This document shows positions 1 through 50,204 of a stretch of DNA of 50,204 nucleotides, one piece after another. Every line of letters begins with the position of its first letter. The first letter of the stretch is position 1. Position numbers and translations under genes: made by a program. The notes beneath the pieces were generated by a model. That model was not told where the DNA came from, searched no databases, and saw only the letters and a program-made list of their open reading frames with translations. This DNA is from Gammaproteobacteria bacterium (GTDB lineage Bacteria > Pseudomonadota > Gammaproteobacteria > SZUA-152): contig DROS01000081.1 in NCBI GenBank assembly GCA_011321815.1, positions 1 to 50,204 on the forward strand, written 5' to 3'.

Positions 1-234
1 AGTTTGAAGTATTGTTCATGGTAATCAATCAGATACGTCAGGATAGAGCGGTTTGAGTCGCTTGGGCATGACGTAAAGGTTCTTTGTTGTTCAAGTGAGA
101 TTAATGTTACTACAAAGTGACAGGCTTCATGCCCATCGTGATGGGGTACGTTGAAATCAGCGTGGTTTTTCGAATTCAATTCGTGTGTCTGAACCCCGGG
201 CGCAGCAGTTGTTTTGTAATCAAATAACCTGATT

Positions 235-250
235 TGTAACCAGGGTTACA
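235..250. promoter_or_regulatory. perfect inverted repeat, possible operator
   Basis: TGTAACC-AG-GGTTACA is a perfect 7+7 inverted repeat with a 2-base centre, about 140 bases before the first gene. The size and symmetry suit a dimeric repressor, but no regulator is identified. The rest of the gene-free stretch 1-391 shows no RNA gene, repeat or convincing promoter to me. Confidence 0.25.
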
Positions 251-391
251 TCCTTTGGTTGTCGATGGAGTTACCTTGCACATGGATGATGGGTTTCATC
301 AGTTGGTCTGTTTTTAGCCACCTGTTAATGCATGTCCCGATTGTATCGCCTTGCGATAAGGTTTATTACAAACAAGTCAGGGGAACGGCGC

Positions 392-973
392 GTGAAGACA
401 AAGCACAAAAATATCGGTGACATGGTGAATGACTGGCCCACCAAAAATAGCCTGTTTGGCAAGTTTGGTTCATATTCGCTGACGATGGGTATTTTGCTGG
501 TTGTCCTGGGTTTTGCCGGCGTCGCGTTTCCCGTCTTCATCTCTTTGGCTACCAGCCTGTTTGTTGCCTGGCTGTTGATCATTGGTGGTATTTTCTGGGC
601 GCTGCATACATACACCTACAGCCGCAGGAGTGTTACCGATTGGCTCAAGCCTGTGTTGTTGCTGGTGACCGGTGGTCTGCTGATTTTTTATCCAGCCTTC
701 GGGGTTGAGACAATTGCGCTGTTGATGGCGATTTATCTTTTACTGAGTGCCTTTGGCAGCTTCAGTCTTGCGCGTTTTACCTATCCTGCCAGGGCCTGGA
801 TGTGGATGACGTTCAGTGGCGTTGTCTCACTACTGCTGGCGACGCTGTTTCTGGTTGGCTGGCCAACGGCTTCGTTGTGGCTGGTGGGGCTCTATATTGG
901 CATCAGTCTTCTGTTTGATGGCTGGACGCTGGTGGCCATTGGCTGGGCAGTGCGCAAAGGGGAGAAATCATGA
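392..973 (+). CDS. HdeD/DUF308-like integral membrane protein
   Basis: This encodes about 193 residues made mostly of short hydrophobic helices in pairs (roughly six membrane segments), the pattern of the HdeD/DUF308 family. E. coli HdeD is linked to acid resistance, but the function of most members is unknown. I place the start at the GTG at 392 because AGGGGAA lies 6 bases upstream. An in-frame ATG at 332 would add 20 residues but has no ribosome site, and ATG 422 is also possible. The stop overlaps the enolase start by four bases (ATGA), so the two genes are probably cotranslated. Why a membrane protein precedes two glycolytic enzymes is not evident from the sequence. Confidence 0.75.
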   Translation: MKTKHKNIGDMVNDWPTKNSLFGKFGSYSLTMGILLVVLGFAGVAFPVFISLATSLFVAWLLIIGGIFWALHTYTYSRRSVTDWLKPVLLLVTGGLLIFYPAFGVETIALLMAIYLLLSAFGSFSLARFTYPARAWMWMTFSGVVSLLLATLFLVGWPTASLWLVGLYIGISLLFDGWTLVAIGWAVRKGEKS

Positions 974-2280
974 GCGGCAATTTCGACATTCAATCCTTGT
1001 TGGGGCGAGAGATTCTGGACTCTCGCGGCAATCCCACCGTGGAGGTTGAGTGCGAGCTTCCAGGGGGGCAGCGCGTTCGTGCTGCTGTGCCCTCCGGTGC
1101 CTCCACGGGCAGTCGTGAAGCGGTGGAGCTGCGTGATGGTGATGTGAAACGCTTTGGCGGAAAGGGGGTTTTGCAGGCGGTGGCCAACGTCAATGAGGTT
1201 ATTGCACCGGCATTGCAAGGCATGGATGTGCGCCAGCAGGCGGTGATTGATCAAACGATGATCGAACTGGATGGTACGCCGAATAAAGCGCGCCTGGGGG
1301 CCAATGCGATGCTCGGTGTCTCCCTGGTGGTGGCGCGGGGGGCGGCTGCGGTCAGCCAATTGCCGTTATATCAATACCTCGGTGGCCCGGCTGCCACACG
1401 TCTGCCCGTGCCGCACATGAATATTCTCAACGGTGGTGTTCATGCCCATTGGCAGGGGGCGGACTTTCAGGAGTTCATGATTGCCCCGTTTGGGGCTGCC
1501 AGTTTCCGTCAGGCGCTGACCTGGGGCAGCGAGGTTTATCACGCCTTACAGGCGCTGCTGGAGCAAAAAGGTTTGTCTGTGGGCGTGGGGGATGAGGGCG
1601 GTTTTGCACCGCAGGTATCCTCCAACGAAGAGCCGTTCGAATTGATTATGCAGGCGATACACAGCGCCGGACTCCGGCCCGGCCAGGATGTCGGTATCGC
1701 TTGTGATCCGGCCTCCAGCGAGTTTTTTATCGACGGCCAGTACCATCTGCGCAGCGAGGGGCGGGTGCTCGATTCTGAGGAGATGACCCGTTACTACGCC
1801 CGCTTGATCGACAGCTACCCGCTGGTGTTGCTGGAAGATGGCATGGCTCAGGACGACTGGGCCGGTTGGCAGCACCACAACGACGTGCTGGGTGATCGTA
1901 TCGAACTGGTGGGCGATGATGTGTTCTGCACCAACCCGGATATTATCGCCCGTGGCATCGAGGATGATATTGCCAACGCCGTGCTGATCAAACTTAATCA
2001 GATTGGCACGCTGACCGAGACCATTGCCGCCACGCGTCTGGCCCGCAACCATGGCTGGGGGGCGTTTGTCTCTCATCGCTCGGGCGAAACAGTGGATAGC
2101 TTCATCGCTGACATGACCGTGGCGCTGGATACAGGTCACCTGAAAACAGGTGCGCCTGCCCGTGGTGAGCGGGTGGAAAAATACAACCAGCTACTGCGCA
2201 TTGAACAACAACTGGGCCAGGCCGCCACCTACGCCGGGCCAGCGGCCTATGTGCGCAGGCCCCAATGGCGAGCCCCGTGA
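970..2280 (+). CDS. eno: enolase, divergent form
   Basis: Phosphopyruvate hydratase, converting 2-phosphoglycerate to phosphoenolpyruvate in the cytoplasm. The 436 residues match family length. Visible signatures are the GNPTVEVE N-terminal motif, QEFMI, GDEGGFAP, LLEDGMAQDDW (metal and substrate region), the LIKLNQIG lysine segment and the SHRSGET signature. It differs from the usual bacterial enzyme in two conserved loops: GGVHAHWQGAD replaces the GGEHADNNVD type, and GAPARGERV replaces GSMSRSDRV. This suggests a paralogue or a separate enolase clade. The catalytic lysine and acidic residues appear retained, so I expect an active enzyme. It overlaps the upstream HdeD-like gene by 4 bases and the following mutase gene by 16 bases, indicating one operon. 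Confidence 0.93.
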   Translation: MSGNFDIQSLLGREILDSRGNPTVEVECELPGGQRVRAAVPSGASTGSREAVELRDGDVKRFGGKGVLQAVANVNEVIAPALQGMDVRQQAVIDQTMIELDGTPNKARLGANAMLGVSLVVARGAAAVSQLPLYQYLGGPAATRLPVPHMNILNGGVHAHWQGADFQEFMIAPFGAASFRQALTWGSEVYHALQALLEQKGLSVGVGDEGGFAPQVSSNEEPFELIMQAIHSAGLRPGQDVGIACDPASSEFFIDGQYHLRSEGRVLDSEEMTRYYARLIDSYPLVLLEDGMAQDDWAGWQHHNDVLGDRIELVGDDVFCTNPDIIARGIEDDIANAVLIKLNQIGTLTETIAATRLARNHGWGAFVSHRSGETVDSFIADMTVALDTGHLKTGAPARGERVEKYNQLLRIEQQLGQAATYAGPAAYVRRPQWRAP

Positions 2281-2978
2281 GCCAACTGTTTTTGGTCAGG
2301 CACGGCCAGTCAATTTGGAATCTGCAAAACCGGTTCACCGGTTGGGTGGATGTGTCGCTGAGTCGGCAGGGTGTGATCGAAGCGCAGCAAGCGGCTGCCC
2401 TGCTGGCGGATGAGACCATTGATGTGGCGTTCACATCGAGCCTGTTGCGGGCGCAGGACAGTCTCTATGAAATCCTCAGACAAAACCGCCACTGCGAACA
2501 GTATGTGCGAGTGCATGAGCAGAGCAGTGAGTGGTATGAACACGTCAGCCCCACCCAGGGTGATGCCAGTGAGCTGAAAATCTACGTCTCGGAAAAACTC
2601 AACGAACGCTACTACGGTGATCTTCAGGGCCTGAACAAGGCGTGGGCCCGTGAGCATTTCGGTGCAGAACAGGTACACCTCTGGCGTCGCAGCTACGATG
2701 TGCCACCGCCCAACGGCGAGAGTTTGAAAATGACGGCCCAGAGAACACTGCCCTATTATCAGCAACGCATCGTGCCCCATCTACAATGTGGCAAGCGTGT
2801 GTTGGTGGCCGCTCACGGCAACTCCCTGCGCTCCATCATCATGCACATCGAGCAGATGACGCCACAGCAGATCCTCGATTACGAACTGGCCACGGCCACA
2901 CCCCATCGCTATACCTTTGACGGCGAGCTGCATCTCATAGAGAAACAGATTATTGTTAATCCTGACAAGGAGAAGTAG
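2265..2978 (+). CDS. gpmA: 2,3-bisphosphoglycerate-dependent phosphoglycerate mutase
   Basis: Interconverts 3- and 2-phosphoglycerate, the step before enolase, so the pair forms a lower-glycolysis unit. The histidine-phosphatase signature LVRHGQSIWN lies at the N terminus, followed by FTGW(V)DV and LNERYYGDLQG, with the second catalytic histidine in AAHGNSLR. The length of 237 residues is slightly below the usual ~250. ATG 2265 overlaps the end of eno by 16 bases. A GTG at 2277 (GTGA overlap with the eno stop) is an equally plausible start and gives a more typical N terminus beginning just before QLFLVRHG. The cofactor-dependent class is assigned from these motifs. Confidence 0.9.
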   Translation: MASPVSQLFLVRHGQSIWNLQNRFTGWVDVSLSRQGVIEAQQAAALLADETIDVAFTSSLLRAQDSLYEILRQNRHCEQYVRVHEQSSEWYEHVSPTQGDASELKIYVSEKLNERYYGDLQGLNKAWAREHFGAEQVHLWRRSYDVPPPNGESLKMTAQRTLPYYQQRIVPHLQCGKRVLVAAHGNSLRSIIMHIEQMTPQQILDYELATATPHRYTFDGELHLIEKQIIVNPDKEK

Positions 2979-3033
2979 GCGCATTGTGTCTGGCAGGTGA
3001 CGGATAGATCTGAACAGAAAGCAGGAACAGCGA

Positions 3034-3540
3034 TTGATCGAGGCTGATCTGACACAGATACAGGATTGGGTAAGGCAGTGGGGTTATCTCGGCATTGTTC
3101 TTTTGATGTTGCTGGAATCGGCCCCGTTGATCGGCCTGATGCTGCCCGGTATTTTTATCACCATCTCCCTGGGCACGCTGACCGCCAGCGGTGTCTTGTC
3201 GTTTGAGCAGGCCTGGCTATACGCTTCACTTGGTGCGGCGCTGGGAGACAGTCTTGGCTACTGGTCCGGGCATCTGGGCTCGAAAGAGCTGCATGGCCAT
3301 CTGCACAAAACCCAGTTTTTGAAAAAGCGCTCAAAGGCTTCCGGCTACCTGAGTCGTTATGGCGCAGCAGGAGTAGCGGTGGGTCGCTTTGTCTGGTTTG
3401 TCCACCCGCTGGTGCCATCGCTGGCCGGCATCTCCGGCATATCGCCCCATCGGTTTTATCTCTACGACCTGCCCGCCTGCCTGCTCTGGGTGGGTCTCTA
3501 TCTGGGTGTTGGGCACGGGTTTAGTGGTATCTGGTTATAA
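3034..3540 (+). CDS. DedA family membrane protein
   Basis: A 168-residue inner-membrane protein of the DedA/SNARE-associated (VTT) family. Members act in lipid-linked-carrier or phospholipid translocation and in membrane homeostasis. Family signatures are the N-terminal E-(S)APL-GL-(M)LPG region, the central GAALGDSLGYWSGHLGS segment, and GRFVWFVHPLVPSLAG with its conserved Arg/Pro. No ATG is available; the TTG at 3034 follows AGCAGGAACAGCGA, an acceptable ribosome site. It is shorter than the usual ~200 residues. It lies 55 bases downstream of gpmA and could be the last gene of that operon. The specific substrate cannot be deduced. Confidence 0.8.
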   Translation: MIEADLTQIQDWVRQWGYLGIVLLMLLESAPLIGLMLPGIFITISLGTLTASGVLSFEQAWLYASLGAALGDSLGYWSGHLGSKELHGHLHKTQFLKKRSKASGYLSRYGAAGVAVGRFVWFVHPLVPSLAGISGISPHRFYLYDLPACLLWVGLYLGVGHGFSGIWL

Positions 3541-3891
3541 ACAAGCCCTGCCATCATTCCGCAAATGCTGTGTAGAAAATCCATCACAGCATACGTCACT
3601 TTATTTTTTTCGCTTACTCATCCCACTTCAGATGAAATTTTTCCAATGACGATACCCAAAAAATCTTTATTTTCAGCTTCATGGTCGTGCATCGCTGCGA
3701 TGCAATTGATTGATTCAGGCTTAATGCTGCGAACATATGAATTCAAAAGCGTTTTTAGTTGTGAGGCGGGGTATGTGCTTCCGGGAAAATGGCCTTGTTT
3801 GCGTCAAAACTCAAGGCAATCACACAGTCGTGCTGTGAAGTCCTTGGGGTCACCGGCACAAAGGGGGCTATTTATTATGTAAAGCCATGCC
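3541..3891. other. gene-free stretch between convergent genes
   Basis: No convincing gene. A 105-codon open frame at 3565-3882 on the plus strand has no family resemblance, no ribosome site and a composition unlike its neighbours. A short hairpin-prone segment around 3810-3870 was compared by eye with the c-di-GMP (GEMM) riboswitch pattern and does not fit. The strands converge here (DedA plus, PEP-CTERM minus). Confidence 0.5.
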
Positions 3892-3924
3892 AAAAAAAAA
3901 CCCGTCGGGAGACAGGTTTTTTTT
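3892..3924 (-). terminator. bidirectional-looking intrinsic terminator
   Basis: A run of A (3892-3900), the stem CCCGTC / GACAGG with loop GGGA, then eight T. On the minus strand this ends the PEP-CTERM transcript 30 bases after its stop. The A and T runs on both sides let it also stop readthrough from the plus strand. Confidence 0.75.
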
Positions 3925-3952
3925 GCAGTAGGTGGAATAGGCTTTCTGCGGC

Positions 3953-4492
3953 TTATGTGCGACGTCGTCCATAGCCTGCGGCAGCAAACCCGACCAGGCC
4001 CAATCCCAGCAGTGCAAGTGAGCCTGGCTCTGGAACCGGTGTTGGTGCAGAGGCGGAGGAAAACACCTGTAGTGTACCCGCAATGTTGTTGCCACTATAT
4101 GCCCAGTTATAAACAGTGTTGTCGTAGCCTGCGCGCATCAGGGTACCTGTACCAGATAACGCCAGATCCACACCTACTCCCGTAGGGCCAACCTCAATTG
4201 TTTCCAGATCGAATGCGAAGCCGCCGATTGTCCATAAAGGTGAAACGCCCGCAAAAGGGGAGGAAAAGTCAAGCGCGTTGAAAGTCGCTATGTCGCTTGC
4301 CACCACACCTTCAGCAGCAAAATCTCCGTCAGCATAGGCGACAGTAGCGCTATTACCATTGAAGGTAACGACTTCGCCTGCAACGGTCGACAGGCCCGTA
4401 AATGCAATATTGCCGGTAATCGGTACAGCCATAACCACGCTGCTTCCCATTGCAAGTAATAAAAGACTTGCACCTCTGATAAAACTTTTCAT
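3953..4492 (-). CDS. PEP-CTERM sorting domain protein
   Basis: A secreted protein of about 179 residues. The N terminus (MKSFIRGASLLLLAMGSS...MA) is a signal peptide, and the C terminus carries VPEPGS, a hydrophobic helix and GRRR, the complete PEP-CTERM sorting signal. Such proteins are processed by an exosortase (EpsH/XrtA-type) and exported, usually in organisms making exopolysaccharide. The middle, about 125 residues, is rich in Gly, Ala, Thr, Ser and Asp and has no recognisable catalytic domain. I start at 4492 because AAAGGAAT precedes it; an in-frame ATG at 4621 would put non-signal sequence first. No exosortase or polysaccharide genes occur in this window, so the processing machinery must lie elsewhere. 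It ends in an intrinsic terminator. Confidence 0.85.
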   Translation of the reverse strand: MKSFIRGASLLLLAMGSSVVMAVPITGNIAFTGLSTVAGEVVTFNGNSATVAYADGDFAAEGVVASDIATFNALDFSSPFAGVSPLWTIGGFAFDLETIEVGPTGVGVDLALSGTGTLMRAGYDNTVYNWAYSGNNIAGTLQVFSSASAPTPVPEPGSLALLGLGLVGFAAAGYGRRRT

Positions 4493-4851
4493 TATTTTAT
4501 ATTCCTTTTTTATAACTAAAATGAATTTACAAACGAGCCCCGTGCAAAACCTGAAACAAACGCTGTAAACCAATGGCGACGCCTGTAGATATACATCTTT
4601 CATGCCAATTATGTAATGCATTGTTTTTAATGAAATTAAATTAGATTTTTTGCTTTATTGGGATAGAGTGTAAAAAAATCCGACAAATCTGATCAGCCGG
4701 TCAATTCCACCCAAGCCAACAGCGGTCTGTGGCGTATTGTAATGAATTTCTGGTCTGGTAGTCGCCCTTTCTGCACCATCAAGAATTTGCGACAAAATTT
4801 GTTTATAGTCCACGGATATAAACACTGTTCAATTTACGCTGTGGGTAACCA
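4493..4851. other. divergent intergenic region PEP-CTERM / ggt
   Basis: An AT-rich 359-base stretch between divergently transcribed genes; it must hold both promoters. I see AT-rich candidates around 4600-4680 and 4790-4810 (TTGTTTATAG... region) but no element strong enough to call. No RNA gene or repeat was seen. Confidence 0.4.
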
Positions 4852-6567
4852 ATGAAAAACCGCATTTCCTTCATAAGCTTAAGCTGCCTTTCCCCATTTT
4901 TGCTGTTTTTCGCCTTGCTGGCGAATGCCGGTGTTACCCCTCCACAAGCTGCCATTGCTACCGCCCACCCGTTGGCAACAGAGGCGGGTCAGGAAATTCT
5001 TCGTGCTGGTGGGAACGCCTTTGATGCGGCAGTGGCCGTTACTGCTGTGCTGGGCGTGGTTGAGCCATACGGGTCGGGCCTGGGCGGGGGTGGTTTTTGG
5101 TTGTTGCACAGGGAGGCGGACAATTTTCAGGTGATGGTGGATGGCCGCGAGAAAGCACCTATGGCGGCGTATCGGGATATGTATCTGGATGATAAGGGCG
5201 ATGTAATATCCGGCGCATCTATCAACGGGCCTTTGGCGGCTGGTATTCCGGGGGTGCCGGCAGCCATGGCGCATATCGCCAGAAAATACGGTCGTTTGCC
5301 ATTGGCGAAAAACCTGGCGCCCGCGATTCGATTGGCGCGGGGTGGTTTCGCTGTGGATGAACAATACCGGCGTTATGCTGAAATGCGCCTGAAAACCCTG
5401 CAACGCTTCCCGGCAACGGCAAAGATCTTTTTGTATAACAATGCCGTCCCTCCATTGGGCTATCTATTGAAGCAGGAGGATCTGGCAAATACCCTGGAAT
5501 CCATTGTGCGGTCCGGTAAGGCGGGTTTTTACCAAGGCGCTTTGGCCAACCGTCTGGTGGATGCGGTAAAAAAGGCCGGTGGTATCTGGTCGCTGGATGA
5601 TTTGAAAAATTATAATATCGTTGAGCGGGAGCCGGTTCGTACGGAATATCGCGGCATGCAGTTAATTTCTGCGGCGCCACCATCCTCGGGTGGTATTGCG
5701 CTGGCCAGCATGGTGCAGATGTTAAAGCAATATGATTTGGAAAAACTATCCACTGCTGACCGGGCGCATTTGATTATTGAAGTTATGCGCCGCGCATACC
5801 GCGACAGGGCAGAATACCTGGGTGACAGTGATTTTGTAGACGTACCTGTTGCGCGCTTGACCAGCACGGCTTATGCCAGAGAGTTGGTGAAGGGGATTCG
5901 CATGGATGAAGCCACACCCAGCACAGGGCTGAAACCTGTGGGCAGACCGAGTGGGGCGGGCAGCGATACTACACATTTTTCCATATTGGACAAGGAGGGT
6001 AATCGCGTTGCGGCAACCGTGAGTGTTAATTATCTTTTTGGTTCCTGTTTTGTCGTGCCGGGCACCGGTTTTTTATTGAATGATGAAATGGACGATTTTT
6101 CGGCCAAACCCGGCGTTGCCAATGCCTATGGTCTGATCGGTGCGGAGGCCAATGCCATCGAACCGGGCAAACGCCCCTTGTCGAGCATGTCCCCTACATT
6201 TTTGGAGGACAATCGCGGTATCGCCATTATCGGCACGCCTGGTGGCAGTCGAATTATCAGCATGGTTTTATTGGCTGCCTTGCAATATGCCGCAGGTGCG
6301 GACGCGCAGTCGGTTGTGCAACTTCCCCGGTTTCATCATCAATACATGCCAGATATCGTGATGTTTGAAAATGATGCCTTTTCCGAAAAAACAGAACAGG
6401 AGCTTGCGCTGCGTGGGCATGTGTTGAAAAAACAAATGTCGCCTTATGGTGGTGGTTTTGGCCACTATGGCAACATGCAAGCTATTGTGTGGGACAAACA
6501 CAAAAATAAAGTCACTGCTGCTAGCGATATGCGTGGTATTGGCGCTGCTGTTGTTTTCAAACAATAA
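4852..6567 (+). CDS. ggt: gamma-glutamyltransferase
   Basis: A periplasmic enzyme that cleaves the gamma-glutamyl bond of glutathione and related amides, allowing the Cys-Gly part to be salvaged. It is 571 residues, normal for the family, and synthesised as one precursor that autocleaves before a Thr. The N terminus is a clear signal peptide ending ANA. The N-terminal subunit contains the RAGGNAFDAAVA and GSGLGGGGFWL motifs. The autocleavage/nucleophile Thr lies in SDTTHFSILDKEGN, followed by conserved GTGFLLNDEMDDF, PGKRPLSSMSPT and GTPGGSRI. ATG 4852 fits the signal peptide. It appears monocistronic, 285 bases after divergent sequence and 114 bases before the next gene. Confidence 0.94.
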   Translation: MKNRISFISLSCLSPFLLFFALLANAGVTPPQAAIATAHPLATEAGQEILRAGGNAFDAAVAVTAVLGVVEPYGSGLGGGGFWLLHREADNFQVMVDGREKAPMAAYRDMYLDDKGDVISGASINGPLAAGIPGVPAAMAHIARKYGRLPLAKNLAPAIRLARGGFAVDEQYRRYAEMRLKTLQRFPATAKIFLYNNAVPPLGYLLKQEDLANTLESIVRSGKAGFYQGALANRLVDAVKKAGGIWSLDDLKNYNIVEREPVRTEYRGMQLISAAPPSSGGIALASMVQMLKQYDLEKLSTADRAHLIIEVMRRAYRDRAEYLGDSDFVDVPVARLTSTAYARELVKGIRMDEATPSTGLKPVGRPSGAGSDTTHFSILDKEGNRVAATVSVNYLFGSCFVVPGTGFLLNDEMDDFSAKPGVANAYGLIGAEANAIEPGKRPLSSMSPTFLEDNRGIAIIGTPGGSRIISMVLLAALQYAAGADAQSVVQLPRFHHQYMPDIVMFENDAFSEKTEQELALRGHVLKKQMSPYGGGFGHYGNMQAIVWDKHKNKVTAASDMRGIGAAVVFKQ

Positions 6568-6641
6568 AAAATTGGATGGCCATTGTTAAAAACAAGAAAG
6601 GCGAATGTGTGATGAAGGCGAGGGCGATGCTTTGAAGAGGT

Positions 6642-6675
6642 GTGTTATTAACGCAGAGTACGCAGAGGCGCAAAG
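6642..6675 (+). repeat. dispersed ACGCAGAG-type repeat, copy 1
   Basis: A 34-base stretch GTGTTATTAACGCAGAGTAC... followed by GCAGAGGCGCAAAG. It matches 41569-41602 at about 29 of 34 positions. The unit (A)CGCAGAG is repeated every 8-9 bases. The last unit (CAAAGGA) serves as the apparent ribosome-binding site of the gene starting at 6682. Confidence 0.7.
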
Positions 6676-6681
6676 GACCTT

Positions 6682-7470
6682 ATGATGTTTGGTTTTAATC
6701 AACAGGCGACGTTGCTGGATGATGAGTCCATTTATTGGATGCTGGATGTTTTTGAATGGGCGTTAACCCATTTTAACAGCCGGAAATTACAGACTGAAAC
6801 ACGTCTGATTTATCCCAATAACGAATGTTTTCCGGGAACAGAAAGCAGTGTGGAAGGCATGGTGACCTTGATTTTTTCACAGGTCAGATCTTATGCCGGC
6901 ATCGCTGCATTACCCTGTGATTTGCAGAATGAAACAGGCGTCAGTCACGCCGTACCACATGAATCAGATGTAGTTGACTTGCCAGTAATGCCGGGCAGTA
7001 AGCGATGGGTATTTACCTATCACACACATACGTTGAATAACCCTGAAGTTTTAATTGCATCTTTTGTACACCAGATCGCCTATCATATTGTTTCTTCAGC
7101 ACATCGCCCACCACCGGGTGGGGATGGGAACTGGCCACATGCAGCAGAAATACTGGCAACCATCATGGGTTTTGGTGTGATTATGGCGAATACGGCAAAT
7201 ACACAGAAAATCCGCTCCTGCGGCAGTTGCAGCGGGCCAGCTGTGGAGCGGGAGTCATTTTTATCACAGTATGATATGAGTTATGCCCTGGGGATATTTT
7301 GCGCATTAAAAAATGTTCCCGTAAAAGAGGCAACGCTACACCTGAAAAAAACATTGCGTACATTTTATAAGAAATCTTATAAGGAAATTCTGAGTACAAC
7401 TTTTTCCGGTAACGACAGGTTAAGGTCTTTGCAAGCGACCCATTTCTCAAATCATCAGCATATTATTTAA
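6682..7470 (+). CDS. hypothetical protein, degenerate zincin-like
   Basis: A 262-residue cytoplasmic protein (no signal peptide) without an assigned function. Residues 128-170 resemble the metal-site region of a family of small bacterial zinc metalloprotease-like proteins: HQIAY (130-134) occupies the position of HExxH, followed by AAEILATIMGFGVIMAN, like the downstream acidic helix. The catalytic Glu and second His are replaced (Q131, Y134), so peptidase activity is unlikely. A CGSC pair at 180-183 could bind metal. The remainder (SQYDMSYALGIF) also fits that family. The ribosome site AAAGGA comes from the end of the upstream repeat. It is 13 bases from ppnN and almost certainly cotranscribed with it. 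The family assignment is from memory of motifs and is tentative. Confidence 0.65.
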   Translation: MMFGFNQQATLLDDESIYWMLDVFEWALTHFNSRKLQTETRLIYPNNECFPGTESSVEGMVTLIFSQVRSYAGIAALPCDLQNETGVSHAVPHESDVVDLPVMPGSKRWVFTYHTHTLNNPEVLIASFVHQIAYHIVSSAHRPPPGGDGNWPHAAEILATIMGFGVIMANTANTQKIRSCGSCSGPAVERESFLSQYDMSYALGIFCALKNVPVKEATLHLKKTLRTFYKKSYKEILSTTFSGNDRLRSLQATHFSNHQHII

Positions 7471-7483
7471 GGACAATCAATAA

Positions 7484-8860
7484 ATGAACGAATCAGTCGA
7501 CGTGGTCGATGCACGTATTTCACCCGAAGGGCGGCTTGATGTACTTTCCCGGCTTGAAGTGAGCAAACTGCTCGACACCAGCCAGGGTGATTTGTATAAG
7601 ATTTTCAGAAACTGTTCTCTGGCTGTGCTGAATTGCGGCAACAGCATGGATGATGGAAAAGAATTATTAGAGCGTTACAGTTCATTTGATATCAAAGTGA
7701 TTCAACAGGAGCGTGGAATTAAACTGGAAGTTAAAAATGCGCCGGAAAATGCCTTTGTTGATGGTACGATGATCAAGGGTATTAACGAGCACCTGTTTGC
7801 TGTACTGCGGGATGTTGTATACGTTAATAATGAAATCAACGACAATCCAAAATTTGATCTTAATACCTCGGAAGGCATAACAACCGCAGTATTTCACATC
7901 CTGCGTAATTCAAAAATCTTACTGCCCATGAAGCCACCTAATATGGTGGTGTGTTGGGGAGGTCATTCCATTAAACGCAAGGAATACGATTACACAAAAG
8001 AAGTCGGCCATGAAATGGGCCTGCGGGGAATGGATATTTGTACAGGTTGTGGCCCCGGCGCAATGAAAGGGCCCATGAAAGGGGCGACGATTGGTCATGC
8101 CAAACAGCGCATTACCAACGGCCAATACCTGGGTATCAGCGAACCTGGAATCATTGCCGCTGAATCACCCAACCCGATTGTGAATGACCTGGTGATTATG
8201 CCTGACATTGAAAAACGCCTTGAGGCCTTTGTGCGGGCAGGTCATGGCATTGTTGTGTTTCCCGGTGGGGCAGGCACAGCAGAAGAGATTCTTTATATTT
8301 TGGGGATATTGTTGCACCCCAAAAACAAAAACATCCCTTTTCCACTGATGTTGACCGGCCCGGAGTGTGCGAAAGATTATTTTGTGGGCATCAATCAGTT
8401 TATTGCGGATACGCTGGGGATTGAGGCACAGCAACGTTACACGGTCATTATTGACGACCCGGCACAGGTGGCGCGGGAGATGGCCGCCAGTCTGGAAAAA
8501 GTGCGGGAATTTCGTAAAAAAACAGGGGATGCTTTTTACTTTAACTGGTTGCTGCACATTGATCTGGCCTTTCAGCAACCCTTTTTGCCGACACACGAAA
8601 ACATGTCGGCACTGGAGCTACATAAGGATCAACCTGTACACTTGCTGGCCGCGAATTTACGCCGTGCTTTTTCCGGCATTGTTGCGGGCAATGTAAAGGA
8701 TGATGGTATTCGCACTATCGAAAAATATGGTCATTTTGAAATCAAGGGTGATGCCAGTATTATGGAATCACTGGACGTATTGCTTGCTTCATTTGTTAAA
8801 CAGGAGCGGATGAAATTACCGGGTAAAAAATATACGCCGTGTTATCAGGTTGTAACATAG
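7484..8860 (+). CDS. ppnN: nucleotide 5'-monophosphate nucleosidase PpnN (LOG family)
   Basis: Cleaves purine and pyrimidine nucleoside monophosphates to base and ribose 5-phosphate. The E. coli homologue (YgdH) is stimulated by (p)ppGpp. At 458 residues it matches E. coli PpnN (454) rather than the short plant LOG proteins. The lysine-decarboxylase-like/LOG core carries CGPGAMKGPMKGA and the catalytic PGGAGTAEE motif. Flanking N- and C-terminal extensions are as in PpnN. The ribosome site TAAGGACA precedes ATG 7484. It follows the degenerate zincin-like gene after 13 bases. A promoter-like AT-rich gap of 132 bases separates it from adk. Confidence 0.92.
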   Translation: MNESVDVVDARISPEGRLDVLSRLEVSKLLDTSQGDLYKIFRNCSLAVLNCGNSMDDGKELLERYSSFDIKVIQQERGIKLEVKNAPENAFVDGTMIKGINEHLFAVLRDVVYVNNEINDNPKFDLNTSEGITTAVFHILRNSKILLPMKPPNMVVCWGGHSIKRKEYDYTKEVGHEMGLRGMDICTGCGPGAMKGPMKGATIGHAKQRITNGQYLGISEPGIIAAESPNPIVNDLVIMPDIEKRLEAFVRAGHGIVVFPGGAGTAEEILYILGILLHPKNKNIPFPLMLTGPECAKDYFVGINQFIADTLGIEAQQRYTVIIDDPAQVAREMAASLEKVREFRKKTGDAFYFNWLLHIDLAFQQPFLPTHENMSALELHKDQPVHLLAANLRRAFSGIVAGNVKDDGIRTIEKYGHFEIKGDASIMESLDVLLASFVKQERMKLPGKKYTPCYQVVT

Positions 8861-8992
8861 CGGTTGTCAAAATATTCTTTGCTTTGTCATAAAGTGTTTA
8901 TGCGGGATGTGACCAAGAGTGGCAGGTTGTTGTGTATAAAAATAATCAGCACAATGTAAGAAAAAATGTGCAAAATCAAATAGGGAGTTTTC

Positions 8993-9643
8993 ATGAAAAT
9001 TATCTTGTTGGGTGCCCCGGGGGCGGGTAAAGGAACGGTAGCAAAAGTCTTGACGGAACTGGATGGCTCAGTACAAATTTCAACGGGGGACATTCTGCGC
9101 GGTGCAGTGCAGGCAGGCACCGCGTTGGGACAAAAGGCCGACGCATTCATGAAAGCAGGGGATCTGGTACCGGACGAGCTGATCATGGACATTATGAAAA
9201 GCCGCTTACAGGAGCCCGATTGCAAAAATGGTTTTTTGCTGGATGGTTTTCCCCGCACCATTCCACAGGCTGAGGCATTAAAAACCTTGCTGAGTGATTT
9301 GGGGCTTGCCCTGGATATGGCTGTGAGCCTGGAAGTGCCGCGCGAAGAAATTCTGAATCGCCTGACAACACGCCGGACCTGTGAAAACCCAGCCTGCCAG
9401 GCGATTTACAATGTAAGAAGCAGTCCGACAAAAGTTAAGGGTATTTGTGATAAATGCGGCAGTAAAGTAGTGCAGCGCGAAGATGAAACAGAAGCGGCGA
9501 TTAGCCATCGTCTGGAAACCTACAATGAAAAAACATCACCATTAATAGGGTATTACGAAAAAGAAGGTTTGTTGATGCCGGTGGACGCGACTGTCACTGA
9601 TGAGGTGGTCAAGGCAATTCAGGATCGCCTGAAAGACCGGTAA
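8993..9643 (+). CDS. adk: adenylate kinase
   Basis: Catalyses ATP + AMP = 2 ADP. It has 216 residues with the P-loop GAPGAGKGT, the AMP site STGDILR, DGFPRT, and a long-form LID. The LID contains two CxxxxC/CxxC-like cysteine sets (CENPAC and CDKC), so it is predicted to be a zinc-stabilised LID, as in many Gram-positive and some proteobacterial enzymes. E. coli has His/Ser/Asp/Thr there instead. The ribosome site is TAGGGAG, 7-8 bases before ATG 8993. It appears monocistronic and is followed by an intrinsic terminator at 9760-9785. Confidence 0.95.
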   Translation: MKIILLGAPGAGKGTVAKVLTELDGSVQISTGDILRGAVQAGTALGQKADAFMKAGDLVPDELIMDIMKSRLQEPDCKNGFLLDGFPRTIPQAEALKTLLSDLGLALDMAVSLEVPREEILNRLTTRRTCENPACQAIYNVRSSPTKVKGICDKCGSKVVQREDETEAAISHRLETYNEKTSPLIGYYEKEGLLMPVDATVTDEVVKAIQDRLKDR

Positions 9644-9759
9644 AAATGACTTTTCCTGTTGGATGGCGGTCCATCATCACTGGTGAGCAGAATACTATTG
9701 TAGTACGCCGGCAGTTTGGTGCTTATTACTAAGCCCACATCCGATGAGGGGTAAAACAA

Positions 9760-9785
9760 AAATGGGCTAAAGGAAGCCCCTTTTT
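9760..9785 (+). terminator. intrinsic terminator after adk
   Basis: GGGCT (9764-9768) pairs with AGCCC (9775-9779) across a 6-base loop and is followed by TTTTT. It lies about 120 bases downstream of adk, with nothing else recognisable between 9644 and 9760. Confidence 0.65.
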
Positions 9786-9892
9786 CTGGTTTTCGCGCGC
9801 CACTGGCCGGTGCCGCGCTTTTCTGTCGTTGCCATGGAATTATCCGACAGGGCTACCGGGGCAGGGGTGATTCAGCGGCAAAAAACGTGAAA

Positions 9893-9968
<76 letters not shown>

Positions 9969-10082
9969 AAGTCTTTTCACCTGAATTAATCATCAGCTTC
10001 TGCTTTGAGATTGAGTGTAGCATTCACGCGGCGGATATCACCAGAGTGTCATTTTCGGGACCTGACCGCGTAATATTTTTTA

Positions 10083-10328
10083 CTATTTTTTTGTCGATTG
10101 TTTCATCTTTTCGACAATTGCCTGTATCTCTTCTGTGCTGATGTTGGGTGGTGTGGCGTCTGGCGATTTGCTGATGGTGCCGATAGTCAGTTTGAGTTGG
10201 TCGACATATCGCCGGCAATGTATGCACATGGCCAGATGTAACCAGTAACCCGGGCGCTTCCACCAGGGCAGGTTGCGCTCCAGATAATCGCTGGAATGTT
10301 CAGTAATGTCTTTACAACTGGGCATCAT
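10083..10328 (-). CDS. zinc-finger anti-sigma factor (ZAS type)
   Basis: An 81-residue soluble protein with the pattern C-x(n)-H in the first 12 residues and HLAMCIHCRRY (H-x3-C-x2-C) in the middle. This is the zinc-binding anti-sigma fold that holds an ECF sigma factor inactive and often releases it on oxidation or metal stress. It has no transmembrane helix, unlike RseA-type anti-sigmas, so sensing is probably cytoplasmic. Its ATG overlaps the stop of the sigma gene by four bases, which supports translational coupling and a matched pair. The C-terminal third is a Lys/Glu-rich helix. Confidence 0.8.
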   Translation of the reverse strand: MMPSCKDITEHSSDYLERNLPWWKRPGYWLHLAMCIHCRRYVDQLKLTIGTISKSPDATPPNISTEEIQAIVEKMKQSTKK

Positions 10329-10936
10329 TGTCCTTCGTGCTCCTCAATGGCCATTTGGATACGACTTCTGGCTCGATGGAGCAAAACTCTTCCGTTAGAC
10401 TCAGAAACCTCCAAAATCTTACAAATTGCTTCCATACTCAGTCCTTGCATGTCGCGAAGCGTGACGGCTGCACGTTGCAGCGGTGGTAACGTGGACAGTG
10501 CATCACTGATGCAACTGCGTAATTCTGTGCTGGCGAGCAGGGCATCAGGCGTATCAGCATGCCACATGACGGGTGGACTGGCCCAGTGCGCGTTGGGTTT
10601 AAAGCGTGCCGGGTCAACAATGGGGCTTTCCTCAAGGGATTCGTCCATGCTAACTGTGCGGGATTCGTGGCGTAAGCGGCTTTTGGCAGTATTGCTGACA
10701 ATGCGTAGAATCCAGGTTTTCAGGCTGGAGCGGCGTTCAAATTTGGGTAAAGCACGTAGCACGGCGACCCAGGCCTCTTGTGCGACTTCGTCGGCAATGG
10801 CCTCACCCACAATGGCCCGTGCCAAGTGCACCATAAGTCCGTGATAGGCTGAGACAATCTGGGCATAGCTGGTTTCATCATTGGCCAGGAGTCTGGGAAT
10901 CAGCTCGTCATCACTGGGGAGCGTGGAGTTTGCCAC
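10325..10936 (-). CDS. ECF-family RNA polymerase sigma factor
   Basis: A 203-residue sigma-70 family factor with only regions 2 and 4. Region 2 shows the DEVAQEAWVAVLRALPKF segment, followed by SSLKTWILRIVSNTAKSRLR, which contacts the -10 element. Region 4 is the helix-turn-helix LPPLQRAAVTLRDMQGLSMEAICKIL...SNGRVLLHRAR. The linker is longer than average (about 45 residues, proline-rich). The start is GTG 10936 with AAAAGGT 7-8 bases upstream. The zinc-finger anti-sigma gene follows with a 4-base overlap. The pair is transcribed away from the arsS cluster, so it may control that cluster, but no matching promoter pair could be recognised by eye. Confidence 0.88.
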   Translation of the reverse strand: MANSTLPSDDELIPRLLANDETSYAQIVSAYHGLMVHLARAIVGEAIADEVAQEAWVAVLRALPKFERRSSLKTWILRIVSNTAKSRLRHESRTVSMDESLEESPIVDPARFKPNAHWASPPVMWHADTPDALLASTELRSCISDALSTLPPLQRAAVTLRDMQGLSMEAICKILEVSESNGRVLLHRARSRIQMAIEEHEGQ

Positions 10937-11205
10937 TTATTTACCTTTTAATATCAGATTTTGCTTGTAACGACAGGCTGGGAGCCGAGTCCAGAGAGTG
11001 CATTCTGCCAACTTGCCATAATTCCAGCAAGTCATTCCAGCGGGGGGTAGCAGATGGAGGTGCAGGTTTGTGAAATTGGTTCTTGCCGTCCCTTGCTTTA
11101 TCATCCGTTGCTTGCCGAGTGTCTGGTTTGCAGATTATGAAATAGTTGCATAATAAAATACAGCCATAAAATCGTTGTCAGTAGCAACAGGAGAGCATCA
11201 GAAGC
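10937..11205. promoter_or_regulatory. divergent control region between ECF sigma gene and arsS
   Basis: 269 bases serving two divergent units. Towards arsS there is a plausible sigma-70-like promoter near 11130-11157 (TTTGCA, 16 bases, CATAAT), about 50 bases before ATG 11206. ACTTGC / GCAAGT (11011-11032) is a 6-base inverted repeat with a 10-base spacer. No clear ECF-type GGAAC/TC motif pair was found on either strand. Confidence 0.35.
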
Positions 11206-12168
11206 ATGTTAGAAACATTACCGTTATTGGAAAAAACCACGTTTCCTGCATTGCAGCGCGAAACGGTATCGACACTGCAAGTGAATCTTGGCTATTTGTG
11301 TAACCAACAGTGTTTGCATTGCCACGTAAATGCCGGCCCCAAGCGAACCGAGATAATGAATGCGGAAAATATTCAAAATGTGATTGATTATCTTGATGCC
11401 TCTAACGTGAAGCTGTTGGATCTCACCGGAGGTGCGCCCGAGCTTAACCCGCATTTTCGCAAATTGATTAAAGCAGCGCGGGCCAGAAATGTGGCGGTAA
11501 TTGATCGTTGCAATCTCACTGTGTTGGACGAGCCAGGCCAGGAGGATCTGGCCGAGTTTTTGGCCGGGCACGGCGTACAGGTGACGGCGTCATTACCCTG
11601 TTATCAAAAAGAAAATGTGGATAACCAACGTGGCAAAGGGGTTTTTGACAAAAGTATCGCAGGGCTGAAAAAACTGAACCAACTGGGTTATGGGCAAGCG
11701 GGTAATAAGCTGGAACTGAGCCTGGTTTATAACCCTACCGGACCATTTTTGCCACCGCCGCAGAATGCACTGGAAGCAGATTACAAGCAGAAACTTTTTG
11801 AACAGCATGGCATTGTTTTTACACAATTGTTGACCCTGGCCAATATGCCTATTCAACGGTTTGGCAGCAGCCTGATTTCGACAGGGAAATTTAATGACTA
11901 CATGGCCCTCCTGCAAACGGCGCACAAAGATGAAAACCTGCAAACAGTGATGTGTCGCAGCCTTATCAGTGTTGACTGGCAGGGTTATCTTTATGACTGC
12001 GATTTTAATCAAATGCTGGATTTGCCCATGCAACTGACAAACATGAAAAGACCGCATTTACGTGATGTATTGAACCGGGATGTATCGGGTATTGCAATAA
12101 CGGTGCGTGGTCATTGCTACGGTTGTACGGCGGGTCAGGGCAGCAGCTGTGGTGGCGCATTAAGTTAA
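11206..12168 (+). CDS. arsS: arsenosugar biosynthesis radical SAM protein ArsS
   Basis: A 320-residue radical SAM enzyme of the rSAM/Cys-rich type. In characterised systems, ArsS transfers a 5'-deoxyadenosyl group to dimethylarsenic to start arsenosugar synthesis. The [4Fe-4S]/SAM motif is CNQQCLHC (C32, C36, C39), followed by LLDLTGGAPELNP. The C terminus carries the Cys-rich tail with CYGC and SSCGG. Some relatives are selenoproteins; here all positions are Cys and there is no in-frame TGA. AACAGGAGAG precedes ATG 11206. It heads a three-gene unit with two glycosyltransferase-like genes (5-base gap, then 1-base overlap). No arsM methyltransferase is present in the window. Confidence 0.9.
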   Translation: MLETLPLLEKTTFPALQRETVSTLQVNLGYLCNQQCLHCHVNAGPKRTEIMNAENIQNVIDYLDASNVKLLDLTGGAPELNPHFRKLIKAARARNVAVIDRCNLTVLDEPGQEDLAEFLAGHGVQVTASLPCYQKENVDNQRGKGVFDKSIAGLKKLNQLGYGQAGNKLELSLVYNPTGPFLPPPQNALEADYKQKLFEQHGIVFTQLLTLANMPIQRFGSSLISTGKFNDYMALLQTAHKDENLQTVMCRSLISVDWQGYLYDCDFNQMLDLPMQLTNMKRPHLRDVLNRDVSGIAITVRGHCYGCTAGQGSSCGGALS

Positions 12169-12173
12169 GCCTG

Positions 12174-12848
12174 ATGCGTATTTCCATTATTATTCCCGTT
12201 TTGAATGAAGCAGAAGCGCTGACAGCCCACTTGCAAAAATTACAGATTGCCCGGGCACAGGGCCATGAAATCATTGTGGTCGATGGTGGCAGCAAAGACA
12301 AAAGCCAGCACCTTGCCGAGCCACAGGTGGATCACATGCTGGCATCAAAACCCGGCCGCGCAGTGCAAATGAACAAAGGTGCGGAAGTGGCAAGTGGCGA
12401 TGTGTTTCTTTTTTTACATATTGATACGATTTTGCCGGACGATGGCCTTGCCGCAATTATTAACAGCATTAACCCCGGTGACAGTGTTTGGGGCCGTTTT
12501 GATGTGCGCCTTTCAGGTAACCGGAAGTCTTTTCGGGTGATTGAAACCATGATGAATTGGCGGTCCCGGATATCGGGTATCGCCACAGGTGACCAAGCCA
12601 TATTTATTACACGCAATTTGTTTCAGCGCATGCATGGTTTTGCAGATATTCCTCTGATGGAAGATGTGGAAATATGTCGGCGACTGAAGAAAACACGCTC
12701 GCCTGTTTGCCTTCCGCAACGGGTTGTCACCTCAAGTCGGCGCTGGGAACTGAGGGGAACCTTTAAAACCATCTGGTTGATGTGGCGCTTGCGATTGGCG
12801 TATTGGTTAGGCGCTGATCCGAGCTCTCTTGCGCGTCAATACCGCTAG
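12174..12848 (+). CDS. rSAM-associated family 2 glycosyltransferase (TIGR04283 type)
   Basis: A GT-A fold glycosyltransferase of about 224 residues. The N terminus RISIIIPVLNEAEAL is the GT2 nucleotide-binding start, DGGSKDKS follows, and HIDTILP is the DxD-like metal site. The family was named as the second transferase associated with the radical SAM/selenodomain protein and is now linked to arsenosugar biosynthesis. I use ATG 12174, five bases after the arsS stop, because the longer frame from 12114 lies inside arsS and adds no conserved sequence. The sugar donor is not known. Confidence 0.87.
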   Translation: MRISIIIPVLNEAEALTAHLQKLQIARAQGHEIIVVDGGSKDKSQHLAEPQVDHMLASKPGRAVQMNKGAEVASGDVFLFLHIDTILPDDGLAAIINSINPGDSVWGRFDVRLSGNRKSFRVIETMMNWRSRISGIATGDQAIFITRNLFQRMHGFADIPLMEDVEICRRLKKTRSPVCLPQRVVTSSRRWELRGTFKTIWLMWRLRLAYWLGADPSSLARQYR

Positions 12849-13507
12849 TGCGTTATCCCCACGCACGGATTCTGGTTTTTTGCAAAGCCCCTCAGGCAGG
12901 AAAGGTAAAAACACGCCTGGCAAAAAGTGTTGGTGAAACAATAGCAACAACGGTGCATGAACACCTCGCACGGCATTGCCTGCAACAGGTAGTGGATTTT
13001 GCCGTTGCGCCGGTAGAGCTTTGGTGCGCACCTAGTACCGGCCACGATTTTTTTCAGTATTGTGGTGCAGAACTGGGGATTCCCCTTAAACAGCAAACAG
13101 GCAATGATCTGGGGCAGCGTATGCAGCATGCCATAAACGAGACCTTGTGCGATCAGGCGCCGGTTGTCTTGATCGGCACAGATTGTCCAGCGTTAACGGC
13201 TGATTATTTGTATTCGGCATTTTCTGCGGCCAGCGAAAATAAAACAGTCATTGTTCCCGCAGAGGATGGTGGTTACGTACTTTTGGGCATGAACACATTA
13301 CAATCAAAATTGTTTGTCGATATCCCCTGGGGAACATCGCAGGTTTATGCAGAAACAATGGAGCGGGTAACCGGTGAGGTTGAAGTATTAATGCCTTTGT
13401 GGGATGTGGATTATGTTGCCGATTTACGACGATTACGCGCTGCTAGAGATGATATGCCACTGGATGAAGAATTTCGGGCATACCTGGAAAAACTGGATTT
13501 ATCATGA
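12848..13507 (+). CDS. rSAM-associated nucleotidyl/glycosyl transferase (DUF2064, TIGR04282 type)
   Basis: A 219-residue protein of the family called transferase 1 associated with the radical SAM/selenodomain protein. The fold is related to CofC/MobA-like nucleotidyltransferases. Visible motifs are FCKAPQAGKVKTRLA at the N terminus (nucleotide binding), VLIGTDCPAL (metal Asp), PAEDGGYVLLG and DIPWGTS. The start is GTG 12848, overlapping the last base of the previous stop (TAGTG), which indicates tight coupling. Together with arsS and the GT2 gene this makes a compact arsenosugar-type unit. It converges with the minus-strand ycgR gene six bases downstream. Confidence 0.87.
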   Translation: MRYPHARILVFCKAPQAGKVKTRLAKSVGETIATTVHEHLARHCLQQVVDFAVAPVELWCAPSTGHDFFQYCGAELGIPLKQQTGNDLGQRMQHAINETLCDQAPVVLIGTDCPALTADYLYSAFSAASENKTVIVPAEDGGYVLLGMNTLQSKLFVDIPWGTSQVYAETMERVTGEVEVLMPLWDVDYVADLRRLRAARDDMPLDEEFRAYLEKLDLS

Positions 13508-13513
13508 TAAGGA

Positions 13514-14269
13514 TTAACGTGCCAGACTTTTACGCGCCAGCCGCTGTAATTCGATAACAAATCGTTCAATGGTGCGGCGTTGTGTTTTGTCAAGATGCTC
13601 AAAACTTCCACCAATATGCAAACTGTTGTTCGTTTCAAGATAATTGGAATGGCATACTTTAAAGACGCAGCGAATTTTTCGTTTGTCGGGTAAATAGATA
13701 CAGCATTGTGTTTCCGCTGTGTGATTTGATAGAGCAATCTCTTTCTTTTTTGCGAAGCGCACACACATGCCGCCAGCCGAAATATCACTTAGCTCCCCGG
13801 TAAATAATGTCCCATCCTTTGTCTTGATTTCCACGGTAATTTCTTTTGCTGCACTGACAGGAACACGAAATGCATTGCGACGTTGCAGATAGCGAATGCT
13901 TTCCGGAAAATCAATAACATAAAAGGCCATATTGTTTTCGGAATCTGACCTTTTCAGGTTGACAGTAAAATTCACCTCAACACCTTCATACGTAGTATGC
14001 AGAGTAAGCCTGCCAATTTTTAAAAATAGCGCATGCCCCTCTGGCGGATGTAGTCCGTCGATAGTGATAGTGGCATCCTGAAGATCAATTGAGAGCAGGG
14101 TGGTATTAAAAAAATGACTGGAGCCCGGGAGTGTGGCGGTGATGATGGCATGTTTCTCCATCAAGGGGCGCAGTACCATTGAAATTCTTGCCGTTGACGT
14201 AACGGTTTCATATTGCTGAGTATAATCGTTATCAGCTGTTGTACGTTGTGCCGGGGAGCGGTCTACCAT
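13514..14269 (-). CDS. ycgR: flagellar brake protein, PilZ domain (YcgR/FlgZ)
   Basis: A 251-residue c-di-GMP receptor that slows flagellar rotation when c-di-GMP is high. The N-terminal ~120 residues fit the YcgR-N domain. The C-terminal PilZ domain has the RRNAFRV arginine motif and DISAGGM (D-x-S-x-x-G), both ligand-binding elements intact. It is the third gene of a minus-strand unit flgM-flgN-ycgR with gaps of 27 and 32 bases. This is the same order as flgM-flgN-flgZ in Pseudomonas, so it is probably expressed late from the sigma-28 promoter in front of flgM. It ends six bases from the convergent transferase gene. Confidence 0.9.
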   Translation of the reverse strand: MVDRSPAQRTTADNDYTQQYETVTSTARISMVLRPLMEKHAIITATLPGSSHFFNTTLLSIDLQDATITIDGLHPPEGHALFLKIGRLTLHTTYEGVEVNFTVNLKRSDSENNMAFYVIDFPESIRYLQRRNAFRVPVSAAKEITVEIKTKDGTLFTGELSDISAGGMCVRFAKKKEIALSNHTAETQCCIYLPDKRKIRCVFKVCHSNYLETNNSLHIGGSFEHLDKTQRRTIERFVIELQRLARKSLAR

Positions 14270-14301
14270 GTGTGCAACCTATGGCATTAATTTAAATGAG
14301 T

Positions 14302-14823
14302 TCAGGCAACGGCAATAGACTGACCGTGCGGCTTGTCTTGTTGTTGCCCGGTTTTGCTGTAGATGTTGGATGTGGATAAATCAGTGTTGCCACGTAAAAT
14401 ATTGAGCGCCTGCTTTAAATTGGTTGTTGAAGCATTCAATATCCGGTTGTTTATTTTATTTTGCATATTGCATTGGTTTAGTGTTTCCTGAAATTTTTTC
14501 CATAGTAATTCCATTTCAGCTTTTTCTTTGCCGTCGGGCATGCGCTGAATAAAAGCGGAAAATGTTGATTTTGAAAGTACACCACCTACTGTTTTTTCGA
14601 CGGTGCTTAACAATGGTTGTATTTGTTCAAGGTTTTTTATCTGTTGATTTTTTTGTTTTACAATGATTTCAAATTGATCAAGGTTATTATTTCCCAGGGC
14701 CTGATGTTCCTGTTGCAGGATGGCAAGCATTTCCAGTAAATGAATATGTTGCTGATCCAGGACAGTTTTCAGATTTTGGATGTCTGTAGCAAAATAATGT
14801 TTAGTCTGTTTCATTTTTTTCAT
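14302..14823 (-). CDS. flgN: flagellar export chaperone FlgN
   Basis: A 173-residue, almost entirely helical cytoplasmic protein. It binds the hook-filament junction proteins FlgK and FlgL and delivers them to the export apparatus. The evidence is position (directly after flgM, before ycgR), length, and the FlgN pattern of an N-terminal helical hairpin (DLLxML-like LHLLEMLAILQQEHQAL) with Q-, N- and K-rich coiled-coil segments. No single catalytic motif exists in this family, so the assignment rests mainly on synteny plus the helical pattern. Confidence 0.83.
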   Translation of the reverse strand: MKKMKQTKHYFATDIQNLKTVLDQQHIHLLEMLAILQQEHQALGNNNLDQFEIIVKQKNQQIKNLEQIQPLLSTVEKTVGGVLSKSTFSAFIQRMPDGKEKAEMELLWKKFQETLNQCNMQNKINNRILNASTTNLKQALNILRGNTDLSTSNIYSKTGQQQDKPHGQSIAVA

Positions 14824-14850
14824 GCTTTGTATAAATGTTGATCGGGTTAT

Positions 14851-15177
14851 TTATGCGACGAACATCATTTCAAACGCAATGAATTTTTCTGCCACACGTT
14901 GAGCGTCAATGTCATACCGGCCGGCATCAATTTCCAGTTTCAGGTTTTCGACCCGTTCGTTATCAAGGTCTGTCTGCTCATTCATGGCTTTTTCAATCAT
15001 GCGCAATTCTTCTGCCTGTCGTGTCAGGGTGATTTTATCAATCGAATTGGGTATGGATGTATCGACTGTTTTTTTTGTGCGTTCTGAGTCCTGAGTATTG
15101 CTGCCAATAGTGTTGCCTGAAGCAGCTTTGTTGCCTGATATTGGTGTTTTTGTAATACCTGTAATTTCGGCAGCCAT
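14851..15177 (-). CDS. flgM: anti-sigma-28 factor FlgM
   Basis: A 108-residue protein that holds the flagellar sigma factor FliA inactive until it is exported through the finished hook. The C-terminal half shows the FlgM signature: DKITLTRQAEEL, then RVENLKLEIDAGRYDID and a final helix VAEKFIAFE. The N-terminal half is disordered (Ser, Thr, Asn rich), as expected for an exported unfolded protein. TAGGAGAA lies 6-7 bases before ATG 15177. It is preceded by a strong sigma-28 promoter match, giving the usual feedback arrangement. Confidence 0.92.
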   Translation of the reverse strand: MAAEITGITKTPISGNKAASGNTIGSNTQDSERTKKTVDTSIPNSIDKITLTRQAEELRMIEKAMNEQTDLDNERVENLKLEIDAGRYDIDAQRVAEKFIAFEMMFVA

Positions 15178-15205
15178 GCCATTCTCCTATGCTTTCTACA
15201 TTAAT

Positions 15206-15232
15206 TTATCGACCTTTCAGGCGAATTCTTTA
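15206..15232 (-). promoter_or_regulatory. sigma-28 (FliA) promoter for flgM-flgN-ycgR
   Basis: Read on the minus strand: TAAA, 15 bases, GTCGATAA. The consensus is TAAA-N15-GCCGATAA, so only one base differs. It lies about 30 bases before the flgM start. Confidence 0.85.
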
Positions 15233-15266
15233 TTGGTGTCATGGGACTCGTCTTGTATGATTCCGC

Positions 15267-16010
15267 TCACATTTGAACGTTGACAACGCCCGGTCTTGTG
15301 ACAACGCCCTGAATGATTCGTTTCGATTGGCTGTTGCGTACGGAAATCAATTCACCGAGTGCAGCATCTTCCAATGCTTTTCCTTTTCCTCTGACTTTCA
15401 GTGTACCAATGGCAGCGACGATGGCGACCTTTTCTCCACGACGTACAAGAACCGGGGCCTTAACCTGTTTGGGGGTAATGGCATTCCCTGCGGCAAGGTT
15501 TTGTGTAAGAACTTTACCGATTACCGCATCTTTTTTTATAAAATAACCATTGCGTAATTGACTGAGTTCCTGGCGTACAAACATGATGTCCGTGGTCGAA
15601 ATTTTTCTGCCCCGAAGTAATGGCTGGGTGGCTGCGACCACTTCAGCGAAAATCTTGATTTGTGCAGGCACATAAACCGTCCAGGGTTTTGGACCGGCGC
15701 AGCGTAAACCAACAGTTAACTTTCCTTGCAATTTTGCACCTGCCGCAAGAAAGGCAGCAGGTGTTTTTTCGCATGTGACAAGTTTCAGGCGGCGGTCAAT
15801 GCGGCCTATGCTGATTTCGACTTCCTGGTCTGCGCGTTTTGCTGTCTGTGCCTGCAAAAAACTCATCGCAGTCTGGCGGAGAATTTCTGTGGGTTGATTG
15901 CCCGCGACAACGGGAGACATTAACAGCAGAAGCCCGCCGATCAGACAGGCATTTCCCCGTAAACCGAGTCGGTTTGTTGTGGTGTGCGCTTTGTTAACGG
16001 GCTGGGCCAT
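15267..16010 (-). CDS. flgA: flagellar basal body P-ring assembly chaperone FlgA
   Basis: About 247 residues, exported to the periplasm, where it assists polymerisation of FlgI into the P ring. I start at ATG 16010 (AGGAAAG upstream). This gives a positively charged N terminus and a hydrophobic segment ending SPVVAG as a signal peptide. The frame extends upstream to 16283 without sense. The C-terminal SAF domain pair is visible: LLRGRKISTTDIMFVRQELSQL, GNAITPKQVKAPVLVRRGEKV, and the terminal IIQGVVTRPGVVNV. It is transcribed in the flgM direction but has its own sigma-28-like promoter upstream. Confidence 0.9.
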   Translation of the reverse strand: MAQPVNKAHTTTNRLGLRGNACLIGGLLLLMSPVVAGNQPTEILRQTAMSFLQAQTAKRADQEVEISIGRIDRRLKLVTCEKTPAAFLAAGAKLQGKLTVGLRCAGPKPWTVYVPAQIKIFAEVVAATQPLLRGRKISTTDIMFVRQELSQLRNGYFIKKDAVIGKVLTQNLAAGNAITPKQVKAPVLVRRGEKVAIVAAIGTLKVRGKGKALEDAALGELISVRNSQSKRIIQGVVTRPGVVNVQM

Positions 16011-16113
16011 GGGCTTTCCTGCGGTAAGTTGCCGGTTTTTGGCCAATGTTGGCCGGGCTGTGTGCACACATATTCGGCATGGTGTGCCGTGTGTGCTTTG
16101 CTGCCTGATTATC

Positions 16114-16140
16114 CTATCGTCAAAAAATTGGCCGACTTTA
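16114..16140 (-). promoter_or_regulatory. sigma-28-like promoter upstream of flgA
   Basis: Read on the minus strand: TAAA, exactly 15 bases, GACGATAG, two mismatches from GCCGATAA. It lies about 100 bases before the flgA start, with nothing else between. The rest of the divergent region 16011-16384 shows no stronger candidate. Confidence 0.6.
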
Positions 16141-16384
16141 GGCTTCATTTCGTAAATTATTGAAATTTCTGTCAATTGATTTTTTGACACCGTGTTTCCG
16201 GGATCAGGGTGTTTCATCGTTGAATCGTTATCATTGAAAGCGGCCTGCCTGGCAACCCGGTTGAGCAATACCTGTGCCACCACACGGTGGATATTTCTGC
16301 ACCAGGATCTTCAGAAAGCACGATAGCGTGTCGATACGTGAACATCTTGTCGTTTTCGGGAAAATCTAATGCAGGAGCATTCTT

Positions 16385-17317
16385 ATGGCTGGAATTCTTG
16401 ACGGTGTTGACCAACGAACGCAGTTGGTGGGCGAGAACCGCCTGGAGTTGCTGTTATTCCGTTTGAAAGGCCCGCAGATGTATGGGATTAACGTGTTCAA
16501 GGTGCAGGAAGTGATTCGTTGCCCGGAACTGACACATGTGCCGGGTTCTAACAGTGTTGTAAAAGGCATTGCCAATATGCGAGGCCGCACTATTCCTGTG
16601 CTTGATTTGAGTCTTGCATTACGAGGCCCGCCCACAGCGGTGAGTGAAGATGCTTTTGTTATTATTGCGGATTACAATCGTACAACCCAGGGTTTTTTAG
16701 TGGACAGTGTCGAGCGTATTGTCAATATGAACTGGGAGGAAATTCTGGCGCCACCAAAAGGGTCTGGTGCAAACAGTTATATGACGGCAGTAACACGTGT
16801 CGATGAAAATCTGGTTGAAATAATTGATGTTGAGAAAATTTTATCGGAGGTGGTAGGTGTTACCGAGAAAATCTCGGATAAAATTATTGACGACAGCAAT
16901 GTGTCAGCAGGCGCTAATATTCTGGTGGCGGATGATTCCAGTGTTGCCAGAAAACAGATTAAACGCACATTGGATCAATTGGGTATAGACGTTACGCTGG
17001 TAAAGGACGGGCAAGAGGCCCTGGACATTTTGCTGGACTGGGCGGATGAAGACCCGGATATTGCCAAGCACCTGACGATGGTTATTTCTGATGTTGAAAT
17101 GCCGAACATGGATGGTTATACGCTGACTACGGAGATCCGCAAAGACTCACGATTAAAAGACCTTTTTGTAATCTTGCACACATCATTAAGCGGTGTCTTT
17201 AATCAGACCATGGTTGAAAAAGTAGGCGCCAATAAGTTTATTGCCAAGTTTGATGCTGATGAATTGGCAAGTGCCGTGCTGGAAGCCATTGCAAAGCAGG
17301 ATGAACTTCAAGCCTGA
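16385..17317 (+). CDS. cheV: chemotaxis protein CheV
   Basis: A 310-residue hybrid adaptor: an N-terminal CheW-like domain (about 20-160) couples receptors to CheA, and a C-terminal receiver domain (about 178-305) provides phosphorylation-dependent adaptation. The CheW part shows YGINVFKVQEVIRCPELTHVPG and GIANMRGRTIPVLDL. The receiver has the acidic pocket ADDSS and the phospho-acceptor Asp in VISDVEMPNMDGY, with the conserved Thr/Ser region LHTSLS and Lys in AKFD. GCAGGAGC is the ribosome site. It is followed by cheR, the cheV-cheR-flgB arrangement common in polar-flagellate gammaproteobacteria. Confidence 0.94.
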   Translation: MAGILDGVDQRTQLVGENRLELLLFRLKGPQMYGINVFKVQEVIRCPELTHVPGSNSVVKGIANMRGRTIPVLDLSLALRGPPTAVSEDAFVIIADYNRTTQGFLVDSVERIVNMNWEEILAPPKGSGANSYMTAVTRVDENLVEIIDVEKILSEVVGVTEKISDKIIDDSNVSAGANILVADDSSVARKQIKRTLDQLGIDVTLVKDGQEALDILLDWADEDPDIAKHLTMVISDVEMPNMDGYTLTTEIRKDSRLKDLFVILHTSLSGVFNQTMVEKVGANKFIAKFDADELASAVLEAIAKQDELQA

Positions 17318-17359
17318 GGCAAGACCGGCTATGGCAGAAATAACAAATGAGAAAGATAG

Positions 17360-18187
17360 GTGATTAATACAATAACAACAGAAGATTATCAATCTTTCAG
17401 AAAATTTCTGGAGGAGGCCAGCGGCATTGTGCTGGGCGATAACAAGCAGTATTTGGTTACCAGCCGGTTGACGAAGCTTATTTCTGACAGTGAAATAGAC
17501 TCATTTGGTGCGTTGATGAAACGGATGAAAACCGATGGGAAATTACGAAACCGTATCATGGACGCGATGACCACTAATGAAACGTCCTGGTTCCGGGATG
17601 TCTACCCCTTCGATATCCTCAAAGAAAAATTATTACCCGAATTGGTAAAAACACAGCCACGAACAATACGTATCTGGTCCGCAGCATGTTCAACCGGGCA
17701 GGAGCCTTATTCCCTGAGCATGATGGTGCAGGAATATTTACAATCAAATCCCGGTATTCTGCCGATGGATGCGGTACAGATCATCGGTACTGATATTTCC
17801 CCTTCTGTTCTGGCTATTGCAAAAACCGGTGTGTATGAAGGCGTTGCGGTTTCCCGTGGTTTGCCACAGGAAAGAAAGGCGAGATTCTTTCGGGAAACCA
17901 GCGCCGGCTGGGAAGTCAGCGAGGATATTAAAAAGCGTGTGAGCTTTCGTGAATTAAATCTTATGCAAAATTACACATTACTTGGTCGTTTCGATATTAT
18001 TTACTGCCGTAATGTACTGATCTATTTTTCCACAGAACTGAAACGTGACATCATGGCGCGCATGGCGAAATGTCTCAACCCTGGTGGGTTTTTAGTGCTG
18101 GGTGGTTCGGAATCCATCACCAATTATTCTGATGAATTTAATTTGATTCGCTGGCGTAACGGCGTTATCTATCAACTGAAGTCCTGA
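17360..18187 (+). CDS. cheR: chemotaxis protein methyltransferase CheR
   Basis: Methylates glutamates of methyl-accepting chemotaxis proteins using SAM. It is 275 residues. The N-terminal helical domain is followed by the methyltransferase core with NETSWFRD, IWSAACSTGQEPYSLSM (SAM site), GTDISPSVL, and FDIIYCRNVLIYF. The start is GTG 17360, 43 bases after cheV, with only a weak GAGAAAGA ribosome site. No ATG is available in a sensible place. It probably shares the cheV transcript. Confidence 0.94.
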   Translation: MINTITTEDYQSFRKFLEEASGIVLGDNKQYLVTSRLTKLISDSEIDSFGALMKRMKTDGKLRNRIMDAMTTNETSWFRDVYPFDILKEKLLPELVKTQPRTIRIWSAACSTGQEPYSLSMMVQEYLQSNPGILPMDAVQIIGTDISPSVLAIAKTGVYEGVAVSRGLPQERKARFFRETSAGWEVSEDIKKRVSFRELNLMQNYTLLGRFDIIYCRNVLIYFSTELKRDIMARMAKCLNPGGFLVLGGSESITNYSDEFNLIRWRNGVIYQLKS

Positions 18188-18544
18188 TTTTTTCTACACA
18201 ACCTCATTTCGGAAGGTTTTATCAATCTTTTTTGTATTTATGCAGTCTGGTTTTGGCGGCGTGTCATACCATCAAGCCAAGTGTTGTCAACGCAAAGGGT
18301 GCAGGCTCGCAAAGCGTGTACATTTTTCTTTACGCGCTTTGCGTCTTCGTGAACTTTTCGCTAAATACTCAATTTTTGATTTGCATTTAAAAAAATCAGG
18401 CTAAGTGATTCTGCTTTTTTCCCTTTTCGGCTCCTCTCGGAAGTTTATGGTTTTGCCGCCAATCGGTGCCGTATTGCCGCTTTTGGTGTTGTGTGTCATT
18501 CCATTAATGACATAACACTTTGTATTTAAAGTGGAAAAATAATA
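18188..18544. other. gene-free stretch between cheR and flgB, with inverted ACGCAAAG repeats
   Basis: A weak hairpin AACCT/AGGTT (18200-18218) might end the cheR transcript. At 18281-18343 are degenerate ACGCAAAG units, with the perfect 9-base inverted pair CGCAAAGCG (18308-18316) and CGCTTTGCG (18335-18343). This relates to the repeats at 6642 and 41569. The flgB sigma-54 promoter follows. Confidence 0.55.
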
Positions 18545-18560
18545 TGGCATGGGGTTTGCT
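18545..18560 (+). promoter_or_regulatory. sigma-54 promoter for flgB operon
   Basis: TGGCAT-GGGGT-TTGCT matches the -24/-12 consensus TGGCAC-N5-TTGCW at all but one position. The predicted start of transcription is about 18571, some 30 bases before flgB. This fits FleQ/FleR- or FlrC-type control of hook-basal-body genes. Confidence 0.85.
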
Positions 18561-18601
18561 CTGTTTTTGACGAGAATCAATAAACCATGACGGAGTGACA
18601 C

Positions 18602-19018
18602 ATGCAGTTTGGCCTGGACAAGTTTTTTGGTATCAGCCAGGAGGCGTTGAAAATACATTCACGCCGTGCGGAGGTGTTGGCGGGCAATCTGGCCAATGCG
18701 GATACTCCGGGATACAAAGCGCGTGATATTGATTTTAAGGCCGCGTTACAACAGATAAAGAATGGTACGGGTGATGTGACATTGCGTACGACTAACCCGA
18801 ATCATATAAATTCTGCGGGTACATCGCCAGGGCGTATTGACGACGTATTGGGTGAAATGAAATACCGCATACCCAGCCAGCCGTCATTGGATGGTAATAC
18901 GGTTGATTCATTAAAGGAGAAGGCTGCGTTTATGGAAAATGCTTTGTTATATCAGACAAATTTGCAATTTCTGGGCGGCAAGATCAAACATCTGAAAGCC
19001 GCCTTGAAAGGTGAGTGA
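18602..19018 (+). CDS. flgB: flagellar basal body rod protein FlgB
   Basis: A proximal rod subunit connecting the MS ring to the distal rod. It is 138 residues, family length. The N-terminal rod motif NLANADTPGYKARDIDF and the C-terminal helix ending in LLYQTNLQFLGGKIKHLKAAL are characteristic. It is the first gene of a long plus-strand hook-basal-body series, with ribosome site CGGAGTG before ATG 18602. flgC follows after 41 bases. Confidence 0.95.
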   Translation: MQFGLDKFFGISQEALKIHSRRAEVLAGNLANADTPGYKARDIDFKAALQQIKNGTGDVTLRTTNPNHINSAGTSPGRIDDVLGEMKYRIPSQPSLDGNTVDSLKEKAAFMENALLYQTNLQFLGGKIKHLKAALKGE

Positions 19019-19059
19019 TTATTCAGCCAATGCGTTTGGCCTATTAAAGGGTTAGAAAA

Positions 19060-19473
19060 ATGTCCTTGTTTAATATTCTTGATATTGCGGGTTCCGGCAT
19101 GAGTGCCCAGGCACTGCGTTTGAACACCACCGCCAGCAATCTGGCGAATGCCGAAAGCGTGAGTGGCAGTAGCGATGCGGTTTATCGGGCGCGTCAGCCG
19201 GTATTTTCAGCGGTGATGAGGGCTTTGGGTGAGCCTTCCTCAGGTGTTGGCGTGCAGGTTAACGGTATTGTGGAAAGCCAGTCGCCCGTGCGCAAACAAT
19301 ATGAGCCGGGACACCCGATGGCCAATGGTGATGGTTATATTTTTCTGCCCAATGTCAGCATGGTGGAAGAAATGGCAAATATGATTTCTGCTTCACGTTC
19401 GTATCAAACGAATTCCGAAGTGGCAAAAACAACCAAGCAATTATTTATGCGGACATTGAGTCTGGGTCAATAG
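19060..19473 (+). CDS. flgC: flagellar basal body rod protein FlgC
   Basis: A proximal rod subunit of 137 residues. The N-terminal motif ASNLANAESVSGS and the C-terminal VSMVEEMANMISASRSYQTN, the second conserved rod helix, identify it. YRARQPVF in the middle is typical of FlgC. It is linked to flgD by a 25-base gap containing a ribosome site. Confidence 0.95.
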   Translation: MSLFNILDIAGSGMSAQALRLNTTASNLANAESVSGSSDAVYRARQPVFSAVMRALGEPSSGVGVQVNGIVESQSPVRKQYEPGHPMANGDGYIFLPNVSMVEEMANMISASRSYQTNSEVAKTTKQLFMRTLSLGQ

Positions 19474-19498
19474 AACGGAACTATATCAGGAAAATACC

Positions 19499-20182
19499 AT
19501 GGCACACATTGATAACAGCCTAAACACAGCCATTAATGAACTGGGTCTGGGTACACCGGCAAGCAAGCCTAAAAAGGCATCGGATCAGTTGGGACAAACA
19601 GAATTTCTGGATCTGATGATTACCCAGTTAAAAAACCAGGACCCTTTTTCACCCATGGAAAATGGCGATTTTATTTCGCAGATGGCGCAGTTCAGCAGTG
19701 TCACGGGACTTGCCGAATTGCAACAGTCCTTTGACAAGCTGGCAACATCATTGCAGTCCAACCAAGCCTTGCAGGCATCCAGCCTGGTTGGCCGCCGGGT
19801 GCTGGTGCCTTCGGCGGTGGGTACCTTATCGGCTGGTGGTGCTGTACGTGGTGCTGTTGAATTACCGGCATCCAGTGGTGTGGTCGGCGTTACTGTTCAG
19901 GATTCTTCCGGGCAAGTGATACGGCGCCTGGAATTAGGGCCACAGTCTGCCGGTGACGTGTATTTCAATTGGGATGGTCTTGCCAATGATGGCCAGCCGG
20001 CACCCGCGGGCCGTTATTTTGTGAGTGCTGATGCGGAAATTAATGGTGATACAGTGGCGCTTGAAACTTTGATGAGCGCTTCAGTGGATAGTGTCACTCT
20101 TGGCCAGGGTGGACAGGGCCTTAAACTTAATTTAACGGATGGTAATGTGGTGGACTTTGCCAGCGTGCGGGAAATCCAATAA
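19499..20182 (+). CDS. flgD: flagellar hook assembly protein FlgD
   Basis: The cap that directs hook polymerisation and is later displaced. It is 227 residues. The conserved N-terminal hook-cap segment LGQTEFLDLMITQLKNQDPFSPMENGDFISQMAQFSS is unmistakable (residues about 33-70). The C terminus contains the FlgD Tudor-like/Ig domain with GDVYFNWDGLANDGQPAPAGRY. It lies between flgC and flgE in the standard order. Confidence 0.95.
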   Translation: MAHIDNSLNTAINELGLGTPASKPKKASDQLGQTEFLDLMITQLKNQDPFSPMENGDFISQMAQFSSVTGLAELQQSFDKLATSLQSNQALQASSLVGRRVLVPSAVGTLSAGGAVRGAVELPASSGVVGVTVQDSSGQVIRRLELGPQSAGDVYFNWDGLANDGQPAPAGRYFVSADAEINGDTVALETLMSASVDSVTLGQGGQGLKLNLTDGNVVDFASVREIQ

Positions 20183-20256
20183 AAGCTGCATGTCATGCCA
20201 GTGATGAAAAAAATTATATTTATTAAGCGGACAACTGTAAGAGTAAGGAGAAAGTT

Positions 20257-21477
20257 ATGCCATTTCGTATTGCTTTAAGTGGATTGAATGCTGCACAAAC
20301 GGATCTTTCCGTCACGGGCAATAATATTGCCAATGCCAGTACTGCTGGCTTTAAAGGTTCGCGTACTGAATTTTCAGATGTATACGCAGTTGCTTTTGAG
20401 GGTATCAGTAGTCTGGCGACAGGTAATGGTGTTTCGGTAACCGGTATTACCCAGAATTTTTCACAGGGCAATATTGATTTTACTGAACGTAATCTGGATC
20501 TTGCTGTAAGCGGCCAGGGATTGTTTGTGGTGAATGATGCATCCGGACAGTCTTTTACTCGTGCGGGTGCGTTTAATGTTGATCGCAATGGTTATATTGT
20601 GAATCAGTCTGCACAAAGGTTACAGGTATTTCCCGCAATTACAGGCGGTGGATTTAACACGGGTGTTTTGAGTGATGTGCAGTTATCCACATCGGATGGT
20701 CCACCCCAGGCCACAACAGCAATAACGGCAACGCTGAATTTGAGTTCGTCTGATTCAGTTCCCACCACTGTGCCTTTTGATCCTACGGACCCTACCAGTT
20801 TTAATAATTCCACTTCCACGGTGATTTATGATTCTTTGGGTTCGCCGCATACTTCGACACTGTATTACGTAAAATCCGCGGTAGCGAATCAGTGGGATAC
20901 TTATCAATATATTGATGGCAATGTCGTTGCCAGTGGTGGTGCTTCGCCCATTAGTATTACTTTCAACTCTGATGGCACTCTTTCAGGCCCCGCCAGCATT
21001 GCTTATGATGCCGTGCCTTCCGGTACCGGTGCATTGGCTATTCAGGTCAATGTCAATTACAGCAACACAACTCAATTTGGCAGTGCATTTGCGGTGAATG
21101 GTTTGTCGCAGGATGGTTTTTCCACAGGGCGTTTAAGCGGTATTGATATTGATGATGAAGGGGTAATTTTTGCCCGCTTTACCAATGGTCAATCGAATGC
21201 CCTGGGTAAAGTTGCTCTGGCCGGATTTCCCAATGTCAGCGGATTGCGTCAACAAGGCGATACGGCCTGGGCGCAAAGTTTTGAATCAGGTGATTTGATT
21301 CTGGGTGAAGCCAATACTGCCAGTTTTGGTTTGGTTCAGTCAGGCGCACTGGAGGCTTCCAATGTTGATATTGCCGCCAGTCTGGTGAATCTCATTACGG
21401 CGCAACGAAATTTCCAGGCCAATGCACAGGTTATCAGTGCCGCTGATACCGTGACACAAACCATCATCAATATCTAA
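20257..21477 (+). CDS. flgE: flagellar hook protein FlgE
   Basis: The hook subunit, 406 residues, similar to the E. coli protein (402). The N-terminal motif NIANASTAGFKGSRTEF, the central FlgE D2 region with Ser/Thr-rich sequence and STVIYDSLGSPHT, and the C-terminal LVQSGALEASNVDIAASLVNLITAQRNFQAN are diagnostic. AAGGAGAAAG is a strong ribosome site, fitting the high output needed for hook building. A 74-base gap follows flgD; no separate promoter was recognised in it. Confidence 0.96.
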   Translation: MPFRIALSGLNAAQTDLSVTGNNIANASTAGFKGSRTEFSDVYAVAFEGISSLATGNGVSVTGITQNFSQGNIDFTERNLDLAVSGQGLFVVNDASGQSFTRAGAFNVDRNGYIVNQSAQRLQVFPAITGGGFNTGVLSDVQLSTSDGPPQATTAITATLNLSSSDSVPTTVPFDPTDPTSFNNSTSTVIYDSLGSPHTSTLYYVKSAVANQWDTYQYIDGNVVASGGASPISITFNSDGTLSGPASIAYDAVPSGTGALAIQVNVNYSNTTQFGSAFAVNGLSQDGFSTGRLSGIDIDDEGVIFARFTNGQSNALGKVALAGFPNVSGLRQQGDTAWAQSFESGDLILGEANTASFGLVQSGALEASNVDIAASLVNLITAQRNFQANAQVISAADTVTQTIINI

Positions 21478-21503
21478 TTAACGGCCAGACACAGGAAATA
21501 ATC

Positions 21504-22247
21504 ATGGATCGCATGTTGTATGTCGCAATGTCGGGCGCCCGGCAAACCATGCTAGCGCAAACGGCGAACAGCCATAATCTGGCCAATGCCAATACGGATG
21601 GTTTTCGTGCTGATTTGGCAGCATTCCGCAGTCTGCCGGTTTATGGGGCAGGTGAAGCAACGCGGGTGTATGCGATGACGGAAAGTGTTGGTGTGGATAC
21701 CACCAGTGGCACGATCAATTCTACGGGCCGCGATCTGGATATCGCCATTAATGGTGAAGGCTGGATTGCGGCCCAGGCGCCGGATGGAAGCGAGGTATAT
21801 ACCCGTACCGGTAGTTTACGGATTGTGGATGGAGGGATTCTTAAAACGGCATCAGGGCTTGCCGTGTTGGGTAATGGTGGTCCCATAGCCATACCACCAT
21901 CGGAGAAAATTGAAATCGGTTCTGATGGCACAGTATCCATTCAGGGGATTGGCCAGACGCCCAACGCCCTGACGGTGCTGGATCGTATCAAATTGGTAAA
22001 AGTTGACAGTGCATTATTGGTGAAAGGAGAGGATGGCCTGTTAAGAACCCGGGATGATAGCGGAGCCGTTCCGGATGCAACGGTAAAGGTTATTGCCGGT
22101 GCTTTGGAAACCAGTAATGTGAATACTGTAGAGGCTATGGTGAATTTGATCAGTCTGGCGCGGCAATACGAAACACAAGTGAAGATGATGAAGACGGCTG
22201 AAGAAACAGATAATGCGGCAACACAATTATTAAGTCTGTCAAACTGA
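21504..22247 (+). CDS. flgF: flagellar basal body rod protein FlgF
   Basis: A distal-side proximal rod protein of 247 residues. It shows the rod signature NSHNLANANTDGFRAD near the N terminus, the GxGW(I)AAQAPDG ring-like domain, and ALETSNVNTVEAMVNLISLARQYETQVKMM at the C terminus. The start follows CAGGAAATA; flgG follows after 32 bases. Confidence 0.95.
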   Translation: MDRMLYVAMSGARQTMLAQTANSHNLANANTDGFRADLAAFRSLPVYGAGEATRVYAMTESVGVDTTSGTINSTGRDLDIAINGEGWIAAQAPDGSEVYTRTGSLRIVDGGILKTASGLAVLGNGGPIAIPPSEKIEIGSDGTVSIQGIGQTPNALTVLDRIKLVKVDSALLVKGEDGLLRTRDDSGAVPDATVKVIAGALETSNVNTVEAMVNLISLARQYETQVKMMKTAEETDNAATQLLSLSN

Positions 22248-22279
22248 TTTCTAAAGATTTCCAATAAGGAGTACATGAC

Positions 22280-23065
22280 ATGAATTCAGCACTATGGGTG
22301 GCAAAAACGGGATTGGATGCACAGCAGACCCGATTGTCGGTGATATCCAATAACCTGGCCAACGCCAATACCATGGGGTTTAAAAGTGGGCGGGCGGTTT
22401 TTGAGGATTTGTTGTATCAAAATGTACGTCAGGTTGGTGCGCAGTCTTCGGAAGGCACGCAGTTGCCATCGGGCTTAATGATCGGGACCGGTGTTCGCAC
22501 TGTTGCCACAGAAAAAAGTCATGCCCAGGGAAATCTGATACAAACGGAAGGGGCGCTGGATCTGGCAATTCAGGGCCGTGGGTTTTTTCAGGTACTCCGT
22601 CCGGATGGTTCTTTGTCTTATACCCGTGACGGCTCTTTCCAATTGAGTGCCACAGGTGAAATTGTTACCGCAGGTGGTTATCTCATACAGCCAGCGATTA
22701 CCGTTCCGGCCAATGCACAAAGTGTCACTATTGGTTCAGACGGTATTGTTTCTGTGACCACGTCCGGTGCTGCGGCACCGACACAAATAGGAAATATCCA
22801 GTTAGCTGATTTTTCCAATCCCACCGGGTTACAGCCCATTGGTGAAAATCAGTTTCTCGAAAGTGCCGCCAGTGGTTCACCGATAACGGGTACCCCGGGG
22901 TTGAACAGTATCGGTTCTCTGGTACAGGGCGCGTTGGAGTCATCAAATGTAAATTCTGTCAAAGAACTTGTTTCATTGATTGAAACGCAACGTGCTTACG
23001 AAATGAACTCAAAGGCAATATCAACAGCAGACCAGATGTTGCAATACCTGAATAATAACTTGTGA
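22280..23065 (+). CDS. flgG: flagellar distal rod protein FlgG
   Basis: The distal rod subunit, 261 residues as usual. The N terminus [43 protein letters not shown] carries the FlgG-specific segment. [23 protein letters not shown] and the C-terminal [27 protein letters not shown] follow. AATAAGGAGT precedes ATG. Its TGA overlaps the start region of flgH. Confidence 0.96.
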
Positions 23066-23760
23066 TGATCAAAATGAAAAAATATAACCTTCATTTTTTA
23101 TTACCTGTCGTCATGCTGTTACTGGTTTCAGCGTGCAGCACGACGCATCAGGCCGTTTCTGACCCTGAATATGCGCCGGTTCGGCCGGTAAATGCCCGCC
23201 CATTACCCATAAGTAATGGTGCAATTTATAAGGCTGGGTTTTCTCTGGCATTGTTTGAAGATACAAAGGCGCATCGTGTGGGCGATATTATCACGGTGAT
23301 TTTGCAGGAAAGAACCAATGCCAGTAAAAAAGCCAGCACCAATACCGCAAAAAATGCTGCTGTCACTATTGGCGCACCTACATTGTTTGGCCGGGGTGTT
23401 GCGTATGGCGGTGATGCCATTCTGAATACAACCATTGATGCGGAGCGTGATTTCCAGGGGGAGGGGGACAGTACACAAAGTAACAGCCTGTCGGGCGAAA
23501 TTACTGTCACGATTGCTGAGGTGTATGCAAATGGAAATATGTTGATCCGGGGTGAAAAATTATTGACGTTGAATCAGGGGTCGGAGCATGTGCGTATTTC
23601 CGGGATTATCCGTCCGGTGGACATTACGCCGTCAAATACGGTGCTTTCATCACAAGTGGCTAATGCAAAAATTATTTATGGTGGACAGGGTGTGCTGGCA
23701 GACGCCAATACCAAAGGTTGGTTGCAGCGTGTCTTTGATAGTAATTGGTGGCCTTTCTGA
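23065..23760 (+). CDS. flgH: flagellar L-ring lipoprotein FlgH
   Basis: Forms the outer-membrane L ring that acts as a bushing for the rod. About 231 residues from ATG 23065 (GTG 23062 or ATG 23074 are alternatives). The lipobox LLLVSAC places the lipidated Cys about residue 23. The conserved FlgH core includes KAGFSLALFEDTKAHRVGDIITVIL and the C-terminal GQGVLADANTKGWLQRVFD. The start codon overlaps the flgG stop, so translation is coupled. Confidence 0.94.
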   Translation: MIKMKKYNLHFLLPVVMLLLVSACSTTHQAVSDPEYAPVRPVNARPLPISNGAIYKAGFSLALFEDTKAHRVGDIITVILQERTNASKKASTNTAKNAAVTIGAPTLFGRGVAYGGDAILNTTIDAERDFQGEGDSTQSNSLSGEITVTIAEVYANGNMLIRGEKLLTLNQGSEHVRISGIIRPVDITPSNTVLSSQVANAKIIYGGQGVLADANTKGWLQRVFDSNWWPF

Positions 23761-23814
23761 ATGACTGGCCGGTTACAGGATATGGTGTTTTCAAACAATA
23801 TACAGTGAACCATT

Positions 23815-24954
23815 ATGAAACGAACCTGCGTACGATCATTAAAGTGGCATTTTAGGCATTACAGTATTGGCGTATTGTTTTTGCTGTGCCTTGCCTTGTC
23901 AGTTAGTGCCCATGCAGAGCGTTTGAAAGATATTACATCCATCGCCGGTGTGCGTAGCAATCAGCTGGTCGGTTATGGGCTGGTGGTGGGGCTTGATGGC
24001 ACGGGTGATCAAACCAGCCAGGCACCCTATGCCGTACAAAGCCTGAAAAGCATGTTGTCACAATTTGGTATTACCGTTCCTGCGGGAGTGAATCCAAAAC
24101 TGAAAAATGTGGCTGCTGTTTCGTTGCACGCAGAATTACCACCTTTTGCAAAGCCCGGATTATCCATTGATGTCACTGTGTCTTCCATTGCCAATTCCAA
24201 AAGCCTGAGAGGAGGTACTTTGTTAATGGCTCCGCTCAAGGGGGTGGATGGGAAAATTTATGCGATTGCGCAGGGCAATGTTGTTGTAGGCGGGTTTGGT
24301 GTGGGCGCGGATGGTTCCAGCATCACGGTTAATGTTCCCAGCGTTGGCAGAATCGCCAATGGGGCAATGGTGGAACGTAGTGTTACGACGGCCTTTTTAC
24401 AGGGGAATTCGCTTGTTTTAAATCTGCATGCTCCGGATTTTACCACGGCAAACCGTGTTGCCAGGATAATCAATAAAAATGTAGGGGATGGGACCGCACA
24501 GGCAATTGATGGTGCATCCATCAAGGTTAATGCACCACGCGACCCGGCACAAAGAGTGGCGTTTATGTCTTTACTGGAACAATTTGAAGTGACACCGGGA
24601 GAGGCGCCTGCAAAAATTGTGGTTAATTCACGGACGGGTACCATTATTATTGGCCAGCATGTCAGGGTGATGCCTGCGGCAATTACACACGGTAGTCTGA
24701 CCGTAACCATTAGCGCCAAACCGGAAGTCAGCCAGCCTGCGCCATTGTCGGAAGGTGAAACTGTGGTGGTGCCCCGAACAGATATTGCTGTGAGTGAAGA
24801 TGCCAACCCCATGTTTTTGTTTCAACCCGGTGTGTCACTCAATGATATTGTGCAGGCCATTAACGAGGTGGGTGCAACGCCCAGTGATTTGATTGCCATT
24901 TTGGAGGCGTTGAAAGAATCAGGGGCATTGCGTGCAAACCTGCTGGTTATCTGA
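23815..24954 (+). CDS. flgI: flagellar P-ring protein FlgI
   Basis: The periplasmic ring subunit surrounding the rod, 379 residues. The signal peptide ends SVSAHA, followed by [33 protein letters not shown], the family signature. The C terminus [39 protein letters not shown] is also diagnostic. It depends on FlgA (encoded at 15267-16010) for assembly. The gap from flgH is 54 bases. Confidence 0.96.
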
Positions 24955-24979
24955 TGATGGATAATGTGCCGACATTGCC

Positions 24980-25861
24980 ATGACGATTCCTTTGCAAACA
25001 GCACCTGTTTATACCGATATTCAGGGGCTGAACAAACTGAAATATGCATCCGATGAGAATTCACCGGAGACTTTGCGTTTTGTTGCCGAACAGTTTGAGG
25101 CGATATTTTTGCAAATGATGTTAAAAAGTGCACATGGTGAGGGCAGCGATGATGGTTTATTTGATGATCAGCAAACCGAGTTTTACCAGGACTGGCATGA
25201 TAAACAGCTGGCGATAAATCTTGCGGCGGGCAAAGGCATTGGTATTGCCGATATGCTGGTCAAGCAATTACAAATGAATGGCATCGGTGAACAGCAAGCA
25301 GGGAGCGTTGAACAACCGTTTACCGTTGATCATATTATCCGTCAGGCACCAACGGCGTCCGTATCCACAGCGTCATGGAATACGCCTCAGGAGTTTGTCC
25401 AACAATTGTGGCCTCATGCCAAGGCCGCCTCAGAAAAACTGGGTGTGGCGCCGGAGGTGATTCTGGCACAAGCTGCGCTGGAAACGGGCTGGGGTAAAAA
25501 AATCAACCAGCATGCATCGGGTGAAAGCAGTTACAACCTGTTTAATATCAAAGCCGATGGACGTTGGCAGGGGGAGAGTGTTTCTGTCGCCACTCTGGAA
25601 TTCCGACAGGGTGTGGCTATGCGGGAAACGGCAAGATTTCGGGCCTATGCCTCTTATGAAGAAAGTTTTGCCGATTTCGTTTCTTTTATAAAAAACAGCC
25701 CGCGTTATCAACCGGCATTGGCGGTGGCCGGTGATGCTCGCTCATTCACTCGGGAATTGTCGGTGGCGGGTTATGCCACAGACCCGGAATATGCAAATAA
25801 AATCATGGGTATAGCAACCGGCAAACTGTTACAGAATGCATTGGAATTGATCAAGATCTAG
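24980..25861 (+). CDS. flgJ: flagellar rod-cap/peptidoglycan hydrolase FlgJ
   Basis: A bifunctional rod cap and muramidase-like protein, 293 residues. The N-terminal ~100 residues are the rod-binding domain (VAEQFEAIFLQMMLKSAH). From about residue 140 the glucosaminidase (LYZ2-like) domain opens a hole in peptidoglycan for the rod. The catalytic Glu lies in LAQAALETGWGK, with NLFNIKADGRWQG downstream. The single-protein, two-domain form is typical of beta- and gammaproteobacteria. The -35 element of the flgK promoter overlaps its 3' end. Confidence 0.95.
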   Translation: MTIPLQTAPVYTDIQGLNKLKYASDENSPETLRFVAEQFEAIFLQMMLKSAHGEGSDDGLFDDQQTEFYQDWHDKQLAINLAAGKGIGIADMLVKQLQMNGIGEQQAGSVEQPFTVDHIIRQAPTASVSTASWNTPQEFVQQLWPHAKAASEKLGVAPEVILAQAALETGWGKKINQHASGESSYNLFNIKADGRWQGESVSVATLEFRQGVAMRETARFRAYASYEESFADFVSFIKNSPRYQPALAVAGDARSFTRELSVAGYATDPEYANKIMGIATGKLLQNALELIKI

Positions 25862-25877
25862 GCAAGTCAGACGATAA
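25851..25877 (+). promoter_or_regulatory. sigma-28-like promoter for flgK-flgL
   Basis: TCAA, 15 bases, GACGATAA: one mismatch in each half from TAAA-N15-GCCGATAA. The -35 half lies inside the end of flgJ, and the -10 lies 57 bases before flgK. In enteric bacteria flgKL also has a sigma-28 promoter, which supports the call. Confidence 0.65.
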
Positions 25878-25934
25878 ATTCATCAGGTGTAACGTAAAAA
25901 CGCGCTTACCCTGGCTATCAGTGGAATAGATACC

Positions 25935-27605
25935 ATGTCAAATACAGGCAACATGTTGAGTACCGCCGTTTCCGGGCTTCAGGCCTTTCAACGGAATCTG
26001 GTTACCATTGGGAATAACATCAGTAATGTGAATACTGAAGGCTTTAGCCGACAGTCTGTGGAGCTTTCCGCCCGCACACCCAATGCCGCCAGTGGTGGGT
26101 TTATTGGCACGGGGGTTGATGTTACAACGATTCAACGTGTTTACGATCAGTTTTTATTTGATCAGGTTGTTTCCCGGAATTCTGCATTTAATCAGTTGGA
26201 TACCTTGCAGACCATGGCATCCGGTATTGATGAGTTGCTGGCCAATGATGATGTGGGCCTGAATCCAGCCATTCAAAAATTCTTTAATGCTTTGCAGGAT
26301 GTGGCCAATAATCCCACGTCCATTCCAGCGCGTCAGGTGTTAATTTCAGAAGCAGCGACATTAAGTGATCGTTTTCAATCGTTTGATCAGCGTTTTGAAA
26401 ATATGAATGATACTGTCAACAATCAGTTGGTGGTAGCAACGGCAGAAATCAGCAGCATTGCATCGTCTATTGCCGAACTAAATAAAACCATTGTCTTGCA
26501 AAGAGGCCTGGCAGGAGGGCAACCCCCCAACAGTCTGTTGGATCAGCGTGACCGTCTGGTCAGCCAGTTATCCGAACTGGTATCTGTCAATACCAATGAA
26601 TCCAGCGATGGTTCCCTCAATGTATTTATTGGCAATGGGCAAACATTGGTGCTGGCTGGTGAGGCCCGTACTTTATCGACGTCGCGCAATGAATTTGATT
26701 TGAGCCGGTTGGAGGTGAGCTTTGATACCGGCATAACCAGCTTCCCCATTAGCGGACAGCTGAATGGTGGAAAAATCGGTGGGCTGTTGGCCTTTCGGGA
26801 AAATGTGCTGGACCCTGTGCAGGATTCCATGGGACGTATTGCCATTGGTTTGGCTTCGTCCATCAATGTTCAGCACCAGCTGGGTGATGACATTAATGGA
26901 AATCCTGGCGGCCTGTTTTTTAATGATGTTGTTTCGACCAGCCCGGAAGTGTTTTCCAGTACCGGGAATGACCCAACCAGCGGTACAGTGAGTGTCGCCA
27001 TTAATGATACCAACCTGATTCAGGCCAGTGAATATCGTCTGAATTATGATGGCGCAACATTTTCGTTGACACGGCTTCGTGATAATACCGTTGTTGACAG
27101 CGGTTTTGTTGTTACTGATTTCCCACGTACAGTGGCCTCCGATGGTATTACCCTGAGCCTGGCTGGTGGTGTTTCTGCGGGCGACAGCTTTTTGATTCGT
27201 CCTGTCAGAAACGGGGCAGCGGATATTGGTGTCGCCATTGCCTCTGCCGCGGAGTTTGCTGGTGCGGCATCTGGAAATGCTCTGGGTGATAACAGTAATG
27301 CGTTGGCTTTGGCAGCTTTGCAGGCGCAAAAGGTGTTGGGTGGCAGCACAGAAAGCTTTCAATCTGCGTACGCCAAGCTGGTGTCAGAGGTGGGTGTGGG
27401 GACGCGGGAGGCCACGGTCAATGCCAATGCCCAACGCGCCTTGCTGGATCGTGCCGTTGAATCACAACAAGCGGTATCCGGTGTTAATCTTGATGAAGAG
27501 GCTGCAAATCTGTTGAAATTTCAGCAGGCGTATCAGGCGGCTGCACAGGTGATTCGCATATCGGACGATATTTTTCAGACCCTGCTCAGTGTTACCGGGC
27601 GTTAA
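25935..27605 (+). CDS. flgK: flagellar hook-associated protein 1 FlgK
   Basis: The first hook-filament junction protein, 556 residues. It shares the rod/hook N-terminal helix NISNVNTEGFSRQSVEL, followed by the FlgK-specific RVYDQFLFDQVVSRNSAFNQL and the LLDQRDRLVSQLSELVSV segment. The C terminus VSGVNLDEEAANLLKFQQAYQAAAQVIRISDDIFQTLL is diagnostic. It is exported with the help of FlgN. A sigma-28-like promoter precedes it; flgL follows after 38 bases. Confidence 0.96.
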   Translation: MSNTGNMLSTAVSGLQAFQRNLVTIGNNISNVNTEGFSRQSVELSARTPNAASGGFIGTGVDVTTIQRVYDQFLFDQVVSRNSAFNQLDTLQTMASGIDELLANDDVGLNPAIQKFFNALQDVANNPTSIPARQVLISEAATLSDRFQSFDQRFENMNDTVNNQLVVATAEISSIASSIAELNKTIVLQRGLAGGQPPNSLLDQRDRLVSQLSELVSVNTNESSDGSLNVFIGNGQTLVLAGEARTLSTSRNEFDLSRLEVSFDTGITSFPISGQLNGGKIGGLLAFRENVLDPVQDSMGRIAIGLASSINVQHQLGDDINGNPGGLFFNDVVSTSPEVFSSTGNDPTSGTVSVAINDTNLIQASEYRLNYDGATFSLTRLRDNTVVDSGFVVTDFPRTVASDGITLSLAGGVSAGDSFLIRPVRNGAADIGVAIASAAEFAGAASGNALGDNSNALALAALQAQKVLGGSTESFQSAYAKLVSEVGVGTREATVNANAQRALLDRAVESQQAVSGVNLDEEAANLLKFQQAYQAAAQVIRISDDIFQTLLSVTGR

Positions 27606-27643
27606 CTTTATACGAACACAAGTGAAATAAGGAACAATTCCCA

Positions 27644-28564
27644 ATGCGAATTTCAACAGCACAAATGCAGGATCGTAGCGTCACTGCCATGCTGGAGCGA
27701 CAATCGGAATTGAGTAAAACCCAGCAGCAGGTGGCAACGGGAAAACGTATTCTGGCGCCATCGGATGATGTGTTGGGCTCAACCCAGATACTGGCTTTCA
27801 ATAAGGTGATAGCGACATACAATCAATACCAGGAAAACGCGGATGCTGCTGAAACCCGTATCAAGCAGGAGGAGGCCGCACTCACACAGACCATTGATAT
27901 GTTACAGCGTGCGCGTGAGTTGGCTGTGCAGGGAAACAACACAAGCCTGGGGGCAAATGAACGTGCACTTATTGCTGATGAAGTGCGTGCGATTTTGGGT
28001 GAGATGGTTTCGGTGGCCAATTCAGCAGACAGTAACGGTGAATATATTTTTGCAGGATTTAATGTCGATACTGCGCCGATCACCGTTACTGAAGTTCCTG
28101 CTGCCAGTGGTTTGTTTACCTATGCTTACACGGGTGACCTGGGGCAGCGTAATGTGCAGATTGGTGAAACACGATTCATCGCCACTGAAGACAATGGGCA
28201 AGGGGTGTTTATGGATGTTCCTGTTTCGGGGGGCGGTACACAAAGTATTTTTGAAACGTTGGAGCAGTTTGCATTAGCGCTTGAAGGCAATACCGCAACG
28301 ACTAACGTACCGGATGATATTTCACTGGCGATGGAAAATTTAGGTGCTTTCCGTACGCAAACCGGTGCCCGCCTGAATGCTATTGACAGTCACCGGGCAT
28401 TGAATGAAGAAATCGTCCTCCAGGGACAAAAGGCTTTGTCTTCCATCGAAGACCTGGATTACGCTGAGGCGGTGAGCCGTCTGAATTTACAGCTTACGGG
28501 TTTGCAGGCAGCACAACAGAGTTTTGCACGGATTCAGAATCTTTCCTTGTTTAATTTTCTTTAG
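27644..28564 (+). CDS. flgL: flagellar hook-associated protein 3 FlgL
   Basis: The second junction protein, adjacent to flagellin, 306 residues. The flagellin-like N-terminal domain reads RISTAQMQDRSVTAMLERQSELSKTQQQVATGKRILAPSDD. The C-terminal helix (YAEAVSRLNLQLTGLQAAQQSFARIQNLSLFNFL) is the FlgL form of the D0/D1 domain. It is the last flagellar gene in the window; a strong terminator follows within 45 bases. No flagellin gene is present here. Confidence 0.96.
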   Translation: MRISTAQMQDRSVTAMLERQSELSKTQQQVATGKRILAPSDDVLGSTQILAFNKVIATYNQYQENADAAETRIKQEEAALTQTIDMLQRARELAVQGNNTSLGANERALIADEVRAILGEMVSVANSADSNGEYIFAGFNVDTAPITVTEVPAASGLFTYAYTGDLGQRNVQIGETRFIATEDNGQGVFMDVPVSGGGTQSIFETLEQFALALEGNTATTNVPDDISLAMENLGAFRTQTGARLNAIDSHRALNEEIVLQGQKALSSIEDLDYAEAVSRLNLQLTGLQAAQQSFARIQNLSLFNFL

Positions 28565-28603
28565 GGGTGTGCACGTTCTTTGGTTTAGCGGGCCACAGCA
28601 AGG

Positions 28604-28640
28604 AAACTGCGGGGCATTGATGAATGCCCCGCAGTTTTTA
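28604..28640. terminator. strong intrinsic terminator after flgL
   Basis: A 15-base perfect stem (AAACTGCGGGGCATT paired with its complement) with loop GATG, followed by T residues. The A-rich 5' side means it can also work on the minus strand, ending the lipoprotein gene at 28652. Confidence 0.9.
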
Positions 28641-28651
28641 TGGCGAAGGGG

Positions 28652-29554
28652 TTACGGCAAGGGAATATTCGTATTGTTCAACGTGATGATGTAGTTCACT
28701 TGAGCCACCCCACCCGAGGTACTGTTTTGACATAAATTTACCATGCGCACCATGCCAATTTCTGGCATGACAAACATGGTGCCATTATAAGAAACCTGGT
28801 CGGCGCTGGTGCCGCAGATGCTACGGATGTCGCCAGGAAACGAAGTGGCGGGGGAGTTTTTGGGTGTGGTTGCGCCGAAAAACTCTATTTCAAACGGGTT
28901 TGAAAATTTACCCAGATTAGTGGTGACCGGTGTTGTGTCGCCTATGATGGTAAAGTTGTCATCAAATTTGTAGATCTCTGCGCCGCATTGCCCCACTGTT
29001 ACACCGCAGTCTTCCATCACAGAAAATGTCAATGGAGAGTTCGGGGGGGGAGTGCCCACTTCCATGGGGGAGTCAAAAATGACGGGCAGGATGATATCTG
29101 AGGAAGGATTGTTAACATTGTCCGGGTTGTACAACCAGTAGAGGCTGGTGCCACCACCAATGGCATAGAGAGAGGTTTGCCCACTGTTGTCAGGAGCAGT
29201 GCTGCTGGTCTCCTGGTGGATGTAGCGAATGATTGTGGCGTTTGCTTCGGTGCTGTCGGGATTATAGGTAAGCGTTGTTGTTTCTTTTAATACCGGGTAT
29301 TTGGTGCTGCCATCAATGGGGTCTGTTAAATCAGGAGTCTGCTCCCATTCCACACGCAGCGTGCCCTGGCTGGTTGTGCCAGAATTTGATACTGCTATTA
29401 CGTTGTATGTAATAACATCCCCTGGCTGGTAGACACGTAAATTATTAGTTGTGCGGCTGATGGTTTCCTCATCCTTTTTCTTGATGTGGCAACTGCTGAG
29501 CAGGACGCTGATGCTCATTGTCAGCAAAATCAATCCCAGTTTTTTTAACATCAT
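28652..29554 (-). CDS. hypothetical lipoprotein
   Basis: A 300-residue exported protein. The N terminus has a hydrophobic signal and the lipobox VLLSSC, so it is predicted to be lipid-anchored. The mature part is Thr/Ser/Asn/Pro rich with predicted beta-strand character and no recognisable enzyme motif. Cysteine pairs in EDCGVTVGQCG and SICGTS suggest disulfides in the periplasm. GAGGATG precedes the ATG. It stands alone between the flagellar block and the DNA-repair genes, on the opposite strand, and shares the palindromic terminator with flgL. Function unknown. Confidence 0.75.
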   Translation of the reverse strand: MMLKKLGLILLTMSISVLLSSCHIKKKDEETISRTTNNLRVYQPGDVITYNVIAVSNSGTTSQGTLRVEWEQTPDLTDPIDGSTKYPVLKETTTLTYNPDSTEANATIIRYIHQETSSTAPDNSGQTSLYAIGGGTSLYWLYNPDNVNNPSSDIILPVIFDSPMEVGTPPPNSPLTFSVMEDCGVTVGQCGAEIYKFDDNFTIIGDTTPVTTNLGKFSNPFEIEFFGATTPKNSPATSFPGDIRSICGTSADQVSYNGTMFVMPEIGMVRMVNLCQNSTSGGVAQVNYIITLNNTNIPLP

Positions 29555-29690
29555 AAAGACATCCTCTCGCGTATCGCCCCAGGTTAGACGCCTGATTTAC
29601 CATTTTGTTTGCAGCCAATCAAAGGCTATCACAAACTGGTATGCTGTGGGCCTGAAAAATTGGCGATAAAATTAAACTTACTTTTGGGAC

Positions 29691-30356
29691 ATGATGAATA
29701 CGACTTCCCCTATCTTCGACCTGAATTGCCGTCTGTGCCCCCGATTGAGCGATTTCCTTGACGAAAACCGGCGGCAATACCCGGATTACCACGCGCGCCC
29801 GGTTGCCCCCTTCGGGGTGAAAAATCCCAAACTGCTTATCGTGGGGCTGGCCCCGGGTATGCACGGCGCCAATGCTACAGGGCGGCCTTTTACCGGGGAT
29901 CACGCGGGTATTCTGCTGTACCAGACGTTGTTTGATACCGGTTTCAGTTCAGCACCCACTTCGGATTCGGCCGATGATGGCTTGCGGCTCAAGCAGTGCC
30001 GCATCAGCAATGCAGTGAAATGTCTGCCGCCACAGAACAAACCCACGGGAGAGGAAATTCGTACCTGCAATCAGTTTCTGAAAGCGGAACTGGCGTCGTT
30101 GCGCCGGGGGGCTTGCGTGCTGGCCCTGGGCACCATTGCGCATGCGGCGGTATTGCGTGCCCTGGGGTTAAAACTGAAAGACTATCCCTTTGGGCACAAC
30201 CAGTTGCACGAATTACCGCAGAAAAAGCCCAAAGGTCTTTTTCTGCTGGATTCCTACCATTGCAGCCGTTACAACACCCAAACCCGTCGTTTGACACCCC
30301 CTATGTTTCAGGCGGTATTTGAGCGGGCGCGTGAACTGGTTGACGCCAAGAGTTAA
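29691..30356 (+). CDS. uracil-DNA glycosylase, family 5-like (UdgB)
   Basis: Removes uracil, and in family 5 also other deaminated bases, from DNA to start base-excision repair. It is 221 residues. The N terminus has CRLCPRL, part of the Cys set binding the [4Fe-4S] cluster. Motif A is LIVGLAPGMHGANATGRPFTGD, the family 5 form lacking the catalytic Asp/Glu of family 4. The C-terminal motif is SYHCSRYNTQTRRLTPPMF, matching the HPSxxN-T-GRLTP pattern with HCS in place of HPS. The uvrC gene starts 3 bases after the stop, so the two repair genes are coupled. Confidence 0.87.
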   Translation: MMNTTSPIFDLNCRLCPRLSDFLDENRRQYPDYHARPVAPFGVKNPKLLIVGLAPGMHGANATGRPFTGDHAGILLYQTLFDTGFSSAPTSDSADDGLRLKQCRISNAVKCLPPQNKPTGEEIRTCNQFLKAELASLRRGACVLALGTIAHAAVLRALGLKLKDYPFGHNQLHELPQKKPKGLFLLDSYHCSRYNTQTRRLTPPMFQAVFERARELVDAKS

Positions 30357-30359
30357 CGC

Positions 30360-32255
30360 ATGTCTGCGGATGATTCCAGCACCAATTCAGGCACGCATTC
30401 ATTTGATGTCAAGGTATATCTGCAAACCCTGACCAGCCGTCCTGGTGTTTATCGCATGCTGGATGCCAGCGGTACGGTACTGTATGTGGGCAAGGCCCGT
30501 AACCTGAAAAAGCGCGTGGCCAGCTATTTCACCCGTGCCACCCAGGGGGCGAAAACCCGGGCCATGGTGGCACAGGTACAGAGGGTGGAGGTAACCGTCA
30601 CCCATACTGAAAATGAGGCGTTGTTGCTGGAAAGCAATCTCATCAAGGAGCTGAAGCCGCGCTACAACATTCTGCTGCGGGATGATAAAAGTTACCCTTA
30701 TATTTTTCTCTCCGAAGGCGCTGATTTTCCCCGGCTCTCGTACCACCGTGGCGCAAAGCGTGCGAAAGGGCGGTATTTTGGGCCCTATCCCAGCGCCGGG
30801 GCGGTGCGGGAGAGTTTGAATCTGTTGCAAAAGCTGTTTCGGGTGCGTCAATGCGACGACAATTTTTTTCGTAACCGTTCGCGGCCCTGCCTGCAATACC
30901 AGATTCAGCGCTGCACAGCCCCCTGCGTGGGTTTGATCGACAAACCGCGCTATGCCGAGGACCTTCGCCATACCACGCTGTTTTTGGAGGGCAAAAGCGC
31001 CAAAGTCATTAACGAGCTGGTGGAAAAAATGGAGCAGGCCTCGGCAGCGCTGGAATTTGAAGAAGCGGCGCAGATTCGGGATCTCATCGGCAGCCTGCGG
31101 CGGGTGCAGGAAACCCAGTATGTGAGTGGCGAGGGTGGCAGTCTGGACGTGATTGCCGTGATGACGGCCGGTGGCCTGGCCTGTGTGCAGGTGTTTTTTG
31201 TGCGGGATGGCCGCAACCTCGGCAACAAAACCTTTTTTCCGCGCCACATTGAAGGAGCTGGCCCCGGCGAAGTGCTGGCGGCGTTCATCGCCCAGTATTA
31301 TCTGGTGGGCCATGCCGGGCGCACCGTGCCCGCAGAAATTCTTGTGAGCACAGCCCTGGGTGATGAAGGAGCACTATTGCAAACCGTATTGAGCGAAGAG
31401 AGCGGTCACCGGGTACGCATCACTCACAAACTGCGTGGTGAGCGCGCACGCTGGGTGACAATGGCCGTGACCAACGCAGAAAATGCACTCAATGCGCAAA
31501 TTGCCACCAAAAGTACCGTATTGCGCCGCTTCGAGGCGTTGCAGGACGTGCTGCAACTGGACAGCCCACCGCAACGGCTGGAGTGTTTCGACATCAGCCA
31601 TACCATGGGCGAAGCCACAGTGGCCTCGTGCGTGGTGCTGGATACTACAGGCCCGGTGAAGTCCGACTATCGGCGCTTCAATATTGACAACATCACCCCC
31701 GGCGATGATTACGCCGCCATGCGACAAGCCCTGCTGCGGCGTTATACGCGCCTGAAAAAAGGTGAAGGCAAGCTGCCGGACATTCTGCTTATCGACGGCG
31801 GCAAAGGGCAGGTGAGTGAAGCCGAGTCAGTGATGGAGGAATTACAGATTACCGGCGTCACCCTGTTGGGGGTGTCCAAAGGGCCCGCGCGGCGGCCGGG
31901 AGAAGAACAATTGATTTTGTCCACTGCGCCGTCGCTGGGCAAAGAATTGTTGCGGGAGGGAGCGCCCCGTATACTGCCCTCAGATTCACCCGCGTTGCAC
32001 CTTATTCAGCAGATACGCGACGAAGCCCACCGTTTTGCCATCACCGGCCACCGACAGCGCCGCGCCAAAGTGCGCAATACCTCGGTACTGGAAGGTATCA
32101 GCGGCCTTGGCCCCAAGCGTCGTCAGACCCTGCTGAAACAGTTTGGTGGTTTGCAGGAAGTGGCGCGTGCTGGCGTGGAAGATCTTGCCAGAGTGCCCGG
32201 CATCAGCAAGCAACTGGCGCAGCGGGTGTATGATGTGTTTCATGTGAATGAATAA
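30360..32255 (+). CDS. uvrC: excinuclease ABC subunit C
   Basis: The nuclease subunit of nucleotide excision repair; it makes the 3' and 5' incisions around lesions marked by UvrAB. It is 631 residues. The N-terminal GIY-YIG domain shows PGVYRMLDASGTVLYVGKARNLKKRVASYF. A UVR domain (about 210-245) binds UvrB. The RNase H-like endonuclease has ECFDISHTMGEATVAS and LLIDGGKGQ. Two helix-hairpin-helix motifs close the protein (LEGISGLGPKRRQTLL and LARVPGISKQLA). It is cotranscribed with the upstream glycosylase and with pgsA (19-base gap). Confidence 0.97.
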   Translation: MSADDSSTNSGTHSFDVKVYLQTLTSRPGVYRMLDASGTVLYVGKARNLKKRVASYFTRATQGAKTRAMVAQVQRVEVTVTHTENEALLLESNLIKELKPRYNILLRDDKSYPYIFLSEGADFPRLSYHRGAKRAKGRYFGPYPSAGAVRESLNLLQKLFRVRQCDDNFFRNRSRPCLQYQIQRCTAPCVGLIDKPRYAEDLRHTTLFLEGKSAKVINELVEKMEQASAALEFEEAAQIRDLIGSLRRVQETQYVSGEGGSLDVIAVMTAGGLACVQVFFVRDGRNLGNKTFFPRHIEGAGPGEVLAAFIAQYYLVGHAGRTVPAEILVSTALGDEGALLQTVLSEESGHRVRITHKLRGERARWVTMAVTNAENALNAQIATKSTVLRRFEALQDVLQLDSPPQRLECFDISHTMGEATVASCVVLDTTGPVKSDYRRFNIDNITPGDDYAAMRQALLRRYTRLKKGEGKLPDILLIDGGKGQVSEAESVMEELQITGVTLLGVSKGPARRPGEEQLILSTAPSLGKELLREGAPRILPSDSPALHLIQQIRDEAHRFAITGHRQRRAKVRNTSVLEGISGLGPKRRQTLLKQFGGLQEVARAGVEDLARVPGISKQLAQRVYDVFHVNE

Positions 32256-32274
32256 TACGAATACCTGAGTAAAC

Positions 32275-32850
32275 ATGAGCTTTAATATACCCAACCTATT
32301 GACCTTGCTGCGTATTGCGCTGATTCCCGTTTTTGCCGTGCTGTTTTACCTGCCGGTGGAATGGTCCCATATCGCCGTTACCGTGGTATTTGCCGTGGCC
32401 GCCGGGACAGACTGGCTGGATGGCTATCTGGCGCGCCGCATGCAGCTCACCTCAGCCTTCGGCGCTTTTCTTGACCCGGTGGCCGACAAGCTCATGGTTG
32501 CCGTGGCGCTGGTGATGTTGGTGGACATGAACCCCACACTGTTTCCCGGTGTGTTTCTGGCCTTGCCTGCCGCCGTGATTATCGGCCGGGAGATTGTTAT
32601 TTCCGCACTGCGTGAATGGATGGCCGAACTGGGTGAACGCGCACAGGTCGCCGTGTCGGTGATCGGCAAAATCAAGACCGCCACACAAATGCTGGCACTG
32701 GTGCTGCTGCTGTACCGCGAACCGATAGGTGATTTCCCCACAGCGGAAACCGGATTTATTTTTTTGTATATTTCTGCAGGGCTCACACTGTGGTCCATGG
32801 TCATTTATATTCGTTCTGCATGGCCATCACTACAAAAAGAGGACAATTAG
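32275..32850 (+). CDS. pgsA: CDP-diacylglycerol-glycerol-3-phosphate phosphatidyltransferase
   Basis: The committed step of phosphatidylglycerol synthesis, in the inner membrane. It is 191 residues with about five membrane helices. The CDP-alcohol phosphotransferase signature DG-x2-AR-x8-G-x3-D-x3-D is complete in DGYLARRMQLTSAFGAFLDPVADK. The uvrC-pgsA-tRNA order is as in E. coli. The start ATG 32275 follows TGAGTAAAC with a weak ribosome site, suggesting coupling to uvrC. Confidence 0.96.
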   Translation: MSFNIPNLLTLLRIALIPVFAVLFYLPVEWSHIAVTVVFAVAAGTDWLDGYLARRMQLTSAFGAFLDPVADKLMVAVALVMLVDMNPTLFPGVFLALPAAVIIGREIVISALREWMAELGERAQVAVSVIGKIKTATQMLALVLLLYREPIGDFPTAETGFIFLYISAGLTLWSMVIYIRSAWPSLQKEDN

Positions 32851-32873
32851 ACAGACATTTATTGCCCAGACGC

Positions 32874-32901
32874 TTGACAGTGAAAGCGCCGCCAGTACAA
32901 T
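32874..32901 (+). promoter_or_regulatory. sigma-70 promoter for tRNA-Gly
   Basis: TTGACA (32874-32879), 16 bases, TACAAT (32896-32901). The -35 is perfect and the -10 has one mismatch. The tRNA starts 20 bases after the -10. Confidence 0.85.
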
Positions 32902-32920
32902 ACACCGGCTTGAAGCGCAG

Positions 32921-32996
32921 GCGGGAATAGCTCAGCTGGTAGAGCACAACCTTGCCAAGGTTGGGGTCGCGAGTTCGAATCTCGTTTCCCGCTCCA
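32921..32996 (+). tRNA. glyW: tRNA-Gly (anticodon GCC)
   Basis: 76 bases with encoded CCA. The acceptor GCGGGAA pairs with TTCCCGC. The anticodon arm CAACC-TTGCCAA-GGTTG gives GCC. The position after pgsA corresponds to E. coli glyW. Confidence 0.95.
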
Positions 32997-33040
32997 TTCC
33001 TCTTTTTGATTGAAAAAGAGCCAGGATGGCGCAAGAATGC

Positions 33041-33070
33041 AAAACCTCGATCCTGCGGTCGAGGTTTTTT
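33041..33070 (+). terminator. intrinsic terminator between tRNA-Gly and tRNA-Cys
   Basis: AACCTCGA (33043-33050) pairs with TCGAGGTT (33059-33066) across an 8-base loop, followed by T. An outer inverted pair AAGAGCC / GGCTCTT encloses it. This implies tRNA-Cys has, or partly depends on, its own promoter, which I cannot identify with confidence. Confidence 0.75.
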
Positions 33071-33129
33071 GGTTTACGGCTCTTCGATTAACGAGTGATG
33101 GCCGTTAAACACGACGAAAGCTGATATTT

Positions 33130-33203
33130 GGCGGAATGGCAGAGTGGCTATGCAGCGGATTGCAAATCCGTGTACCTCGGTTCGACTCCGGGTTCCGCCT
33201 CCA
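33130..33203 (+). tRNA. cysT: tRNA-Cys (anticodon GCA), attachment site of the adjacent element
   Basis: 74 bases with encoded CCA. The acceptor GGCGGAA pairs with TTCCGCC. The anticodon loop reads TTGCAAA-type with GCA. Its last 47 bases plus TA are repeated at 35493-35541, so it is the tRNA restored at one end of an integrated element. It corresponds to E. coli cysT. Confidence 0.95.
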
Positions 33204-33205
33204 TA
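33157..33205 (+). repeat. attL-like 49-bp direct repeat (within tRNA-Cys)
   Basis: It starts GGATTGCAAATCC and ends CGCCTCCATA, covering the anticodon arm to just past CCA. All 49 bases match 35493-35541; the flanking bases differ on both sides. Confidence 0.93.
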
Positions 33206-33285
33206 TTTTTCAATAGGTTACACGACCACCTTGGTTGCCATATACCCATCATACTGCCCAGTTTAGGTATATAAATGGTATTTCA

Positions 33286-33594
33286 TTACCGAGATGGCTC
33301 AAGAATGATGCCATCGCGCAGGTAATGATCTTCTGTCATTTTCGCATCTGAATGCCCCAAACTATCCTGTACGTCACGACCCAATTTTTTTAAGCCGGAC
33401 GCATATTTTGCTTTTACATCTTTAGGTTGAAACGGCTCGAGTCCTGCCAGTTCCATATCAGGCCGCAGCTTTTGCCATGCCGGGTTAAACGAACCTAATA
33501 AGCATCGCCCACCCTCCCGGTTGGGGAACAAGGTAGAGCGATTCATCAGATATATCGCTGTCCCTTTTGCTTGACAATAACAACCTGTTAGCAC
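33286..33594 (-). pseudogene. tyrosine recombinase (integrase), C-terminal remnant
   Basis: About 102 codons survive. The recognisable part is the C-terminal catalytic region of a phage/island integrase: FQPKDVKAKYASGLKKLG corresponds to the H-x-x-R box, with Lys where the Arg is expected. DSLGHSDAKMTEDHYLRD contains the conserved LGH and the nucleophile Tyr. The N-terminal DNA-binding and core domains are missing; the sequence upstream is occupied by the promoter of the next gene. The gene reads towards the tRNA-Cys attachment site, the usual geometry for tRNA-targeting integrases. It is non-functional as it stands. Confidence 0.82.
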
Positions 33595-33600
33595 TAAAGT
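33571..33600 (+). promoter_or_regulatory. promoter of the winged-helix/nucleotidyltransferase pair
   Basis: TTGACA (33571-33576), 18 bases, TAAAGT (33595-33600). The predicted transcription start falls inside the adjoining palindrome, so a bound protein would block initiation or escape. Confidence 0.65.
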
Positions 33601-33624
33601 GTTTCCTGTTTCGAAACAGGAAAC
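33601..33624. promoter_or_regulatory. 24-bp perfect palindromic operator
   Basis: GTTTCCTGTTTC followed immediately by its exact reverse complement. It begins right after the -10 element and ends 4 bases before ATG 33629, including the ribosome site AGGAAA. This is the expected place for autorepression by the winged-helix protein encoded next. Confidence 0.85.
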
Positions 33625-33628
33625 CCCT

Positions 33629-34150
33629 ATGGAGCTAAAACCTCAAGATTCTCTATTAGCGCTGAAATACTGGTCTCTTAGGCGGGAGGGCAGGGAAAGC
33701 AGTGTGCGTGGCATTGCTGAATCCATCGGCATTAGTGCCAGTGAGGTGAGCAAGGGCACTAAGCGACTGGTTGCATCCCATATCGTGGTTGAAAGAAACG
33801 GTAGTGTATTTGCTGAATCAGGGGCATTGCTTGAGTGGTTGAGCTATGGCGTGCGCTATGCTTATCCAATGGAGAGTATCGGCTATGGAAGAGGTATGGC
33901 GACTGCTTGGAATTGTCCTGTGCTTTCCAGTGAGGTTTCGCCGCCAAGCCCGGCGATGGTTTGGCCCGTTCCAGGTGGTGAGATTGATGGCATGTTGGTC
34001 AAGCCTATACACGATTCTATTCCTCTGGCCTGTCGCAATGATGAGCTGCTTTATCGTGCCATGGCACTGGTAGATGCGATTCGATCCGGGAAGCCAAGAG
34101 AACTTAAGATAGCCAGAAGGTTGTTATCTGCGCTGATTAAAGGGAAGTAA
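33629..34150 (+). CDS. winged-helix protein, putative antitoxin/autorepressor of NTase cassette
   Basis: A 173-residue protein. Residues about 1-65 form a MarR/IclR-like winged helix (KPQDSLLALKYW, then SVRGIAESIGISASEVSKGTKRLVASHIV). The C-terminal part contains LLEWLSYGVRYAYP, MVWPVPGGEIDGMLVKPI and LYRAMALVDAIRSGKPRELKIARRLL. I recall proteins of this shape as partners of nucleotidyltransferases in two-gene cassettes resembling AbiEi/AbiEii, but cannot give a family name. I choose ATG 33629 over the GTG at 33599 because the latter would make the operator palindrome coding. Its stop overlaps the next start (TAATG), so the two products are probably made together. Likely roles are autorepression through the palindrome and neutralising the partner. 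Confidence 0.8.
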   Translation: MELKPQDSLLALKYWSLRREGRESSVRGIAESIGISASEVSKGTKRLVASHIVVERNGSVFAESGALLEWLSYGVRYAYPMESIGYGRGMATAWNCPVLSSEVSPPSPAMVWPVPGGEIDGMLVKPIHDSIPLACRNDELLYRAMALVDAIRSGKPRELKIARRLLSALIKGK

Positions 34151-34839
34151 TGGCGAATAACAATGAAAATTTAATACAGCTAGCGTCCGTTGCCGCTTCT
34201 TTGGGCGGCTTATTGCCTGATGTTACTTTCGTTGGTGGCAGTACCACGATTCTATTGGTTGATAAGGCTGCTCATTTTGGTGTGCGTAAAACGAATGATG
34301 TGGATGTTATTGTCGATATAGCAACATTAGTCGAATACCATCAATTTTCTGAAAATTTGAGAAGCCTTGGATTCAAGGAAGACGTTGACGGACCCATTTG
34401 CCGTTGGTTTGTTGATACTACTATTGGGCAAATGACGTTGGATGTTATGCCAACGGATGAAAAAATACTTGGCTTTTCCAATCGTTGGTATGGTGAGGCC
34501 ATTAAAGAAGCTTCTACTATTACTTTGCCGAATGGTTTGGATATTCGTGTTATTACACCCGCTTATTTTATTGCAACGAAATTTGAGGCGTTCGCGGGAC
34601 GCGGTAAAGGTAATTATTTCAGCCATGACCTGGAGGATATCGTGTTTGTCATGGAAAACAGGAGAGGTCTACTCAACGAACTCATACAAAGCCCTGGTGA
34701 TATGAAAGCCTATTTTGCAAAACAGGCGTCATTGTTTTTGAATGATGATTTTTTAAATGTTTTACCCGGGCTACTAAATAATCCTGCGTCAGCTGGAGAT
34801 ATTGAAAATACTCTGAATATTATGAAGACCTGGGCATGA
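34150..34839 (+). CDS. AbiEii-like nucleotidyltransferase (putative toxin)
   Basis: 229 residues with a minimal nucleotidyltransferase active site: GGSTTILLVDKAA (26-38) is the G-G-S motif and RKTNDVDVIVD supplies the paired acidic residues (D-x-D) for metal and NTP binding. Downstream, FIATKFEAFAGRGKG and the acidic HDLEDIVFVMENR correspond to the conserved K and D/E region of DUF1814/AbiEii-type enzymes. AbiEii and relatives inhibit growth by modifying tRNA or other RNAs, and the cognate antitoxin is the upstream gene. It overlaps its partner by one base. All motifs appear intact, so an active enzyme is expected. Alternatively, it could be a housekeeping-like NTase of a defence island. Confidence 0.82.
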   Translation: MANNNENLIQLASVAASLGGLLPDVTFVGGSTTILLVDKAAHFGVRKTNDVDVIVDIATLVEYHQFSENLRSLGFKEDVDGPICRWFVDTTIGQMTLDVMPTDEKILGFSNRWYGEAIKEASTITLPNGLDIRVITPAYFIATKFEAFAGRGKGNYFSHDLEDIVFVMENRRGLLNELIQSPGDMKAYFAKQASLFLNDDFLNVLPGLLNNPASAGDIENTLNIMKTWA

Positions 34840-34843
34840 AAAT

Positions 34844-35356
34844 ATGAGTGCATCAGAAATAGTCAACAAAGTCTGGAACTACGCCCACGTACTGCGTGAC
34901 GATGGCGTGGGCTATACCCTCTGGGGCACAAGTGGGGATTATGTCGAGCAGATTACTTATTTTGATCTTCCTCAAAATGGCGGACGAGCGTGAGGTGGCT
35001 GGCCGGCAAGTACAGGTGCCCAATAAATACGCTTGGGCTAAGTTAGTGACGTTAGACGGTGATGATTTGGAACTACAATACTGCCACACGCTAAGGCAGA
35101 AGGCCGCAACAAACGCCGCGAACCCAAAAAAATCGAGCGTTGGAAGTCTTTCAAATACGACGAACTCATCGCCCGCGACAAAACCAACCTCGGCATCTTT
35201 TGGCTCAAAGACGAGTCCCTGGAAGACACCGAAAACCTTCTGGCCCCCGAAGTGCTGGCCCAGGAAATCGTCGAACAATTGGAAGCAGCTCTCGAAGAGT
35301 TTAGAGGTGTGGAAGAGGTTTTGGCTGCAATGCCAGAAACCGTTGAGAATAACTAA
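34844..35356 (+). pseudogene. hsdM: type I restriction-modification methylase (HsdM), internally deleted and frameshifted
   Basis: The first ~50 codons read SEIVNKVWNYAHVLRDDGVGY...GDYVEQITY, the HsdM N-terminal domain, with a six-codon insert. A frameshift near 34970 moves the continuation (IFLKMADEREVAGRQVQV, then AWAKLVTLDGDDLELQYCHTL) to another frame. The sequence then jumps to the HsdM C terminus in a third frame (FKYDELIARDKTNLGIFWLKDESLEDTENLLAPE...AQEIVEQLEAALEEF), ending with TAA at 35354-35356. The whole methyltransferase core, including the SAM site and the N-P-P-F motif, is missing. No hsdS or hsdR is present. It starts five bases after the nucleotidyltransferase gene, so the island once carried a full defence locus. 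Confidence 0.85.
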
Positions 35357-35492
35357 ATCAGTTTCGGTGTTTTATACAGTTTGAAATGATTAGGTATGCA
35401 AACGTAAGTTATTGATTTAAAATGTGCCTTAAATATGTTGTCATATACCGAAAATCACAGATAAGTCTTTGATTTTAATGGTGGTGTTCCAA

Positions 35493-35541
35493 GGATTGCA
35501 AATCCGTGTACCTCGGTTCGACTCCGGGTTCCGCCTCCATA
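35493..35541 (+). repeat. attR-like 49-bp direct repeat
   Basis: Identical to the 3' part of tRNA-Cys at 33157-33205. It lacks the acceptor 5' strand and D arm, so it is not a tRNA gene. It lies 77 bases before tRNA-Leu. Confidence 0.93.
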
Positions 35542-35618
35542 ATTTTACTTTTTACCAGGTTTGATTCCCATTTTTCTGAAACAGACGGTACAATCGGCAC
35601 CGTCATCAAGCACAACCT

Positions 35619-35705
35619 GCCCGGGTGGTGAAACTGGTAGACACAAGGGACTTAAAATCCCTCGACTTAACGGTCGTGCCGGTTCGATTCCGGCCCCGGG
35701 CACCA
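35619..35705 (+). tRNA. leuZ: tRNA-Leu (anticodon TAA)
   Basis: 87 bases with long variable arm and encoded CCA. The acceptor GCCCGGG pairs with CCCGGGC, and the anticodon loop CTTAAAA gives TAA. It corresponds to E. coli leuZ. A TACAAT hexamer at 35589-35594, as in the tRNA-Gly promoter, may be part of its own promoter, with no good -35. Confidence 0.95.
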
Positions 35706-35785
35706 CTTTAAAAACAATGACTTACGGTGAATTTATCCGGGTTGTTTTCCTTCGAAAATCCTACGAAAAATATAATGTAGACACT

Positions 35786-36058
35786 ATGTAGACAGTTGAC
35801 GCTGATACTGAATTTACGCGCACCGCTAAGCGTTTTTTCGATGCGCTAACTAGCGGAAAGCAAGATAGGTTTGCCGTTATGAAAAACAATAATCCTTCTG
35901 CGGTAGTTCTGCCCGTCGATATTTTTGAGGCCATGCAAGATGAACTGGAGGATTTGCGACTTCAAGCTGTCGCTGTTGAGCGCCTGACTGATTTTGATGC
36001 AAGCAAAGCGATTAGTCACGCTGATATGCTTGATCGATACTCAGCTGAAGAGGAGTAG
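35786..36058 (+). pseudogene. Phd/YefM-type antitoxin remnant, stop at codon 2
   Basis: The frame from codon 3 encodes TVDADTEFTRTAKRFFDAL...FAVMKNNNPSAVVLPVDIFEAMQDELEDL and continues to a TAG at 36056-36058. This has the look of a Phd/YefM-like antitoxin of about 89 residues. The only upstream ATG (35786) is followed directly by TAG, and no GTG, TTG or CTG occurs before an internal ATG at 35879. As read, the N-terminal DNA-binding half cannot be translated. The ATG lies in the second of two direct copies of ATGTAGACA (35775-35794), just after TATAAT (35771-35776). A sequencing error or an unusual start are the alternatives. Confidence 0.7.
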
Positions 36059-36064
36059 TAGTTT

Positions 36065-36205
36065 ATGGTCTGGGGTGTTATCTACCATCCCGAAGTTCAG
36101 GATGATCTAGACAGTATTGGAACTGCTGAAGCCCGTCGAATCTTTAAAGTTACAGAAGATAGAATTATCAACGGCTCACCGGATAAAACAGGTAATCCGT
36201 TTCCG
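36065..36205 (+). pseudogene. RelE/ParE-type toxin, truncated
   Basis: It starts 6 bases after the antitoxin frame with MVWGVIYHPEVQDDLDSIG and continues EARRIFKVTEDRIINGSPDKTGNP, the N-terminal half of a RelE/ParE toxin (about 45 residues). From about 36205 the similarity ends. The open frame runs on to 36556 through unrelated sequence and into purL, lacking the catalytic C-terminal half. With the antitoxin defect this looks like a decayed addiction pair. Confidence 0.7.
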
Positions 36206-36459
36206 GGCTTTATTCCGACTGACAGAATAACCCAGTGCATTCAGCGCCTTTTTCATGCGACGGCGTTTCTGCGGCTTCTGCGTAACAAACCCCATGTTTT
36301 CCTCATTCCCTTGCTCTCCACATGGGAATGCATGCAGTGGGCCCGGGGTTGCGCGAGGGATGAAATCAGCAACCCGATCCTGGCCGCACAATCAGCCAAA
36401 ATACAGTATCATTGCGCCTTTTGGCCCAGCCGGGCCCGGCAACACATACAGGAAGGCCT
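36206..36459. other. stretch between broken toxin and purL
   Basis: It must hold the purL promoter, but no clear hexamers or PurR-like palindrome were recognised. A minus-strand frame (36176-36391) with a Lys/Arg-rich end has no recognised relative and no convincing ribosome site, and is not called. Confidence 0.4.
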
Positions 36460-39400
36460 ATGTTTCAGCTTCGCGGTGGCGCTGCACTCTCTGATTTTCG
36501 TCTGCAAAAATTGCTGCTGGCTGCTCAGGCCCGGGTGCCGGAAGTCACGCAAATAAGTACGGTTTTTGAGCATTTTGTGGATTTGCATACGACGCTCGAC
36601 AGTAAAAAACAGGCGGTGCTTGCCCAGTTGTTACGGTATGGCGGCAGGGCTGATACGGCGGATAACGGGCAACCGGCGGGGAGGCTGTTGCTGGTGGTGC
36701 CGCGTCCGGGGACGATTTCTCCGTGGTCATCCAAGGCCACCGACATCGCGCACAATTGCGGGCTCGGTGAAATCCATCGTATCGAGCGTGGCACGGCTTA
36801 TTATTTTGCCGGGGCTGGGGGTGTGGCGTTGAGTGATTATCAATTGTCGCTACTCAAGCCGTTGATCCACGACCGCATGGTGGAACAGGTGATGGATAAC
36901 CTGGATGATGCCGATGCGCTGTTTATGCAGGCTGAGCCCGCGCCCATGACGACGGTGGATATTCTCGGTGGTGGGCGTGCTGCGCTGGTCCGTGCCAATG
37001 CCGAACAGGGGTTGGCGTTGGCCGATGATGAAATTGATTATCTGCTGGACAACTTCAGTGCGCTGGGGCGCAATCCCACAGACGTGGAATTGATGATGTT
37101 TGCCCAGGCCAACTCTGAACACTGCCGCCACAAAATTTTCAATGCTGACTGGGTTATCGACGGTCAGCCGCAGGACCATTCCCTGTTCAGGATGATTCGC
37201 AACACCCACGAAAGCCATCCCCAAGGTACATTGTCGGCATACAAGGACAACGCGGCGGTGATGAGTGGCAGCGCAGGCCAGCGGTTTTTCCCGAGCCCGG
37301 ATACCGGGCGTTATACGTATCACAATGAAGATGTGCCGATTTTGATGAAGGTGGAAACCCATAATCATCCCACAGCCATTTCGCCTTTTCCTGGTGCGGC
37401 CACCGGCTCCGGGGGGGAAATTCGTGATGAGGGCGCCACTGGCCGTGGTTCCAAACCCAAGGCGGGGTTGTGTGGGTTTTCTGTGTCGAATCTGAATCTG
37501 CCTGATGCGCCGCAACCCTGGGAAACGGATTATGGCCGGCCGGGGCGCATTGTTTCGGCGCTGGATATCATGCTGGACGGTCCCATCGGTGCGGCGGCAT
37601 TTAACAATGAATTCGGACGCCCCAATATTTGTGGTTATTTCCGTACTTTCGAGGAAAACGTGCCGTCAGCAGGTGGGAAAAAAGACGGCAAGGAGCCTTC
37701 AGCGATTAATAAAGAAGTGCGCGGTTATCACAAGCCCATCATGCTGGCGGGTGGACTGGGTAATATTCGTGCCGGGCATGTGGAAAAAAATGTCATTCCT
37801 CCAGGTGCGCAACTGATTGTGCTGGGTGGTCCGGCGATGCTCATTGGTTTGGGCGGTGGCGCGGCGTCCAGCATGGCCACGGGTGACAGTCATGAAGACC
37901 TGGATTTTGCTTCGGTGCAACGGGGTAATCCGGAAATGGAGCGCCGGGCGCAGGAGGTTATCGACCGCTGTGTCGCCATGGGTGACAACAATCCCATTGT
38001 CTCCATTCATGATGTGGGCGCGGGCGGGTTGTCCAATGCCATGCCGGAAATCGTACACGACTGCGGGCGTGGCGCGCGTTTTGAGTTGCGCACCATTCCC
38101 AGTGATGATCCGGGTATGTCGCCCAAAGAAATCTGGTGCAACGAATCCCAGGAACGCTATGTGATGGCGGTGACTTTGGAACGGTTGGCGGAGTTTGAGG
38201 CGCTGTGTGAGCGGGAGCGCTGTCCTTATGCAGTGATCGGCGAGGCCACCGAGGAGCAACAATTGCTGTTAGGCGATGGTCACTTTGATAACATGCCCAT
38301 TGATATGTCCATGGAGGTGTTGTTGGGCAAACCCCCCAAGATGCTGCGCGATGTGCATCACAAAACTTTCCATAAGCTGGAATTTGATACCGCCGGTATT
38401 GATTTTATGGACGCGGCCATGCGCGTGTTGCGCCTGCCCTCGGTGGCGGACAAAACCTTCCTCATCACCATTGGTGACCGTACGGTGACGGGCATGGTGA
38501 CACGTGACCAGATGGTGGGCCCCTGGCAGGTACCGGTGGCCGATGTGGCGGTGACCAGTACGGATCTCACCGGTTATGCCGGTGAGGCCATGGCTATGGG
38601 CGAACGCACGCCCATAGCGTTGTTACATCATGCGGCTTCGGCACGTATGGCCGTGGGTGAGGCCATCACCAATATTGCCGCTGCGCGCATTAACCGGCTC
38701 AGCGAGCTTAAATTGTCGGCCAACTGGATGTCTCCGGCGGGGCATCCCGGTGAAGATGCCGGTTTGTTTGATGCCGTCAAAGCAGTGGGTATGGAATTGT
38801 GTCCCGAGCTGGGTATCGCCATTCCGGTGGGCAAGGATTCCATGTCCATGAAAACCGTCTGGCAGGAAGAGGGCGAGGATGGTCAGGAAGAAAAATCCGT
38901 GACTTCACCGCTGTCGCTGATCATCACCGCTTTTGCGCCCGTGCTGGATGTGCGTGACACGCTGACACCACAGTTGAAAGACGGTGGTGACCTGATTCTC
39001 ATTGACCTGGGCAAGGGTGAAAACCGCCTGGGGGGTTCTGCGCTGGCACAGGTTTACAAACAGCTGGGACATCATGCGCCGGATGTGGATGATGCGGGCG
39101 CATTGAAATCTTTTTTCACCGCGATACAGGCGCTCAGCCGGCAGGGTTTGTTGCAAGCCTACCATGACCGCTCTGATGGCGGTTTGCTGGCCTGTGTCTG
39201 TGAAATGGCCTTTGCTGGCGCCATGGGCGTCAATATCCAGTTAGACGGGCTGGGTGATGATGCGCTTGCGGCATTATTCAATGAAGAGCTGGGTGCGGTG
39301 ATTCAGGTGAATCACACCGACACCGATGAGGTGTTGGCGTGCCTGCGGGAGCATGGTCTGGGCAGGCACAGTTTTGTTATCGGTGCGCCCACGGACGACA

Positions 39401-40398
39401 ATCGTATCAGTTTCCGTTTTGATGGCAGCGAAGTATTAGGCGGGGACCGTATGGTATTCCGTGGCGCCTGGTCTGAAACAACGCTGCACATGCAGACGCT
39501 GCGTGATAATCCGCAGTGCGCCCAACAGGAAATGGAGGCCCGGCTGGATGCCGCTGATCCAGGGCTGAATGTTCAGTTGCGTTTTGATATTGACGACAAT
39601 GTGGCCGCACCATTTATTCATACAGGAGTGCGTCCGCGCATGGCCATTCTGCGGGAGCAGGGTGTGAATGGTCAGATTGAAATGGCTGCGGCTTTTGATC
39701 GCGCCGGTTTTGATGCCATTGATGTACACATGAGTGACATTATCGCCGGGCGTGTTTCACTGGCTGATTTCAAAGGTATGGTGGCTTGCGGCGGTTTCTC
39801 ATACGGCGACGTATTGGGCGCCGGGGAAGGCTGGGCAAAATCGGTGTTATTCAACGGTCGCGCGCGGGATGAATTCGCAGCCTTTTTCCAGCGCGACGAC
39901 AGCTTTGGTCTGGGTGTGTGTAACGGTTGCCAGATGATGTCCAACCTGCACGAGCTGATTCCGGGTGCGGGCCTGTGGCCACATTTTGAGCGCAATGCTT
40001 CTGAACAGTTTGAGGGCCGCTTGTCACTGGTGGAAGTGCTGCCATCGCCTTCGTTGTTTATGGCTGATATGGCCGGTTCACGCATGCCCATAGCCGTGGC
40101 GCATGGTGAAGGGCGCGCCGTGTTCGCCGATGGTGTGCAGCCAGTGCTGGATGCGGGTGTGGCTACTTTGCGTTATGTGGACAATCATGGTTTGCCCACA
40201 GAACATTATCCTGCCAATCCCAATGGTTCACCACAGGGTATCACCGGGTTGACCACGACGGATGGCCGTTTCACCATCATGATGCCGCACCCGGAGCGGG
40301 TATTCCGCGCGGTGCAGTATTCCTGGTCCCCGGAAGAATGGGGTGAGGATGGCCCGTGGCTGCGCATGTTCCGCAATGCACGGGTGGCGGTGGGGTAA
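36460..40398 (+). CDS. purL: phosphoribosylformylglycinamidine synthase
   Basis: The fourth step of purine synthesis, FGAR + Gln + ATP to FGAM. It is the large single-chain form, about 1312 residues, normal for gammaproteobacteria. The N-terminal PurS-like domain (1-140) is followed by a linker, then the FGAM synthase domains with the ATP-binding [30 protein letters not shown] and [14 protein letters not shown] duplicated half contains GKDSMSMKT. The C-terminal glutaminase has the nucleophile in [12 protein letters not shown] and the HPERVFR triad region. I start at ATG 36460 (AGGAAGG upstream), not at the in-frame 36412. It sits in the same neighbourhood as in E. coli, upstream of glrK-qseG-glrR, with three extra genes between. 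Confidence 0.97.
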
Positions 40399-40500
40399 GA
40401 AATAAAGAATGCGGTTTTTTTGCCGCTATTGCGTTTGATGGGGCAGGGTGGGTATTGCCACACCCTGTGGCAGCAAGCGTCTGTGCTATGCGTTGGCATG

Positions 40501-40518
40501 AAGGTACGGATTCGGGTC
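40501..40518 (+). repeat. short direct repeat AAGGTACGGATTC, copy 1
   Basis: AAGGTACGGATTC(G)GGT occurs here and, with one change, at 46818-46834 (AAGGTACGGATTCAGGT). Both are in intergenic DNA on the plus strand. The origin is unknown; it could be a mobile-element end or a regulatory site. Confidence 0.45.
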
Positions 40519-40566
40519 ACTATTTAAGCTGTTTTTCTGAAAGCATAAAAAAGGCGGATAACGCAC

Positions 40567-41520
40567 ATGGGTTTTCTGAAAAAAGTTTTTGGCGGCGCAG
40601 CAGACAGCGGCACTAAATCGCGTGACAGTACCAAAGCGGTAAAAGAGCCTTTGGCCATTGCGAAATTGACGGAGCTGTTTCGTTATTTTCCTTTGGGTGA
40701 AAAAATTCGTTATTACCCTGAGTATCAAAAAGAAGGTGCGTTGGAGACCATTGTGTTGGGTTATAGCGTCAATGGTCAGTTTGTTTTTTCACCCGTGGAT
40801 ATTGGTTGCCAGCAGGATGCTGAGCGCGATGTGTTACGACTTACAGTGGATGGCCAGGCGCATCTGGTGCAAGAAGTTGAAAGCTTCAGTCTGTTGATCC
40901 CCTTTAATCAGGAAGATGAAAACAAACGTGATTATGGACGACGGGCCGAGCTGGGCCCGCGTGGTCCTTTCCGGCGTCGTAATACCATTACCCTGTTGGC
41001 CTGTTCCGTCGGCGGTACGCTGAGCCAGCTGGATACCGAAGTGAATAAAGTGTTGCCACTTACCGATGGTATTTATGCCGGGCACGAAGTGGTGGTACTG
41101 GATGTGTTACCCGGTTCGTTGAAACTGACGGATCAACGCCAACACTATCGTTTGCAAACAGAGTTGCCTGCGAGTCTGAGCATTCGTGATGGTGAAACGC
41201 ACCAGTGTACTTTGCTGGATCTTTCCGAAGGTTCTGTACGTTTGCAGTTTACTGAGATAACCGCAGATATTATGGCGCTTACTGAATTCCGCCGTCTCAA
41301 GTTAAGTTTTAATGTAGACGTTGATGGTAAAGGCAAAACCTATGCGCTGGATGGTGTGATGTATCGCAAAACCGATGATCGTCTGGTGATGAAGCTTCAG
41401 GGCATTTACAAGGATGGTAAGGTGGTGCCGTTGGGGTTGGTGGATATTCTGGATATCAAGGCAAACCTGGTTCAGCACCCGGCTACTCAGCAGGCGCTGG
41501 AAGCACAGCGTAACGCCTGA
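40567..41520 (+). CDS. PilZ-like domain protein
   Basis: A 317-residue cytoplasmic protein. The N-terminal ~190 residues resemble a YcgR-N-type beta domain (EKIRYYPEYQKEGALETIVLGY...). Near residues 195-235 is a PilZ-like segment with QRQHYRLQTELPASLSI (arginine motif) and LDLSEGSVRLQF. The last differs from D-x-S-x-x-G in ending with Ser, so c-di-GMP binding may be weakened or lost. AAGGCGG lies upstream of ATG 40567. It is the only gene between purL and the phosphatase. A role in motility or exopolysaccharide control is inferred from family and from the PilZ flagellar brake elsewhere in the window. Confidence 0.7.
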   Translation: MGFLKKVFGGAADSGTKSRDSTKAVKEPLAIAKLTELFRYFPLGEKIRYYPEYQKEGALETIVLGYSVNGQFVFSPVDIGCQQDAERDVLRLTVDGQAHLVQEVESFSLLIPFNQEDENKRDYGRRAELGPRGPFRRRNTITLLACSVGGTLSQLDTEVNKVLPLTDGIYAGHEVVVLDVLPGSLKLTDQRQHYRLQTELPASLSIRDGETHQCTLLDLSEGSVRLQFTEITADIMALTEFRRLKLSFNVDVDGKGKTYALDGVMYRKTDDRLVMKLQGIYKDGKVVPLGLVDILDIKANLVQHPATQQALEAQRNA

Positions 41521-41568
41521 GCCCGGAAAAGTTTGCAACGAAGGATGTAAGTGCAGAGAAGGTGCGCG

Positions 41569-41613
41569 GTGTTGTTAACGCAGAGGTCGCAGAGACGCAG
41601 AGTGCACAGAGAA
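41569..41613 (+). repeat. dispersed ACGCAGAG-type repeat, copy 2
   Basis: GTGTTGTTAACGCAGAGGTC..., with units CGCAGAG repeated four times and ending GCACAGAG. It is about 29/34 identical to 6642-6675. It lies in the 209-base gap before the phosphatase gene. Confidence 0.7.
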
Positions 41614-41729
41614 AACCAATAAAAACTTACGGTAAATAGTCAATCTTTCCTGTTTCTTGTCACTCCCTGGCTATGGGAGAATATCAGTCTATACATACTT
41701 CTGTGTATACCCTTTAAGGACGGCGCATT

Positions 41730-42311
41730 TTGGACGAATATTTACTGCTGTTGCTGAATCAAACGCTCTCCAATGCCGGTTTCGATCTCTTTTTTGCCTG
41801 GATTTCACAAGACCTGTTTTTTTCCACGCCGTTGCTACTGACGGTGATGGTTTTTTTGAGTTGGCGTTTTGGTAAAGACGGTTTCAAATTCTGGCTGCTG
41901 ACCATTGTATTCATTTCGCTGGGTGACCAGTTGGGCGCACTGTTAAAACATCTCATTGCCCAGCCTCGCCCTTGTGCAGAGTTGGGCAGTGTTGTGCGGC
42001 AGGTGGATACCGTGTTTTCCATCAACTGTAGCCGTAAGCTCAATGGCATGCCGTCCAATCATGCACTGAATTTTTTTCTGTTTGCGTCCTTTAGTAGTTA
42101 TGTGCTGCGTTGGCGGGGCTGGATGGTGGGTTTTGGTTTGCTGGCGGTATTGGTTGCATTGTCACGTGTTTATCTGGGGGTGCATTACCCGAGCCAGGTA
42201 CTGGTGGGTGCGTTTATTGGTACGGGGCTTGGCGCCGGAATGGGGTGGCTGAGTTTGCGGTACTTGTCTTTTGTGCAGCGTGTGACGCAAGCTGCACGCG
42301 TGAATATATGA
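41730..42311 (+). CDS. PAP2-family membrane phosphatase
   Basis: A 193-residue inner-membrane protein with about five helices. The three PAP2 motifs are visible: KHLIAQPRP (K-x6-RP), MPSNHA (usually PSGH) and SRVYLGVHYPSQ (SR-x5-H-x3-D, with Gln replacing Asp). The catalytic His pair and Arg residues are present, so activity on a lipid phosphate (undecaprenyl-diphosphate, phosphatidate or PG-phosphate) is plausible, though two motif residues are unusual. The start is TTG 41730 with AAGGA 9-10 bases upstream; no ATG fits. The GlrR-like sites begin 2 bases after its stop, so the next gene has separate control. Confidence 0.83.
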   Translation: MDEYLLLLLNQTLSNAGFDLFFAWISQDLFFSTPLLLTVMVFLSWRFGKDGFKFWLLTIVFISLGDQLGALLKHLIAQPRPCAELGSVVRQVDTVFSINCSRKLNGMPSNHALNFFLFASFSSYVLRWRGWMVGFGLLAVLVALSRVYLGVHYPSQVLVGAFIGTGLGAGMGWLSLRYLSFVQRVTQAARVNI

Positions 42312-42313
42312 AC

Positions 42314-42331
42314 TGTCGCCATTTTGCGACA
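42314..42331 (+). promoter_or_regulatory. GlrR-type upstream activating site 1
   Basis: TGTC-N10-GACA exactly (TGTC 42314-42317, GACA 42328-42331). The published E. coli GlrR recognition pattern is TGTC-N10-GACA. Its centre is about 176 bases before the predicted sigma-54 transcription start, a normal enhancer distance. Confidence 0.8.
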
Positions 42332-42379
42332 GGCTTGACTGGTGGTATTTCACGGTTTCCCCCTTTTTTTCTGATTTTC

Positions 42380-42397
42380 TGTCTCCCCAGAGCGACA
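42380..42397 (+). promoter_or_regulatory. GlrR-type upstream activating site 2
   Basis: A second exact TGTC-N10-GACA (TGTC 42380-42383, GACA 42394-42397), centred about -110. Two exact copies within 84 bases are very unlikely by chance. Confidence 0.82.
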
Positions 42398-42407
42398 CTT
42401 GTTCCCG

Positions 42408-42425
42408 TGGCGGCCAGGTCTGACA
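42408..42425 (+). promoter_or_regulatory. GlrR-type upstream activating site 3, one mismatch
   Basis: TGGC-N10-GACA, centred about -82. One base differs from the pattern. Three sites in a row resemble the arrangement upstream of E. coli glmY. Confidence 0.55.
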
Positions 42426-42471
42426 CGGCGATTATTTTGTAACATATTGAATATCAAAGAAATGGTTAAGT

Positions 42472-42487
42472 TGGCACGCCATTTGCT
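42472..42487 (+). promoter_or_regulatory. sigma-54 promoter of the EF-hand gene
   Basis: TGGCAC-GCCAT-TTGCT is a full match to TGGCAC-N5-TTGCW. Transcription should start near 42498, about 49 bases before ATG 42547. The activator is probably GlrR, encoded at 45372-46730. Confidence 0.92.
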
Positions 42488-42546
42488 AGTGCTATGGTGT
42501 CGATGTTTGATGCGACATGCCACTTACTAAGAATGAGGAATATGTT

Positions 42547-42786
42547 ATGCGAAAGGAACTATTGTTTGCCTCGCTGGCCATGATTATTTCCAGCACTGTT
42601 TATGCCGATGAAACGTTCGACCAGATCGATACTGACCAGGATGGTGCTATCAGCAAAGCCGAAGCGGCTTCGGTCCCTGCTTTGACTGACCTGTGGGATA
42701 CCTACGATAGCAACACAGATGGCAAGTTGGATGAAGCAGAATTTGCCCGCTTTGAAATTGCTGTACCCAAGGCGGGAACCAAATAA
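42547..42786 (+). CDS. small exported EF-hand protein
   Basis: A 79-residue protein. MRKELLFASLAMIISSTVYA is a cleavable signal peptide, leaving about 59 residues in the periplasm or outside. Two canonical EF-hand loops follow: DTDQDGAISKAE and DSNTDGKLDEAE, with all Ca2+-ligand positions filled. It therefore looks like a compact two-hand calcium-binding module. I use ATG 42547 (GAGGAATATGTT upstream); an in-frame ATG at 42517 would spoil the signal peptide. The consensus sigma-54 promoter and GlrR-type sites just upstream predict envelope-stress induction. The kinase-regulator genes for that control lie 550 bases downstream. Confidence 0.88.
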   Translation: MRKELLFASLAMIISSTVYADETFDQIDTDQDGAISKAEAASVPALTDLWDTYDSNTDGKLDEAEFARFEIAVPKAGTK

Positions 42787-43149
42787 GCACGATAAGCGAA
42801 TTGAATTCGAGAACCTCTACCCTTCCTCCCCTCTATCAAGGGACTTTGGTATGAATCCGGACGCGGCAGACAGGATGTCAAGCTCCACCGATTTGAGACG
42901 TTGATCGCAGGTAATAATGGCCATTGCAGTGATCAGCAGCGAAAAATCAACGGATTGAAAGCCCGGAATGCGAGTCTGGTGATTCGTTCAGGGTTCCTTG
43001 AGAATAGAGGTTCTCGTGTGCGGTGCGGGAAGCGCCGTAAAAGTCGATTGTACGCACATGCAATCGGCGGCTCAGGAGGCACATCCTGTAAAACTGTGCT
43101 TTCGGCTCCAAAAGTTCCATGGATGGAATTTTTGGAGCCACCTTTTTTT
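42787..43149 (+). ncRNA. candidate structured 3' RNA / small RNA (glmY-position)
   Basis: 363 gene-free bases between the EF-hand stop and a strong terminator. Successive hairpins can be drawn: GACA-GGA-TGTC (about 42871), GAGAA/TTCTC (43003-43018), CGGTGC-GGGAA-GCGCCG (43021-43038), GATTG/CAATC (around 43050-43070) and CACA/TGTG, before the terminator. E. coli has the sRNA gene glmY in this slot between purL and glrK, under GlrR and sigma-54. No direct similarity to GlmY can be claimed by eye. It could be a separate sRNA, a 3'-UTR-derived sRNA of the EF-hand mRNA, or just a long leader/spacer. Confidence 0.45.
43104..43149 (+). terminator. strong intrinsic terminator before glrK
   Basis: GGCTCCAAAA pairs with TTTTTGGAGCC, with an inner stem TTCCA/TGGAA, followed by CC and seven T. 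It ends the sigma-54 transcript and separates it from glrK. The following 184 bases (43150-43333) should hold the glrK promoter, which I could not identify. Confidence 0.9.
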
Positions 43150-43333
43150 AGGGTTGTTATCAGAGGGACGTTGGCAACCGTTTTGACCATCCTGCCGGCC
43201 AAATACCCTGGATCTTTATTTTGGTGTGGTCTTTGTTTCGGTTTATGATGCCCCAATGCCTTGCGCAATCCCGGGATGTAAAATCAGCCTTCCAGTATTT
43301 GCAGACATGCCGTTGTTTCGGGGGCATTGAGCT

Positions 43334-44803
43334 GTGCGTCTGACTCTGCCCACCTCGATCTTCCAGTTAGCGCTGATCGGTTTTTTGCTTGCAACCCTGC
43401 CGCTTTCGGTGGCACTGGTAAACACTTTTGTGCAGATTGACCGCCTCTCGGCACAAATGCAGCTTGCCGTGAGTGATTCTGCCCAGGCGGTTGAAGCCAG
43501 CCGCACTATCATGGCCCAGGTGCTGAACATGGAGCGCAGCACGGGGCAGTACCTCGTTTTACGCGATCCTGCCGTATTGCAGCGTTATGAGGATCAGCGT
43601 GGCCAGCTTGGCAATGCCGTTCTCCTGCTGGAGAGTTTGCCATCAGGTGAGAGTCTGTTGGACCGGCTCAAGCAGTTGCGTGAACATGAGCAGGCTTTGT
43701 ACGACAAACTTCGTGAGGTGGCCGGCAGCCCCCAACCGCAGGCGCAGGATATGCCACTCAGGTTGGCGGAACAGCATAACCTGACCCGGCTTGTACGTCC
43801 GATTCCTTTCGAGGTTACGCAGATGATCACCCGGCGAAGCAATGTGATTACCCGGCAGATGGAGCAGATGCAGGGTTTGTTGTTGTTACAGGCGTTGGGC
43901 CTGGTACCGCTGGCGTTGATTCTCGCGGTCGTCTTCAGTGTGCTGATCAGCCGCCCGCTGCGGCGTCTTGGCGCCGCTATTCACCGCCTCGGGGCCGGTG
44001 AATTTTTGACCCCGGTAAAGGTAAGTGGGCCGCAGGATGTGCGTGAACTCAGTGAACACCTGGACTGGCTGCGCAAAAGGCTGTCCGAGCTGGATGAGCA
44101 AAAACAGACATTTCTGCACCATGTGTCACATGAATTGAAAACACCATTGACGGCCATTCGGGAAGGCACGGAATTGCTGTGTGATGAAGTGGTGGGTACG
44201 CTGAACCCGGAACAGACCGAAGTGGCCAGCATTCTGCGGGAGAGCAGTCTTCAGCTACAGGCACAGGTGGAGGCTCTGTTGAACTTTAATGCCGCGCTGG
44301 CGCAGGAAAAACCGCAGCAACAGGAAACCATTGCACTTGATACACTGTTGCCGGAAATTATCGGCAAGCACCGCCTTGCCATGCGTGCGCGAAAAATTAC
44401 CGTGCAGACCGGCCTGCAAGCGGTTAGCCTGTGTGGTGAGCGTAACCAGATTCGCACTCTGCTGGACAACCTGTTGTCCAATGCCATCAAATATTCGCCA
44501 GACGGTGGCCAGGTTCAATTGAATGCCTGGGTAGAGAACAATGAGGTCTGCATTGATGTCATAGACGCAGGGCCGGGTATCAGCAGCGAAGAACGTGGAC
44601 AGATTTTCGAGCCTTTTTTTCAGGGGCGGCAACTTGCAAAGGGGCACGTTAAAGGGACGGGGTTGGGTTTGGCCATCGCCCAGCGTTATGCTCGACTGCA
44701 TCGTGGCCATATTATAGTGCGGGATAGTCAGGTTGGGGCACATTTACGGGTCATTCTGCCTGCGCAGAATAAAAAATACACAGGAGATATTTGTACTCAA
44801 TGA
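43334..44803 (+). CDS. glrK: sensor histidine kinase GlrK (QseE)-like
   Basis: A 489-residue inner-membrane kinase. TM1 spans about residues 10-32, a helical periplasmic domain of ~145 residues follows, TM2 is about 184-205, and then come HAMP, HisKA and ATPase domains. The phospho-acceptor is His 266 in SHELKTPLTAIREG. The ATP-binding N box is DNLLSNAIKYSPDGG, then DAGPGIS and GTGLGLAIAQRYARLH. The order kinase - lipoprotein - NtrC-type regulator is that of glrK-qseG-glrR in E. coli, which senses envelope conditions and activates a sigma-54 promoter. The start is GTG 43334 (TTGAGCT upstream, weak). Its stop overlaps the lipoprotein start (ATGA). Confidence 0.88.
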   Translation: MRLTLPTSIFQLALIGFLLATLPLSVALVNTFVQIDRLSAQMQLAVSDSAQAVEASRTIMAQVLNMERSTGQYLVLRDPAVLQRYEDQRGQLGNAVLLLESLPSGESLLDRLKQLREHEQALYDKLREVAGSPQPQAQDMPLRLAEQHNLTRLVRPIPFEVTQMITRRSNVITRQMEQMQGLLLLQALGLVPLALILAVVFSVLISRPLRRLGAAIHRLGAGEFLTPVKVSGPQDVRELSEHLDWLRKRLSELDEQKQTFLHHVSHELKTPLTAIREGTELLCDEVVGTLNPEQTEVASILRESSLQLQAQVEALLNFNAALAQEKPQQQETIALDTLLPEIIGKHRLAMRARKITVQTGLQAVSLCGERNQIRTLLDNLLSNAIKYSPDGGQVQLNAWVENNEVCIDVIDAGPGISSEERGQIFEPFFQGRQLAKGHVKGTGLGLAIAQRYARLHRGHIIVRDSQVGAHLRVILPAQNKKYTGDICTQ

Positions 44804-45375
44804 TGTACCAGGGGATAGGAATAATAGCTGTGCTGACATTGACAGCCTGTGCTCAATGGCAGGCAATCACACAGGTCGGGCACAATGAAGCCTGTGAAGG
44901 CATCACCAATTTCTACACAGCAGTTTCTTTATTGCCACCTGAGGCCGGGCAGGAAATGGTACAAGCATTACGTGTAAGCCAGGTGCAGGATAACAATCCA
45001 TGTGACCAGCTGCGTTTGGTGATGTTGCTTGGCAAACCTGATACGGCTTTCCATGACAATACCGAGGCAGCCCGGTTGGTGCAGGATTTTCTGTACGACC
45101 CTGATTACGCGCAACATCCTGACCGGGGCTTGGCATCGCTGCTGGCAGATAACATCAAGGAGCGTCAGCAACTACAGGAAAAATTGCGCAGCCAGGAAAA
45201 AAGTCTCACGCTGGAACAGGCTGTTTCGCAAAGGCTGGCAAAGAAGCTCAAGCGGGAACATGCCGCTGCGAAGGCATTGAAGTCACAGCTTGAACAGCTA
45301 AAGTCCATCGAGCAGGACATTAACGAAAAAGAGCAGTCAGCAGCCGTTCCCAACGGCAAGCAGAAAAGCCGATGA
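44800..45375 (+). CDS. qseG: QseG-like lipoprotein
   Basis: About 191 residues. MMYQGIGIIAVLTLTAC is a lipoprotein signal with lipobox LTAC. The mature N-terminal part has conserved-looking Cys in NEACEGI and NNPCDQLRL, and the C-terminal third is a long coiled coil (KERQQLQEKLRSQEKSLTLEQ and onward). In E. coli QseG is an outer-membrane lipoprotein that binds and activates the GlrK sensor. The identification rests on gene order, size and architecture. It overlaps glrK by 4 bases and glrR by 4 bases, so all three are translationally coupled. ATG 44800 or 44803 are possible starts. Confidence 0.78.
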   Translation: MMYQGIGIIAVLTLTACAQWQAITQVGHNEACEGITNFYTAVSLLPPEAGQEMVQALRVSQVQDNNPCDQLRLVMLLGKPDTAFHDNTEAARLVQDFLYDPDYAQHPDRGLASLLADNIKERQQLQEKLRSQEKSLTLEQAVSQRLAKKLKREHAAAKALKSQLEQLKSIEQDINEKEQSAAVPNGKQKSR

Positions 45376-46730
45376 ACCAAACCAAAATACTTCTGATTGA
45401 CGACGATACCAGCCTCTTGAGGCTGCTGTCGATACGTCTTACGGCCGCCGGTTATGCAGTTGAAACGGCCACCAGCGGGCGTCAGGCACTGGGCAAGATG
45501 CCTGTCTGCCAGCCGCATTTGATCATCACCGATCTGCGCATGGAAGGCATGGACGGCATGGCCCTGTTCGACGAAGTGCATGCCCGCTATCCCTCATTGC
45601 CGGTGATCATTCTCACCGCTCATGGCAGTATTCCTGATGCGGTTGCCGCCACTCGCAAGGGTGTATTCAGTTATCTGACCAAGCCTTTCGACAGCAAGCA
45701 ATTACTGGATAACATCAGTGCTGCCCAGCGGCACAGCGGCCAACTGCAAATTGATGACGATGCCGTCAGTGATGACCAGACCTGGCGCCGGGGAATCATC
45801 ACCGCCAGCCCGGTGATGGATGAACTGCTTAAACAGGCCTGGCGGATGGCGCAGGCGGACGTCAGTATTCTTATTCAGAGTGAAAGCGGTACCGGCAAGG
45901 AGCTGCTGGCACAAGCCATTCACGCCGCTGGCCCACGTGCTGAAAAACCTTTTGTGGCTATCAACTGCGCTGCTATTCCTGAAGCATTGCTGGAATCAGA
46001 ACTTTTTGGTCATCGCAAGGGAGCCTTTACCGGCGCCGACCGAAATCACACAGGTCTGTTTGAAACTGCCAACGGCGGCACCTTGTTCCTGGACGAAATC
46101 GGTGATATGCCACTGGAGTTTCAGGCCAAGCTGTTGCGCGTGTTACAGGAAGGGGAAGTGAGGCCAGTGGGAATGGCGCAAGCGATCCCGGTGGATGTCA
46201 GAATCATCTCGGCCACCCACACCGATCTTGAAGCGGCCACAGAGGCACGTACCTTCCGTGAGGACCTTTATTATCGTCTTAATGTCGTTATGCTGGAACT
46301 TCCGGCGTTGGCCAGTCGCTGTGAAGACATTCCGCTGCTCGCCAACCATTTCCTCTCCCAGCTGCAACAACGTTCCCCCAGTTGCATCGCCCGGTCCTTC
46401 TCTCGTGAAGCCATGGAACTGCTTATGGTCGCCCCCTGGCCGGGTAATATCCGCCAGTTGCTCAATGTTGTTGAACAAGTGGCTGTGCTGACAACTTCCC
46501 CGCTTATTTCCGCCAGTCTCGTGCAGAAGGCCCTGCGTGGCAAAACCAAAGAAGTGCTGCCACTGGGTGAAGCGCAAAGCCAGTTCGAGCGCGACTATCT
46601 CGTACAAATAATGCAAATGACCCGGGGCAATGTCTGTCAGGCTGCCCGTCTGGCGCAGCGCAATCGCACCGACTTTTACAAGTTGCTGCATCGTCATCAA
46701 CTGGAGCCGGCCCTGTTTCGGCATAATTGA
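45372..46730 (+). CDS. glrR: sigma-54-dependent response regulator GlrR (QseF)-like
   Basis: A 452-residue NtrC-family activator. The receiver domain (1-115) has the acidic pair D10-D12 and phospho-acceptor D54 in IITDLRM, with Lys in LTKPF. The AAA+ domain shows Walker A SESGTGKE (170-177), the sigma-54 contact loop GAFTGA (217-222) and Walker B GGTLFLDEIGDM. A Fis-type helix-turn-helix closes the protein (GNVCQAARLAQRNRTDFYKLL). It is phosphorylated by the adjacent kinase. Two exact copies of the GlrR recognition pattern lie 3 kb upstream, before the EF-hand gene. It is followed by 234 bases without a gene, containing a short repeat shared with 40501. Confidence 0.92.
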   Translation: MNQTKILLIDDDTSLLRLLSIRLTAAGYAVETATSGRQALGKMPVCQPHLIITDLRMEGMDGMALFDEVHARYPSLPVIILTAHGSIPDAVAATRKGVFSYLTKPFDSKQLLDNISAAQRHSGQLQIDDDAVSDDQTWRRGIITASPVMDELLKQAWRMAQADVSILIQSESGTGKELLAQAIHAAGPRAEKPFVAINCAAIPEALLESELFGHRKGAFTGADRNHTGLFETANGGTLFLDEIGDMPLEFQAKLLRVLQEGEVRPVGMAQAIPVDVRIISATHTDLEAATEARTFREDLYYRLNVVMLELPALASRCEDIPLLANHFLSQLQQRSPSCIARSFSREAMELLMVAPWPGNIRQLLNVVEQVAVLTTSPLISASLVQKALRGKTKEVLPLGEAQSQFERDYLVQIMQMTRGNVCQAARLAQRNRTDFYKLLHRHQLEPALFRHN

Positions 46731-46817
46731 TGCTGAACGAATATGGCAATAAACCGGTGGGCAAACGCGTGTTGGTTTCAATAAATTCAGAGTATGCAGA
46801 TTTGAGCCAACACAGTT

Positions 46818-46834
46818 AAGGTACGGATTCAGGT
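46818..46834 (+). repeat. short direct repeat AAGGTACGGATTC, copy 2
   Basis: Matches 40501-40517 except one base. It lies between glrR and the PhoQ-like kinase gene. Confidence 0.45.
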
Positions 46835-46964
46835 GACCGTTTTGATAATTTGCTGATTGCTGTGAAGACTGTAATATGGTTTTCAGAGAAGGCTTGTCGA
46901 ACATACTTTATGTGCCCACCTGGAAGAACGAAACCGTCAAAGACGTTGAGAATGTCCCCCCGTC

Positions 46965-48338
46965 ATGTTGTCCCTTAACCTCCGTGTATTAATTGCCGCC
47001 AGTGCGATTCTCTCCAGTTTCTTTGGTTTGGCTGGCGTCACTCTGGATCAGAATTACCGCAGCAGTGTGGAACAGGCGCTGGAAGATCAGTTGCTGGGCT
47101 CTGTGTATGCGTTGATCGCTGCCGCCGGGCTGGATGAGAATGGTCATTTGACGATGCCGCGGGCGGTGCCGGATCGGCGGTTTTCCAATCCGGATTCAGG
47201 GCTGTATGCCCAGGTGACCAGTAATAATAACAACTGGCTGTGGCGCTCTGAGTCGATGGAAGGCATTGAGCTTCCTTTTGATCGTGGCTTGCCGCGAACG
47301 AAGCGTTTGGGCAAAAAAGTGACACGGCCTTCGGGACAAGAGGTGTATCTGCTGAGTTATGGCGTTGTGTGGAGTGATGGTCCTGATCCGGAGCTGGCTT
47401 ACACTTTTGGCATTGCACAGGATATGGCAGGTCTGAATGCCCGGGTTGCCGGGTTTCGTCGCAGCTTGTGGGGTTCGTTAGGTGGTGTGGCATTGCTGTT
47501 GTTGGCGGTGCAGGGCGCTATTTTGCGGTGGGGTTTATCGCCGCTGAAAAAGGCGGCGGATGAGCTTGTGGCCATTGAGGCGGGTCGGCAGGTAAGGCTA
47601 CAGGGCGGTTATCCGCCTGAGCTTCAGGGTTTGACGGGAAATATCAATACTTTGTTGTCTCAGCAACAGGAACACCTGGATCGTTACCGGCGGACTTTGG
47701 GTGATTTGGCGCACAGTCTGAAAACACCCCTGGCGGTGTTGCAGAGCGCAGCAGAAAACAAAGGCGAGCAATCGTTATTACCGCAGGTTGTGCAGGATCA
47801 GGTGGAGCGCATGAACCAGATTACCGGTTATCAGTTGCAACGTGCAGCAACATCCGGCTGGACGGCATTGACGGCGCCGGTGAACGTAAGGGAGGTTGTC
47901 TGCAAGGTGGTTTCTGGTCTCAATAAGGTATACGCAGACAAAAAGGTGAATACGGTATTCGATGTGGATGTCTCCGTTGAGTTTCATGGTGATGAGGGTG
48001 ACCTGTTGGAAATTGTGGGTAATCTGCTGGATAACGCATACAAGTGGTGTGATCGTCAGGTGCGGATAACGGCCCGGAGTCGGCCGGGACCAAAAGAGGA
48101 TCAGTGGGATATTTTATTATGTGTGGATGATGATGGTGTGGGGGTGGCGCCGGAGATGGTGCAATATGTCATGCAGCGTGGCCGTCGTGCAGATAATGAT
48201 ATTGCGGGTCATGGCATCGGCTTGTCCATCGTGCGCGATATTGTGCAGGTATATGGTGGTACGTTGGAGATTGCCGTGAGCGGATTAGGGGGGGCGGCGC
48301 TGAATATCTGGTTGCCCATGCGTTTTGCCAATACCTAG
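46965..48338 (+). CDS. PhoQ-like sensor histidine kinase (orphan)
   Basis: 457 residues. TM1 spans about residues 8-28, a periplasmic sensor domain of about 135 residues follows, TM2 is about 170-190, and then a HAMP-like linker. The phospho-acceptor His 250 is in the PhoQ-type H box GDLAHSLKTPLAVLQ. The ATPase domain has GNLLDNAYKW, DDDGVGV and GHGIGLSIVRDIVQVYGG. PhoQ-family sensors respond to divalent cations or envelope stress. No response-regulator gene is adjacent in the same unit (glrR belongs to glrK and is 234 bases upstream), so the partner must be elsewhere. The TAG stop falls inside the end of a palindromic repeat (48335-48501). Confidence 0.88.
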   Translation: MLSLNLRVLIAASAILSSFFGLAGVTLDQNYRSSVEQALEDQLLGSVYALIAAAGLDENGHLTMPRAVPDRRFSNPDSGLYAQVTSNNNNWLWRSESMEGIELPFDRGLPRTKRLGKKVTRPSGQEVYLLSYGVVWSDGPDPELAYTFGIAQDMAGLNARVAGFRRSLWGSLGGVALLLLAVQGAILRWGLSPLKKAADELVAIEAGRQVRLQGGYPPELQGLTGNINTLLSQQQEHLDRYRRTLGDLAHSLKTPLAVLQSAAENKGEQSLLPQVVQDQVERMNQITGYQLQRAATSGWTALTAPVNVREVVCKVVSGLNKVYADKKVNTVFDVDVSVEFHGDEGDLLEIVGNLLDNAYKWCDRQVRITARSRPGPKEDQWDILLCVDDDGVGVAPEMVQYVMQRGRRADNDIAGHGIGLSIVRDIVQVYGGTLEIAVSGLGGAALNIWLPMRFANT

Positions 48339-48501
48339 GAGTCTGTCGGACTTAGGAAGAATCTACTGTGACAATGGGAAATCGGCCCATTTCCCCGATC
48401 ATTTTCGTTAAATAGGTTCACTATTCGCCTCAAATGATCGAAAAAATGGACTCGATTTCCCATCGTCTCGCTACGATTCCCTAAGTCCGACAGACTCCTA
48501 G
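48335..48501. repeat. 167-bp palindromic MITE-like repeat, copy 1 (complete)
   Basis: The terminal inverted repeats are 22 bp and perfect (CTAGGAGTCTGTCGGA... and complement). Inner segments also pair: ATGGGAAATCG with CGATTTCCCAT, and GATCATTT with AAATGATC, so the whole element can fold as one long hairpin. It has no coding capacity. A second copy begins at 50060. The left end supplies the stop codon of the preceding kinase gene. Confidence 0.88.
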
Positions 48502-48610
48502 AAATGGCGATAGCCCCGATGTTTCACAGGGCACGCGGACTGTCGCCGTTTCCGGGCGCTGTTTTTCAGCTGCAACCACAGGCACTATTGCAATGCCTGG
48601 GAGGCGAAGG

Positions 48611-48718
48611 CTACCGGTAAGGGCTGTTGGTGCTGTAAATCTGTATAACAAGATATATCAGCAGCGCACCGGCCACTGCGCCAACGCCAGCAACCAGGTA
48701 GGTTAAAAAATCCATCAT
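48611..48718 (-). CDS. small single-span membrane protein (35 residues)
   Basis: MMDFLTYLVAGVGAVAGALL, then IYLVIQIYSTNSPYR and TAG. It has one hydrophobic helix of about 23 residues and a short polar tail ending in Arg. The ribosome site AGGGGAATAACG precedes the first ATG (48718) at good spacing. It is downstream of the kelch-protein gene on the same strand, with a 112-base gap. No family is recognised. The start, ribosome site and membrane profile together make a real gene likely, but conservation has not been tested. Confidence 0.6.
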   Translation of the reverse strand: MMDFLTYLVAGVGAVAGALLIYLVIQIYSTNSPYR

Positions 48719-48830
48719 CGTTATTCCCCTTTTTTTATGCTAATGGTGTTATTAACAGGATAGCCTTTTTTATTTCAATCAGCCGTTTCATCGTTGATCC
48801 TATTATCTTGCGCTTATGGTGCCCTAAGAT

Positions 48831-49940
48831 TTATTTTCCGGCAAGTGCTGTATTGGATTGCGCAATATGTCCTAATTCACCATGGGGGCCGATTTGCGCC
48901 ATTTCAACCGAGCGCAGTACTCCTTGATCATCCATGCCGCCTGCAACGTAGACGTAGCGTCCGTTGGTGGCAACGGCGGTTGCGCTGCGTTGGTGGTTCA
49001 GGCTTGGTTGTTGTGTCCACGCCGTTATTTTGCCATCAGCGTCTGTACGGGCCATTTCCACGGAGGCGAGCCGTTGGGTGCCATTATGTCCGCCAACAAT
49101 GTACAGATAGTTTTCAAAAGCAAAAGCCGATGCAATGAAACGGGCGGTGAGCAGGTGTGTTGGCGCAATATGCCATGGTCCCAGTTGACCGCTTCTGGTG
49201 TTGACCGTGCTGGATTCAACGTCACCGTAGCTCATCGGTCCGCCTTTTTGCACGTGCCCACCCAGGAGATACAAGCGGTTCCCCTGAGTGGCGCTGGCAT
49301 GAATGTAGCGATCCACCTGGGCCAGTTGTGTCGCTGGCCGCCATTGGGCGGGTTGCTGGCCGGCGCCAAGTGCGATGAATTCTGTGGATTTGAGGAATTG
49401 TCCGTTATAGCCGCCGATGGCGTAGAGGCGTTTGTTGATAACGGCGGCTGTGAGACCGCGGCGTGGTGTGGTGAGGTAGCTGTGATGCTGCCAGCTTTGC
49501 AGGCTGCCATCGGCATTGATTTTTGCCCGTTCCACGGAGGCCAGCGGTACGTTGTTGTCGCCCAGTTGCCCGCCACCACCGCCCAACGCATAGAGGTATC
49601 CGTCATGGCTGGCTGCCGCCAGGTAAAATCGCCCCTCCAGTAAAGCGCTGGTTTGCTTCCAGGGCCCCAGCTGGCCATTGGCCAGGATACGTGCATATTC
49701 CACCGGGCGTACGTATTGGTTTTGTGCATCAACACCACCCAGCACATACAAATAATCCTTCGTGGCGGTGGTTGCCAGCGCACGTCGTGGATGGGTGAAT
49801 GGAGCAAGCGCTTGCCAGCCTTCCGTCCAGCCCTGTGGCGGGTTATTGCCCTGTTTGCTCAGGGTAACGAGCAGTAGCAGGCCGAAAATGGATAAAAGTC
49901 CCAAGACGGGGAGGGTGCGTTGAGGAGTGGCGTCAGTCAT
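48831..49940 (-). CDS. membrane-anchored kelch-repeat protein
   Basis: 369 residues. An N-terminal transmembrane helix (about 10-28, VLGLLSIFGLLLLVTL) has a short cytoplasmic lead, so the rest is predicted to be periplasmic. Six kelch-type blades follow, marked by LYVLGG, LYALGG, LYAIGG, LYLLGG, LYIVGG and VYVAGG, each preceded by an R-x-x-x-A/S strand and followed by a VE-A/F strand. This should form a six-bladed propeller, a protein- or glycan-binding platform. No catalytic residues of galactose-oxidase type are seen. No partner gene suggests its ligand. Upstream 49941-50059 shows no clear promoter. Confidence 0.83.
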   Translation of the reverse strand: MTDATPQRTLPVLGLLSIFGLLLLVTLSKQGNNPPQGWTEGWQALAPFTHPRRALATTATKDYLYVLGGVDAQNQYVRPVEYARILANGQLGPWKQTSALLEGRFYLAAASHDGYLYALGGGGGQLGDNNVPLASVERAKINADGSLQSWQHHSYLTTPRRGLTAAVINKRLYAIGGYNGQFLKSTEFIALGAGQQPAQWRPATQLAQVDRYIHASATQGNRLYLLGGHVQKGGPMSYGDVESSTVNTRSGQLGPWHIAPTHLLTARFIASAFAFENYLYIVGGHNGTQRLASVEMARTDADGKITAWTQQPSLNHQRSATAVATNGRYVYVAGGMDDQGVLRSVEMAQIGPHGELGHIAQSNTALAGK

Positions 49941-50059
49941 TTAATGAGTACAATAAAATATGTCTGGTTGGTAAGGTGGATAGCGGTTAATTTTCCGAGT
50001 TCGCTGGGACGCGATGAAAGTCCGAGTTTACATGGCCAGCCTTGAGACATATAGTCTCG

Positions 50060-50204
50060 CTAGGAGTCTGTCGGACTTAGGGTGAATCTACTGCGAAAAA
50101 ACCATTTCGGCCCATTTTCTCGATCCTTTTCGTTGAATATGTCCAATATTCGCCTCAAACGATCAAAAAAATGGACTCAAAATGGTTTTCTCTCGCGACG
50201 ATTC
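50060..50204. repeat. palindromic MITE-like repeat, copy 2 (cut by window end)
   Basis: Begins with the same CTAGGAGTCTGTCGGACTTA as the copy at 48335 and runs to the window end. The internal stem differs from copy 1 on both arms together (AAAACCATTT on the left, AAATGGTTTT on the right), preserving base pairing. Confidence 0.85.

Follow-up and report, generated by a model that had tools for sequence, protein, structure and literature searches.

A glmY-type GlrR/sigma-54 control region (42314-42487), well supported by a site pair and a promoter that are conserved in relatives, precedes a gene for a small EF-hand protein and a conserved structured RNA in the window, by which we mean the whole 50,204-nt stretch of DNA analysed here. 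Control of the EF-hand gene by GlrR and sigma-54 is, on this evidence, highly probable, and the protein appears to be a target of a GlrR-type switch in the window genome, in its relatives and in several other families. We favour, with moderate confidence, the reading that GlrR here drives an EF-hand mRNA together with an RNA that binds CsrA, whereas in E. coli it drives GlmY, a decoy for RapZ. The features are listed in Table 1.

Table 1. Coordinates of the control region, the EF-hand/RNA unit and the neighbouring genes in the window.
Feature	Position	Strand	Remarks
purL	36412-40398		
PAP2 gene	41730-42311		
UAS1, GlrR-type site TGTC-N10-GACA, TGTCGCCATTTTGCGACA	42314-42331	+	exact match
UAS2, TGTC-N10-GACA, TGTCTCCCCAGAGCGACA	42380-42397	+	exact match; 66 bp after UAS1
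One-mismatch UAS-like site, TGGC..GACA	42408-42425	+	probably not functional
Sigma-54 promoter -24/-12, TGGCACGNNNNTTGC	42472-42487	+	exact consensus
Small exported-looking two-EF-hand protein, 79 aa	42547-42786	+	best Pfam match EF-hand_1, 1.8e-9
Conserved structured RNA, 3' part of predicted transcript	42787-43149	+	core matched by covariance model, 43017-43147
Stem 1	42808-43016	+	arms 42808-42819 and 43005-43016, 12/12 complementary
Hairpin 2, GGA in loop, CGGUGC-GGGAA-GCGCCG	43021-43037	+	GGA kept in aligned family genomes
Terminator hairpin, loop AUGGAU, and T-run	43104-43149	+	conserved in 12 genomes
glrK-like histidine kinase	43334-44803	+	HisKA/HATPase/HAMP; 35% identity to E. coli GlrK
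qseG-like lipoprotein gene	44791-45375	+	lipobox LTAC and position
glrR, sigma-54 response regulator	45372-46730	+	best NCBIfam model GlrR, 614.5 bits (below cut-off of 763)
PhoQ-like histidine kinase	46965-48338		best NCBIfam model PhoQ, 197.7 bits (cut-off 497); directly after glrR

According to the preliminary description of this DNA, the EF-hand gene is preceded by two exact TGTC-N10-GACA sites and a full -24/-12 promoter; their coordinates were confirmed. A single exact site is uninformative, as the window genome holds 49 compared with 83 for the reversed pattern, and the weight lies with the site pair, the promoter and their conservation. Among the 49 sites, only UAS1 and UAS2 stand no more than 700 bp apart, and they alone precede any of the genome's 31 promoter sites (TGGCAY-N5-TTGC) by 1 kb or less. 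The promoter pattern says more than the single UAS does, its reversed form giving 10 sites. The exact promoter sequence occurs once in the 50 kb when both strands are scanned. A search pattern for the site pair (TGTCKC-N6-GMGACA twice, 35-60 apart) was found in six of the 369 class genomes, and its reversed form in none. GlrR would be expected to bind UAS1 and UAS2, with transcription starting near 42498. The only other neighbouring UAS and promoter in the window genome, a candidate second GlrR target on C108, were taken as a chance pair, the UAS (45339-45356) being downstream of the minus-strand promoter (45373-45387). A sigma-70-like sequence with a TG element (TTGGCA-16-TATGGT, window 42471-42498) overlaps the sigma-54 promoter; sites of this kind number two in the region against 1.3 in shuffles, and a similar overlap has been reported for glmY (PMC6075780).

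The glmY gene of MG1655 sits between purL and glrK. The control region of the window resembles that of glmY in its -24/-12 promoter, in its position before glrK-qseG-glrR and in the sites themselves, UAS1 and UAS2 being similar to the glmY sites UAS2 (TGTCGCTTTCTGGCGACA) and UAS3 (TGTCTCTTTTTAGCGACA), which are 63 bp apart in E. coli and thus spaced much as the 66 bp of the window. QseF is reported to bind three UAS (TGTN12ACA) with IHF, and QseG to activate (PMC6075780). Unlike the E. coli region, the window would drive an EF-hand gene and another RNA, and it has two conserved sites rather than three. The strict IHF consensus was not found on the plus strand of the A+T-rich UAS-promoter interval in 12 of 12 genomes.

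The genes in the window are ordered purL, PilZ-like, PAP2, EF-hand/RNA unit, glrK, qseG-like, glrR and PhoQ-like kinase. The unit had been assigned to the purL-glrK interval; purL is not its direct neighbour, the PilZ-like and PAP2 genes lying in between. The glrK-qseG-glrR set had been placed behind the EF-hand gene, and glrK indeed starts 547 nt after the EF-hand stop and is followed by glrR; the gene between them is called qseG-like for its lipobox and position, but its product gave no blastp match to E. coli QseG (E up to 10) and no Pfam match. GlrR of the window is 57% identical to that of E. coli, and the two share a C-terminal helix with RNRT[DE]FYKLL. No response-regulator-like gene was noticed after the PhoQ-like kinase in the list of open reading frames.

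We looked for GlrR in 57 genomes and retrieved 20 stretches lying ahead of its gene. Twelve genomes of a single family (five of genus g1, including the window, six of g3 and one of g5) keep UAS1, UAS2, the GG-N10-GC of the promoter, the EF-hand gene, glrK and the qseG-like gene, the last two by tblastn, with glrR ending each stretch. UAS1 is exact in 11 of these genomes and has one mismatch in the remaining one, UAS2 is exact in nine and has one mismatch in three, and the spacing between them is 66-67 bp throughout. The conservation expected of the control region in relatives thus holds for both sites, the promoter and the EF-hand gene but not for the third UAS of the preliminary description, which is missing from the four closest relatives aligned and carries no weight because the 50-kb window contains 22 such one-mismatch sites. 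As the purL, PilZ and PAP2 genes were not found in the upstream stretches taken for g3 and g5, the conserved block begins at the UAS. A further genome (G023, L074) was found later and stands outside the 12-row alignments, and G005 was excluded since its contig breaks off some 0.4 kb past the glrR start. Nine other glrR-upstream stretches gave no match to the EF-hand protein or to the RNA model R1 described below; in seven of them (L031-L036, L039), glrK is present and the unit was not found upstream of it, and the other two (L037, L038) gave no glrK match. Directly before glrK, no exact UAS or EF-hand/RNA unit was found in G012, G014, G016 and G018 of the window's family or in G040, G044 and G051 of other families, all with a GlrR of 52-62% identity; in G016 a UAS pair sits just after glrR, ahead of a different gene. 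The organisms are uncultured Gammaproteobacteria, some of them labelled Chromatiales, and some isolate names suggest hydrothermal vents.

A GAGG ribosome site precedes the EF-hand reading frame, which begins at 42547. Its two loops (DTDQDGAISKAE and DSNTDGKLDEAE) have acidic or polar residues at positions 1, 3, 5 and 12, and its N-terminus, read from sequence alone, resembles a signal peptide; the protein is presumably exported and likely binds Ca2+ in the periplasm. The AlphaFold (AF2) model is a helix-loop-helix pair with a mean pLDDT of 75.7, residues 21-70 lying in blocks at 88-93 and the N-terminus being low, and its best solved Foldseek matches are of the calmodulin type, none with E at or below 0.001. 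Of the 12 within-genus pairs for which dN/dS was computed, 10 gave 0.03-0.14 and the two with L040 gave 0.21 and 0.25; of two between-genus pairs, one was saturated and one gave 0.51. Among other bacterial EF-hand proteins, EfhP of Pseudomonas aeruginosa likewise has two EF-hands, a likeness by description, and the excerpts of the EfhP literature consulted contain no link to GlrR.

The pairing of UAS and promoter with an EF-hand gene recurs in other families. We searched the 369 genomes of the class for an array of one UAS with TGGCAY-N6-TGC 70-100 bp downstream, which was found at 41 places in 32 genomes, compared with seven places for the reversed pattern. At 31 of the 41 places the sequence was read and an EF-hand tested by pattern, rather than by HMM, up to 1.2 kb downstream. 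The EF-hand pattern was present at nine of the 31 and in none of 116 control windows, cut from at most 63 other loci; outside the window's family (G000, G013 and G016 removed) it was present at seven of 28. The nine places belong to the window genome, G013, G309, G226, G224, G365, G222, G106 and G229, and one more case (G287) came through the UAS-pair search; the cases outside the window's family span seven families. In G106 and G229 the EF-hand protein has a longer C-terminus that is BON-like by eye. An alignment of the small EF-hand proteins from nine genomes holds over both loops, the second being degenerate in G309. The remaining 22 places have no EF-hand pattern and include a BON-like gene, a glycine-zipper-like gene and DUF2892-like membrane proteins, all named by eye. 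Fifteen genomes were picked by hand rather than drawn at random from the 34 with arrays (13 of the 32, together with G263 and G287); 14 of them encode GlrR orthologues (53-84% identity), and in 11 of the 15 an array lies, by coordinates, within 2.3 kb of glrR. The array beside glrR in G226 is a different one from that before the EF-hand gene, and in G365 array and glrR are on different contigs. Because nine of 31 array places compare with none of 116 control windows, and because arrays lie near glrR in 11 of 15 genomes, we regard the EF-hand protein as a recurrent GlrR-type target. In G263 (L145), a UAS pair directly after glrR precedes a PEP-CTERM-associated acyltransferase-like gene (named by eye). 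We found no report of a GlrR-controlled EF-hand gene and no paper pairing QseF with an EF-hand in the open-licence literature, and none of the matches listed there for GlrR and EF-hand combined the two.

An exported-looking EF-hand protein as the first product of the control region, as the preliminary description had it, is therefore upheld. Its wording that the GlrKR output "includes, or is" this protein is apt in the first half, but it overlooked a second product, a conserved structured RNA that belongs to the same predicted transcript. The role as calcium buffer or sensor and the feedback on QseG/GlrK that it put forward are conjectural. After the EF-hand stop codon, 12 of 12 genomes share a set of hairpins that ends in a terminator, and in the fold of the window RNA stem 1 encloses a CU-rich stretch and a genus-specific insert. 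The terminator hairpin (43104-43139, with the T-run reaching 43149) is the sole terminator-like site in 42200-43400, one being found where shuffles give 1.6, which points to a transcript of about 650 nt made up of the EF-hand mRNA and some 360 nt after the stop. We consider it very likely that protein and RNA share this one transcript.

The covariance model R1 was built from g3 and g5 only, using alignment A4, which leaves out the window's genus since alignment A1 had split hairpin 2 of that genus. R1 nevertheless matches the window RNA at 51 bits (5.4e-14) and the window's genus at 47.8-53.8 bits. Strong matches (E 8e-13 or better) occur in 13 of the 24 genomes covered for the order, all 24 belonging to the window's family; three more genomes have weak matches only, and a weak second match occurs in three of the 13. 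In the 12-row alignment, which was fitted to the structure of the model, 96.0% of 450 cells are paired and 16 of 38 pairs are changed on both sides; the covariation values were reached by none of 500 shuffles, and slid controls pair at 38-45%. Within the genus, identity to the window is 0.88-0.90 for the RNA core, 0.81-0.85 for the coding region and 0.30-0.42 for the spacer after the terminator. The RNA reached the gathering score of no Rfam family, and R1 found no match in the EF-hand loci of other families.

GGA is retained in the loops of both hairpin 2 and the terminator hairpin in 13 of 13 genomes. The hairpin 2 loop reads AGGGAU, AAGGAU, AGGGAC, AGGAA or GGGAA, the last two being the forms of the window's genus, which does not have ANGGAN in this hairpin; the terminator loop reads A-N-GGA-U/C with A, C, G or U as N, and AGGAU in G015. 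Two hairpins with GGA loops were reached by 0 to 11 of 100 shuffles per genome. GGA in hairpin loops, mostly occurring in twos, is the CsrA motif (PMC4333381) and is common to RsmW, CsrB/RsmX/Y/Z and the TwoAYGGAY RNA (RF01731). The window genome encodes csrA (PF02599, 94.3 bits). When four family RNAs were searched singly against 4227 Rfam families, RsmW, an RsmA-binding RNA, was the only listed match of the L040 RNA (E 0.0064, 26.6 bits) and of the L025 RNA (E 0.1, 20.7 bits), in each case full length and on the sense strand and far below the RsmW gathering score of 52 bits; an earlier Rfam search had given a sub-threshold RsmW match on the L040 RNA at E 1.4. RsmW was not matched by the window RNA or the L030 (G015) RNA searched alone, the former hitting a CRISPR repeat model on the minus strand and the latter anti-hemB (best, E 0.035) and ar14. 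The sub-threshold RsmW matches in L040 and L025 strengthen the CsrA-binding reading, and we judge it rather likely that the structured RNA binds CsrA. Sites resembling the CsrA consensus (at least 8/10) number three in the window transcript against 3.0 in shuffles, four to five in the four genus mates (2.6-3.0) and six to eight in the g3 genomes (2.1-2.6). In other families, the EF-hand 3' region of G309, which R1 does not match, has three GGA-loop hairpins (3 of 100 shuffles reach this number) and that of G224 one (12 of 100); G222 has one in the longer fold and none in the shorter, and G226 and G365 have no such hairpin after the EF-hand gene.

CsrB/RsmX/Y/Z-type RNAs are under GacA/UvrY control, and known CsrA sponges have more than two GGA-loop hairpins. 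The window RNA differs from these and from RsmW in that its conserved loops number two and lie in the 3' part of a predicted mRNA under predicted sigma-54/GlrR control. An effect on CsrA in trans, rather than only in cis, is a tentative proposal. The RNA might instead act in cis, CsrA or the structure alone setting the stability or translation of the EF-hand mRNA with no effect on CsrA in trans. We hold this to be rather unlikely. It would suit the placing of the RNA, which forms the 3' part of what is predicted to be one transcript, and the fact that only two GGA-loop hairpins are conserved in it, as well as the leaders of g3, five of six of which (L025-L029) carry ACAGGGACGU, a 10/10 match to the CsrA-type consensus, upstream of the EF-hand start. 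Speaking against it, but compatible with it, are the compensatory changes and an RNA core at least as conserved within the genus as the coding region, and likewise the E. coli counterpart at the same position, which acts in trans (PMC6075780, PMC7073468).

That counterpart also raises the question of whether the RNA is a GlmY-like decoy of RapZ, or a small RNA that base-pairs through its CU-rich loop. Like GlmY/GlmZ, the window RNA is a structured RNA ahead of glrK under predicted GlrR/sigma-54 control, the position being that of glmY, and the window genome encodes RapZ. CU-rich loops (CUCCUCU-like), a possible base-pairing seed, are seen in stem 1 in the window's family and in hairpins after the EF-hand stop of G222 and G365 (L171, L166). 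Unlike GlmY/GlmZ, however, the RNA is preceded by a protein gene, the GlmY and GlmZ models of Rfam do not match the RNAs of the window's family, and R1 does not detect E. coli glmY. RapZ of the window genome lacks the EKRKP end (basic tail) of the E. coli protein, which disfavours a GlmY-type role, and the RNA-binding domain of RapZ is reported to be restricted to Enterobacteriaceae (PMC7073468). We regard a RapZ decoy or base-pairing RNA as quite improbable beside CsrA binding.

R1 also matches dispersed multi-copy repeats in other gammaproteobacterial families (L091-L099, L110-L115, L130-L135), which have a similar hairpin order and ANGGAU loops. The pattern GGYRCANGGATGYRCC occurs 248 times in G089, 30 times in G042 and 23 times in G324, and its reverse not at all in these genomes. 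By eye the repeat ends look like inverted repeats, and mobile elements that carry CsrA-type hairpins are a possible identity for these repeats; the L091 copy matches rsmX below threshold (E 0.76), and a literature search with the sequence term gave only unrelated titles among the matches listed. G011, a member of the window's genus that lacks a close GlrR orthologue, carries a different element in two copies (L081, L084), with hairpins GGUGC-AGGGAC-GCACC and AUC-AGGAU-GAU. Such matches would fit a view in which only the EF-hand protein matters and the RNA, now serving as terminator, is the remnant of a dispersed GGA-hairpin repeat that became fixed, but three genera share the site, with compensatory changes and constant GGA loops next to a diverged post-terminator spacer, making this very unlikely. 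That the sites serve another sigma-54 activator or arose by chance, as the lack of enrichment of single UAS would allow, is scarcely credible given their pairing, spacing, promoter and glrR linkage across families, the reversed controls (0 for the pair; 7 versus 41 places for UAS and promoter) and the match to the E. coli glmY sites.

The sites, the promoter, the EF-hand gene and the RNA structure, together with their conservation, can be read directly in the genomes, and the mechanism that we propose around a CsrA-binding RNA would run as follows. GlrK and the QseG-like lipoprotein would feed phosphorylated GlrR, which would bind UAS1 and UAS2 and activate sigma-54 RNA polymerase at 42472-42487, giving a transcript from near 42498 to the terminator at 43149. 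The 5' part of this transcript would serve as mRNA of the small exported two-EF-hand protein, likely a periplasmic Ca2+ binder, and its GGA-loop 3' part would most likely bind CsrA and so connect the envelope signal with the CsrA network, a role comparable to that of GlmY, which in E. coli ties this signal to RapZ. Literature naming both QseF and CsrA exists, including PMC7073468.

Little is known, to our knowledge, about what GlrKR senses and does outside the enterobacteria. An EF-hand protein as recurrent target, often encoded beside glrR, raises the question of whether periplasmic Ca2+ or the EF-hand protein itself feeds into GlrK. More speculatively, and we regard this as a doubtful extension, GlrKR might be an ancient gammaproteobacterial periplasmic calcium/envelope circuit with an exported EF-hand protein as common output and a CsrA sponge in the window's family, of which the enterobacteria would have swapped the whole output for GlmY, rewiring the promoter architecture from protein and CsrA decoy to RapZ decoy. 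If the RNA binds CsrA, an envelope sensor would govern a global post-transcriptional regulator via a sigma-54 enhancer switch, and one promoter type would have carried two unrelated decoy RNAs in evolution.
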